This document shows positions 1 to 64,000 of a DNA stretch of 64,000 bases, piece after piece. Positions within the stretch are counted from its first letter, which is position 1, and the number at the start of each line of letters is the position of its first letter. The translations under genes were made by a program, and so were the position numbers. The notes under the pieces were generated by a model. It made no database searches and was not told where the DNA came from. It saw only the letters and a program-made list of their open reading frames with translations. Location of the stretch: assembly GCA_014925825.1 (NCBI GenBank), contig JACGCK010000020.1, positions 62,001 to 126,000 on the forward strand, given 5' to 3'. The DNA is from Pholiota molesta. Taxonomy: Eukaryota > Basidiomycota > Agaricomycetes > Agaricales > Strophariaceae.

Positions 1-1494
1 CCAGGTGCTTAGCGGCGCCTTTGAGACCTTGACCTTAGCCATAAACGCGGAGAGCTGATTTTCGGCGTTTGGATCAAGATCGTCGGCGGCATTGGCAGGT
101 GACGAGGGTGATTGACAGATGTAGGCACGTTCGGGTGTGACGGGCGTTGCTTTGAGGATGTATAAGTTATCATCAAGGTGCCCTACACCACAAACCATGC
201 GCGAGGTATTAACGATTTCGCAGGTGTTCCCAGGAGCGAATTCGACGAAGTACCCGGCTTGCGTGAGCCGCGACACGGAGATCAGATTTCCGCGAAGCTT
301 CGGTATGAAATAGGCATCTTGAAGAATAGTGAGTCGAGATTCCTTGCCAGGAGTGTGAAGGTTGAGCTGAATACGGCCGATTCCTGTAGCTAGGATGAAG
401 CGCTCGTCTCCGAGCCAGACTTCTTTCGGCTTGGCGAGGTCGCGGTAGGAGTGGAACCAGGAACGGTTCGCCGACATTGGCGCTGAAGCGCCCGAGTCGA
501 TCACCCACTTCGAGAGCATTGACGGGCGCTTAGCAATGCTGTTGGCTACAAATAGCTGCAGCGTGAGCTTGTCATCGCTGTCGGCGCTTGATACCGTCGT
601 GAGTTTCGCGGTGAGCTCGCCATCTTTCTTCTCAGCTGGAGCTGATGTCCCCTTTGAGTCTTTGTCCTTTGCAGCTGCCTGTTCCGCCTTGAGTTTGCGG
701 CACTCATGTTTAAGGTGACCCTTCTTCTTGCAGTGATGGCAACGGATAACCTTTTTATCAGATCCTTTCGCGCCGGAAGACTTCGAAACATCGCCCGGCT
801 TTCCTTTTGCGGTTCGCACCATAAGTGCAGAATGCGAGGAATTAGGGTTCTGTCGGCTCTTCTCCTCTGTGAGAACTTGAGCGACGACCCAATCCGTGGT
901 GAGTTTATCTTCTGGCGTAGCCATGAGAATGGTGCGAAGGGTTGAGTAGGATTCCGGAAGCGAGATGATGAGTGCGATGGCGATGAGCGCGTCGCTGAGC
1001 TCGTGCTTCAGAGTTTTGAGGATGTGTGCCTTGTGACGGACGGCGTTGAGCTGGGGCTCGATGGGGTTCTCGTCGGTAAACGTGCTCCGGAAGATCTCGC
1101 CTGTGAGGAAGGCGACATCTTGTTTGCCTTTTCCTTCGTAACGTCGCAGGAGCTTGTCCCACACGTCGGCTGCGGAGATTGCGTGAATAACGCCACTGAG
1201 TGGCTCGTCTTTGAGCGTCAGCGTGATCTGCGCGCGCGCCTCTTTGTCCCGTCTTTCCCACTCGGCAAGTTTGTCGACTTCGGTAGACGCGCCCTCGGCG
1301 GCCTTGCCTGATGTCGAAGCCTGCGGCTGTGGCTTCGATTCGGTGCCGTCGACAATTCCAATGAGTCCTCGAACGTCGAGGACCATGGTTATCCTATACT
1401 TCCATGTCTGGAAGTTGGATCCATCATTCTCCAATGATGGGATGTCGTACAGGCGGTTTGACGCGGCGGAAATGGGTTTGGAAGGTTCTGGCAT
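1..1494 (-). CDS. Copia Gag-Pol polyprotein, N-terminal 498 codons (partial)
   Basis: The frame begins at an ATG at 1494 and stays open to base 1. After an N-terminal Gag region comes a CX2CX4HX4C zinc knuckle near residues 252-265 (CHHCKKKGHLKHEC), which binds RNA. A lysine-rich linker follows, then a retropepsin-type active site (VIDSGA, Asp at about residue 333). The last visible residues lead into the Gag pre-integrase region. No stop or frameshift was noticed in the visible part, so the copy may be young. The protein packages element RNA and processes itself; integrase and RT lie outside the window. Confidence 0.88.
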   Translation of the reverse strand, partial: MPEPSKPISAASNRLYDIPSLENDGSNFQTWKYRITMVLDVRGLIGIVDGTESKPQPQASTSGKAAEGASTEVDKLAEWERRDKEARAQITLTLKDEPLSGVIHAISAADVWDKLLRRYEGKGKQDVAFLTGEIFRSTFTDENPIEPQLNAVRHKAHILKTLKHELSDALIAIALIISLPESYSTLRTILMATPEDKLTTDWVVAQVLTEEKSRQNPNSSHSALMVRTAKGKPGDVSKSSGAKGSDKKVIRCHHCKKKGHLKHECRKLKAEQAAAKDKDSKGTSAPAEKKDGELTAKLTTVSSADSDDKLTLQLFVANSIAKRPSMLSKWVIDSGASAPMSANRSWFHSYRDLAKPKEVWLGDERFILATGIGRIQLNLHTPGKESRLTILQDAYFIPKLRGNLISVSRLTQAGYFVEFAPGNTCEIVNTSRMVCGVGHLDDNLYILKATPVTPERAYICQSPSSPANAADDLDPNAENQLSAFMAKVKVSKAPLSTW

Positions 1495-1570
1495 AGCAGC
1501 AAAAATAGAAAGGGAGTTCGCAGTGGTTTTCGCAGTGGTTCAAATGTGTCTAGTAAATGTGTAGGCTACC

Positions 1571-1586
1571 GGGGCCCATAACCTAT
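1571..1586 (-). promoter_or_regulatory. Primer binding site matching the anticodon arm of initiator tRNA-Met
   Basis: Immediately inside the LTR the coding strand reads AGGTTATGGGCCCC. GGTTATGGGCCC is complementary to the GGGCCCATAACC anticodon-loop segment of eukaryotic initiator tRNA-Met. Copia and Ty5 are known to prime from a half-tRNA cleaved in that loop rather than from the tRNA 3' end, so this element probably does the same. Confidence 0.75.
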
Positions 1587-1886
1587 TGAAATGAGAGTGT
1601 GTAATTGACGTGGCACCACTGGAATAAACGAGAGAGTCTCAGTCTCGACGTGATAGACGAACTGATGTATTAAGATATACCTGGAATAAACGAGAGAGTC
1701 TACAGGTATATGAATGAGTAAATGAGTGGAGATATTGTATGTATAGGGGCTCACCTCAGTCTCGACGTGATAGACGAACTGAGGAGAGCCGCGTGTGAAA
1801 CTAACTCTATATATACTAGGGAATGTATTATCTAAGGAGTGTATATGCAAGATGAAAAAAGAAACTGAAAACATGTATTTACAACA
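1587..1886 (-). repeat. 5' LTR of the copia element with internal tandem duplications
   Basis: About 300 bp bounded by TG...CA on the coding strand. The same 28-bp stretch occurs at 1638-1665 and 1755-1782, and a 19-bp stretch beginning ggaataaacg occurs near 1621 and again near 1682. The LTR therefore carries two diverged internal direct repeats, a common pattern for promoter or enhancer duplication in LTRs; that function is inferred. The right edge at 1886 rests only on the TG start and the change in sequence character. Confidence 0.7.
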
Positions 1887-2175
1887 TTTCTATTGTTACC
1901 AGATGTAAATTGGTGCTTCTGTATGCTTCCTTTTGGCTTCCTTCGAATTCGCCCTTACTTAAAATTGGAACAAGCGCCAAACAAGCGCGCGACGCAAGCG
2001 CGACGCGACGCGAACACGAGTCAGGTGACCTGTATTTGCTACCAGCTCCTGGAGCAAACAAAAGAGACCGGGACGCGGCAGTAACCGGCAAGGGCGTGTC
2101 TCGTGAAACCCCAGCAGCGAGCACGGGCACCCCGCTCCCACTCCCTATTTCTTCCTGCCCTCACCGTCTCCGACG

Positions 2176-2917
2176 ATGTCCTCAACCCTAGCTCTCCGTT
2201 CATCTCTTTCCCGCGCCCTCGCCCACCGCGCTGCAGCCCGATCCTTCGTCCAGGGTGAGTCTCGCCTCTCCACCGCCCCCCACACGACCCACTGACCAAT
2301 GGGAGCAGCCCGATATGCGACCAGCGGCGTTGCGCAAGACCTGGCCTACACGCCGGGCGGCCGTACGTTCTCTCGCGTCTCTAGGCGCCCTGCGGACCCA
2401 CACTAAGCTGACCGCGCCCGCAGCCATCCTCAAGGGCACCGTGAACGACCCCACCTGCTTCCCGCCGCCGTCCCGCACGCACGGCTCGCACCATTGGGCG
2501 TTCGAGCGCCTGCTCTCCGCGAGCCTCGTCCCGCTCACCGTCGCCGCGTTCGCGACCTCGGGCAGCAACTACCCCGTCCTCGACGGCATCCTCGGCGTCA
2601 GCCTGGTCATGCACAGCCATCTCGGCGTACGTTCTCGTTCTCGTTCACGGTTGTCGTCCTGCCCCGGTCGCTGACGCGCATTCCAGTTCGACTCCATCGT
2701 CGTGGACTACCTCCACCCACGCAAGTTCCCTGTGCTCGGCCAAGTTGCCAAGTGGGGCCTCCGCACGGCGACTGTTGCCACACTGGTGGGCATCTACCAG
2801 TTCAACACGAACGATATTGGTACGTGCTGGGATCTGTGATATATATGCGCCCTCCTGGCTGACGACTCTTCGATCATAGGTCTTACCGAGCTCATCGCGA
2901 GGGCGTGGACGGCGTAA
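2176..2917 (+). CDS. SDH4: Succinate dehydrogenase membrane anchor subunit (CybS/SDH4)
   Basis: Five exons (2176-2254, 2309-2362, 2424-2626, 2687-2819, 2880-2917) give 168 residues. SDH4 anchors complex II in the inner mitochondrial membrane and helps bind haem b and ubiquinone. Family marks are visible: an arginine- and serine-rich presequence, a SHHWxxER segment, then a MHSHLG...DY block where the haem-ligand histidine and the quinone-site Asp-Tyr pair sit. Three hydrophobic stretches match the usual three helices. All introns are GT-AG and 54-61 bp, and every junction keeps frame. Length is normal for the family. The only gene of the complex in the window. Confidence 0.93.
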
Positions 2918-4103
2918 CTGTATAAGAGAGCAGGTAACTAAGGACTACATGTTAGGATTATCGTTGAAAATCATAGCTCGGCTTGGGCTTCTTGGAACAT
3001 GCTCGATCACCTCCAAGGACCTTCTTGGGTTCTTGAGGCTCCTATAAGCATGCTGCACGCACTAGTCAGACGAAAATGTGGGAAGTCATTGGTGTGTCTC
3101 AACCTGCCCGAGCGATAAGGTTATAGATCTACTTATAACATGACGAGTACCCCCAACCTTACCTTGCACCCATTCTATGCACCATTTTACGACAAAATCA
3201 TTATCCCCATGGCCTCCATAAGCGACATATTCTCGGGCAGAAGCCCAAGTCACTCGTTTACCGCTCCAGGCTATGTGCGGATGCGACACACCTACCTTAA
3301 CGCCGAGCTAACGCCCTGTAGAAACTCGGAGTGGCGCGAGGCCTGAGTATCTGTCATGCAAAATTGCGTGTTCGCTCGCGCCCGTCGTCGTGGCTAGTCG
3401 ACTCGGTGAGCTTATATTAACGAGTGCGCTTGGCTGATATGCATCGGACTCGAATAAGATGATGCGGGCGGGTCTGAGTTTTTTCGTGGCTCTTCATCTC
3501 CCTTTTTCTAAAACAGTATTGTCGAAAATTGAAGTTAATAGGCTGTAAAATGCGATTTTTATATCTCAGTTCTCCAGCGTCTGGAATCATGTTATAAATT
3601 CAAACGTGTCGAAGTTTTGATCATAACAAGGGCAAAACGGGAGGGTCTACGGCAGATGCCAGAGAGTAACACGACGCACAGTGTCAACGACACCAATTTT
3701 CTCAAGTATCACGACACGCCTTGGCCATCTCAGGCAGAATCTGGGGTGCCAACGTCGCATCCCCTCTCAGACGGCGAGGGCGAGGCGCGGTCACCCTCGT
3801 TATTATGGTTCGAGCGGGGAACGGCAACCAAGCAATGGGCCGTGGCGGATACCAATGCTTGGTACGGATATGTTCCAGTGCCTGACGATGACAATGGGTT
3901 CCCTTCGTTGTAACAAAACGTGCCACATTTCGTAGAAGCTTTCGATCATCTCCTTCGGCCGTGCATTTTGAATATGAAAGCAGATCCCTACCTGCATAGA
4001 TCTCGGTATCTCATCGGTCAACGTAGTTTCACACATGCAATAGAATTAAACTGAAGCATAGTTACAATGCAACGCCCAACACACCCTCGACCACCCGAAC
4101 CCA
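2918..4103. other. Intergenic region, no gene recognised
   Basis: Small open frames (for example 3617-3913) show no family motif and no convincing splice structure. The interval lies between the 3' ends of the convergent SDH4 and ARH1 genes. Confidence 0.5.
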
Positions 4104-5691
4104 TCACCCCGTCCCCGCAATAAACGCACGCGCCTCCTCCCACCCCATCCGCTCCCGCTCCTTGCCCCGCGCCGCGCCCCGGCGCACCTCCTCCGCATCA
4201 ATCCGCTTCCAGTCCGCATACCGCACCACCCGTCCCTCCTCCAGCCCCCTCCGCACCTCCGCCGGCGGGTCATCCAGCACCGGGTCCACAGCCAGCGGCA
4301 GCACCTCCTCCCCAACCGTCTCCCCAACCTCCTCCCCCGCCGCCGCCGCCGCCGCAGCTCCACGTGCGGCGCCCCCAGTCCAGTCCGCGACGATCGCGCC
4401 CGCCACAGCGTACGCGTCCAGCATCGTCGCCGCGAGCACGCCCCTTGCCCCCGTCGCCGCCCACCCCGACGCGTACGCGCCCCGCACGCGCGCGCCGTGC
4501 GCCGTCACCACCCGCCCGCCTGCGCCCGCTGTGCGCAGGTGCCTCAGGCTGGGGTCGTAGAACGGCGCCGCCGGCTCGCCGTGGAAGCCGAGCGAGGGCA
4601 CGACGAGGTCCGTCGCGACGGTGGAGACGGCGCCGGTGGGGACGGCCTGGTGCGTCGCCGGATCCAGCGCGGTGTGCGCGAGGGAGAGCTGTGATGAGGA
4701 TGTGGCGGACGAGGGCGCGGGCGGCGCGAGCCCGATGGGCGCGCGGAAGAAGTCGAGCGACCAGCTCTTCCGCGTCGTGCCGGGCGCGTTCCGGGACCCC
4801 TTCTGCAGGAGGTGCAGCACGCGCGTCTGCTGGCGCGTGAGCTCGCCGCCGGGGAGCGCGGGCGCGAGCAGCGCGGGGTCGACGGGGGCCATGGACGCGT
4901 CGGGGAGGTTGATCAGCTCGCGCAGCTCCTTCATCGTGAACGCCGCCTCGAGCGGGCCCCGGCGACCGATGATCGAGACGTGCTGCACTGTCGAGCGCGC
5001 GAGGACCTCCAGGACGGGCTGGGGGACGTCGTATTTCGCCAAGACGTCGACGTTCGTGAGGAGCATGCGCGCGACGTCCAGTGAGACGTTGCCGTTCCCG
5101 ATGAGAGACACATGGGTGATTTTGTCGAGGGCGGGGGGCGGAGGGGTGTTCGGATGCTGAGTATACCAATGTACGAGCGACAACGCAGGGACGCAGTGTT
5201 CCGAGGGCGGCAGGGCGGAATGGAGGTTAGGCAAAGTGCACCCCGTCGCAAACAGCACATGCGTGTAGTTCTTGAATATCGAGGTGAGCGGGAGCTGCAG
5301 GGCATGCGGTACCATGGTCGCCGAGTCCCCCACATCCACGTTCCCGAAGAACCGAAACCGCGCGTCCTCCGCCGTCTGGTCGAACTTGTGCGTGCAGTTC
5401 TTGAGAAGAGACATATCAGCAACGCGAAAGGGCGCGACAGATGGAGGTGCGTTCACACGGTGCACGCCGTCCCTTTCACCCTCTGGCCTGTGTGTGTCCC
5501 AAAGTGCGACTTGCCTTTACTTCGGGGTGGTCTGGCGCGACGCCGTAGCGGACCAGCCCGTGTGGGGCCCAGAGACGGTCGAAGAGGTGCACCCGTAGGT
5601 TCTGAGCTTCTGGTAGCAGTTTGAGGATCCTGGACGCGACATAGAATGCAGACGGGCCTCCCCCGATGACCGCGAGCTTCAGAGGGTTCAT
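4104..5691 (-). CDS. ARH1: NADPH:adrenodoxin oxidoreductase, mitochondrial (FDXR/ARH1)
   Basis: Two exons (5515-5691 and 4104-5399) give 490 residues, the usual length. The flavoprotein passes electrons from NADPH to mitochondrial ferredoxin for iron-sulfur cluster, haem A and sterol chemistry. Visible marks: FAD Rossmann motif VIGGGPS at residues 8-14, YGVAPDHPEVKN, the NADPH loop GNGNVSLDVAR, then GRRGPLEAAFT and the C-terminal SGWAATGARGV segment. The single intron has a GC donor (AAG/GCAAGT); retaining the conserved Val-Lys before Asn requires that donor. The start ATG lies only seven residues before the FAD motif, so no mitochondrial presequence is visible and an upstream exon may be missing. 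Coding GC is markedly high in exon 2. Confidence 0.93.
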
Positions 5692-6004
5692 AGAGACCCC
5701 GTTCCTCGAGCGATATAGGTCTGTAGATGAATGAGATGCGAGTACGTCGACAAGCCAGTGACTCGTTGACTGGGCCTCGTTCGTGAAAATTTAGATTCCG
5801 ACAGACTCCGACTGTGATGCGCCGCAGCGGCAAGTCATCTTGAAGCGCGCTTTTCTTCAGCATCATCAAGAGTCCTCAAGTTTGTTGCATTATGCATAAA
5901 TCGACACATGTTAAACTAGCAGCCAGAAGATGCATGAATAAATAAGTATTCCTACATCGTCATCAATCCTAAAAACAATCTACTAACAAGTCCAGGTTTA
6001 GCGT
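5692..6004. other. Short intergenic region upstream of ARH1
   Basis: This 313-bp interval separates the ARH1 start from the 3' end of the next minus-strand gene. It should hold the ARH1 promoter and possibly a missed presequence exon. No TATA box or other clear motif was found. Confidence 0.4.
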
Positions 6005-7141
6005 TCAGCGCTCGGCGGCCACAGGCTCGGGCAGTTTCCAAACGCTCGTTCCCTCGATCCCCACCCTCCTCGGCTTCCTGTCTCTCTTGATTCCCAGATG
6101 GACTTCTTTAATGTGTCTCAAAAGACCACCAGATCCCGTCAACTCGTGCCTCACAGGACAGCCCTCCCAAGTGCACCTAAACTTCTCCTTCCCCTGCTTG
6201 TCATTCCGAAGCCCGTGCTCGCCGTCCCTGCCGACATGCTCCTTCGCCTGCTCGACGCTATCGAACACCGCACCGCACAGCTCCGTCGCGGGGCCGCCGA
6301 CTTTGGACAGTGCGCATCGTAGCGGCAGGTCTGGACAGGCAGGCGCCTGCGTCCGAGCGCGTCTGGCCTTGGGTTGTCTGCTGGGGCCGGCGAAGGGCCT
6401 GGTGTCGCTTTCGACTGAGAAGGGACCAGGGTATTGGATTGGAGCCAACTCGCCAGTATAAGTGCCCTCTGAGCTCGTCAGCGTGATGGGGCCGGCAAGG
6501 GGCCTGGTGACCGTGTCGCTTTGCACGGAGAAGGGACTCGGATATTGCATTGGGGCCAACTCCCCAGTATAAGTGCTCTCCGAGCTTGTCAGCCTGCTGG
6601 AGCCGGCAAGCGGCCTGCTGTCGCTTTGCGCGGAGAAGGGACCAGAATATTGCGTTGGAGCCACATCCCCAGTATAAGTGCTCGCCGAGCTCGTCAAAGC
6701 TGGACGCTCTAGTGGCAGAGATGACCCTGGGTGCGATTGGCCGACCTGGACGTGCGGGACGTTAACGTTATGTTGCTGAAGGGCGATGTTCGTCTGGGAA
6801 GGTAGGTAATGGAAATGGAGGTAAGGAGGATGGATATTAGATGGCTGAAATATATTCTGCGAGAATGCAGACGGTTGAGGTTGAGCAGGAGAGGGAACAA
6901 CGGAGGAAAAATTGAAGAGATTGGTGGGGACGCTACTGGGATGAGCGCCTTGGAAATTATTGCGAGGCCCGCGCAAGGCGAGCGCATTGGCATTCCCGAG
7001 CTGCGGCCGCAAAGCTGCATGCTGAGGATGGAGCGCCTGTTGTTGGAGTTGGCCGTACTGCAGGTACGGGTCCGTGGAATTAGGCTGAGGCGTAAAATAG
7101 GTAGAGTTGTAACCGCCGGTCGCAAGAGGTTGGGAAAACAT
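6005..7141 (-). CDS. C2H2-like zinc-finger protein with three tandem repeats
   Basis: Single exon, 378 residues from the ATG at 7141. The N-terminal half is rich in Gln, Pro, Ser and Tyr, as in activation domains. Three imperfect tandem units of about 30 residues follow, each containing the core STYTGxxAPxQY; they correspond to roughly 6400-6710. The C-terminus carries two degenerate Cys2His2 fingers, one with a long Cys-Cys spacing (LRCALS...TELC...H...H) and one reading FRCTWEGC...HIKEVH, followed by a basic tail. This layout suggests a nuclear DNA-binding regulator; no target or named family is recognised. An upstream exon cannot be excluded. Confidence 0.7.
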   Translation of the reverse strand: MFSQPLATGGYNSTYFTPQPNSTDPYLQYGQLQQQALHPQHAALRPQLGNANALALRGPRNNFQGAHPSSVPTNLFNFSSVVPSPAQPQPSAFSQNIFQPSNIHPPYLHFHYLPSQTNIALQQHNVNVPHVQVGQSHPGSSLPLERPALTSSASTYTGDVAPTQYSGPFSAQSDSRPLAGSSRLTSSESTYTGELAPMQYPSPFSVQSDTVTRPLAGPITLTSSEGTYTGELAPIQYPGPFSVESDTRPFAGPSRQPKARRARTQAPACPDLPLRCALSKVGGPATELCGAVFDSVEQAKEHVGRDGEHGLRNDKQGKEKFRCTWEGCPVRHELTGSGGLLRHIKEVHLGIKRDRKPRRVGIEGTSVWKLPEPVAAER

Positions 7142-8757
7142 GATTCGATGGAATCGTTGAGGTGCGAGGGGGGATGGATTCAAAAAATAATGTTAAAACA
7201 GCGTTCATGGGCCGCCTTTTCTAGTTTATCTCCTCGCCTTCATTGCTCTTTGTGGAACGCAAAGAGAGACCAAGCCACAAGCGCTACATTCCACTGTACT
7301 CAAAAGCAACTCACTTCCTCACAGGCACGAGCGCCTGTTTCCATGTTAGGAAAAACAAGCCAAATTTTATCGCGGGTCCGCTCAGCGCTTTACACGTCTT
7401 CTGCATTTGGCTTGCTTGCGCCCTTGTCGTGATCTCCAAAAAAGACAATTAAGGCGGGCGTGAATGCTGTGTCGCTAGGGAATAGCCTAGTTGCCACTCA
7501 CGAACCACCTGTGCCTTTATCGATGAACCAATCTCACAGAAATGCACGGACATGGTAGAATTTAAATTTCTCTATGTCCTATAGGCCACCCATTGTTCTG
7601 AATGGACGTGGCGCAATTGAATGTGCCAGACGACATATGAGCGATTGGACGAGTGAGTTTGCAGATTTGTCGCGGATAGCCACTCGAACTGCACTTGTGA
7701 GAAATAAGCGCCAGCCAGGGTCGGCAAATGCAGTTATCTCCATCGGCAAGTCCATCAAAGCGCTCACCCACGTGAAGAGAGCGTTCTCAGTGGGTTCCCA
7801 GCGGCGGCCACGCGCCATTTGCCTCTTTCGGATTGAAGCGGCGTATCTGGGCAAGCACGCCTCAAGCTCAAGCTTCTCAATGACGTCATCGACCCATGGA
7901 GTCGCGCAAGAGGCGCGAGGTAAAGTGTCTGTTCTATGTCAGTCGTATGTCAGTGGCATGTCAATAAAATAACTCGCAGCTCCTTGAGATCGACAACGTC
8001 GTCATAGTCTAAGTATTTGTCGGGCTATAACCGGGTGCCCAGATTCGGACATCGGTGGCCAGACAGAGACAGTCGATGTTAATGGCATGCCACCAGGGAC
8101 CGAGTTTCTCATTTCTTATCACGTCGCTTAAACTTAATCGCAATACTCAAGGTGCTTGGTATGCCATCAAAGCTCTATCTTTGATAAACTGACAAGGCGC
8201 AATCGAACATGAGGGACTTCTTTACCGAAGGATGCGGCGATGTGTTGCAAGTGATGAAGCCTCGGGCGTACTACACGGCGGTGATGGCTCGTTTTTACAA
8301 CTCAACAACTGATACGGGCTGTGCCCACATGCGTGAAATCTCGAGGTGGGAATGTGCGTTTTCGCAGTACAATGCTGTGGTGGAGTTTACATTTCTCCAA
8401 GAAGGTGGTGTTACATACGGCCAAGAATGTTACATACGGCCAAGTTTGACTCAATCTCCCACGACATTCTGACCGATGGTGTGCTATGTATATCACAGGC
8501 TGAGGCAAATAGACAAAGAGGGACGAGGTAAGATCCTGCATCCATTTCCGGTACGCGAGACAGTTTGCGGCTTCTTTGACCGCACAGAACCACCGGCTTG
8601 GCGTGAAATTCTAAGACCGTGTACTCGAACTCGTTGGACCAGACGCCAATGTGTACTGGACAGACGTGGGATCGACATGCGAATGCAAGTATCCAAAATA
8701 GCACTCTTGTTCAATTTTCTGCATGGATGCCTTCTCGTACAGATCCACAGACAATCA
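7142..8757. other. Intergenic region without recognised gene
   Basis: Several short frames exist on both strands (7574-7972, 8209-8472, 8476-8889) but none shows motifs or splice logic. A 19-bp tandem pair of gttacatacggccaag units sits at about 8409-8445. Confidence 0.5.
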
Positions 8758-8766
8758 TATAAAAAG
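8758..8766 (+). promoter_or_regulatory. TATA box of the tmpA-like gene
   Basis: TATAAAAAG lies about 60 bp upstream of the ATG at 8826, a normal spacing for a fungal gene with a short 5' leader. Confidence 0.55.
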
Positions 8767-8825
8767 GGTTTGCGAAGACGCAATCTAACCAGACACCATC
8801 GTCCTTCACCGGTTTCTTCAGCGAA

Positions 8826-10374
8826 ATGTCGGATCTTGAGAAGAGCAACAGCTACAAGGACGGCGTTGGTGAGCGGATTCCCTATTTGACTTTCGGTATC
8901 CCCTGCTCATAATTTTACTAGCCCAAGTTACGGCTTCGGCATCATCTTCTGAACCTAGCTTGCTCAAGCCAAAGGCCTTCGATCTCAAGCCCAATCCTGA
9001 TGATCTTCCAGAGAAGACTGGTAACAAGGTGTCTCGCTACCTTTTCTGTAAGGATATACTCTCGTCTCCGCCCAATAATCTATCTTACTGCTTCCAATAG
9101 TCAATTTCCTTTCGACCTATCGAAAGATCTTTGGAGTCATTTTCTTTATCAATCTTGCGGTCTTCCTTGCCTTGGTCATCAAGAATAAGGGCACTCCATT
9201 GATCACCGATGTCGCGAGCGCCTCCTCCGCTAATCTAATGGTCGCCATTCTCTTTAGGCAGGAGAACTTTGTCAACCTTTGGTACGAAATCGCCGTCAGC
9301 GTGCCGCACTCCCTTCCCCTGTCCATTCGACGCAGACTGGCCAAGGTCTTCCATTACGGCGGAGCTCACAGCGGTAGCGGTACCTCCGCCGTTGTTTGGT
9401 TTATTCTATACGTCGTCCTTGCCACCAAAGAATATATTGACGCCCCATCTACCGCCACGAGGAGCAATCTTATCTTGGCCTGGATCATTGTTACGATGTT
9501 CTCACTCATTCTCGCTTCTGCCCACCCACGATTCCGCGTCCTCTTCCACGACTACTTCGAGGCCGGCCACAGGTACGCCGGCTGGATCACGCTCGTCACC
9601 TTCTGGATTCACAACGGCCTGGTCGCCCACGTATACGCAAAAGAGGAAGGCATCCCCGTCGGTCTCAACCTCGCGAAGTCGCCCAACTTCTGGTTCTTCT
9701 GCATCTCCACCAGCTGCACGCTTCTCTCCTGGTCGCGCCTGCGCCGCCACGATGTGTACCCCGAAATCCTCTCCGACCACGCCATCCGCCTGCACTTCAA
9801 GTACCGGCCCATGCAGCCTTTCTACGGTCTCAAGGTATCCACCCGGCCGCTTCTCGAATGGCACGCCTTCGCCACCATCCCCGACGAGGACGAGAACGGC
9901 AAGATCAACGGCTTCTCAGTCGTCGCCTCCAACGCCGGCGATTGGACGCGCGAAACGATAAAGAACCCACCCAAGAAGCTCTGGGTCCGCGGGTACCCCC
10001 TGCACGGGCTTCTCTACACCTCGCGTCTCTTCAAGCGCATCGTCGTCGTCGCCACCGGCTCCGGCATCGGGCCCTGCCTGTCGCTCCTCTACGCCGACTG
10101 CACACCGCGCCGCGTGCTCTGGTCCACGCCGCACCCCGAGACGACGTACGGGCCCAAGATCATGAACGCCGTGCTCAAGGCCGACCCCGACGCGATTGTC
10201 TGGAACACGCGCACGCTCGGCCGGCCCGACATGGTCTCGCTCACGTACCAGCTGGTCTTGGAGAGCAAGGCCGAGGCGGTGTTCATCATTTCCAACCCCA
10301 AGGTCACGAAGAAGGTCGTCTACGGCATGCAGACCAGGGGAATCCCGGCTTATGGCGCTATCTTCGATTCATAA
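8826..10374 (+). CDS. tmpA-like integral membrane protein with oxidoreductase-like C-terminus
   Basis: Three exons (8826-8868, 8922-9047, 9101-10374) give 480 residues. A polar N-terminus is followed by about five hydrophobic helices, including IFFINLAVFLALVI, AWIIVTMFSLILA and GWITLVTFWIHNG. The RYAGW...H segment resembles the membrane part of ferric-reductase-like fungal proteins. The soluble C-terminus has a nucleotide-binding-like ATGSGIGP turn, as in FNR-type domains. The nearest family I know is Aspergillus TmpA, a membrane protein tied to developmental signalling and related to reductase domains of some NRPS-like enzymes. Substrate is unknown. Codon use is strongly GC-biased at third positions, suggesting high expression. 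Confidence 0.75.
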
Positions 10375-12301
10375 ATCATCGGCTTTGTGTATAATAGAGA
10401 CTGAAGCAGTCGCTTTAGGTGAGTGCAAGCCAGATTTATTCTATCCTCCTTCTAACGCGCATGTTTCTCAGATGTACATTTTTCACTCCATTTTTTCAAT
10501 GAGTTTTACGCAAATAGATAAGCTCCCCTTAGTTTAGACTTGCACAAATGTGCACAAAGCATCGTATATGTAACGATAACGATTGTTGTAATGTAATATG
10601 ATGATAACAATGTGAATTTTCGAAACACGAAAATACTAATACTGGCTTAATCAAGCTCGTTTCAGCCAATTACATCGGGTCCTCTTTCTTTATTCTTGTC
10701 CAGCCTCACTCTCTCACATGCATCAAAAAGTAAACTACGCGCCATCCAAATGATTGAAGTGCCATAAATTATAAATAGATTCAGATGCCTATAGATAGTA
10801 TATTCACATCTCGACACGGCTTCGATGGGCGGAGTGACATATGGTTCGGGCACCGGAATGCACAAGGTGCTATCTAGTAGTATCGATATAGATATAGTTG
10901 TGGAAGCATACGACTGAAGTTATCGTTATCACTCGTATATCAGTCAGGGCCCTCCACGTAGGTATCTGGATAAATATAAGCGCTGAACGCTGTATAGAAT
11001 CACTTCGATTCAAGTTCAAGCACAACCAAGAAGTTTTTATATATCCACAGTCTGACCTGAGTTGCATATGCAGAAGTGCTCGGCTCTGTTGGCTCACTCC
11101 GATGAAAAATGAGGCATCCTAATGCAAGTGCCAAGCACTCCATGATATGTACTCGGAGTAGGCAACAAGCGTGGTGCACAGTAATCAGTAATCGTATCGT
11201 CGATTCATGGTTCCACCACAAACGGTGGGCTATCATCGCAGATCTTATCCATCGCATCATATGGGTACCGGTGTGCGAAAAAATCATCTCATGGCCCAAC
11301 TTGCTAACTCAGCAAAGAGTTTCGTGGTGCTGCCACGCCAAGTGAATCTAATGGAGCCCAGACTTCAGCAGCATAAGCAAACCCGCGTTCGACGCACCTT
11401 CCCACAGGCCGTTCACACAGCAGTGATTCGGCTTGATGTCGATAGAGTTCTGTGGGCATAAGGCTTACTTGCGGATGTAATTGTTCCGCACCGCAGTCGA
11501 ATGCAGAGGTACTGGCATCATGGAAAACTTTGACGACTGGACGTAAAGGAATGCGCAGTCTTCGTGTGGTGAATGAGCGTCGTGTCCGCCTGTAAATGTT
11601 CTTCCCTAATAACGAAACTGAGTCATCACCGGTCCCGGTCATCAGTGATACTAGAATAATCGGAGGCAAGCAGACTCACAATAAGTGCTGTTCGTCTGGG
11701 AAGTGGGGTACAGGTTCGAAGATGTTTAATGGTCCCGAACATCGGATTGGTCGAACTAAAATTTATCTAGCATCTGAGAAAATCATAAAATTGCGTCAGC
11801 GAAGCGAAAAATTCAGCAGCAGAGCACGGATAAAACAAAGGTATGTCGTAAAATAAGACGGAAAGGATAGAACTTCCCGAGTCAAGAAGGGAAAAGGTGG
11901 ATGTTAGCGATCAGCATCGCTTCACGTGGAACCGAGATCTTCGTCGGTGTGCCGACAATCTTTATGCCATATGCCCAAGACACAATCACAAAGGAGGTAC
12001 CATGCACCCTTGGTTCGCTCGTATGATTCAGCATAGTTATCTGATAAGGGGCCTTCGTGTGCCATAATGTCGCAACATGACTAGCTAGTTTACAAATGTC
12101 ATTCTCTTTCTAGAAACGCATCGTGCACAGGGTACTCGTTAGAAACATCTTGGAATGTAGAGAGGGCATGCTTGGCTCACCTAAGATCCAATCTGCTTCC
12201 ATCATCCCCTCGATCTCGCCATCCAAGTATCACAATTATCACAATGTCACCTCTCACCTATACCCGCAGGAGCGCCAGCCACCCCACCAATTCCCAAACG
12301 G
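10375..12301. other. Intergenic region without recognised gene
   Basis: Nearly 2 kb between the tmpA-like gene and the 3' end of the OMA1-type gene. AT-rich near 10540-10660. Frames such as 11304-11669 (minus) and 11596-11856 (plus) have no recognisable features. Confidence 0.5.
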
Positions 12302-13897
12302 TCAGGCGAACCCCCACTCTCCCTTATCGTCAGGCCTAATCGCGCGCGCCGACGCCTTGAACGATTCGATTTGCTGCCGCACATGTTCGCACTCCGGATT
12401 CGCAGAAAGGATATTATACGCATTCGGGAGAGCCTCTTCGAGCATCTACATCACACCGACGAAGATGTAGGTGAGAAAGGAAGGAAGCGGGCAGCAGATG
12501 CACAAAAAAAAAGGGCCTATACCTTGACTCGAAGGTCAGACGTGGGGTGCGTACTGAAGAAGTTCATTTTGCCGCCTATCTTCGATTCCAGCTTGCCTAG
12601 TCGAGTGAATACCCTAGATATTGAGGTTATGGAAGCGATGCTGGGGCGAAAGCGGAAAACGCTTACTGAGGTGCCGCTGCGGGATTGTAACAAGCTCGGC
12701 TCATCAATCTCAGTCCAATCAGATCAGCTGCATTGGAACAAATTAAGATTAAATATCAACATGCACGTTGATTCGAGAGCGTACCTTCGTGCTCTTGCGT
12801 TCGGGAGTTCGGAAGCTCTAGAAATAATGAATGGAAAATATTGGTGAGACCGGCGTCGACGCCTATCACCCATGAAACCAATCCAAAAACGATCAAGCGG
12901 ATAGTTTGGCTGGAGATACGCTCTGCGGTATGACGTGCAACTGAATTTGGTGTTTAATGGCAATCTGACATAGTTTCGTTAGTCCACCTACCAACATGGC
13001 CGATTTCTGGGGGGCTGTAATGAGTACGGCCTAAGTATACTTTGTTTAGCGCTTACCGTGTGATAGCACTGCAGCTAGCCCTTCTTCATCTTGACATATT
13101 GGAAGAATGCCGGTGAAAACCACAATCGTGCCTAGCAAACAGGTCAATTGAAAGAATCCAAAGAGCAACCATAACCTTACCAGGAACCGCCATCGCATTG
13201 ATCATCTTCTGATCACTCACAACCAAGACATTCCACTCTTTCGTTGGGCCATAAACTGGCCCAGGATTAGCGGCAGCGCCGAATTGTGCATCGGGATTCC
13301 AAGAGGTTCCATCAGGATCGACGGTCATGCCGAAAGGAGAGAGCGAAGCGAGGGGTTGTTCGCCACTAAGAATGCCTAAATTCGAGGCGTGAAGAATCTG
13401 TGAGGCGACGCGCCGAACGTGTTTTGTAATTGGGTGATTCAAGGGCAGAGTTCTAGGTCCAAGTTCTGCGCGCAATTGCTTGTACATTGCCTCCGCTAGC
13501 TACAGATAATTAAACAGTATAGTAATAAGAGGAGCAAAGATTTGCTTGCCTTGGCTTCATATTCAGGTGATGTATTCATAAATCGCCAACGACCCGTCTC
13601 TGGAACCTGCTCCTGACTGAGGTAGATGATGATAAAATCCCCGACGATGGCATTGTGTAAGACTTACTGTGATACGTAGTATGCTGTTCCCAGAACACCA
13701 GTCCCGACAAAGATCTTCACCCGTATATCCCAAGTTCTCCAGTCGCGAGGATTTAGAGGCTGGTTAGGTTCGCCGCCTGGCGTCGAAAAGCGTACATAGG
13801 TAACCTGTCTTCGGGATGTTGAAGAGAATTGGCGGATTTTCGGATTGATACGTGGCGCCCTTCTGCAACCTTGGAAAATGGAAGTCGTGCGGAACAT
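12302..13897 (-). CDS. OMA1: OMA1-type mitochondrial M48 zinc metalloendopeptidase
   Basis: Nine exons (13668-13897, 13550-13616, 13181-13499, 13057-13131, 12992-13006, 12785-12940, 12667-12727, 12523-12613, 12302-12445) give 385 residues in one continuous frame. The enzyme is an inner-membrane stress protease. An Arg/Ser-rich presequence precedes a hydrophobic segment (VGTGVLGTAYYV). Then come VPETGRWRF, the zinc motif HEIGH followed by VVARH, and the downstream zinc ligand motif EHEAD. The tail ends THPTSDLRVKMLEEALP, typical of the family. The Glu-Ile-Gly-His-Val of the active site is a 15-nt microexon. The second intron uses a GC donor (AAG/GCAAGC). Confidence 0.92.
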
Positions 13898-14178
13898 CTT
13901 TCAATGGCCTTTCCAAGTAAATGCCCAGATACGAGCAAGATAAGATTCAGAGGGAGCCGTATGGCAGCAAGAAATTATAGCAGAAGAGGTGGCCGGAGTG
14001 AACATGTCGTTCCTCGGCCGCGTCAACGTTTCACGCGCGCGTTTCAATTCGTCACACATCACAAGACGTTACCAGATGTAAAACCGGGCAGCCGCGGCCA
14101 ATCGGGTAGCGGAACGATCAAGAGGAACATCAACATGGATGTCGTCTGAAATTCGTTGGAATTCATGTAAAAAAATAA

Positions 14179-14278
14179 TGCCGAGTACCCGGATTGAACG
14201 AATGACCTTCTCATGTGCTTCATTGCGTATTTACGCAACTGTACAAGTGAGACGCGACTACCACTGCGCCAACACGGC
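14179..14278 (-). tRNA. tRNA-Thr(TGT): tRNA-Thr (anticodon TGT) with 27-bp intron
   Basis: The 100-bp gene folds to a 73-nt mature tRNA by standard numbering. Acceptor stem GCCGTGT/ACTCGGC has one T-T mismatch, discriminator A73. Box A is TGGCGCAGTGG and box B GTTCAATCC. Anticodon stem TCTCA/TGAGA closes a loop CTTGTA-A with TGT at positions 34-36, reading ACA. The intron follows A37, as in all nuclear tRNA introns, and contains a TTGCGTA/TACGCAA hairpin. A run of T residues just downstream (14164-14177 on the plus strand as A) is the pol III terminator. Confidence 0.9.
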
Positions 14279-14496
14279 GACGGAGGTTGGGCCTTCGTTG
14301 GTCTAGAGCTCCTGGGAGGCGTGATTGCTATAGAATAGAAATCCCGCCCGAAGAACATGAAAGCAAAAGAGCAAAAAACATATAGAGTACAAACAAAATG
14401 TAATCATTGGGAAACTAGACGACATGTAAACTAGACAACATGTATGGGTCGAAATTGATCTAGTTTCTCCTTACAGCCTTTTGCATAATAAACTGA

Positions 14497-15230
14497 CACT
14501 GCTGGGGGTCAACTATTATTAAGGATGAAAAACGCATTGAAAACGGGTCCATATTTAGTTAAAATTAATAGAGTACTAAATATAGTGTTTTTAAACAATT
14601 GTGGAACTTTAGATTCAGCTCAAATTTTGAACAGTGCAGATTCTTTCCTTTTCAGATGATTTTTTGACCCTCAAAATCCTTTGTGAACACTTAATTTAGA
14701 AGTAAAAAGAATTTCGGCATTTGGATGCATTTTGAATGCATTTTGAACACATTTTGGATGCTTTTTTCATCCCCAATAATATAATCAAAATTTGGGATCC
14801 TACAAGCTGAAAGATCCATAAACCTTTGCCAAAGCCATCCCAGCAAAGGTTTATGGATCTTTCAGCTTAAAGGTTTATGGATCTTTCAGCTTGTAGGATC
14901 CCAAATTTTGATTATATTATTGGGGATGAAAAAAGCATCCAAAATGTGTTCAAAATGCATTCAAAATGCATCCAAATGCCGAAATTCTTTTTACTTCTAA
15001 ATTAAGTGTTCACAAAGGATTTTGAGGGTCAAAAAATCATCTGAAAAGGAAAGAATCTGCACTGTTCAAAATTTGAGCTGAATCTAAAGTTCTATTCTGA
15101 TTCCTATTGTCTTTTTCACTGCTCACAATTGTTTAAAAACACTATATTTAGTACTCTATTAATTTTAACTAAATATGGACCCGTTTTCAATGCGTTTTTC
15201 ATCCTTAATAATAGTTGACCCCCAGCAGTG
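14497..15230. mobile_element. CACTG-ended foldback element (734-bp near-perfect palindrome)
   Basis: The two halves are inverted copies: the left end CACTGCTGGGGGTCAAC is repeated in reverse complement at 15214-15230, and arms of about 350 bp match almost throughout. The centre lies near 14845. Both sides are flanked by TGA (14494-14496, 15231-15233), a 3-bp target duplication. CACTA/G ends plus 3-bp duplication fit the CMC/EnSpm group. The element has no coding capacity, so it is a non-autonomous foldback or MITE. The right arm carries about 30 extra bases near 15098-15128, and an internal 24-bp unit (aaaggtttatggatctttca...) is doubled on the right of the centre. Confidence 0.85.
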
Positions 15231-15627
15231 TGAACACGACGAAGATTTTTGCGTGATCATGTGACCATATTCCCACAGCCAAACAAAGTGCCCGTCGGTT
15301 AGATAACAATCAACAGGCGACGCTCAGGTTCCTCTGCTGCTAGTTTTTCTTGCAATGTACTTCAATCTATAGCTTTATTTCTCAACAATGTGTACATACA
15401 CTCTACTCTGTACTATAATCACCATAAACCAGTGACTTAAAGGAGGAAAATCAGGAGAATCCTGGTGCACTTTTCAGGTATGGTGAGCGCCGGCTGAGCC
15501 TCGTTTTCCATCCTGCAGCCTTGTGCTTGATGCAACGTTGATGTCTAATGACTTTATTACATGTACCAAGCTGCATGTTCTAGGGATGCGAAGATGCTCT
15601 GCTGCAGAGAAAGGTTCAGGAAATGGG

Positions 15628-15635
15628 TATAAAAG
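15628..15635 (+). promoter_or_regulatory. TATA box of the 15731 gene
   Basis: TATAAAAG occurs about 100 bp upstream of the ATG at 15731, with no other ATG between them in the same frame. The upstream 15234-15627 region holds nothing else recognisable. Confidence 0.5.
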
Positions 15636-15730
15636 GTGCACTTTTTGCAAACTTTTTGTTCGATCTCTTCACCAGGTCAACTCCTCCCACCTGTGCTTTC
15701 CACTGTCTCCTCGTCTCACCATCTTCTCAT

Positions 15731-17381
15731 ATGTCTTTGACCCGTTATACTATGAACGAGCCTGATGGAACTCCGTTCCAGGAGCTTGTCGTCTTTCCTA
15801 CGCTCGCACCTCAACTTGCTCGCCCTCAGAACACACCAACCTTTGGAGGTATTGGTACGGCTCCGCAGCCTATGGTCGGGGAAAATAATGGCAAGTCTCA
15901 CAAGTCACTCACCATATTTTGTCCTCATATAACTTACCTACCTTTTTGTTGGTCCAATGGCAGACGAAAATCTACCTATTGGTGCGTAACACATTCCAAA
16001 TTTCTTTGCTTGTATTAACACTATTTTACCAGTTCCAGAGCACACATTTTATCTTACGGCAGTCCTACATTATCGCGAAGCATCCACTGGCCAAGGTGCG
16101 AAGTCGAAACCAAAGAAAGCCTCGGAGACCAAAGGGGGACCTGCAATTCCGTTGTTCAGCATGTCTCGCTGTGACCTTCTCCAGGATGTGTTGAAACTAC
16201 ACGACCTTCATCAGCTCTTCCGGCCATCTGTGATTTCAGGATTCCCTGTTGAGATATCTTGGCCTGGCTCGCCGTAAGTGTTATTATCGTCCATCTTAAT
16301 CCAAAATTATCATATTCATACGTATTCACAGTGGCGGAAAGACAAATGCCCCGACTATTCGTGACGACAACGAGTTCAAGACTATTCTGGATCAGCTATA
16401 CCAGAAGAGGACCGTTAAAAATATTCTTATCAGCTTTGATGTTGATCATCTTGAGCCGTTCCGTATCTGTTCTGCAACAGTCCTCGATCCTCGTTTGGCA
16501 CCATGGTCCACCAACATTCCAGAGATACGTATGGGTACTCAGGTCTGTTTTCATGTGGTCTTCCATTCATTGAATTTCACTGAATTTTCATCCTGAAAGG
16601 TTCCGCGCCCTGATGGCTTTGGCTCTGCTGATCAACTGCACGGAAGCATTATTATGGATCTGAGAGAAGAGTGGAAATGTGCTGAACACGACACAGGAGC
16701 ATGCTATCGAAAAGATAGTGCCCACTTTCCACTCAACCGCTGGAAGACCAAGACTTGGGCTGCTGCGATTGTACGTCTGTCTATTTTATCTGATAAATAA
16801 GATATTTAATCTGCCTATAGGCCGCTAATGAACCTGGGGTTACAATGCGGGATCCACCATCGACGCTGTTCCGAGTTGACGATGCTTTGACTTCACGGGT
16901 CATCAAGTCTTGTGGAAGATCAGGGCCCCATTCTACTCACCAGCATACAGCTAGTGATTCTGCGATCGAAGCTGGTACGATCATGTCAGCATTCTTTACC
17001 TCTCTCTTGCAGCAGAACCATCTTATGGCTCCACTCACCCCAGCTTGCAAGCACCATATTAGCCCGATGTCATCTCCTGCAGGTCCTCCTGATTTGTCTT
17101 CACCCATCTCTATTCCTGAGGATAATCTTCCGATTGTTCTCGAAGCTTTCGGACATGCAAAATCTATTCCTGAAGAAGCTATAGATCTTGCAGTAGCTGG
17201 TCTCACGGAAAAGAGATACACTGCTGATACCCTCTCATTTGCAGGAGTTCAACGCCTCGCAGAGATTACCCAGTTTGCTGAAGGTGATGCTGCACAACTG
17301 ATAAAAATTTCCAAGGAATGGATGGGCAAAGTTGAACGCAAACAAGCTCGCCTCGCCGTACCTGGATCTAGCCGTCATTAG
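15731..17381 (+). CDS. Unrecognised protein with Cys/His cluster, six exons
   Basis: Six exons (15731-15890, 15964-15981, 16033-16273, 16332-16542, 16600-16770, 16821-17381) join in frame to 453 residues. Exon 2 is an 18-nt microexon; the first intron has a GC donor (AATG/GCAAGT). A Pro-rich N-terminus leads into a globular part (EHTFYLTAVLHYR, SFDVDHLEPFRI). The middle holds a CAEHDTGACY...HFPLNRWKTKTW block whose Cys and His could bind zinc. The C-terminus is helical (about 150 residues). I recognise no named family. All frames are intact, so it is probably expressed. It sits between a foldback element and a Tc1-type transposase, converging with the latter 170 bp away. It may be an orphan host gene or a transposon passenger. 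Confidence 0.75.
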
Positions 17382-17552
17382 GTCTTTAACACATATTCTC
17401 GATACACTCTTTGATACACACTCTCTCTATTACTCTACATTCTTTTTACTACGCTCTTTCAAATTACTTTACATTCATCTACTACTCAATATAATCGTCA
17501 TTATCTGGTATATATCCACAGTCCCGGAACCACCCTGACGCTTTTGAGTGGG

Positions 17553-18590
17553 TTACAGTCTTACAGATTCTACGGCTTGATGGATCAACCAGGGTAATTT
17601 TTCGGGACTATCATACTCTTCTTCGTGACGTCGAAGCCATGCTTTGACGCTTGAAAATGCCTCTTCAATGGGATTAAAATCCGGCGAGTATGGAGGGAGG
17701 TAAACCAAACGGGCACCTATTTATCACATGAATAGCTTTGGAATAGCTTTACATTGAATCTAGAGTTCATTACTCACTGCAGTCGTCCTCAATCATAGAT
17801 CTAATCTCTTCGTCATGGTGGATTGCACAGTTATCCATAACCACAATGCTCCGCCTTCCCGGATATGGATTTAAAACAGGAATCTAAAGCAAAGATGAGG
17901 ATTTCAATGGAGATAATTGAAATAGGAACGTACAACTTGCTGTTGGAGAAAAAATATGAATCGATCACGGTTGATGGCACCTTCGAAGATATCCAGTGCA
18001 ATGATACCATTGATTGTAAGGGCTGGAAGAATTGAATAGTGGGCGCCTCGAAGGAACGTTCCACGTCGCACACATGGTGTTCCACGTCGAGCCCATCCTG
18101 CAAGCCGCTGTGTGCTGAGATTATTGACAGCACTTTCATCAAGGAAAACAAAGAGATCGGGGTCGTCGTACTGTGCCATATTTCCCTCCCATATTGCCCT
18201 GAGTAGATCATTTCGCTCTTTGGCCTCCTTGGATACCGTCTTTCTGCTGAAGTCGAGACAGTCGATGGCACGTTGGATCGATGCTATTGAAACATTGATA
18301 CTGCAATCTTCCACCAGCTTTGCATGAATCTCGTCCAAATAAATGGTTGGTTGCGACTCTAGCAAGGTGTCGATGTATGTACAATCTTCAGCATCAAGCA
18401 GCCGTGGTCGCCCCAAATGGTGTCCGAAGGGATTTATTGATGTACCATATGTATTGCTGTACTTTAAAATAGTGGCAATTGTTCCAATTGAACAGCCTGC
18501 TACGTCAGCAAGCTTTCTATATGGCCAATGGTATTTCGTACGCCACATTACTACCTGATCGCGCAAGTCTTTGGAGAGAGGCGGAGCCAT
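17553..18590 (-). CDS. Tc1/mariner-IS630-type DDE transposase, C-terminus probably truncated
   Basis: Three exons (17934-18590, 17778-17883, 17553-17716) give 308 residues. An N-terminal helix-turn-helix (DLRDQVVMWR...CSIGTIATIL) and a GRPRLL linker precede the catalytic core. The three acidic residues are in FVFLDES, VVMDNCAIHH and NPIEEAF, preceded by LPPYSPDF, the hallmark of DDE_3 transposases. The stop comes right after HQAVESVRL. A different frame downstream (17475-17545) encodes SGWFRDCGYIPD, the usual end of this family, so an 8-bp tandem duplication (CTGTAAGA) appears to have shifted the frame. Terminal inverted repeats were not found. Confidence 0.85.
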
Positions 18591-18690
18591 GGTGAGTGCG
18601 GAGAGCGACTGATGTGTTATCTAGGCGATAATCACTCATGTTTGGCTGTGGGAAAGCAGTCACATGATCACTCAGAAATCTCGGTCGTGT

Positions 18691-21523
18691 TCAGTTTATT
18701 ATGCAAAAGGCTGTAATCCGGAAGAGACGAATCCTCCTATCATTCAAATACTGACGCTTCCTTTCAATGACAGGGTCCTCTTTGAGAAGACCTTGAATGT
18801 CCAATTTTCCCTCTTCGGAATCTTTGAAAAGGCTGCTGAGCAAGGTTTTCGCGATTGCAGAAGCAAAATTCTGGTTAAGCTCGTGTTCGATGGTAAGGGG
18901 CACGTAGTCAATAATTCGCTGAAGCAAAGTATCATCATTTGACGTTGGCAATGATAAGAACTCGACGCTTACCTTGTAGGCGACCTGGAAATATGCTTGA
19001 ACATTTGCAATGATCTTCAATTCCTCTTCGATAGTCCACGTTGTAGGAGTATCCTCCGATTCAGAACCCGAATGGGGTTTTGGGAAAAAATGGATGATGG
19101 TTGGTCGCGCAGGCCTTTCTACAACGGAAGACGTTGTCGGTCCTGGCCTTGACACTGGGCTTACAACATAGGGGACGGCGTAGGGGGCCGGGGAGTGGCC
19201 TATGTATCGTTGTAACCAAGCATGTCGTGTGGTTTTGTACTTATCGACCCATTTCTTTTCCTCTGAGGCGAGCAGATCGAAATTCTGCGTAAAAAGAGGG
19301 TAGCTTTCCAACGCCAGAATTTTTTTGACGCTACATAGGGCTTCCTCGATACATCTGTCCCGTTCTTGAAGGGATAGATCACTTGATAACGATATTAGAA
19401 ACATCGAGACATCGACCACGTTCGAATTAAACACACCTGGCATATTTTTCGAGATCCTTGTATTGTCCGAAATGTTTATGGAGCAGGTTTTTCAAGAGGA
19501 TATCGAGGTTACCGGTAACATCCTCGAAACAGGATATAGATGGTGTGGACCAAAGACCCGTGTATTGCTTGATGAGGACTGTCGTCGCTTCAAAAGGTAT
19601 CTCCCCAGGTAGTTCCCACCCAATCGATCTAGATCATAAGGGTAGACGGTGAGCAAGGACCGATAAATCATGATAGTCCTTCGTACTGTTTGATGATACG
19701 TCGGACGTCGGACAAGCTGCGCGACGCTGTACGTGTGTCGACCAGGCTGCTGCCAGAGGTTTCATCATCCTCGAACGGCCGAAAATCCGGTGTCGTCATC
19801 ATAATGTCGTTTTTGTATCGAAGGTACCGAGCCTTGTTCATCTGGATGAATCTCCTGTCCATTCGGTCTCCTCTCACCGCCTCCGACACATCTCTGCAAA
19901 ATGCATTGACACGGAGGATAATTTCCGTCGATGGTTCGGCGTTGGACAGGGGCGGCAGACGCGAAATTTCCTGGTGACATAGAGCAAGCTCAACCTCCAC
20001 CGCCTTCCTGAGATCTGGAAGGCTATCGACGATGATAATATGAGTAACATAGCATTGGCATAGCTAACCATACCAAAACCTACTTTCTTTCAATGCGATC
20101 TACCAAGAGCGCGCTGATGCTGCTCACGAAGTTGGGAATACCAAAACGAGTCCGATCCACCATCTTGTCCCATGGCGCGGTCGTGTCAAAGAAATGGGCG
20201 GCATTGCGTTGGGCTTCGAGAGGAGTGATTTTACGCTCGCGTTCGTCGTCGTCTGGGAGTCTGACACAGTAATAGCCATGCGTGGTGACAATTTCGCGAC
20301 CCTCGAGAACTGCTTTCCATTTTTCTCGTCCTCCGGTTGAGCCTTTCGTCAAAGTATCGGGCTTAGTGAGAACGCCTATAAACAGGATTACTGACTGGGT
20401 AATGACGATAGTAGGGTTATGATATCGTACCGATGGTGCGGTCCTTTTCTGGGTCAGCCTTTCCAGCGAGAGTCACGGCTTGCATATTCTCGATGTCATC
20501 TAAAAGGTCATGATGAACAATGGATTAATGTGAGATAGAATATATATGTACCGCTCATTGGCATTGCAATGACTATTAGGGTATTTTGTCCGATCACATA
20601 GCTCTCGACTAACGTACGGACGATGGTGATCAAATCTTCATCGGCATTCTGAATTAAACCTAAAATCGGTGTTCAAAACCAAACATTAAATGAACCTAAA
20701 AGACAAGCTCACCAGGCAAGTCCACGAACGAGAGATCCGTTGCTTCTGGATCCTGCACCTTCACATGTACAACATTCTTTGAAAACGGAAGGATATCCAT
20801 GTCGCTCTTCGCATTGTTTCGCAACTCGGCAGCCGTCAAATTGACAAAGAAGCTCGGAGGACGATGCGGACTGAGAATCGCAGCCTGTGCACGCCTTATC
20901 CACAGCTCAACCGCGTCCTTGTCCCCGATTAAGGCCGGGCCAAAAGGCTCGGTTCTGTTAGAGCCAAGGGGAGTCCCATCCGCGTTGTACTCGTACGAGA
21001 TCTCAATTCTGCAGGACCACGAGCTAGCATCGCTTGACATGGTGCATACCATAGGGCATCTATAGATAGTACGAGTCAATATCCACTATAGTTGCGCTGT
21101 AGACGGGATTACCGTGTACAAGTTCCACTGTCCCGTGGCACATTGATCTAACAACAGATCGATAAGGCGTGAAAGTATATATCTGAGTATAACCTACACC
21201 GCTGACTGCTTCCACTAAAGAGCTCTTGCCGCCTGTAGAAGTTCAAATGAAGTACTTGACAGGGATAGAGCGGTATAGCTTACTGGACTGCCCGCCAATG
21301 ACAACAACTCGAGGCAGGTCAAATATCGCCTCCGCCCTATTCAGAATTGTTCAGACTATGTGCACAGTCTGAGGGGGGGCAATCAAACGGCTTACCCCAG
21401 GTCGAGAAGGTCGTTATACAGACCCATCAAGTCTCTGCACTTGCGAGCATAGTCGCTAGAGGAGATCGTCTTGACGTCGCCAGAGGACTGCGAAGAAGCA
21501 GAATGTGAAGTGAATATTGACAT
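18691..21523 (-). CDS. Dynamin-family (Mx-like) large GTPase
   Basis: Roughly a dozen short exons run from the ATG at 21523 to the stop at 18691. GTPase motifs appear in order: G1 GGQSSGKSS split by an intron (near 21290-21210), then INVPRDSGTCTRCP, G3 DLPG (near 20715) and G4 TKPD (near 20350). Middle-domain helices follow (RKAVEVELALCHQEI..., 19668-20000), then the stalk and a GTPase effector domain near 18960-18730 (DYVPLTIEHELNQ, LLKEDP). A disordered Pro/Ser stretch interrupts the stalk near 19060-19190. Such proteins self-assemble and remodel membranes. In fungi, Mx-like copies are numerous and their roles mostly unknown. No stop or shift was seen in the exons inspected. Confidence 0.85.
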
Positions 21524-22536
21524 GGCTGGCTCTTTTCCATCCATCGATTGCTTCAAGCACGGTGGTTCGACTGGAAGAAATAGGGCGGCCTCATTGAGAG
21601 GTGCGAGTATTTAAGGGCTCCTAGCGTACATCGCTGGTGCCACGATGTAACGTAAGAAGTTTATCCTGCGTCTGCGATGAGAGCTGATAAGTACAAGAAT
21701 AACCCGCAACACATAACATGACCCACAATACGCAGCATGCGCCGAGAATGGGCCAAGGGCCAGCCTGAAAATGGATGGAATGGCGTCTGAACGGGGGATG
21801 TTATCGTATGATTTGAGCCGTCAACGACTTCGAGACCAGATACCGATACAGCAAATCTAAACCTGGGTGAGTCGAGTTAACGATAAGCACCATCCACATG
21901 AGAAATATCTTGAAAGAATTTTGATTGGCGCCCAACAGAACTTCTGGAACATTCAAGTTTGGAGTCCTCAGAAGAAATATGGCATCATCCCCCAGACTGA
22001 CGGTGGCGGTCAATGTGAGTGCTTCATGCACATGGGTAATCTTGAGCACATGGCCTCTGGCGACACGAGTTGGGGGAGGAGGCGCATTGAAAGTCATAGA
22101 GAAGACTGAAAAGTAAATGGTTGACCTCGAAGACTAAGAATCAAACAGAAGTGGCAGTCGTGGCGAGATGTTTGCGAGATGCCTCGGAGGAACTGCAGAC
22201 CAAAATATCTTTGAGCTCCGCTGTTGCCATCGGGCCGCGGGGTGTTGGATCTGATCAAACGTTGGCCTCGCGAATTCTTGTTCATAGTTGGCCAGCTGGC
22301 CTTTGGTTGGTCTGTACAAGTTCAAATAATGCTTCCTTTTCGTCCGGTAAATACTCAAAATCCTATTTATATTTTACGCCGACCAGTGCCTTTAATGTCT
22401 CGATTATCATTAGGCAACTATTTACAGCATGGCGCGCTTGTGCATTGTAATTCAAGTGCTCGTCATGCTTGTTTAAACAGCAAAATCATTCTCTTCCACC
22501 TGGTTATCCGAGGCAGAGATGTAAAATCTACAAAGC
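21524..22536. other. Intergenic region with one unassigned open frame
   Basis: About 1 kb. A 98-codon minus-strand frame at 21801-22097 has two hydrophobic patches but no recognised motif. The right part should include the 3' UTR of the DUF6534 gene, the left part the dynamin promoter. Confidence 0.4.
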
Positions 22537-24181
22537 CTACACTCTTCCTGCATTTTGATGAACACGGTCGATCTCCTTTAGTCCCAAGACTGAAGTCGAG
22601 ATTGCTTGCATCTCTTGCCACGGTGGACCATCCGACGAAAAGTCTGCCCCGTTGAAAACGTTCACGCTAACATCTATCGACTGCATACCATCCTGTATTC
22701 TGTTGGAGATGGCTATGGGGTCTATACTTGATGCATTGTGAGACTGTGAAGTCCATGTAAGCACAACGGATCACCGCTGCCGAAAGGCCCAGTCCCCACC
22801 GATGGATCTATGACAATATCTGGAATAACTAATGTCCTTTCGAACTCTGCTCGAAGGGACGATCGGGAATTTAACGTCTTAATTTATATCAGATCTGAAT
22901 GTTGCATATCTATTGAATTTAAATCTTGGGCTCACCCTTAGCAAGATGTTCCTGGCAATGCCTTCATCAAGACGGGAGCACGTATCCTTAGTTCGGCTTA
23001 TGAGACTCACGTATATATCCTCCCCATAGGCTATATTCTGGGCGTCAAATATTTTTATCAAGTTTAGAAAGATGAATTACCCACAAATGCGAATATGACA
23101 TGGAAATTGGTGTCAGGAAATGCGGTCTGAATCAAATCAGTGGTGTTCAGTCCATACACCCAGAATATCGCTCACAAAGGTAATAAGGTCCATAATCTGA
23201 TAGTTTTGAGCTCACAAGATTCTATACGCCCAAGAAGAAGGTAAACTTACACAAAAAACTGCACCAACCGCTGCAGTTTCGATTGAGGAATAAATTATGC
23301 GAGAGATAACATTATCGCTCCCTGGACAAAATGAGAATTAAATGAACGAAAAACAAGGAAGAGAAGAATCACACTTCGCTGTCCGGTGCGACTTTTGCTC
23401 AGATAACCCCAAAGAAAAAATCTGGTAATCAAACATCTCCATGAGTAAGACGATAAACAGTACTTTTTTTTCTCAGCTCAACACTCACGTTATACTTAAG
23501 TCCGTGACAACGGCCAGGATTTGCCAGGCATCTACGAACGGTATTAGTCTAGAATACGTAGCAAGACTTCCCAAATAAGTAAGCGGCCCAGAAATTTGGC
23601 GATAACTTGAAATGAATTACTCACTTTGAATTTGTAAATGCGCTGGCAGAGCAGGCAATTCCAGCAGCTGCTTGGCCTGTAGAAAGAACGCAGAGCACGA
23701 GGAATACGCGCTTCGACTGCGAAAGCTGCCTGATACGCCACGAGAGATAGATTTGTATCGGAAATGACGTTCTTCAAAGATGGTCAACGTAGAATTATAA
23801 TGTACTGCAGGACAAGACTCACAGGCTGGTTACGATGGGGGTGGCAGAAAATGGCCACAGGGCTGTCAGGAGGTATTGCGGATTGTTGAAGTTTTCAACG
23901 ACGTAAACCCAGAGCATGTATAGCAGAGAGCACGTATGAAACGTATCTAACCAGAAAGTCCAGTTCACGAGCAATCTATAGACAAGGATCAATAGTGGAC
24001 CGCCGGATAATAAGGAACAGCCTCACTTGATAACGATGGTATCAGTCATTTTACTATGTTCCCAATAGTGAACGAATTGGAGCAGGCAAATTCCATACAG
24101 AAATGCGTTGAGGACTGTTCCAATCAATAGAGGCCCAACGACAAGTCTAAAATCGTCCGGGAAGGCAGCAGGATTACTCAT
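22537..24181 (-). CDS. DUF6534-type multi-pass membrane protein
   Basis: The ATG at 24181 opens a chain of about eight to ten small exons. The order of helices follows the Agaricomycete DUF6534 family: GPLLIGTVLNAFLYGICLL, then WLLVNWTFWLDTFHTCSLLY, a YVVENFNNP segment, PIQIYLSWRI with QLSQSKRVFLVLCVLS (near 23700-23630), and NVISRIIYSSIETAAVGAVF (near 23320-23250). A polar Ser/Asp-rich tail ends near 22537. These proteins look like seven-helix membrane proteins, are greatly expanded in mushrooms, and have no known function. The 3' exons are only approximately placed, and the exact stop is uncertain. Confidence 0.7.
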
Positions 24182-26774
24182 GTTTGGGATCGACGAAGCT
24201 CTACACGGGGAGAGAAGGAAGAGCGAGTAGGGGTGCTGAGAGCGACGCCATCCCTGTTTATATCTGTAGAAATATCCCGTATATTACTGCATGGCTTTGC
24301 ACTGTTGCGTGTTTCTAGTTCGTTCATCTTCTTGACACCGCGCGAACTCGGATGCGGCATTCCCAATTCTATTAGGGAATACATAGGGGGCATGGTTTCG
24401 CCTGTCAGACAGGTCAGAGTACGGCAAACCTGGCAGTGCAGCACAACATACTAAAGCTTGCGAATGGGCGTCCCGAAGGAGAAAATAAGTGCTGCGTCTT
24501 ATGAAGCTCGCCGATATAGCCAGCTCCGAGATACCGTGGATCGAAAGTGTTACGCGTTGCTCACCATGCAAGGGACTGTAATGGAGGAAAAAGAAACGAG
24601 GCCGATAGAATTCACAGTTTTAGTCAAAAGGAAAGGTTTGTGCTCAATTCGAGGTTCATTTTGGTCACGCGGTACAAGATTCGACCCAATTTGAACATCT
24701 CGAGGACCGATTGAAGCCTGTTGAGGCGCATCGAGGATAAGAAACGTGTTGAGTGCGTGTTTTCGATTTGACACTTGTATTACATATATGTCATAGTAAT
24801 TAGATGATTCGTATCATTTGCAGTCGGATTTTTTCAGACCCAGTCATCGATATCGATGATCTCCAAATGATCTCTCTCGAAAAATGGTTTTGAGTTATCT
24901 GCAAATAATTCTGACTTTGACTTCTTAGAGAGAAGCAAAGCCACAATTTTTTTTATTGGGACTGACTATGATACCGAAAGCGCGATGATGTAACGGACAG
25001 GAAATTACTGTCAGTGTTATTGCCCTATAATCCGTATTATCGGACATATGAGCCGTAGAGTTTTTACCCCAGTTTGATATTGCTACCGATAGACTCGTAC
25101 CCTGTATCTTTGAATGCCTAAATCCAGAAATTCTGTAGTGTAATATTAAACTTTGTACCATCTAGCTAGCAGAAATTTTGACATGATTGCCGAAGATGGA
25201 AAACCTTACAGCAAGTGGCGGGTCCGCTGATGTACCATTTGATAAAAAACAATTGAGATGTCGTGGTCCACGGACAGGGCAATGGGGACAGGGCAATGGC
25301 GCTCAGCTCGTGCGCGAGCATGTCCTGTACGTTCCGATGGATCCGTCCTGCCAACCCCCCAGTGCGTGATCTACGCTCTCCTTCTCGCAGGGCCGGCTGC
25401 CGTCCAGGACGAACGACGCATGTAGGAAGGGGCTACAAGACAGGGCGGGTGCTTGTCGGCGGTCGATGAGGTGTCGCAGGCGTCGAAAGAGCCCGATTGG
25501 GTGGGAGGTCGTCGCCCATCGCGCTTCGCAGGGCCTTGGACTATGCAGATGGCGATGATCGTTGAACTAGCACAGTCGTGGTAGCCGCGGCCCCGGATCT
25601 GGGCAGAAAATGGACTTGTGGGCGAGCGAGCAGTGTTGGCGCGGTGAGAGGCAAGATGTCGTCGTCGCGGGTTTTCTATCATGTACGGTGGTCGGGTGTC
25701 TGTGTTGTCATTCGCACCTGCCGCTGTCGTTGCGGGGTGGTCGTGGTCCTGAAGTGGAGGGCGAAAGTTTGGCGTTAGACCGCGATGGAGCACCCTTGGA
25801 CATGGATGACTGGTGTAGAGAGACGATTTGTGCGGAATGAATAAAGATGAGGTGGAATTCCCTGGAGCACAAATCGCAGCTGCTAAGAGATCGGGAACTG
25901 AATTAACGGAGGTGGGCAAAATAGATACTTACTGAAAGACGCAAAACCATCGCACGACAACGTGGAGTAGCGAAAGGCAAGCAAGCGACCTGAATTCAGA
26001 CTGGCCCGAAGGAAACGATGAAGACCAACACATTTCGGCTGATCCAACAAACTAGTGGTGCTGCACTGCTGCTCAACGCTGAGCGCTGAGCGCCGATCAA
26101 TGATCAATGCTTGTCGGATGAGCGATGAATCGATGACAGGTTAAGGAAAAAGGCACAACTGGTTGGATATAACAGCACGAGTGCCAATCAGTAAAAATTT
26201 ATCATTTGCGAGGAAAATTGTAGTCTATAAACGAACTTACGTTGCCAGCATTCAACCTTTTATGTTCATCGTAACTCCAACACCCACTGTACTGATATCA
26301 GAGGCGCGAACCAGAAGGAGGGTAGATAAACGTCTAAAGCGTCGGTATCCGATGTCCAGGCACCCATCCTTATCCTTGGATAATAGGCCACCATGGATGC
26401 ATAGAGGGTCGTAAATAGTACGCCCAGGCGTACAACCTGCGTAAGCCGGTCAAGTATTCTTGTGATATTCAGTGGCCAACTAGAGAGACGTCATATGCCA
26501 CACATAGAGTGAGAATTAAGCTGGATGCATTGTGAGAGCAGCTGAGTGCTGAACATCTGAAATGGTTGCAAGACTCTGCGTCGTTGGAGGCAGGGCCGCC
26601 GTTGTGGAGGGAGGAACCGGGACTCGGGACCGAGAACGCCAATGATTTATTACTGTGTGGGAAAATTGGAATCTATCCTTTGCTACCAACCACCGCCCTC
26701 ACAGTATTTATGACGCTCGATATCTACACCGAAACCTAAAGTCCAAGCTCCAGGAAGAGGGAGAGGTGTGTGAT
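24182..26774. other. Intergenic region with GC-rich block
   Basis: About 2.6 kb without a recognised gene. 25250-25900 is distinctly GC-rich and holds long frames on both strands (for example 25371-25919 minus), but composition rather than selection may explain them: no motif, no splice logic, strongly Pro/Arg/Ser-biased translation. The last part should hold the promoter and perhaps an upstream exon of the next gene. Confidence 0.45.
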
Positions 26775-29764
26775 ATGGAAAGAAGCTTCGCCGACCACGA
26801 CATCCACCGGCTCGGTTCAAAATTCGACATCGAAATCGTCGAAGAAGCGTCCTATCTTGTATGGTATATCTGGAGGGATACCAAGCCTTCCTACTCGAGG
26901 CTGCAAGATTGCATCACTGCACTTACCACAGACGAGGAGCTATATCGAGCCTTGAAAGTTGCTCATGCTGAGGGAGACTACAGGGCCATTCGAGAGTGGA
27001 AGAGTACGTGTCGCGTCATGATTGTCCCAAACTAGCCTCACCGAAATTCCTACAGCTGAGACACCCGAGGATAATCCTCGTCCTCAAGATGTTAGGGTAG
27101 AGATTGTAATAGACAACATTTTACGCGAAATCAACCCCATGATGAACAAATTGGTTGCCGGAGATATCGTCCTTCCAGCATGGGCCCCTGCAGAGGGTTC
27201 CCTGGACATAGAAGTTGCCGAGCATTTAATTTCTTTGAAGATTCCCTGCTTGAAAGGAAAACCGAATCTCCTTCTTCACGATCTGGGAAGCTTTTCTCGC
27301 GACGAACAATTGGAAAGGCGGCTAAAGAACATTTTCATGGCAAACAATCATACGTGGGTGGACCCTCCTGTTCATGGGCGCAGATCATGATAAGCATCCT
27401 CAGATTTCTCGTTAACACATCAGGCTCAGGGAAGACAAGGCTTCTCCTTGAGGGTTTGTGCCAGAATTGGGGTTTCTATTTTACATCTCTCGTCGACTCC
27501 AGTCTCCTGGGATCAAGTGACGTCCAGAATAGCATCCAAACCCACATTCCGGACTCCCCAAAATTTCGACGCGTCATCCCTCCAATGGGCTCTGCCGGGT
27601 ATGAGGCTGCTCTCAAAGTGAACCGTGAGATCGCCAATCGCGCTTTCCGACAGATCTTTCTTGCCCGGTTGATCATATTTAACTTGTTCACTGAATCCAT
27701 GACGGAACACATCAAAACCCATGACAGAGGCTCCTCGGACGTTTGCGTTTACAAGACTCGTTGGCTGCTCCTGCAGCTTCAGCCGTCTTTTGCTCATCCT
27801 CAACTGTGGGACGTTTTCGACGCATTGTCTTCGAAACTCTCAGACGCGTCGGACGGCTACATCAACGCGCAAACGAAAATGTTACTGACAAAGGTCCGCA
27901 GTCAGTGTTCCGGATTCCGGATGGATGCGGCGTTGACAGCCACTCAAGTATCAACGTCGGATGCCGCGCAAACCCCTCTATTCTGCGTACTCGACGAAGC
28001 ACAACACGCCGCAACCCAACACAGTTCCTCCTTTCGATCGGATCATAACGGTGCTCATCGTCCAATCCTCCGGGAGATAGTCAAAGCTTGGGAAGGGCAA
28101 TCGTTCGGCCAAGGTGTCTTCATGGTCGTAGCCGGCACTGGGATATCAAAAGACGTTGTCGACCAAGCAATGGCCTCTGCGATCATGAAGGATTCCAAGT
28201 ATCGATGGTGTTCAGATACCGGGGCGTTTGACCAGACGGAAGTACAGCGACAGTACATCCAGAAGTATCTTCCGCGCAATTTTCTCGAGTCCACAGCAGG
28301 CATTAGATTGCTCGAACGGGCGTGGTACTGGTTACATGGACGGTATGTCATATTCAATGGTCACTAGTCACTTTGATAGTCTGACAGCAAAACTCCTCCA
28401 GATATCGATTCACTGCCGGATATGTGGCGGAGCTGCTCCTCAACGGTTTCAAACGACCTCATGGTCTACTAAACGCATACGTTCATCATTTCACCAACTT
28501 CAACATAACTGACGCCCCTCATTTCGTTAAAAACGAAGATTCTCATCCCTTACCCGTACTGTCCCAGTATCGCCTCGACTTCTCTAAACTAAAGAAGAGT
28601 AAGCATTTCCCTTGCGAGTTTCGTCTGTACGCGATTCAAATGTTTTGCGTTATAGACAGCGATATGTTATCGACTATCCATCATCTGACTACGCATTATT
28701 TGATGCGCTCCGTTCTACCAATCACCCTTGGAAAAGATGAAGCAATATACGTCGAATATGGCTTTGCCCGTTTCGTCGATTCGGAAACAAAAACTGTCGC
28801 TGTAGACGAACCGTTGGTGCTTCTCGCAGCAACGCACTGGATCAACTCGAACCATCGATCAAACTACAAGTTCTTCGCCAAGCAGATCCACCTACATGAC
28901 CCCGATTCCAATGGCTTCGAGAACTACATCGCTTACTGCATCGACATGCTTTTCTCATCTCGACGACGCGTCAATGAGGTTTTTCTTTTCAATGGGACAC
29001 CACCTCCGTGGAGTGACCTTGAAGCGGAGCTCGTTGCTCTTCACCGAAATGACCTCAACGTTGTCGAAGAAAATCCAGTGCGGCATTGTCAATTCAGGGG
29101 CCCATCCGTGACGCTGGGGACTAACGCGAAATCTCCGGAAAATATCTCGAAGTGGCTCGCTCACCGCTCACATACTCCGATCTGCTTTCCTCATATCTCT
29201 ATGGGTCCAGATCTAATATTCGTCTTGAAACTCTCTGACAATTCTCTTATTTGGGTAGCATTGCAGGCCAAATACACCCTTGGCAGGAACTATCTGCTTT
29301 CCAGAATGGATCTCCGACGCGCAATACGCAGTGTGACGCCTTCCGCGTTCTTCATAGACAAGGTAATCTATCCTTTTCCGCATTAACACGACGCAATGAA
29401 CCATACTATTTCACGACAGGACGGCAAACAGTTCTCGCCCACCAGCTATCCCAGCCTCGTGGACGACACCAGCCACCACCTGCTGGCCTTGCCCCACCGG
29501 CGCGTCGACGCTGGAAAATACAGTCTCCTTCGCGTTGTCGCGTCGTTCCCTGCCGAGACCAATCTCAAGAGGTGCCTCAAGGAAGATCCAGACGCTGATG
29601 GACATCCTATCGCCAGCCTCAATATGTCCTTGGTCAAGCAAGTTACTCGGCGGCTTTCGCCTATTGATTTTCTCCAAGGGCTCGAAGATCCGCTACAAAA
29701 TTCAGGCAAGAGAAAACGTGGAGTAGAGCTAACGAAACGACGTATCAAGATAAAACTCAACTAG
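26775..29764 (+). CDS. Crinkler-like P-loop NTPase with C-terminal PD-(D/E)xK-type nuclease domain
   Basis: Six exons (26775-27003, 27056-27353, 27404-28342, 28402-28598, 28656-29362, 29420-29764) give 904 residues. The Walker A motif NTSGSGKT is at about 180-187, followed by LLEGLCQNWGFYF. Walker B is FCVLDEAQ at about 369-376. Near the C-terminus, MGPDLIF (Asp 740) and WVALQAKY (Gln 758, Lys 760) form a D...QxK set like that of restriction-endonuclease-fold enzymes. This NTPase-plus-nuclease order is known from the Crinkler/RHS-type effector group, proposed to derive from transposons. A secretion signal is not visible. The first in-frame ATG is at 26775; an open frame continues 40 codons upstream, so an earlier exon is possible. 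All junctions keep frame. Confidence 0.75.
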
Positions 29765-29883
29765 ATTATATATCGCTAAAGTATATCATTGGAATGTTAT
29801 TCGAACTTGTACACATTTTATTTCATTGTATTTATGCCTTCCAAAAGTTCATGTTACATATACCACTATAATTCCGTCGAATT

Positions 29884-31107
29884 TCAAGATTTAAAGTATG
29901 TCAAAATGTGGTTCTGGATGATAAGTTTCTCCATCTCAGTCAGCCGTTCTCCATGCACATTCGGCGGAAGCCTGTCCAAAACCTCGTGGATCATTCCAGG
30001 CTGCCACATTGACATGCTGAATAGATGTTCCGGGGTGGAACACCCAAACTCGAGAAAGCTTTGGAGGTGATGCGTCATAGATGGTACGCACGCGTCGAGA
30101 AATTCGTAGATAGGCCGAACGGTTGCTCCATGCTGATGTGAGGGTACACCCGAATCGCCGGGACTGTGAGTGGAAGGCACTGGTGCGCTTGACCTTTGAG
30201 AAAATGCGGGGGGTTGGGTTTGGCTAAGAAGAGACGAGCTTTCTTCAGAAAAGGCTGGTTCTTTCGGAGGCGAAGCTTGGCTGGAAGTGGTAGGGATGCG
30301 GCTTGACTTTGATGCTTGCGGCGTTCGATCTGAAGGAGCTATATTTTCTTGATTTTCTTTTGTGCTTTTGGACAAATTTGAGGTATCTTTGTTTCCAGAC
30401 GGAGTTGGTTCAATCCGACTTGAACTTTCTACTGCAGATGACTATGAATATAAGCGGATATGAGCACGGACCTATAAGATATAATGGTGACCGACTCACC
30501 CGAAGATTGAGAGATGCAGAAGGTATTTTCGCCTTGGTGCTCTCCTTCATATGATTCTTTATTTTTTCCCGCTGTTTCTCTTTGTTCCTCACTGCCCTAT
30601 GTGACGCATGAACATAGAGGATATACTTGTTCAAATGATGCAAGAATTTCTCGCTCTCTTTGACTCCTGAGCCGAAGATATCAGGATATTTCTGTATAAT
30701 CTGGGATCAAATTTAGATGCTGCATAAGGTGGATATGGCATCAACTTACCTTTCTCTTGACTGAACCAGTTTGGTGTTCTTGGATACTTGCCACTCTCTC
30801 CAAATCCAGCTCCTGGCTAGTTATGCGCCTGATGGTTAACTGTGAGGGATTTCATGTAGCGTATCAGTAACCAGTGCGTCTCGCAATGACGCCAGTTTGA
30901 TCATGACTTACAAGTATCTCTTCTACTTTGTCTTCATTTTCCGTCTGTAAAACCTTCCTCAACTGAGATGGTGAACTCTGCGCAGGTATAACAGAAATGA
31001 GTATCAAGACCAAAATGACACAAACACGAAAATCCGTTGCGTACCTTCCTACGGTCATATCCGAAGTTGTTTGAAACGGGTGGCCGGTTGGAAGCTAGCT
31101 CGAACAT
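29884..31107 (-). CDS. Unrecognised protein with coiled/basic centre and C-terminal helical domain
   Basis: Five exons, all phase 0, run from an ATG at 31107 (MFELASNRPP) to the stop at 29884, about 325 residues. The central exon is Lys/Arg-rich and helical (VRNKEKQREKIKNHMKES). A Ser/Pro/Gln-rich linker follows. The C-terminal 75 residues (FLDACVPSMTHHLQSFLEFG...PPNVHGERLTEMEKLII) have the pattern of a SAM-like helical bundle often seen at the ends of Agaricomycete orphan proteins. No function is assigned. It converges on the Crinkler-like gene with a 119-bp gap, so the two transcripts may overlap. An extra 5' exon is possible. Confidence 0.6.
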
Positions 31108-32219
31108 CTTGTTGGCTTCAAGTCATAGAATACTTAGATGACTCAGTCAATCTTGGCGTACCCATTAGCAAGTCCCAGAAGTAATTCCCAATTTGTTGGC
31201 CTAGGCTTGGGATGGCGATGAGGAATGAAGTTGGGAGAAAGGAAGTTGGGGTTGGCGATCACAACGAGTCCGAGTCAGCAACTGGTTCTAGAGTTGAAAC
31301 TTCTTTTCATGGAAGCGGCCTTTAAGCTTTAGAACAAGAAGTTGGATTTCCGCCGCAATCCGAAGCTCCATACATAATTCGAAACATTTGCAAGTAAATT
31401 CATATGCCGACCCTGATGGATAGGATAGGCGCCTGTAGTAGTTCGAAGTTTGTTGATATTAATAAAAAGCTAGAAGAATCGGATACGCCAGTTCCAACTT
31501 CCAACCAAGTGCGAATTACATCACGGAAAATGAACATAAGTATTCTTGGCCATTTATATCCCATCAGTAGCCATGAACTCGGTAGAAAATGGATCGATTT
31601 TGAAATTGGTACAGCAAAACACAAACCAAGACACGACCATACATATTGGAAATCGGAATAAACAAAAAAAAGAAAAGAAGATTGTAGGATGATAACCAAG
31701 AAGCAGCACACCGGATGTAGCGAACCACAAAAGGTTTACCTTATCTTTGTCATGCGCTGGATGATCGTACAACTGGTACAGAGAGAGAGAGACGTGATAT
31801 AGAAGGGAGGGAAGGATAGGATAGGACTGGATGTGTGAAGAGAAATGAAACAGTTCTTTCGAAGTAACGAAAGATGTAACCGTAACTGAATCAGTCCCGC
31901 TGGGAGAAAGTCGGCCGAGATAGATCATACCTACGTCTCGTCGCGCCACCGCGTCTTCCACATTGTCCATTATATTGCCCGGGTGCGATGCAAACCATTC
32001 GACGAGACTCGAAATCGGGCTCCATGTCTCCAACCTTCATCAGCGATGCTCTGTGCTAATAGTAGCCGGCCGAGAACGGCACATCAAATGCCCTGTCTCT
32101 CTTCTAGTATAATCACTTTGCTTGATGGGCTGATTGTCCTCTATTAATGGCTTCATAGTGAGTCACTGCACAAAAGAGCAAAGGTGAGGCGTACCTTTGA
32201 TTGACTGACTGCATGATTA
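31108..32219. other. Intergenic region without recognised gene
   Basis: Frames at 31404-31661 (plus) and 31554-32033 (minus) lack motifs. The minus frame has a hydrophobic stretch but no splice context. Nothing else seen. Confidence 0.4.
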
Positions 32220-33437
32220 TCACGGGTCCGGATCCAACTTCTCGCCACGGGCGAGGACTCGGACGACCTTAGTGGGCTGGGAGACCATTTCCATCATCGC
32301 CATAACGGCCGCCGGGCGTTCGACAAGACCAGATTTCGGACCGTGCTCGCTAGCAGAAGGCCTCCGTCCACGGGGGTTCGCATTGCGCTTTGGGCGCTCA
32401 TCCTCTGCATGCTCGCCACCGCGACCGGGAAGCGCGGGGTCGATTTCGAGGAGCTCGATCCCGGCTTTCGCCGCCCAGGACGAAACTAACGCGCCGGTGG
32501 ATCGCTGCTCGTATCGGTTCCCATGAGCCGCAGAGGGCGCGGGTAACGGAACCGGCGTCAACGGCGTTTCGGCGGCAATGAATGTGTCCGGAACGGCCTG
32601 GGGCGAGGTGTTTGGGGCAACGGAGAGGATGGCGAGGACCGCTTTCAGAGGATGATCTTTCGTGATGGGCTTGAGCTCTTCCTCCGCGTTCTCGGTCTCC
32701 CATCGAGCGCAGCAGATGATGCGGCGGACCCATTCAGGGCACGTGGCTGCTTGCTTTGCGGTATCGTCGAAGGAGATCTTGTCCCAGAGGACGAAGGCGT
32801 CGTCCCGCTGAACACGGATGCGCGGGTTGGTGCCAACTTGAGCTTCGAGGATGCGAGATGCCGCTCGCGCTTTCTGGGCGAGAGCCGACGTTCCTTTCTT
32901 CAGGAGATCGAGTGTATTGAGTGCTGTAAAGACCGTATAAGCATGGAAACATGATGCCACAGACGTTGCGTACCTTCAAGCGGAACTATGACAATTTCGT
33001 CCCGACCCTCCCTGCACCACTTCTTCACCTGATACAAGGCATGGATGAGGATGCTCGCATCGACGACAACGACGTCGGCGTCTCTGTCCTTCCGCTCTTC
33101 CGGAGCTCTGTGGTGGATGGTGGTGATGCCTCTGTCGAAGTCCTTGTCTTTGCGATCTTTAGCCGGGGCCTTCTTCTGGGGCAGCTTGATACCAGAAGCG
33201 TTGGAGCCCCTCTTCTGGGCACCTTGAGATGCATTAGGCGCCCTCCTGTCCCGCCAGTTACCTGAGGCCGGTCCGTTTACTGTCTTCTCCAATTGCTCGA
33301 CTTGGTGGCTCAAGAAAGCGGCTCCGAGTGCGCGGGACATGGCCAGCTTGTTGTTATTGGCATTTGGGATCTAAAAATGAATGAATTAAACTTATAAATT
33401 GAGCGTGCTGCCTCGCACTTACCTTTTTATCTGCCAT
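32220..33437 (-). CDS. PIN-domain protein
   Basis: Three exons (33423-33437, 32974-33370, 32220-32923) give 371 residues. The first exon encodes only MADKK. A charged linker (residues about 40-80) leads to a PIN domain beginning DADVVVVDASILIHAL, with the first catalytic-type Asp, then VIVPLEALNTLDLLKKG with the conserved acidic residue, and AARAASRILEAQ. PIN domains are RNase H-like metal-dependent nucleases. The layout is reminiscent of fungal PIN proteins linked to mRNA decay such as Nmd4, but that link is only suggested. The C-terminal third is disordered and Pro/Arg-rich. The catalytic acidic residues beyond the first two were not verified. Confidence 0.75.
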
Positions 33438-33559
33438 TCTGTGTTGATTCGAAGCAAGTTCAGCAATTCGCGGGGCAAGAACCCATTCATTATGATTAGT
33501 CATCCACGTGACTACTCAGTGCCACCAAACCTCGGAGTCATCATGATCAGTTACTATTA

Positions 33560-34147
33560 TGGTGCGCGACCCCTAGTCACCGCTACTTTTGGACAGCCGC
33601 CAATTTGGCGGAGGAAAATTTTTTGATTTCGGAAGGGTAATCTGGCAAATATTTTGCAATGAAATATCGCTCAAAAGCTACGCTGCACTACTGGAATTGA
33701 TACATGACCATTGCATGACCAATGAAGCCACTCTTTCCAACCAATGACCCAACCACAAGAATAATTTTGGCACACAGATTTGATGAGAGAGCTCAATTTA
33801 TCTCAGTCAAAGTAATATAGCATCCATTGTCAGTTCCAGAGAGATGCTCGGGCACACTTGGGGCTTGCTTTGGGCAGTGTGGCACAAGTCCGGCATGCAG
33901 GTTTGCACGTCTTAAGCTTCTCGGCCCGTCGGCCCGTGCCGAGAACCTTCCTTTTTGGGACAGACCGCCAAATTCGTGTGGGGGAAATTAATAACTCCTT
34001 CAGTTTTCATGCAAATGAAAAACCCTTTGGTGGTTTTGTTCGTCTACTTAAAAAGAGCACTTTTACCAAGTAACTAAGAAAACGGTCATTTTTTGGCCAT
34101 GCCCTTTCGTTTGTACAAAAGTAGTGGTGACTAGGGGTCGCGCACCA
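33560..34147. mobile_element. TA-flanked MITE (Tc1/mariner-like ends)
   Basis: 588 bp bounded by inverted repeats TGGTGCGCGACCCCTAGTCA... of about 36 bp with two mismatches. TA lies directly outside each end (33558-33559 and 34148-34149), the target-site duplication of Tc1/mariner elements. No coding frame inside. It lies just upstream of the PIN-domain gene promoter region. Confidence 0.82.
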
Positions 34148-35996
34148 TAGAGTGACTACATCTTCTTGAATATTTTTAGATTTTTAGGAAGACTCTGGCG
34201 TTGCACCGTCAAAATACATCTACCTACTACACCAAAGAAGTTTATTTTTCCCATGATTTAAAACATGGGTAAATGCTGGATTTATTTTTGCTGCCCGTTT
34301 CGCACAGAATCATCTAAAATTCTAATTATTTCCCATCAATCTCCCATAGTTCCATTCGTAAAACAGCCAGCCGTTGCCCAGCCCAGACGAGGAAGCAATA
34401 TATGTACAGAGTCCTTGAAACACACCCAGAGACCTTGGTAGCATACAAAATAGGATAATATGCTTCTGTCCCATCTCCCCATGCCCAGTTCCCACCCCGG
34501 CCACTGCGATTCGATCATTGATCAATTGAGATCAATTGAGATCACTCAAGGAGTTGTCCATTTACAGTGGGTGACTTTCCATAACTCTAACTTGAATATC
34601 TATCTCTAAATACATGGCAACAAGGGTCCTTGGCCGAGGTGCCGTTGACGGTACAACCTCCGAGCTGTCAACTGGCTTTCAAGTTGACAGGTCTAAATCT
34701 CGTATTTGGAAGAGGCCTCTACCCCCCCTCTTCCAAATTTTGAATTGTCAAAAACTGTCACCCGTTGCCATTCAGGACCCTATTTTTCCTTTCTCGCCAG
34801 ATGTCCCTTTCCGGCACACCGGCATCAATGCCGACCCTAGCTCGGCGTCCTCCCGCTCATTGCCCTCATAGGTGCAACAGCTATGCTCGCCGGCTCGGGT
34901 TATCGAGCAAAATTAAGGAATAGCATAGCCAGAAGATATTACTATTGACATCACAGCTTTATGTCCCAAAAAATCTCATAGAATGCTTCAGAGAGTCTTA
35001 GAAAGGATTTTTCGACGATCTCATCCATTGAATTCAAGATATCAACTCCAAATTTTGGTTTATGGGCGTTATGGAAATTCGACTTTTCACCATTTGAACT
35101 CCGACTGACGTCGCTTAACATTTCAAGTTCTAAATAATTCAAGTTATCGTTACGGAAAGTCACCCAGTGTACACGCTTGATGTAATGTCTTTATGAGCAA
35201 AGATGATCATGTCGGCCTGTGTGACTTTGGACTCGCCGTCGCCTCTTTAGATTTCGCCACATTGGGCCCTCCACCCATATACCTACCCTCTCACTATTAC
35301 TGTGCCAAAAAATTAAGGCGCGCCGACATTTTGAACTACGTTTAATTGCTTCTGTGCTCCTCTCCGAAAGATTTCCCTAAGATTTGTTGCCCTCACTACT
35401 CGATCAAGAATAAGTACTAGCGATTTTATGCATAGCATTCTTTCGATGACGGTGCTTTTGATGAACTACCTCTGACCTTGCGTCCTCATTTTTAAAATAT
35501 CTTTCCAATAATTCCTCGCTGGAGTGTAGATCGGCAGACATGTTGGTAACGAAATGCGAGGCTGCATTCTCTCTGGGGCGGAAGAATAGCATTTCATCCA
35601 TCTTGTCAGACTGCCGTTAATTTTTGTTTGATCAATAACTCGACCATGTTTTCAGGACCTGTACTACTTATCCGTTAATTGGTCCTTTACGTTGTTCTGC
35701 TTTGTATCGTGGTTTCCACAAGTGTGCACTTTTCTCCTTTTGAAGAAGTACTAATAACTAAGGTTACACTCGAATAGAAACAAAACAAATCTAAAGGTTC
35801 TTGTCACTACGACATTATAGCTATGCAAGTGGTCGAACTATCAATTACATACTGATCATCATTTTAATAAATGTCTATGAAATTAAGACGCTACAAAGTT
35901 TCCATAAAGGAGTGTGGATATAAAAAGGAGCGAACGCTCGAATACTTTCGTGCGCAAGAAAAGAAGAACCCGGAGAGTCCAGGTTCAGAGAAAGTT
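34148..35996. other. AT-rich intergenic region
   Basis: No recognised gene. A short direct repeat (gatcaattgagatcaattgag) is at about 34518-34542. Small frames such as 34951-35163 (minus) have no motifs. Confidence 0.45.
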
Positions 35997-37550
35997 TTAC
36001 CAAATTTGTATCAATATCGTCGTGGCTGCTGCGACCCACATCACTCCGAAGGTCAGCATTTTATCGGGTAGTGCAGCGCTTGTGGTTTTCGAGCCTGCAA
36101 GAACCCAATCTCTATGTGCCGCATAGAGCTGTATCACAAATGCCTGCCCCTCCGCGCTCTGATTTCCCTCCACGCCGTAGGAATGGGGGTTCACCACCGG
36201 CGTCAGCCATCCGTCAGTGGTTAGATGCTGATAGCCGGTGAGGGCCGTGGTATCGTTCGCGGAAGGGAGCGCCGCGGTCGTGCTAAACAATGTCGTCCGA
36301 GAGCGTTCGGCGAAAGGTAGGTAGGTATGCTGGTTCAGAAGAACCGAGGCGCGGTATACTGTGCTGGCGAGGAGTGCCGTGGAAGCTGCATCGTAGAAGT
36401 TGCCTGTTGCCGAAGCAGGCTGGTCGGCATAATTTGTAAATACATTGGTGCTATCCTGGGATCGAATGAGATAGAACTTAGATGCGTATGATCTGACATG
36501 ACGAATGGCTCACGAGGTGGGGGTATATTCCAGCGTGGATTTCTTGTACCCAATTCGTAAGATTGGTTTGTTCGTTTTTGAATGTATTTGCGAATTCTGA
36601 ATTCCGTATAGTCATCAATACACGAAGCATGCCTGCGGCTGCCCATCCGTTCCCTTCAAAGGATATGAATGCAAGGAAATTTGAAGTGGGAATAGTGACG
36701 CACCAGTAGACCAATATCCTGGGTCATTTTCAGAAGCCCCTAGCAGAACATGCTTCCACATTCCGACGGTATCGTCACGTAAATAATTTCTATACAACAT
36801 GATTTGATTGTACGATTCTTCGAGTAACGTCCGATTCCGCGTCGTGACTGCATAGTATGCTAGGAACGGGGGAACCATATACACAAAATCGCTCCTGTAA
36901 GTCGGTTGAGTAAGGTCCATAAAATTAAAGGGGAAATTGAAATGTCGCACCAAAGCTGCACTTGGGACACTCGGTGGGAGATGGCACCATCCGACGTCTT
37001 GGGCACAACGTTCAACAAATAGTCCAACTGATCTGTCGCCGCACCCGCATAGTCTATCTGGCCTCCATCCTGTCTCGTCCAGTTGGCAATGAGCACGCTG
37101 ACTCCTATCGACGCTGGATCCGCAGCACTCCCGTCTAGAATCAGTGGCTGTGCACCGACAGTATTGTTGTTGGAAACCGTCCGGTTAGACACAACCGCCT
37201 TGGCAATGGCGAAAAAAGGATCGAGGCTCCCACTCGAAGCCAAACTGGAGGGAATACTAGCTGGTGGAGGTACGGAACTGGATTTGTTCAGCACAGAATA
37301 CGTCGTAGCATTGAGTTCCAGGATCGTCTGGGTGCGAGTACCAAGCTCCCAACTGTTGGTTTGTGAGATAAGAAGAAATTACGAAAGCTGTTGGGGGTTC
37401 CTTTACATACCTCTGTAGAGCTGCTTCTGCCAATCGAACGCTGACGACGTCTATTTGACCATCCGTGAGAGTTTGAGCTCCCGTGGGTGACGATAGAAGT
37501 ACCAGGGAGGTGAACAAACTCCAGATCAGCCAATTCGAAGACGAGCTCAT
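35997..37550 (-). CDS. Six-hairpin glycosidase (GH105/GH88-like), secreted or GPI-anchored
   Basis: Five exons (37411-37550, 36951-37352, 36704-36894, 36514-36653, 35997-36455) give 443 residues. A signal peptide (LIWSLFTSLVLLSSPTGAQ) starts the protein. The core shows the GH105-like pattern: GAISHRVSQVQLWSDFVYM, PPFLAYYAV, YWSTGNGWAAAGMLRVL. GH105/GH88 enzymes hydrolyse unsaturated uronyl residues from pectin or glycosaminoglycan fragments. Several N-glycosylation sequons (NATT, NRT, NWT, NDT) fit secretion. The last 20 residues are hydrophobic (TFGVMWVAAATTILIQ) after a small-residue Ser/Ala stretch, as in GPI-anchor signals, so the enzyme may be held at the cell surface. Substrate is not fixed by sequence alone. 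Confidence 0.85.
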
Positions 37551-38076
37551 GGACGTCGGATGTGGGTTCGACCCGTTCAGGCTGGGCGCTTGGAGGAATT
37601 TAAAAAGCGCAGTTCTAGGATGGCAGCTGGCGTGCGGTGACCGTGGTGAGAAACTCTATCTAAAGTTAGCGCAATCCTTCAGAAATTGGACGATGACTGG
37701 ATGGAGCTGGATGGCCAAGAGTCGACATGGAAATAGGTGTTCAAGCCGCGTCCGACTGATGATACGCCGTGGTACGGCTCCACTCAAAGTATAGCCGAAT
37801 TCCGTCTCCAGGCCGAGTCAACGGAGACTAAAAATAGAAGTAATCAGGCATGCCAGCATGGCATGCCTGGACATTCAGACTTTGTCCGGGATGTTTGCAG
37901 GACAATGTAAAAAACGATATTCAGTCAAGATAAGGCGCCGTAATTGAATGTGTAAAAATGCTAGCTATAACTGTTGCGAAGTGTCTGCAAAATCTCACAA
38001 AAAAAATCGAAAATTAAACAGACTGTACAGGAAGATTCATATGACATCGATCATCAATGAATAGAAGTATCTGTTA
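37551..38076. other. Intergenic region upstream of the glycosidase gene
   Basis: 526 bp between the glycosidase start and the SET gene 3' end. It should hold the glycosidase promoter; no clear TATA box. A short inverted motif (catgccagcatggcatg) is at about 37849-37868. Confidence 0.4.
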
Positions 38077-39996
38077 TCATACAAGCATGACCTTCGCTGA
38101 GTCCATCACAATTCCCGAATACTGGTGGCCAGATGAATTCTGCCTCCAGCCCCAGACTGGAAAGGAGATGGGATTCGACAGCCATTTCTTGAATGCCAGC
38201 TTCTGCTCCGGTGTCAAATTCTCTCTTGCTTCTAGAGCTTTCTGTATCCATTTGCGAAAGTTGTCCACGTCTTCCATCGCACCATAGCACATCGCTATGT
38301 GATCGAGATGGCGGCCGATATCACGCTGAGGGCGTGCGGCGTCAGAACCTGATAGGGACCTGGTGTCGAGTACATGAAGCCCTTCTCGAGTGATGAAGTG
38401 TATCGCGTCGTGATGAGCATTAATCAACATTTCAGTTGGAATAGAATGATCCGTGCACCATTCCTCGAACTTAGGAATGGCGGACGTGGGCCTCCAGAAG
38501 TTGGTGAGCCACTCGCGAGCAGCGTCGCTCTTCTCGAGTTGTTCTGGCGCCTGGGAACAGAAGCTACAGAGGCACGCGAACCCGTACATCTCGCGGAGGG
38601 TGGATTCTCTAACTTTGTGGGGAAGATGTGGAGGCACGTACGCAATGGTGATCTCTTCTCCGGGGTTGATCTGGCGCACTGCGGTAAGAACTAATGAAAA
38701 TGTTGATTGATCCCATTCCCATTTAGCGTTCGGGCCACAACTGCGTCCAATGAAACATGAGTACGAATACTTAAGCGATAAAATAGACACAAACCTATGA
38801 TTACATCGACTTGTTTGCAGGAAGACGCCCCGATGCGTAGGAAGTTCCGCAAATTTCTCGTCCGGGACATTTAAAGCGATGGCCAATGCGTTCAGGCGTA
38901 TGATCGCTTCGTAAATCAGTGGCTCATCGTCCTCCCAGGGGAAGGGCAAGAGGTCTACAAGATTATGCAAGATATCCTTAGAGAGCCTGCGGAAGATATC
39001 GGTGTATAGCTGTGGCAAAGGAACGGCCAGTCCAATGACATAAGGTGTGATGACCACAGGTCGTTCCGAAAGGATAACTTCCAGGTCGCGAATAGTGCGT
39101 TGGGCAAAAAGGCCTTTCGCTTTCTCCCGGGAAGGAGAGATAACGAAGGCATCAATGGAACATGGTGGAAGAGGCGGATAAATATGTGGGAGGAGAGACT
39201 CTACGGCTGCATCGAGCATTACAACACATTCTTCCGAAGGTGAGAATTGGAGGTTTCGAACAACATACGTCCGATGAAGAATATGCTGAGAAAAGTCAAA
39301 TGCGGGACAGCTCAATGCATTTCTAATGCGGCGATTTGCTTCAGCGCAAAATTCTGGAGGAGGTGGGGAGGTAGGAACTTGGAGGATCGCACGAGTCTCG
39401 CCTTGATGCAACGTCGAATATACTGTATCACCCCGCCATCCGTGAATTGAGGAGGAACTGATCTTTTCTGGCGACACGTCGGAGAGCGCGCGTTTGCGCG
39501 GGGGGCTCAAAGGTGAATCGAACGAGCTCTGGGCATGAGGTATGTTGTTGTTCGAAAGGGAAGGGGGGGTCATAACCGAAAACCGTCGCTTTTTAGCTAA
39601 AGTGGACACCGTATCATACGACGGAGGGAGATCAGGTCGGGATACGAACGGTGTTGAAGGTGCCACGACATAAGCGGTGGTTGGGCCAGAATTTGTTGGC
39701 TGGTGCGGTGATGAAAGGAGGACTTGTTCCTTGTCGTGGTACGGTGTATTCGAGATGTTCAAGAGAGGCACTTTCTGGGAATGGTCTTGAATATTCACGT
39801 CGAGAAATTGGGTATTTCCTTTCGAGTCTATGAGCACAGTCTGAGCTGTCAAGCTGAATGACACCGACTTTCGATGTGTACGTTTGAAGCTAGTCCGGCC
39901 TGAAGCGGAGGGAATATCGGGATCGTCATTGGGAACCATGGCAGGACATGAATTCTTGGACATGTTGGAATGAGAAAAGGAGTTGCTAGAATCCAT
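38077..39996 (-). CDS. SET-domain protein (lysine methyltransferase-like)
   Basis: Two exons split by a 54-bp intron (38741-38794) give 621 residues from the ATG at 39996. A long disordered N-terminus (about 250 residues, Ser/Pro-rich, with basic stretches like AKKRRF and PPRKR that could be nuclear signals) precedes the SET domain. SET marks: KGLFAQRTI near the start, then RCNHSCGPNA formed across the splice junction, GEEITIAYV, and a post-SET cysteine cluster FACLCSFC. The order fits SET methyltransferases that bind S-adenosylmethionine. No MYND finger is seen. The helical C-terminus resembles the tail common to fungal SMYD-like proteins. Substrate unknown. Confidence 0.85.
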   Translation of the reverse strand: MDSSNSFSHSNMSKNSCPAMVPNDDPDIPSASGRTSFKRTHRKSVSFSLTAQTVLIDSKGNTQFLDVNIQDHSQKVPLLNISNTPYHDKEQVLLSSPHQPTNSGPTTAYVVAPSTPFVSRPDLPPSYDTVSTLAKKRRFSVMTPPSLSNNNIPHAQSSFDSPLSPPRKRALSDVSPEKISSSSIHGWRGDTVYSTLHQGETRAILQVPTSPPPPEFCAEANRRIRNALSCPAFDFSQHILHRTYVVRNLQFSPSEECVVMLDAAVESLLPHIYPPLPPCSIDAFVISPSREKAKGLFAQRTIRDLEVILSERPVVITPYVIGLAVPLPQLYTDIFRRLSKDILHNLVDLLPFPWEDDEPLIYEAIIRLNALAIALNVPDEKFAELPTHRGVFLQTSRCNHRFVSILSLKYSYSCFIGRSCGPNAKWEWDQSTFSLVLTAVRQINPGEEITIAYVPPHLPHKVRESTLREMYGFACLCSFCSQAPEQLEKSDAAREWLTNFWRPTSAIPKFEEWCTDHSIPTEMLINAHHDAIHFITREGLHVLDTRSLSGSDAARPQRDIGRHLDHIAMCYGAMEDVDNFRKWIQKALEARENLTPEQKLAFKKWLSNPISFPVWGWRQNSSGHQYSGIVMDSAKVMLV

Positions 39997-40032
39997 GATA
40001 AATGGAAGTGGAACGTGAACACAGAAAGCCAC

Positions 40033-40800
40033 AGTTCAGACTGTTTTTAAATGGCGTAGCTCGAGGCGTGATCAGAATGCCACCAGAACAAGCCACCAGA
40101 ACGCTGCAACCAAAACAATCGATAGCAGGCCACACCATTGGTGCGAAAGCTCGTGTCACACCACGAGCCGATGAATGAGAAACGTTGCTTTGATGAGATG
40201 GCGGAAAACAGGGAGGGAGGTAGATAATGAAACTTCGTCGCGGCATGGCATGAATGAAGTATGTGTGGCCCGTTGCGTAGGTGGGCCACATCAACAACAA
40301 AGCAACATCGCCAGTGATTAACATTGTCTATCTTGGTAATCGTTCGACCAATTGTCCGACAAAGGGTTGGCCCACGCTAAAAGGATGAAAGAGCCCTCGT
40401 TGATGCCTTCTTTAGTGGATCCACTTTTTATAGTGCCATCATGAGTCGTCTATAGTCATTATCCGCTGCAATGGTCATGTATGAGTCGTCGTGACTGAAT
40501 CCTTGATAACAGACGCGAGAGTCCAAATGCCCAACCTGCAGTACGTCTGATGCAAAAATTTGAATTCAAATGATGCGCACGGGGTTCCACGCGATCTCGG
40601 AGAATAATTATGATTTGAATACAAAAACAATGGAAACCTGAGAAACGCCGTAGCCAAACCTGAGGCGTTTTGTGGCAGTGCACCGTAATTCTTCGGCCTG
40701 ACGTTGGTACTTACCTAGAGTCCGTACGGCGTATAGTACTATACCGTATACTACGACTGCCAGTAGCGAAGGACGAGCACGTGGCGGAGAAGCTGCCTTG
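40033..40800. other. Intergenic region without recognised gene
   Basis: Upstream of the SET gene. Minus-strand frames at 39986-40324 and 40459-40683 have no motif. Nothing firm seen. Confidence 0.4.
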
Positions 40801-41098
40801 CGATCCATATTGTAGAATCTGGAGAACTTTGAGAATCTGGAGAGCGCAATGCTGAGAGTGGCAAGAGCTGTATCGAGCTGGCCTTCTTGTTGGTCGATTT
40901 CTTCCAAATCTGAAGCTGTTGTAAGGATCGAATGTCGCACAAAAATAGAACATTTCATTCAATGAAAAGAACGCACCCCCGGATCAACAGCTCCCTCGCA
41001 ATGCCAAACTCGCCGTTCTCCGCCTCGAGCTTCACAGCCGCCAGTCAGATCTGCTCGCTCTCGGTTCGCCACAGTCGATGATGTTAGCTTCCCTCTTC
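40801..41098 (-). pseudogene. Relic fragment of splicing factor PRP6
   Basis: Minus-strand reading gives ESEQI-stop-LAAVKLEAENGE, FGIARELLIR, an intron-like gap with GT/AG ends (about 40927-40989), then QQEGQLDTALATLS and RFSKFSRFY. The order and wording match the HAT/TPR repeat region of Prp6, a U5/tri-snRNP bridging protein, where the invariant Trp (SEQIWLAA) has become TGA. Nothing else of the roughly 900-residue protein is nearby, so this is a truncated, dead copy, perhaps captured by a transposon or left by a duplication. The identity rests on remembered family motifs. Confidence 0.65.
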
Positions 41099-42239
41099 AC
41101 TTATTCATTAGTCTTCTGTGCTGCCATCGACTTGTCATTAATCTATTTCGAAACGCACCTCTAACATGTCCTAAATCAGCGGAAAGGCCAAGTTTAAGGT
41201 GGCCGAAAATAGCAGAAAACCTACCCTTCTGTGGTCCTCGAGCGCAACGCAAACGGCAAGGTGGTATTATCCTTCTCCTACGCCATGAGCGCCGTATGCG
41301 CGAGGTGAGAGGTTATCCAGGTATTCAACAGCGCCAGACAAGTGTGCAACTCGACAGACTGCTGCATGAAGCCTAAGGAAGGGGAATTAGGAAGAGGAAG
41401 ACTTGGATCGGTGGATGTGAATGTGATAGTGGGATTAGGCGGTAGAAAATTGAAAGGAACACGATTTGAATGCAATGCACAAGTTCTTCAGCTATCACCC
41501 TGCGAGAGAGTCAGAGGGTAGTGAATAGAAGGTATCTACTCAATACCAAGTACTCACTGTAACATAGTCGAACCACAAAGTGAGGTTGTCGAGCATCTAT
41601 GCAGCCCCACGTCCATCGTAAATCCATTTCCAAAGTGATGATAACCACATCGAGCTCAGAAAAAGCATCGATTCGCCTGAGGCTCTCGATGATAGCCCAG
41701 ACGCTTCCTGCACATTTTTTCTGAAGTATGGCGAAATAGTCAAAAATGATAGGGTGCCGTCGAGGGAGGCGTGATGATGAATATAGCGAACAGAGAGCCT
41801 GCGTTCAACGCTCAACGTTCAGCAGTGGATGCTGGTTGTTGGCTCGTTGTGGTCAATTCAGGAGGAAGAGTTGGCCAAGAGTTGGCCGTGAGTAGCGCCA
41901 TAGAATTATCCGGATTGATGAGAATCTCAAGTCCGACGATTGAGTAAGATGTGACAAGCGCGTCGAGCCGTTCGAGCCGTCGCGCGTCGCGTCTGGACCT
42001 TGTTCAAAATTTCACGCTAAAGTTCCAGTGCATAGTACCATGATTTTTTATATACTTATACAAAACTCGTTCTGAACCCAAGCAATTAAATACAAGATAA
42101 ATATATCACGAAGTATATAGTAAGTATTCAGCGGAACCTACATAAAGTTACAAATTGGCCAACATTAAACGTTAAACAATTCTCAGCTCAAATCATCACA
42201 ATTTAGAATGTTATATCCTATGAAAAAAGTGCTGTAATG
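41099..42239. other. Intergenic region without recognised gene
   Basis: Frames at 41278-41475 and 41597-41815 (minus) are unassigned. A cgtcgagccgttcgagccgt GC-rich patch lies near 41960-42000; 42010-42230 is AT-rich. Confidence 0.4.
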
Positions 42240-43536
42240 TTAGAATGGGTTATGGAATGATAGCGAAGCTGAACACTCACCTGCCATAAATCGCTGTGAG
42301 TTGGTGACACCCTCAGCTGCACGCCACATCTTCTTTTCATATGATGAATGAGCGTGGCTGTACCGGAAAGGCTCCTTCTCCCAGGCGAAAACCAAACGTG
42401 AATCAAACCTAGGATCTGGCTCAGGACTGTCAAGCACATTAAAATTTACGAAGCCGTAGTTATGGCTGTCGTTGATCCTCGCAGATAACAGGCGAGATAT
42501 TTGCTTCGCGGTCCGCGCTGGATTGCTATCGAAGCGAAGGACGAGTACGAGGGCATGGAGGAATGGTGTGTGCTCCAGTATATCCGAAAGACTGTGGGCG
42601 ACCCGGCTAATCTTCCGCGCCCACGCTGAGAGCGCTTCCTTCTCTTCGTCGCTTGGGCAACTTTCCTCCGTGCTCGACCATCCGTCTGTGACGGTGTTCA
42701 GCCATCGAGCGCGGCTCCGGGAAACGTCCTCGGGAGGCGCTTGCCCTACTGCCAAATCTAGCTTGACATGCGTGAGATGAGGCATCGAAGAGGATGAGAT
42801 TGCTCCGCCTGCCCACGACGTCCATTCCTCCCATCTATTAGAGATGGTAAGATGAGTGACAGATGAAAAGAAGGGAATTTGGAAGGAGGGGTGAAATATG
42901 TGGATAGGGTGGGTGTCGCTCAGAAGCAAGGAGACTCTCCGCGGAGAAAGGTGCTCCATGTTGTGAAGAGCAACGGATGAAATGAACTTGTTAATCCTGA
43001 GTCGCGATTCTCGACGCTGCCCTAAGGTCTGATACAAAGGTGGGCTAGGAGTTCGCCGTTGCCAAGGATTGGGGCGGATTAGATTTATGGGTTGCCCAAC
43101 CGCGCTGGTGGAGCTACCAGTATGGACCAAAGGCCAGTATGATAGGCTCTCGATTCCGCGACAGGCTGAGAGAAGAGTGACTACGTCTATTGGGTCGAGG
43201 TCGGGGCAGATGAACAGCGATTTTACGTGAACAGCGAAGAAGTCGTGAGGCTTTGATTTAGATGTTTGAATAGTGCGCAGGAAGGCGTGTGCAGTGCTCT
43301 CGCGGCTGAGGACAACCTCCTCGTAAAGAATTTCTTCAATCCTGGGAATATATGAACGTTAAATACTTAGGATTACGGCGGCAACTACGATTAGCTTACC
43401 AGGGCTGTATACTTTTTGAGAGAAGCGCCAGACATAAGGCAGTACCTTTGTCGGCGAGCGCCGCAGTTTGGAGCAATTGCCGGAGGACGTCGTCGGGCAG
43501 CACAGAGGGATCCTTTAGAGCGTTATGGTAAGGCAT
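42240..43536 (-). CDS. F-box/LRR-like Agaricomycete protein
   Basis: Two exons (43400-43536 and 42240-43341) give 412 residues. The N-terminus (LPDDVLRQLLQTAAL...CLALLSKSIQPW) resembles the short F-box-like helix pair at the start of many mushroom proteins. Regularly spaced leucine-rich segments follow (VKSLFICPDLD, LLSACRGIESLSYW, SVTHLTISN, MPHLTHVKLDL, HALVLVLRF). Such proteins are expanded in Agaricomycetes and may act as substrate adaptors for SCF ubiquitin ligases; that role is inferred. A Ser/Asp/Glu-rich loop (STEESCPSDEEKE) breaks the repeats. The final residues could alternatively be spliced at FMAG/gtgagt near 42280. Confidence 0.65.
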
Positions 43537-43656
43537 CTCCGGGATAGGCAAACTCCTCAGGGTGTAGATTTCTGGGGAGGCGGAGACGAGTAAATCGAGT
43601 CGCTGAGTCGAAGTGGCGGTGAAGAAAGGATGTCGCCTGGCCGCCAGGGAATCACA

Positions 43657-43664
43657 CTTTTATA
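43657..43664 (-). promoter_or_regulatory. TATA box of the F-box/LRR-like gene
   Basis: TATAAAAG on the minus strand lies about 120 bp upstream of the ATG at 43536. Confidence 0.5.
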
Positions 43665-43665
43665 C

Positions 43666-44568
43666 CCTTAAGAATGGCTGGACGGTGTGACAAATCTGAC
43701 AAATGAAATCCCTCTAGTTTTCTATACAAGCCACTCTGTTAGGGTGTTAGGGTGATGTCCGGAAAACACCACCCTAGTGTATCATGAGCCCGAATACATG
43801 GCTGATGGCATGGCCGACATAGCGCACGGTAGTCGATAATGTATCCAATTTTAGACGTCCGGACGCCTTCGACGCCCGAGGAAAACGTGGGCGCCAAGGC
43901 AAGTGATTAGATTTGGACGCACGACGTCAAATTCTGGAAAGTCAGAGGACATCTACATTTCAGCTATTTGAAATTAACAGCAGAGGATTTACTTCGCGCT
44001 TCACTCAAGGACAAATGGTTCGCAGAAGACGAAACCGCGATTTTGAAGACATATAGACATTATCATTCCGCGGTTCTCCAGTGGCTTGATCTGTCAGATA
44101 AAGAACAGTCATACGAAATAGGGACAGTAGTTTCTGATTACTGTGGCGCTGTATGTCTCCAAAAAAATCTATTGGTAGGATCACTCCGCGGGTTGATACA
44201 CATGAACACTATGTTTCCCGCGGACTTAAAAGTTGAGATACCGGTGACACAACGCCTACATATGTTTCTTCTCCGAGGGCTTACTGTACTCTCGTATAAC
44301 ATAACCTAGATCGATGGATAATATGGCCCGGGCATCCGAGTTTGCGCATTTGTCTCCTTTACTATCTAAAAGTGAAAGATGAGCACTTTTTAAATCATTT
44401 TTAATTCTAAGTTCTCTGCTTTGCCCCAGTCACAAACGGTGATGGGACACAGAAGATTGATCCTTAGAATTAAGTCGAGTTTTCCCTCTTTCAGGCTTCT
44501 TCCTATCAATATACCGATTGTATTGCGGCATCCTTCACAATTTCGGTATATCTATTGCCCGAGTCATA
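43666..44568. other. Intergenic region with one unassigned open frame
   Basis: A 113-codon plus frame at 43968-44309 reads like an ordinary globular protein but has no motif and no clear upstream exon. It may be a gene relic. Confidence 0.4.
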
Positions 44569-45488
44569 GGTCGATGGGTATAACTCGCTAAAGGTTGAAA
44601 TTCCCCATTTAGCAACATGTCACGTGAATGTTCCCCAGCCCTCTCCCCTCGCCGGTCCTCTGTCCGTGTCCGCCGTTTTGTCCACGGCAGGTCCACGGCC
44701 AGGCCCGTTTATTTTGTCCAGTCGATTTCGGAGCTGGAATGCCGTACTCGGCGTATGCGGGCGCCTATTCCATATCTGACAGGCATACCACTGTAATGTA
44801 GCAGTAATAGGAATGAATAAATTGCTATGCTACACGACGGGCGGATGACGCACAAACGAGGACAGCACACGATGCCGGATGAATGGCGGTGCACAACGAA
44901 GTACCACGCACGGACGCGCGCTAACGACACCGCACGAACGACGGCGCAGGCCGGCGCACGATGGATGGACGGCGCACAATGGATGGACGATGCGCAAATG
45001 ATGAGGGCGCACGACCGACGGAGGCGCCGGCGCTGCCGCTTGAATGACGGTGCACAACGGTTTGACAACGACGCTCGACGCATCCATTGCTCGTATGTCT
45101 GCTGTCGGTCGCTGTTTCGTCACCATAAAAGCGGCCAGCCTGCCGCTGGTTCGCCCGAGTTCTGCTCTTTCGCGCTCCGTAGGTGCAGCCCAGCCGACCG
45201 GCGACCGCCACCACCTTCTCAACCATAGCAGGCGCATCATGTAAAAATTTTATTACGCTTGCGCATGTGCTTAATATGCAAGGAGCCGGTTCCGCGCCCA
45301 CCGCCGCCCGCTGAGCCATACGGCGATGGTATGCGGCACATCAGCCAGACAGCAGCCTCTAGAAAAAATAAAGGACCTCTGCCCGGAGGTTCCATATGCG
45401 ACGGGCAGCAGGCCGGGAAATCTGCATGCCGAACGGTGGGAAAAGGCCCGACCCTAGATCGGGCCTAAGCGAGTTATACCCATCGACT
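44569..45488. mobile_element. Inverted-repeat element with GC-rich repetitive core
   Basis: About 920 bp lie between inverted copies of GTCGATGGGTATAACTCGCT (left 44570-44589, right 45468-45487). The inside is GC-rich and built partly from degenerate units of the type GGCGCACnATGGATGGACG (44940-45060). Open frames inside on both strands look like by-products of this composition. No target-site duplication could be fixed, so the superfamily is unknown. Confidence 0.6.
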
Positions 45489-48208
45489 GATACCTCCTAT
45501 TGCCCATGACCAGGTCCAAAAATAGAGCGTGAATGACGTCTCCCCGCTACTTCCTCCCTATCTTCCAGGGTCGAGTGCTTGCCGTGGGCCCGAGGTAAAT
45601 CTCCAAATGTAATGCCACATTGACATCTTATAATCGGTCCCGGATGGTGTCCACTTCATTCGCAATCACACTCCCAAGAAGTTACACTGCGAGTAATATT
45701 AAGCCATGTAGAGCCATAGTAAATACCTCGGAAATTGCAATCTAGTGATTCTGAACATGTATATGTTTAGCCCTTTATATCCTCGTATTCCAGTCTTGGT
45801 GGATCGTATTTCTGTGTGACTATCCTCGGAAAAAACCGAGGGATCGCCGTGTAAATCGCTACATCGGCTTTCAGAAGTAAAGATCTTGAAGGAAGCCCTA
45901 TGGTGATCGATAGAGAAGAGATTAGGCGGACGGACAGTATCAAACTGGAGGAACATTGCTCAACTGGAGCGACCCTGCCTAGCGTACACTTGCGACCCTG
46001 CACACACGGAACTGTCATAGTTAGAATGTGATGGACATGGCCGACACCGAAATGGCTGGCCTCACCACGGACACCACGGCGGGTTTTGATCTGCGTATAT
46101 AAATTTTAGCAGCGGCGCTCTAGTCGGGAATGTATTCTGCGTCGTGTGCTACGTACGCTACTGGTCTCTGAGTGAGATAGACTATCCAAATGTAGCACAT
46201 CAGTATAGGCGGTCCATGTCACCAACACATGGTTACACACCGGGCCAGTGACTGGGAAATTTGTGTCGAGTCCGACGTTGTAATTACATGCTCTTTGGCG
46301 ATGTCGAGCGAGGAGATAGAATATCTCAACGCTATGTCGATCACTTCTGATCGCAGTTGCGACATCATGAGAGCATATACGAATGGAAGAATTCATAGAA
46401 CCTCGAAATAGGACGCTTCGACTGTAAACTATTATTAGAGTCCGCGGCATTGACAGGTGGTAAATTTGGACATAGCTTCTCTACCGCTCTCAGTGTGAGG
46501 AGCGCGTCTTGAAACTCATCAGATGTTGTTCGCATAGCCGAGGGATAAAGCTAGAGTGTGGATGTTAGTGAATACCACATAGGACAGAAGCAGAGAAGGG
46601 TTGTACGGTATGTCTTCCAAGTGTTGAGCATCTGATAGCATGCCTTGCTCCAATATTCAAGGAAATTGGGGTCATTCTCCTGATATCTAGCACGCGCGTC
46701 TTGGGCCTTGACGCGCGTTTGATGCTCCAACCTTATCAAACCTCTCATAGATTTAGTCTTATGCATTGAAATTGTTTTTCTCCCGAATCTATCAAGTCTC
46801 ATGCGTTCCCAAATCAAAATACAAGGCACTTAGAGTGAGAGATGGAAAGCTCGACGCTCAGCGCACAGGGCTCATCGATCATCGCTCGAAGTATCACGCG
46901 CACAATTCACCTGCAGCACTTCCTGAAAAGGAAATGGTCCTTCCATTCATAGCGGCCCCACTGATCATGACATCACTAATGTGTTAAATGGATGATCATA
47001 CTAAGGTTGAATCGAACGTTCTTACAGAGCCTAGGCATTAACCAAGTACTTATAAGGGGACTCTTATGAATAAGTTTCTAGTTCCTTTCTTCCTTCCCTC
47101 ATAATCTCGCTACGTATATCCCGTTTCATGGGAGGCATAATTCCTATATAAACTAGGGCATGAAGCTCGTTTACAATCGTTTCCACTCCGTATTCTTGGA
47201 AGCATATAACGGAGGAAGAAGTACTGTGACGTGGTCTCTCTGGTGCAGATATTTATACCTATCGACGATCGTCGATGCTCACAGCCTCATAACAAACCGA
47301 GGCACTTGACGAAGCGCTCAATACCACAACAGCGAATAGGGAACGAATATCTTTGTGCTGGTGGCACGAAAGATGCATCATGGATGGCTGGCTGTGCGCC
47401 AGTCGCTCCAAGGATAACCTGACAGACTTTACTCCAGATTACGTTCTGCATTGTGACGTGCGTATGGTAAAACGCTCAGTCGTTTGAAGATCCTGCTCTC
47501 AAGCACGCCAGAATACATGCATTGTTGCTTGTTAAATTCCAGACTGCATTGGACCAAGCGCAGGTCAAGATATCGTGCTCTCCATCCTTGTGTTTTATTA
47601 GGTACGCCTATGGTACTATCTGCTTTAAATTTGAAGTTAAAACCCTAGCCATGCTATCGGTGTCGGTGACGAAACCTTGAAGGTTGCCGTTTGTTTCACT
47701 CGTCATCGCCAATGAATAGTAATTGAATCGTCATTCGTCTTTACTTATAGGCACTTCTTTTTTTCGTTTCCATATTCTGCATGGCAGTGCATCTTGATGA
47801 CCTTTTCAACATGGACATGTTGGTGGGGCACGTCAATGACGTATTATGTGACGTCAATACCATTTCTGAACCTCCCGAGGTCAAGTGAACATGCTTACAT
47901 TTTTCTTCAGCATTGCGTGTATGCAATACGCGTAAAGGACGTCCAAATCATGGTTTAGGCGACTTTCGAACGCGGTTTACCAGCAGATGATTATGACCAA
48001 AATAAAATAAAAGAGCAGAGACAGGTCAGTGTCGACCCACACTTTTTGAAGTATGTAACAGCTAAGGCGGAGTGAGAACCTGCAAAGAAGCGATAAATGA
48101 CACTATAGAAGGTTCGATTCAAACTCTCCTGCCAAATGAAGTGATCGTCCCTAATGCACTTCACCTTAAGAAGCTTTCGCTGTCTATGTTTTCCTACATA
48201 CATCAAAA
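45489..48208. other. Intergenic region without recognised gene
   Basis: About 2.7 kb. Minus frames at 45767-46018, 46106-46450 and 46551-46829 show possible remnants of an older gene (for example helical RVKAQDARARYQENDPNF) but no family. The end should hold the promoter of the BTB-like gene. Confidence 0.4.
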
Positions 48209-49675
48209 ATGGATCCCGCACAGTACCGTTCTCACTATCCTTACGACGCTTCTAGTCGACCCCAGTATCTAACTCCACCACCATCGTTTGCTAGCTTTCA
48301 TGAATCAAACCTTCCAGATCCTAGCTATTGTATTCCATACGGACAGTCGCCATTCATGCCCAGTCCGGTTAATCCCAACTTCAGAACGTATACTCAAACA
48401 TCTACGCCTAATGTTAGTGATCTCTATGATACTTCAGAGTTTCGCTAAGTTACGATATTTAGAAATCCGTTTCTCCACCTCTTCAAGATCTCACGGCGGC
48501 AAGTGCGGCACTTTCTATCAACACTATTGACCCATCTTCTATCGAAGAAACCAACGACGTCGTATCGATCTCCACAGCATTTCACCCCGGAAGCCAACCA
48601 GAACCTGATACCATCCTTTGCTCTTCCGACGGTGTACTTTTCTATGTGTCTTCCCCCACCCTCGTCAAGAAATTTCCCGATGTATTTCAACCTTCTGGCT
48701 TTGGGTCTCTTTCGAACCCTTCGTTTGATGGGACCTTGGTTCAGCTGGACGCACCCTCCGATCAATTGAACATAATATTACATGCCTTGTATGGAACCTC
48801 CCCTGTTGCACATTCTCCCGATTTCGAGACCATAGTTGCGGCCGTAGATCGCATGCCAGCTTACAATATAACACCCCACCGCATAATACGTCCTTCTAAG
48901 CCTATATACGAACTCCTCCTCTCGTATGCCCCAATCAGGCCGCTCGAGTTGTACGCCCTCGCTGCTTATCACGGCTTGCATTCGCTGGCGGTCAGCTCAT
49001 CGTCTCACCTCTTGGCTTACAATCTCGCTACCATCACGGATCAAACGGCCGAACGCATCGGTGCTGTCTATTTGAAGAAGCTGTTGCTCCTTCACAGCGA
49101 ACGGTTCAACTCTCTCAAGAGCATTCTCTTGCGTCCTCCGCATCCACATCCGCCTACGAAAGAATGCACGTTCCAGGACCAACGCACGCTAACTAGAGCT
49201 TGGGCGCTCGTCAGCGCCAATTTGGCTTGGGACGCGCGGCCTGGTGAGTAAGAGCGGATGCCTCCGTATTTCGCATACTCAGTACCCTCCAGATCTATCA
49301 ACGCGCACAATGAAATCGGAACTGAGCCCACTCATGGAGAATCTAACCTGCGATATGTGTCATCAAGCGTTGCAGGATAGGATTAAGGATGTGATGGTGC
49401 AATGGTCGTCTGTCAAGGTGAGTGGCTATATTTCTCGCTTTGCGTTCGTTTCCTTACGGGTTAGTGAATGCCGCGACTTGGGTCGCGGGTTTGGGCCTCT
49501 CTGAAGGATGTATACGTAGTCCTAAACGCTGTCTTGAGGCGGTATCGCTGCAGCCCAAGCCTCTGAATCACCTCGTCCCCGATCTTCCCCTTCCGCTTCG
49601 CTTGGGATTCACCGTCGGGTCGGTTTGTGTTGTGGCTAACGAAGTTCGTTCTGGTTGTTTCAGCGCACCATTTGA
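48209..49675 (+). CDS. BTB/POZ-like domain protein
   Basis: Exons 48209-48412, 48463-49243, 49293-49417 and a tiny last exon 49664-49675 give 373 residues. The N-terminal 70 residues are Pro/Ser/Tyr-rich. The middle shows the fungal BTB pattern DTILCSSDGVLFYVSSPTLVKKFP, followed by a helical region (LIIHALYG-like LNIILHALYG, AYHGLHSLA). A TCDMCHQAL pair of cysteines sits near the C-terminus. BTB-like domains mediate dimerisation or cullin binding. The last intron (246 bp) is long for this genome; reading through instead stops at 49504, so the C-terminus is uncertain by a few dozen residues. Confidence 0.75.
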
Positions 49676-50814
49676 TTCTCGAAGCAAAGAGCGTATGCGT
49701 CGGATTGGTATGAGATCAGTATCGAATCATGTATTTGATGTTGAAGAGTGGCATCACCTATAGTTTCCCTATGCGCTAATTGAGGCTCTTTGGGGAGCAT
49801 TCGCGTGCGCGGGCATTGACGCTTGCTTCTTTTATTTCTTGCTTCGAAATGCCCATAATCGATTACAATGCCTTCCGCTCACGAACATCCCCGAATCATA
49901 CATGCCACAGTCGCCAAAACTTCTTGTTATCGATATCTGCTATTTTAATGCTACGCCCGCATCCTCCATTCCCTTGGTAGTTCTAGCTCTCCCTGTTTCG
50001 CATCCTTTCCCCTTTGCGGCTACATTTGACCTGGACACGATTCCGTGCCATCTCTCCCCAGATTCCTAAGAAAATTCTTGATCACTGACGTTGTAAAAAG
50101 TACATATATTGAACCATATTCGTACATTTCCCAACCTCTGTATCTATTGCATTCCCGATTTATTTTGCTTTATGTTATACTCCCCTTCAATCCAGTAGAC
50201 TTCGGCTGCTGCACTCCCGCCTTACATCAATAATGCTATGTGCTCTCACACTTCCTGCAACATCATCCTGCCCATCGCGATCAGGTGCCGTCCCTCATGC
50301 CCGCCTTCGCTGCGCCAAAGTGATGCATTAAGCTGCATTAAGCCAGTGTCATGTATCGCGCTCCCGCGTCGTCCTATCTGGCGTGCTCCGGTATCATATA
50401 TCACTGGGTCTTTACTACATGTCCGGCCGCCCGCATCGTATGGAGGTATTCGATGTCGGCCATCCTCATGATGATGAGCTGCGGAAGTCTGTGGCACGAC
50501 ACTGTTGCAACCGGACCGCGAATATATGGATTCTCATTGCTGGATGCCAAGCGCCGAAAGCTGATGTATCTGTCGACTTTTTCTGAGCCTTTAAATGATT
50601 TGTATGGCTGCGCAGTACGAGCCATGTGAACGAGTATTGATTCAGAGGACAGTGGTATTATTAGCCGATCATATCGGCAATCAGTGTGAAGTCGTCCTCA
50701 AGAGATATTTAGAACGTCTTGCTATGCCAGTGAACTGGCCTGCTCTAGTGGGGAGCTTGCTACATCTGAGTTTAAATTCACATACACAAACTACTGCCTA
50801 TTGGTGTCTAAGTA
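49676..50814. other. Region between the BTB-like gene and the Helitron remains
   Basis: No gene recognised. At 50726-50739 a short perfect hairpin GCCAGT-GA-ACTGGC, 13 bp from a CTAA on the minus strand, is a possible Helitron 3' terminus for the RepHel gene on that strand; the flanking host base is not the expected T, so this is only a candidate. Confidence 0.35.
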
Positions 50815-53800
50815 CTAGATGTTAAATATATATTCGCTCAAGTCAATGCCTAAGGCAGGACACGAGTATACTCGCGAGTCTCGCGGATCCTTACTCGCGA
50901 GTATTGAAGTACTAAAATCTCATACTTGGATCCGTACAAGTAGTTTCCCACGGATGACTCGGATCCGCGAGTATTTACTCACAAGTATTGGCAAGTATGC
51001 AAGTACTTGTTGCCTTACAAGTAGAGATGAGTACTTACAGGTAAACTTGCAAGTACTTGCAAAGAATCATGTATTAAATAAATTGTATAGACTTATAGAA
51101 CTCCAAAAGTCCTTTCGAACGATGCCAAGATTGTATTTTTAGCATAAGAATTGACAAAGTTATTAATAATTTGATTTAAGTAAGTACTTTGGGCGTCTAA
51201 AAACGCTTTTACCTGCAGTTCGAACGTTAACCGCCCGTACCTTTTGCAAACTTGCGCATAAATAAAAGACATGTAGATCCACAGGATACAATTTAGACCT
51301 TAATATTTGAGCAACATTTGGCTGAGCTATAGTAGTATCTATGTTTTCTACTCTTTTTGACTACTTCAAAGACGCTTTTGCCTATGCTTCGTTTAATATA
51401 GCCATCGCCCTTTCGCAAATTGGCGTACAGTTAGATATTTAGACTACCTTTTTAACAAGCATACGATTATAATATTTGGCTGGGAATTGATTGAGATATT
51501 ACAAAATGCGCTCAACCACATTGGCTGGTATTTTGGTTGTTTCTCACTCATTTCTCCACCGATTTTTGTCTTCTCTGAATTATACTACCCAGATATTACC
51601 ATGTCAAATACTTCTCAGAGTCACAATTAGATAAAATTTAGCAATATGATTATTAGTGCCATAGAGAATTAAATATATCAATATCCACAAGTACTTGCAC
51701 AAGTATTTGCTATCCCGGAAATCCATACTCGGATCCGGACATACCCGTGGGAACGAGTGATCCGGATCCGCGAGTCAGTATACTTGCAAGTATTCCCACG
51801 AGTTGACTCACAGGTACCTGCGAGTAGACACTACTCGTGTCCAGCCTTATCAATGCCATAAGTGTCTAGAGTAAAACCAAGCTCTTGTCTACGTAAGTTG
51901 TCTTCTCTCAACATTTTCATTGAAGGAGTTTCTTCTGGACGCTGTAATCTTGAAATTGGAAAGTGATCTCGGAAAACCAAACCCTTCAATGTCTTCACCC
52001 GAGAAATAGCAACATACGATAAACCCGAGGAAAATTCTTTAAGACCCAGTTCAATGACTGTTTCTGTTAGAGTAAGTCCTTGGCTTTTGTGGATAGTAAT
52101 AGCCCAAGCTAGTGCCAGTGGGAGTTGAGTTCGTGATAAGCTTTTGTCTGATTTATTCTCCCAGCGTGCAGTAACAGGAGTAATTGGAATCCAGGAAGGA
52201 TCTATATTCTCCCATCCAGGATTGTTAGGTCCTAAATTTTTTTGTTATTAGAAAGTAGAGTGTTTCAAATTTGTTAGCTCACCTGAATATCCAGGACATT
52301 GAACAAAGACAACTGCAGGAAGGTCTGTTCTTGGATCTGATCCAGGAGCATACCAAATCTTTTTTACTATTCCTTGTGCACCATTTACTAATCCTATCAA
52401 AATTCAGTAAGCAATGTGAATATTTGCTAAGGTTGTTGTTATTTATTTACCTTTAGCAGTCCAGAGATTTCTTGTTATCATTACCCTTGCACCTTCAGCA
52501 AGTAGAATCTCAACCTCAAGGCCATCTGCATCTTCATCAGAACCTTTCTTTGCTTCACTACAATTGTGTTTGGCTTTGCATCTGACCACGGGTTTGGCTA
52601 ATTCACTGAGACACTTTACATTTGTAGCAGCCACTGCAGCTCGAGTAGGAAGAATATGAAGGAAATCCTTGGCATGTTCCCTTTCCTCAGGAGTGATATT
52701 GTCCCAGAAGCGAGTCTTTAAGAGCTCATAGTCTTCTTCTGTGGTTTCATATGTTCAAAGTCTGAGCAGAGCATCTCGAAACTTGATTTGGTCAGGGTCT
52801 TCTCCTTGTTGTCGGAATATATGTTTTAATGTAATTGATTGTGTAAAGGATTCAAAAACACGCCGGCCTTCAACATTGAGTGCATGTCTCCGATGTGAAA
52901 AGTTTGTTGAGTAAAGTGGAGTATCGCCATTAGGGGAAGTTGAGCAAAATCTCCAAAGAATATAGTTGGAATATCTGCTAATATTTGGTCTACATTATTA
53001 GGAAATGCTTGACGAAGTCGTCGGTCACATCGACCCATCTGGGTTCTGCCAACCATTGACTTCTCATCCAAGATCAGTAGTTTGATAGGCTTCCAACGGG
53101 TTTGATGACGTTGTAGACGGTTTCCAGTCATTTGTAAAAATTCTTTGCCTTCTTTAACAGGAATTCCAAGACCAAAATTCACTGTCCAACCTCGGATCCC
53201 AAATGCAGCAACACCTGTTGGTGCTAGTCTTACGACAGGGTCCTTTCCATTCAGGTCATTCTCAAAGAGTGCACGTAGTGCATGTGATATTGCCCAAATA
53301 AGAAATGATTTTCCAGTTCCTGCTGTACCATCGACATTGATTCTAAGAGTTGGAGGTTTTTGTCCATCTGATAATTTTAACTTTTTGAAGTATGCCATAA
53401 CCTGGAGAAATACCAATTGCTGTTCTCCTTTTAAATGAGCATAGTTTGCATCAGGAAGAATTTGCATTTCATCATTGGGAGACTCTTTGACTTTCTCTGT
53501 AAGCCAAGTCGATGCAGATTTTAGATCTTGCAGAGTTGGAGGATTTGCATGCCAGTCATATTCTAAATCCATATCTCTCTTTCCAAGATTGTCAATCATA
53601 GATTCGACCTCCTGCTCAGGCCGTCTTCCTGCCTCTCTCATCCAGTCCGCCACAAAGTCCTCATTTTCTCTTTCATCAGCCACTGATTCAGAATCAGATT
53701 CATCGGGATCAGATTCTTTTTCTATGACTTCATTTGGTAAAGTATCATTGACATGGAGACAGTGATGATTGACACATATAGAATTGTAGGCAGATTTGAA

Positions 53801-56800
53801 GTCATCGAATCCATCCAAAAACTTTTCGGGGTCCTGAAATGGGTGATGCAGAAGAAGTTTGGCATAACACCAGTTTTCAAATTGATCTTCATCATCAGGA
53901 TCTGGTCTATATCTTGGCCAAACATTTACCACATATGGCAAACCTCCACGTCTCCCTCTGCGAGTATATATAGTTCCCTTCCAGTCATACCAAGTAGCAA
54001 ACTCTAAGAGTGTGATGTCTTCCAATTCTGCCGGCCGTTTTTTATAACGCTCAAGTAACCCAATTCTTTCCACAGTTGAATTTTCAAAATTAAGCTCTGC
54101 TGCAACATCTGGAGAAACATTCAAATTTCTAACCCTTCTTGAACTTTGGACAAGTGGGCATCCAAAAAGAATATGACATGTTTCCTGACTGGAAATATCT
54201 CGTTCTGCACTAAAAGTTGAAAGCATTTTTTGATATGCAATACCAGCTGCATCTTCATCCTTGAGTCGTGAGATAGCAGTCTGAAGTGTTTTATCAAAAC
54301 TTGAAGATGATGTTTCGCCTTTGCTGGCATATTTAGCAACATATGCGATTACAGCCTCTTTATTGATTACCAGCCTAAAGTCAATGTTTGCTCTCCAGCC
54401 TAGAATAAATCCAGTGTTGAATGAGTTGAGGATTTCATCATTTCTTCTAGAATGAAACTGCAAAATCTCGATTTTGACCTCTAGCATATTCAGAAAATTC
54501 TCGACATTGTTTGGGAAATCCAAATCTGCAAAACTTCTCTCCGGTTTCCTTTTTCTGCCTCTCACAGTAGCCTGGTTGGCATGTACGGTGCCTTTGAAAA
54601 TGGTTCAACATTTCAGCAAGCTCCTTTTTTGTGTCCTCCAAAGTAGAAAACAACTGAGCTGATGGATGAATAGCAGCAGGAGGGGCATCTTTGTCAGGAT
54701 GCCAGGTGCAGACATGTTGATCCCAGAATGTAACAAATCTTTGCACATCAGCAGGATTATTTGTGTCAAGGTTGTCAATTTGTGGGGCATCACGGAACCA
54801 CAGAAAACCATGAATATGACTACTGCCTCGATGCTGCCATTCATACCTCCACCACCAATCAGTTACATTGAATGTGGGTTTGATGTAATGCTCAAAGAAT
54901 ATATTCCATCTTTTCTGAAAATAGTATGCAGCGATGGCAGGATTTTCATTCAAGTCCTTCATACGAACTCAATATGAATGAGCATCTTCAGGTGCTCCTG
55001 GAACATTGCTGGGCATGTGTTGATGCATATCCGGCCATTGAATATCTGCAGATGAGGCTGTAAAAAACACATGCGGAGATTGGCATTGGGGGGATCGAAT
55101 TTGAGCAATGAGGTCTTTCTGTGCTTTTTGCCAAAAAGGTTTTGATCCTGGCAATTTATCACCAGCATGAGAGACACGCTGAGCCAGTCTTTCTGCTTCT
55201 CCATTATTAATCATGTTTCGAATATCCTCCACTGTGAGTTGTCGGTCTTCTTTGTGTGTTGTTAAGTACCATGAAGACGCCTTTTTTGCAGATCTACGCA
55301 TTATTGTATTTAAGACCCAGTATCGGAATCTGGGATGTCTTGCAAATCTTCCATCCTTATAGCGCATAAGATGTCCAGCCCATTCCTCCATTGTCACAGC
55401 CTTTCCTCTTGGTGCTGTAAAATCTGCTTTTCCAGTAGGAAAAAGAGAAGGAAAAGCATCAATCGCAATAGCACGCCCACTATTTTCATTAATCGGTGTT
55501 CCTCTAACTTGAGGCATTGTTAGAATTATTGGTTGATCACCAATTGCAGCTGCAGCCCGTAGTTGATCCAATTCTGTTATACCCATGTGAAGATTTGGAA
55601 CAAAACCTCGTGAAAACATTGGTGGATTAGGTACTTCTGGATTTTCTGGAACATTATCCTGCTGAGGACCGACATCCTCAGCTGGTAGATCATCCATTTC
55701 CTCTGTAGAAATTGTTCTGATTCTGTCATGAACGGAACTATCGAGAGGAAGTTGCTGAAGAGCATTATGATCAATGGTGACACCTCGTGCGATAAATGTT
55801 GGATGATTTGCTTCTAGAAATTCAAGCCACCGCTGGACAATATTTCTTCGTACACGGAAATCCTGATATATATCCTCATTTGTAACTGGGTCCTGGCCTG
55901 CACGTCTCATGATAATAATGTCACACTCTTCAGGCAGAAGAGGTACTTTGGCATGTGCGATTGCATTTTCTCTAGGAAAATTGCAAGTATGTCCTGTGTA
56001 TTTATATTGGCCACCTCTTACTTGCCAAAGCTGTATTAATGCATGAACGGGGGCAATAAGCATCTCTTCCATCTGAGTAAGTGCAGGTAAATTTTCTAGT
56101 GGCATAGGAAGAGGATCCATTGCATTTGTCTCCTGGAATTTATTGTTCTTCTTGCAATTTGCACAAACACTGTCCCGTTTAACATTTAGATCGAACCACC
56201 GCTCATGACATTTGGAGCATGTTTCCATCTCAATTTCCATTAATTTACGCCTGACTGTGTCTAATCTAGCCTTTTCCTCTGCTGAAACAGCACATTCATC
56301 TAGAGGATTGATGTTAGGCTGATTTTGTGGAGGATCCAAAGGTGGATTGTTCTGGGCCACAGCAACAGGGGGATTTTCCAAGACATTTGGCATGGCAATT
56401 TGCTGCTGAATCTGTTCTACAGCAGTTGCCTGGTGTTGGGCTGCACGAGCACGAGCAGCCATTGCACGGTGTTGCTGTCTACAGCCTTCACATGTCTGCA
56501 TAGTACCAAAATTTACGATGGAAACATAGTGGCTACCCGTTGTGCACCATATCTGATTTGGATTTCTAGGATTAACAGACCGAGCAAGTCTGCGAGGATT
56601 GGGATGGCGCACATTGTGGATAATACGTGCAGGTGCAGGTAAATGTGGTTGGGATATAGGTAAAGGTGGTTGAGATGCAGGTTGAGGTGGTTGAGACTCG
56701 GACTGAGGAACCTCAATGACAGGAAAGATCATAGGTTCAGGCATATTGAAAACATCCTGAATCTGTTCATGCTGTAATCCAGCAATTTCAGCTTGAAAAA

Positions 56801-57215
56801 GACGCCGTTGTGGTTGAACGGCATCAACTTCCTCATCCATGACATTCTCTGCCAGCTGTAGAGATGGTGGAGTGATACGTCGATCTGTTCGTTTACTTCT
56901 CAATTCACGAGTTGCAGGTGTTGCAGGCAGACGAGACCTACGATTTCCAGATTGAGGAGTTCGCGGTGCTAAAGCTTGATTAATATAGTATTTAAAAAGA
57001 CAATATCTAAACATACTTTGTATAGCAGCTGTAGGAGTCTCAAGAATTTGGGAAAGAGTTCGTGGATTTGTAGAAGTTGGAAGTTGGATATGAGATGGGC
57101 CAGCTTGATTTTCAGGCTGTTGATTATTTTGTGATCGCTGAGATTGGTTCTGGGCATTTCGGCGTGCATTTCGGCGTGCAGACTTGGCCTGAGAAAGAGA
57201 AGGATCCCTGGGCAT
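50815..57215 (-). pseudogene. Helitron RepHel (HUH nuclease plus Pif1-like helicase), decayed
   Basis: Starts at the ATG at 57215. A CxxC-type zinc region (near 56270-56150) and the Helitron N-terminal domain (TLTMPQVRGTPINENSGRAI, near 55520) are followed by the HUH motif HRGSSHIHGF (near 54830), the two-Tyr motif AYVAKYASK (near 54330), then helicase Walker A GTAGTGKSF and Walker B LLILDEKS. Helicase C-terminal blocks run to 51858. Breaks seen: TGA at 54969-54971 and at 52755-52757 where Arg (CGA) is expected, and frame changes near 54465 and 52929. Introns remain near 52240 and 52400. The last nine codons (50815-50842 plus the duplication) are separated by the hAT element, so the reading frame now ends five codons into its terminal repeat. 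Confidence 0.9.
50851..51849. mobile_element. hAT-like non-autonomous element inserted in the Helitron gene
   Basis: 999 bp with inverted ends TAAGGCAGGACACGAG (left) and TAAGGCTGGACACGAG (right, reverse complement), matching the TARNG start typical of hAT ends. An exact 8-bp duplication TCAATGCC flanks it (50843-50850 and 51850-51857). Subterminal regions are packed with short repeats of the type CGAGTA, GCAAGTACTTG and GGATCCG in both orientations, as expected for transposase binding sites. The AT-rich middle has no transposase. It would depend on a hAT transposase elsewhere. Confidence 0.88.
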
Positions 57216-58332
57216 TTTAGCCAAACAGAAATAGGTGAAGGGAGGTCTTGGCCTGTTCACCCGATACGACGGTAGGAAGGATTTGGCCCTGTACCGTAAG
57301 TCTTGCCAAATAGGTTACTACACTAGTTTGGTATATTGTATACTAGTTCGGTTTGAAATTGACTACAAAAGAAATCTATCTAGCCCAGGATCCAAGCGGT
57401 TGTCCCAAGCACACTAGCCCTAATGACGTGCAATGTCTTCCTCAACTGGCGGGCAACTTAAGATTGCGGCCTGGTCAAGGGTACAAAGAATAGGCTAAAT
57501 GTGAAAGGTGTGTAAGAAGAGAAAAAGCCAGATGGTTTGAGACAGGTTTTCAAAGCTAAGTTTTGCATTAGAGATTAATAAGATAAAATCTCCAAATTTT
57601 CAAAACACCTTAAGACTTCTGATTGCTGCAGATCAAGAGATCAAGGCAGTGATTTGATCAGATTTCAATGTAAAGTCAAGCTGATTAATCACTACAAATC
57701 ATAGCATTGAGTAGGTAAAAAAAGAACAAAACAGATTATTTACACAATATTGACAGTTTGTAAGGCTTGCAGAATTTTGTTTGAGGCAGGAGAACACAGT
57801 TTGAAGTTGGTTTGAACCAAGATTGCGAGAGGCTGCGAAATCAGAGGCAGGAGGCTCATTTTGGAAGGTGGGAAAAAGTGCATGTGACACCGGTCAAAAC
57901 AGCCGTGTCCGGGTTTGACGAACCCGCAGCAGGACCCCTGATAATACTGATGGGGGTCGGATACTCCCACGCCTATGAGCGCGGCCGCAGGCCACGAAAA
58001 GTCGGATATTCCTTAGTAGACGAACACCTATATTGAACCCACATATCGGCCACATCTCTATGTCTCACAGACACCCAAGAGCTCCCCATTCTTTGGAGGT
58101 TGGATCCCAAACACCTAAGCATGGCTGAGCTAGGTTGACGACAATCACAAAATTCGGTATTATGTAGTCAGTAGAACTCGACAATGCAACATCTGTGCCC
58201 TAGCCGCGCAAAGGCGCACTTGTAATTATGAGTATTATGTATTCTCGACTGACCCCTATTGCTAGCACTGACGGGGACCAACGACCATTCCAAACAGTTC
58301 AATTCAGACCCTTCTCCGCTTCCTACAGTAAA
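57216..58332. other. Region between the Helitron and the Ulp1-transposase gene
   Basis: The Helitron 5' end (TC) is not identified. From about 57880 on, CG-rich palindromic patches (ggtcaaaac...gtttgac) and GTCGGAT motifs at 57956 and 57999 mark what is probably the left part of the next transposon. AACACCTATAT is at 58023-58033. Confidence 0.4.
58023..58115. repeat. Left copy of a direct repeat pair flanking the Ulp1-transposase gene
   Basis: AACACCTATAT (58023-58033) and GGTTGGATCCCAAACACC (58098-58115) recur in the same order and orientation at 63946-63956 and 63972-63991 beyond the gene. The shared order suggests related subterminal sequence on both sides of the element. Confidence 0.5.
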
Positions 58333-61300
58333 ATGTCAACTCAACACTGCCAAAAGATTGACCTCACATCTCATGAATCTGGTGACGACATTTCTGCTTG
58401 GATAAATCATGGGAAGGTCTATAGGAATGTTCCAGATTGCGTCTCAAATGAGCTTCTACGACGGTTAGTCAATTTCAATGATCAATCTGGCTGGTATTCA
58501 AACTTATTATAATAACTAGGTTGTCACTTTCAAAGGAGTCCAAAGAAATCTTGCCGTCTCCAGACCTCACAATATCAGAACTTCTTCAAGTCAATATTCC
58601 ACATCAACTCGTCGATTCAATGATTTTGAAGACACCGCTTTCTTGTTTCTCAGATTCTAGCCCAAATACTACCACCACCTTTCTAATCGAGCATAACCTC
58701 CCTTCCCCAAATTTCCTAAAGCACCTTCGTGCCACCGCTGGTCAAGCCATGCTCGATGGAAAGTTTTCAGTGTTGGACTGGAGTAACGCGCATATCTTCC
58801 TACCTTTTGAAGCCCTTGAATTTTGGGGAGTCCTCCTGGAAGTGGCAGCTGCGAAGAAGGCTTGGTCGGAAGCAGAGAAATGGATTGCCGTACACAAAGA
58901 CTTACCAACAGGCATTATTATGCAGATAAAAAGGGTGTTCAACAGCGTTCCTTGGAGTGCCAGACTTCGTTCCCTTGGTGGCCATGTTTCCGTCACCGAG
59001 ATGGCGGAGTACTTCTCATGTTTAGAGCTTTCGGGAAGTCATGTTGATACCCTCCTCGAGCTTCTGCGGATCCGTTTACTCAAGAATAATTTATTGAATG
59101 AAAGTATTTTGGTGAACACAACCTTTTTTGATTTTCTCGCCGCAGTTGAAAGCGACTATGCACCTACTTCTGCTACGATGGAAGTTCAGAAGATCGGCCG
59201 CTACCTGGAGCAAAATTCCAAGGAAACCTCGATCATCGGAATCACATACTCTCCGCCTCATCATTGGGCAGCCATTCATATCAAACTCTCTCCATCGGGT
59301 GTTCAAGTTCAGTTAGGCGACTCGATACGACGCAAATGTCCCAAGTCCTTGATGGCAGGCATCAAAGCATTCCTTAATTCACATCTCAACCCGAATTCTT
59401 CCATTACATTCCATGATGACCTTGAATGCGCCATTCAAACCGATGGATATTCCTGTCCAATCATCGCAGTCAACACTATCAAGCACTCTTTGTTTGGAAC
59501 AGCACTATGGACAGAGATCAATCGGGAGCGTATTCACATAGAAGACTTTTTCGACACGATGCAATTTTGCTTCCCAATTATATCACCCATGCCAGCACAT
59601 CAGGACCATTCCTTTGCTTCGACGATAATAATGCCACCCAATCATTCTGTTCCACCTGAGATGTTGCCTCTTGCTCCTATCCATCCGTTTTTCCTTCAGG
59701 CTCATCAACAACCCAAAAAAAGACGCAGTTCAATAGGACTTCCAAATCCAATTGCGCCTCGACTTCCATTGGCAAAGCGACCACGAATTGCGGCAAAGCC
59801 ACCAGCTGTTCAGTCGGATTTGAAGGAAGGACTCAGCAAGACTGCAATTCGGAAACGTATGCTGAAACAGAACGTCCGAAACGGTACTTTTGTACGCGAT
59901 CCGTCAAAATGGGACAAATATGTTATGAAATTGAAGGAGCTGGATCCGAATGTTGAGGTCAACGCTACAGATGCTATGAAAGCTTGTCATGTCCGTCACT
60001 CCAGATGTGCACAGTATCTTATAATGGCAACTGTTTACGATATTACTGTTTTCAAGAATCATGTTAAGCAGTGCAATGCAAAGGCAACAATACACCATCC
60101 AGCAGCAAACACACGTACCTTGGATGCTTTACTAGTAGGGGCAGTCATCACACTCCGCACTGATCAGAAAAGAGAAAACCTTGCGGCTTCGAGCTTGACG
60201 ACGTTGACGTGGCCATGTCCTGGTCTGACAGCAAGCAACAACCCCCGTATTCGTCAATATCTGAAACGGACATCGTCTCTATCTGCAGGTGGAATAAGCG
60301 AGCATAAAGTAGCTCATAGGCTGTTTGCAGATGACCTTCTCTCGTTGAATGATATTCAGCGAGAAGCTGTTCAGATTGAACAGCTGAATACGCACCGCTG
60401 GCGCAATGACCATGAACGCAAGCGAGTCTTCGCCAGTGGCTCATTTCCGTGCTTGAAAGTTGCCACTCTACCACTGGACTATGAATCTGGAGACATTGTT
60501 CCTCCATGTGTGTTGTGCGATGCCCTCCTAAACTTGCGGGCATTTGTCAGTGCAATCAATCGGCCACTTCCAGAACGAAAGAACAGAATTTACACTCCTC
60601 ACCTTTATCAAAGCCGTGTACTCGGAGAACGATTCGCACGAAATCAGGGCCTGGCAAGGCTTCTCGAAGATTCAGATTCGGATGGGTCTGAAGATGGTCT
60701 GGAGTTATCAAAAGAAAGGCCTACCATTCCAAAGCAAAAGGACTTGTTTTGTCGCTTCATACGTCAATTCGTGGCAGGGCACTTTGACAAGAAACCTGTC
60801 TTCCTTGATCTGGTGGCAGTGATGACAGATACTGCTGAGCGAGAAGCTCGCGGCCGTGGCATGCAAAACAAGAAGTATCCTCCCGCTTTGGATGATTGGC
60901 TGCATGCACTCCAATGTATCTGTCCTGCAGCTTTTCGATCATTTTTAGCAGCATTTGATGGCCGTTCAGAGCGAAGCTATCTACATATACGGTCTCTGAA
61001 TCCTTCCTTTACACAAGGAATTACCCTGCAGACTCTGGAACGAGCAATACAATATCTCAAAGACTACAATTATCCAGAAGGTGCTCCGCTCGCAGTAGGC
61101 GTTGACGATACAAAGCTTTTGCCATCGCTCAAACCCTATTTTGACACCACCAAGGAAAAATGGTTCTTACTTGGAAGCATTGGAGAGCCGATGGAAATTG
61201 TCGATGTTGAATCCTTGCAGAAGCAGATCATAGATGCTGCTGACTTGAAAGCTGAGAAATTACGGCTTTGGACATTGAGTATACCTTTGCCTCGAGTTCC

Positions 61301-63873
61301 ACCTTTGATTCTCGCCGCAGCTCCAATTTCATCCAAGATGAGAGCATCCGAGCTCGCAGACATGGATATCTCCCTTCTCCAGCTCTTACTCGCACCTCCA
61401 TTCAATTTCAGAATCATTTCCTTAGGATCTGATGGTGCGACTGTGGAACGCGAAGCCCGGCGTGAACTCGAGCGCAAAAAGTTTGTCTATTACATACACC
61501 ACATTATTCCTCATCCCGATCCATCCCGATCGCCTCTCAAGATCGAAATTCTACGAAAAGGTGATCATGCAATGGCAATCATTCAAGATTCCAAACATGC
61601 CAGAAAAACTATCAGGAACGGCATGTTCACAGGAGCAAAATGTCTTACTTTGGGACGTTATACAGTTCACTACGAGCAAGTACGGAATCTCGCTTTTAAA
61701 GAGAATTCCCCCTTGTATTCCCGCGATGTTGACAAGCTCGATAGACAAGATGACCGGGCAGCAGCAAGATTATTCGCCGCTCGCACGTTGGAGTTTACCA
61801 TTGAAAATCTGGATAATGAACTGGGATTAATCATTTATCTATTCGTATTCGGAGAGATGATTGACGCCTACCAAAACCGACAGATTACCCATTTAGATCG
61901 CGTCAAGATGGTCCTCCGTACTCACTTCTTCAAAGACTTCTGGAAGAAATTCCTTGAAGAAGGTGGTTATCCAATCACGCAGCATTTTATGTCAAAAGAA
62001 GCTGACGACATTACCGATATAATCATCAACGGCCTCATTGCCCTGATATTCATTCACCGAGATTATCTTGACCAGCCATTCCCACTCCTCCCTTGGCCTC
62101 ATGGAAGTGAACCAGGAGAACATGTCTTTGGGTTCCTTCGCGAAGATTTCCCCGATTTTTCGATGCTGGATGTTCTGCGTTTGATCCCCAAGATTGGCGT
62201 ACGTTTGATGGCTGCGTGCAAGAGTAAACATCTGAAAGGCGACTTCAGAAAAACTGCTTCGGGATACTCACACACCTACTTCGATGGTACGGATGCCAAT
62301 CTTCAGTTTTTAGCTGTTTTTCCGACAGACGAGGAAATACAAATGGCCGCTGCTTCTGCTTATGATGAGGCATTAAGCTTGTGGATTCTCCTCGGATACA
62401 CACCTAGCGAAAGTTCAGGAACCACTGGTGTGGCCTTTACAGGTGGGAATGATAGTATCGTCACCGAGGAAGCAGAAGACGAGAGTCTGATCTGCTGCAA
62501 CACCGTGGATCAAGTCGATATGCAATCAGATCGACGCGATCTTGAGGATGCACTTGTCGAGGCTGCTGAATTACGCAGCAAAGGTATGCCCTCGAATAAG
62601 ACCGATGAAGCACTTGATGAATGTGGATATGCCGCCGCCGCGCTGAGTATAAATGACATAGAACAGATGTAAGTTTCCTTTTTATACTATATGGCAGAGA
62701 CTTACTTATAAGTTTGATCAGTGAATCACTTCCCAGTAATGACCCGGCCGCACTGGACGAGATTCGCTCTGCTTTAGCCGTGATTTTATCGACAATCACA
62801 GCTAGCAATGCGTCAGGTCAGGAGACTGTGATGCAATTAATCAAGCAGGCAACAGATTCAAAAAGCGCCAACTTACCTATAACATCAGAAGCAGATGCCA
62901 TCGACCCTTTCAAAACCCTTCCAATATCCAACATCAATGAGGCCGATCTAACTGAGTTGGTGGCAATTCGTATGAGAAACCAATGTCGCGAGGGAGCTGA
63001 AGGTGTACGCACTAGAAAGTCAACAATATCTGATCAGGAAGGTCCATCACCGACAGCGAGCAACATCAAACCTTTATCAGAACGCCAAAAGCTCGCGCAG
63101 AAGATCCATGAAATCGTACGGCTCGAGGAGTCACAGCAAGGGTCAAGCACTGGCCTCAACCGACGTGTACGCTGGGAGAAATCCGCGGCCGGGTCGATTG
63201 CTACCCTGATAGAGGCCGATGTCATTACTGGCAATGTTGCGAATGCGAGAGTTGCTGCGCGAGCTGGAGCGGATGAAGTGAGTGGACGTCAGTTGGTTTT
63301 GCTGGCAAAACTAACACTGGTTGATAGATAATCAGAAGGCGCCGAAAAGAGTTCCCCAACGTACCAGGAATGGACCCAAATGATCTTGCCACTGCAAAAG
63401 TCAACCTCATGTTGAAGCTGAAACGCGGATCGTTCGGCGTCGTTGCATATGACGGTGAATTGATGATAGGCAAGGTTATTACAATGTATGAAAAGGGAGG
63501 TGGCAAGGTCGCAAAACATGGATGGGTCTCTGAAGTAACATCCGTGGGATTCATCTCTTATCTTTCCGTGCAAATTTGGAAGCAAACTGCACGAAATCAG
63601 CGCTTTTTCCGCGCTATTTGGCACCCAAAACTCAAACAACATGGTTTGCCTCGTTTTGCCCATCTTCCTGCTGCTGCATTCCTTCTTCATCTTCCTCCTT
63701 CATCATTCCGGTCCCACAACAATGAAGCGGCACTAGAATTGGTGCCTAGCTTTTTTGAGAGCATTTTTATGAAGATGCTCGTGCAAGATAAGCAAGTTCT
63801 CGACGCCGTGAAGTGCTTACTCAAGCGCCCGATGAAAAAAGACATCCGAAATGACGAGAACGACGGTATCTAG
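58333..63873 (+). CDS. Ulp1-protease plus probable DDE transposase, 1793 residues
   Basis: Four exons (58333-58463, 58520-62668, 62722-63277, 63328-63873) join in frame without a stop. After an N-terminal helical region comes a Ulp1/C48 cysteine protease: His in PPHHWAAIHI (about 291), Asp in QLGDSI (about 309), Cys in GYSCPI (about 354). A Lys/Arg-rich stretch with AKRPRIAAKP could be a nuclear signal. A Cys/His cluster (CHVRHSRC...HVKQC, near 530-560) may bind zinc. Further on, VDDTKL (about 905), LGSDGATVE (about 1014) and SEPGEHVFG (about 1239) have the order of an RNase H-fold DDE catalytic set. The C-terminal 450 residues contain a basic helical region. Host genes rarely have this build; a cut-and-paste transposon is the best reading. 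An earlier in-frame ATG is at 58228. Confidence 0.75.
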
Positions 63874-63945
63874 GTTGTATGTAGCCGTAGGAATTTTTTT
63901 GGATTTTTTTCTATTTTATTAGTATTTTAGAGGTCGAATACAAAA

Positions 63946-63991
63946 AACACCTATATCAGCCGAAATTTTTAGGTCGGATCCCGAAAACACC
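63946..63991. repeat. Right copy of the direct repeat pair
   Basis: AACACCTATAT followed by GGTCGGATCCCGAAAACACC, matching the left copy with a shorter spacer. A further aggtcgaata unit precedes it at 63931. The element end itself probably lies beyond base 64000. Confidence 0.5.
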
Positions 63992-64000
63992 CAAAATCTG

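What the first reader, a model, noticed from the sequence alone, without database searches (positions are those of the whole stretch)
58023..64000. Intact-looking giant transposase fused to a Ulp1-type cysteine protease
Four exons join to 1793 residues with no stop. A C48-like His-Asp-Cys set precedes a D...D...E set with RNase H-like context. Ulp1 domains ride on some CACTA and MULE elements, but this core does not look like those; its order of motifs is loosely reminiscent of P/THAP9 transposases. It may be an under-described Agaricomycete DNA transposon superfamily that could act on SUMO.
Basis: partly seen in the sequence, partly recalled or inferred. Interest (0 to 1): 0.75.

Follow-up and report, generated by a model that had tools for sequence, protein, structure and literature searches.

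The report
Mushroom P-type transposon carrying Ulp1 protease
A jumping gene in a mushroom genome looks like a fungal relative of the fruit-fly P element whose transposase is fused to a SUMO-protease-like enzyme, a combination that may let the element edit the host's protein tags while it moves.

The parts
57931..64000 (+). Complete DNA transposon; its true right end is window-equivalent 64088 (contig C113:126088), 88 bp outside the window; 6158 bp in all
   Evidence: TIR pair plus exact 8-bp TSD; unoccupied paralogous sites
57923..57930 (.). Left copy of the 8-bp target site duplication CCCGCAGC (right copy at 64089-64096, outside the window)
   Evidence: one copy only at the unoccupied paralogous site L045
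57931..57964 (+). Left terminal inverted repeat: AGGACCCCTGATAAT perfect (15 bp), imperfect on to GGTCGGATAC (34 bp); right partner ends at 64088
58333..58463 (+). Exon 1 (an upstream in-frame ATG lies at 58228)
   Evidence: junction supported by 6 of 8 homologues shown
58520..62668 (+). Exon 2: one uninterrupted frame holding the N-terminal helical domain, the Ulp1-type protease, the zinc-finger-like region and the transposase core
62722..63277 (+). Exon 3 (C-terminal region)
63328..63873 (+). Exon 4 (C-terminal region, to the stop)
59061..59588 (+). Ulp1/C48-type protease domain, residues about 225-400; H292 at 59262, D311 at 59319, Q350 at 59436, C356 at 59454
   Evidence: profile hit to yeast Ulp1 1euv E 7.8e-11; AlphaFold model and Foldseek hits to SENP/Ulp1; conservation
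59997..60074 (+). Zinc-finger-like motif (H/C)-x2-C...H-x3-C, residues 537-562; further conserved Cys at residues 610, 688, 707, 710
   Evidence: conservation; zinc binding is inferred
60867..60983 (+). Region aligned with the PF12017 (P-transposase HTH) match of relative P0113, residues about 827-865, before the first catalytic strand
   Evidence: match, mapped by eye through the alignment; the window protein itself does not reach the model
61071..62200 (+). RNase H-like core: D906 at 61104, D1015 at 61431, D(2)H D1067/H1070 at 61587-61598, helical insertion, E1244 at 62118

Best explanation
This is an autonomous-looking cut-and-paste DNA transposon of the P superfamily in a mushroom. Its single large protein is a P-type transposase with an N-terminal helical domain and a Ulp1/SENP-type cysteine protease. 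Shown by sequence: complete ends, exact 8-bp target duplication, unoccupied paralogous sites, deletion derivatives with the same ends and duplication length, conserved catalytic residues of both enzymes. Shown by prediction: a P-element-like core and an Ulp1-like protease fold. Inferred: the zinc-finger-like region and HTH bind the terminal and subterminal repeats, the DDE core cuts the ends and joins them to target positions 8 bp apart, and the helical insertion plays the part of the P-element GTP-binding domain. Also inferred, about 50%: the protease removes SUMO or a related modifier from the transposase itself or from host repair or silencing proteins, which favours transposition. Polyprotein self-cleavage is the main alternative for the protease.
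Against: The exon-2 protein matches no Pfam model at E up to 1, its close full-length paralogue P0007 matches neither PF12017 nor PF02902, and a core profile of 21 sequences does not hit the P-element chain by sequence: the link to P rests on predicted fold, motifs, HTH in some relatives and TSD length. No THAP domain was detected. TIRs start AGG, not CA as in zebrafish and Drosophila (recalled) P elements. D906 to D1015 is 109 residues against 70-73 in THAP9 and DmTNP. GTP contacts are recognisable only in part (D1159; E1241 in place of D528). No expression or activity data. In the window copy the residue after the protease Cys is Pro; Gly in 63 of 80 rows, Pro in 3. A 1001-base DNA query from the gene found one place in this genome.
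Confidence: 0.85

Rival explanations
1. A new superfamily: an independent DDE lineage with P-like features.
For: No sequence-level hit of the core profile to the P-element chain, no Pfam hit for the window protein, AGG termini, no THAP domain detected, long D-D spacing.
Confidence: 0.1
2. A domesticated host gene derived from a transposon.
For: The DNA of a 1001-base stretch of the gene is single-copy in this genome; the reading frame is intact.
Against: Intact TIRs and exact TSD, five other places with the target sequence unoccupied, four paralogues with their own TIRs and TSDs, 98% identical miniature derivatives.
Confidence: 0.02
3. The protease is not a deSUMOylase in trans but cleaves the element's own protein (polyprotein processing), or acts on ubiquitin or NEDD8.
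For: The protein is very large and the protease is followed by a stretch of low model confidence (pLDDT under 50 for model residues 357-443); the structures hit include SUMO, NEDD8 and ubiquitin proteases.
Against: The best-ranked hits are SENP/Ulp1. No cleavage site was sought.
Confidence: 0.35

Closest known systems
Drosophila P element / THAP9 (P superfamily; solved structures 6p5a, 6pe2)
   Same: RNase H core with D-D-E, D(2)H after strand 5, helical insertion before the last helix, HTH before the core (in some relatives), 8-bp TSD, internally deleted derivatives (zebrafish and fly: PMC7776569 and PMC10983969, passages)
   Different: No THAP domain detected; another zinc-finger-like region; N-terminal Ulp1 fusion; 1793 aa and 6.2 kb (P element 2.9 kb); AGG termini; fungal host
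Ulp1-bearing MULEs and Ginger1 transposons
   Same: Transposon protein carrying a C48/Ulp1 domain (PMC2836005, passages)
   Different: Ginger1 carries Ulp1 C-terminally on a Gypsy-integrase-like core; here it is N-terminal on a P-type core
Oomycete Cryptons with C48 peptidase
   Same: Mobile element encoding an Ulp1-related peptidase (PMC3212892, passages)
   Different: Tyrosine recombinase, no DDE transposase
Kyakuja-Dileera-Zisupton elements of fungi
   Same: DDE transposons that can carry an accessory enzyme gene in Agaricomycotina
   Different: The accessory gene there is a TET/JBP dioxygenase, and that paper does not use the word Ulp1 (PMC12730594, passages); no KDZ model was among the Pfam matches here

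Membership tests
P superfamily (transposase core and insertion behaviour) | RNase H fold with D-D-E and a helical insertion between strand 5 and the last helix | tested here: met
   Predicted model and its matches; by prediction, not experiment
P superfamily (transposase core and insertion behaviour) | Signature string with [C/D](2)H right after strand 5 | tested here: met
   D1067-x2-H1070, D in 78 of 80 and H in 79 of 80 rows, right after the strand at 573-579 of the model
P superfamily (transposase core and insertion behaviour) | 8-bp target site duplication and terminal inverted repeats | tested here: met
   11 of 11 TIR pairs; unoccupied paralogous site. hAT also makes 8-bp duplications (recalled), so this alone is not diagnostic
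P superfamily (transposase core and insertion behaviour) | P-transposase HTH (PF12017) before the catalytic core | tested here: inconclusive
   Matched in 8 of 31 relatives at E up to 0.1; the window protein and P0007 do not reach the model
P superfamily (transposase core and insertion behaviour) | GTP-binding site in the insertion domain | tested here: inconclusive
   D1159 (place of D444) in 79 of 80 and E1241 (place of D528) in 71 of 80 rows, assigned by spacing only; GTP contacts from a PMC7776569 passage
Animal P element / THAP9 subfamily | N-terminal THAP (C2CH) domain | tested here: not met
   No THAP model among the Pfam matches of exon 2 (the 44 residues of exon 1 were not scanned) or of relatives; that Pfam-A holds a THAP model is recalled. 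A review calls THAP domains restricted to animals (PMC7776569 passage)
C48 / Ulp1 peptidase family | Ulp1 fold with His-Asp-Cys and oxyanion Gln | tested here: met
   13 of 31 relatives match PF02902 at E up to 0.1, though the window protein and P0007 do not
C48 / Ulp1 peptidase family | Cleavage of SUMO or another ubiquitin-like protein | not testable with these tools
   Needs an enzyme assay
CACTA/EnSpm | CACTA-type termini and short (2-3 bp) TSD (recalled) | tested here: not met
   Ends AGGAC or AGGCC, TSD 8 bp in 11 of 11
MULE | 9-bp or longer TSD as a rule (recalled) | tested here: not met
   TSD exactly 8 bp in 11 of 11
hAT | hAT-type transposase fold | tested here: inconclusive
KDZ (Kyakuja-Dileera-Zisupton) | KDZ transposase domain | tested here: inconclusive
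   No KDZ model among the Pfam matches; that Pfam-A holds one is recalled, and no KDZ structure was compared

The most novel reading that the evidence does not exclude
A fungal branch of the P superfamily fixed an N-terminal SUMO protease early, before its approximately 30%-identical sublineages split, uses another zinc-binding module where animal P elements have THAP, and relies on local deSUMOylation to license transposition or escape SUMO-dependent silencing.
Probability: 0.35. Interest if true: 0.78.

Novelty: new variant of a known kind. Interest (0 to 1): 0.6.

Why it matters
P elements are known mainly from animals (recalled, and passages), and nothing found here tied their core to a protease. 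A P lineage present in many mushroom genera with a conserved, in-frame Ulp1 domain gives a testable case for the question why unrelated transposons (MULE, Ginger, Crypton) carry Ulp1. It also offers a P-type transposase without detectable THAP for working out what THAP and GTP are needed for, and it explains a set of large 'hypothetical proteins' in mushroom genomes.

Tried and rejected
New superfamily: rejected as the main reading because of the P-element fold match and the HTH in some relatives. Host gene: rejected because of TIRs, TSDs and unoccupied sites.

Loci without a pair of ends: for 3 of 8 protein-bearing loci (C115, C186, C68) no TIR pair with TSD was found within 4.5 kb of the protein match; C115 shows one TIR. 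C75 has one TIR in the list and in the 1.2 kb read. C603 carries stops inside.

Full report
OBSERVATION. The gene model stands: four exons, 1793 residues, no stop. The fusion does not depend on splicing, because protease and transposase core both lie in exon 2, within one stop-to-stop frame of 1396 codons. The three introns are short GT-AG introns; of 8 homologues shown, 6 run through intron 1 and 8 through introns 2 and 3. The deposited gene in this genome (P0002) covers only the C-terminal part. The host is inferred to be Pholiota molesta, from the 100% match and the equal contig length of 517,191.

ELEMENT ENDS. The window ends 88 bp before the right end. With the continuation the element is 6158 bp, window 57931-64088, with 15-bp perfect TIRs AGGACCCCTGATAAT that extend imperfectly to 34 bp, and an exact 8-bp duplication CCCGCAGC. 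Joined flanks match five other places in the genome across the junction: C617 at 99%, C101, C95 and C38 at 96%, C300 at 79%. Three of the four fetched sites (L045, L046, L047) were read at the junction and carry a single target copy, in L046 with one change; the fourth, L048, was not found by the probe used. The element thus sits in a repeated sequence whose other copies lack it.

FAMILY IN THE GENOME. The core protein finds eight loci (17 matches), while a 1001-base DNA query finds only this one. Five of the eight (C113, C35, C49, C603, C619) have TIR pairs with exact 8-bp duplications; three (C115, C186, C68) gave no pair. The 15-bp TIR with up to one mismatch occurs 27 times, the reversed control pattern twice. 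Besides C113, that list holds six opposed pairs on one contig each; all six were read and all six have exact 8-bp duplications. Five of them are 640-808 bp long, the sixth 12.4 kb. C104 and C411 hold both ends of this element at 81-86% identity and are 98% identical to each other over their longest shared stretch. For C603 and these six pairs the ends were found by TIR alone; for the other four the search itself asked for an 8-bp match. In total 11 of 11 examined pairs match over exactly 8 bp and not over 7 or 9.

PROTEASE. A profile of 46 sequences hits yeast Ulp1 at 7.8e-11. The model has pLDDT above 90 for most of its first 350 residues, and the top Foldseek hits are SENP3, Ulp1 and SENP2. 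H-D-Q-C is intact in 74 of 90 rows, D-D-E in 73 of 90: the two active sites are kept alike. Distances in the protease and core regions correlate with r 0.79 over 80 sequences, with none of 999 permutations reaching it; this fits long co-inheritance but does not correct for the shared host tree. In the distant lineage (about 30% identity) weak Ulp1 matches lie upstream in C68 (HW...DS and Q-x-D...C-G) and C619 (HW...DS only), E 5e-5 and 9e-4; in C186 none was seen. So the association is probably old.

DISTRIBUTION. 140 proteins at E up to 1e-3, 120 listed; those with a readable organism name are fungi such as Flammula, Lactarius, Russula, Pleurotus, Mycena, Amanita, Trametes and Rhizoctonia (their place in Agaricomycetes is recalled). 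I saw no named non-fungal protein in the lists, which are capped at 120.

MECHANISM. Shown by sequence: mobility, 8-bp target spacing, conserved active sites. By prediction: both folds. Inferred: P-type end cleavage and joining; DNA binding by the zinc-finger-like region and HTH; protease acting on SUMO or a relative. The Ginger authors already proposed that Ulp1 and OTU domains help transposition through repair factors (PMC2836005, passages).

KNOWN OR NEW. Ulp1 is reported on MULEs and Ginger1 and in oomycete Cryptons. Nothing on a P-type core with Ulp1 or on P elements in mushrooms turned up in the listings of ten searches of open-access full text or in the passages seen of PMC6416283 and PMC5791352 (which calls the P superfamily mostly restricted to Drosophila). 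Most subscription papers and two likely sources were not available. Database names already tag one or the other domain in single relatives. I therefore call it a new variant of a known kind.

Noticed in passing
window 54969-57194, minus strand: Helitron-like protein (DUF6570 plus Helitron_like_N) left of the element, on the other strand; the repeat that received the insertion begins upstream of it.
   Followed up: partly
L002:1622-4693 (+), window-equivalent 64622-67693, outside the window: A 1023-codon stop-to-stop frame of unknown nature starts about 530 bp right of the element, outside its target duplication.
   Followed up: no
C389:254779-267141 (loci L041, L043, L044, L042): A 12.4-kb unit with the same TIR type and an exact 8-bp duplication holds two direct copies, 5.7 kb apart, of unrelated open frames (454 and 525 codons); no transposase of this family was found in it.
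   Followed up: partly
C49 and C603: Paralogues with perfect 31-bp TIRs, the length of Drosophila P-element TIRs; probably coincidence.
   Followed up: no
relatives P0023 and P0100: Deposited relatives of this transposase are named 'Methionine--tRNA ligase, mitochondrial', probably a misannotation or a fused gene model.
   Followed up: no
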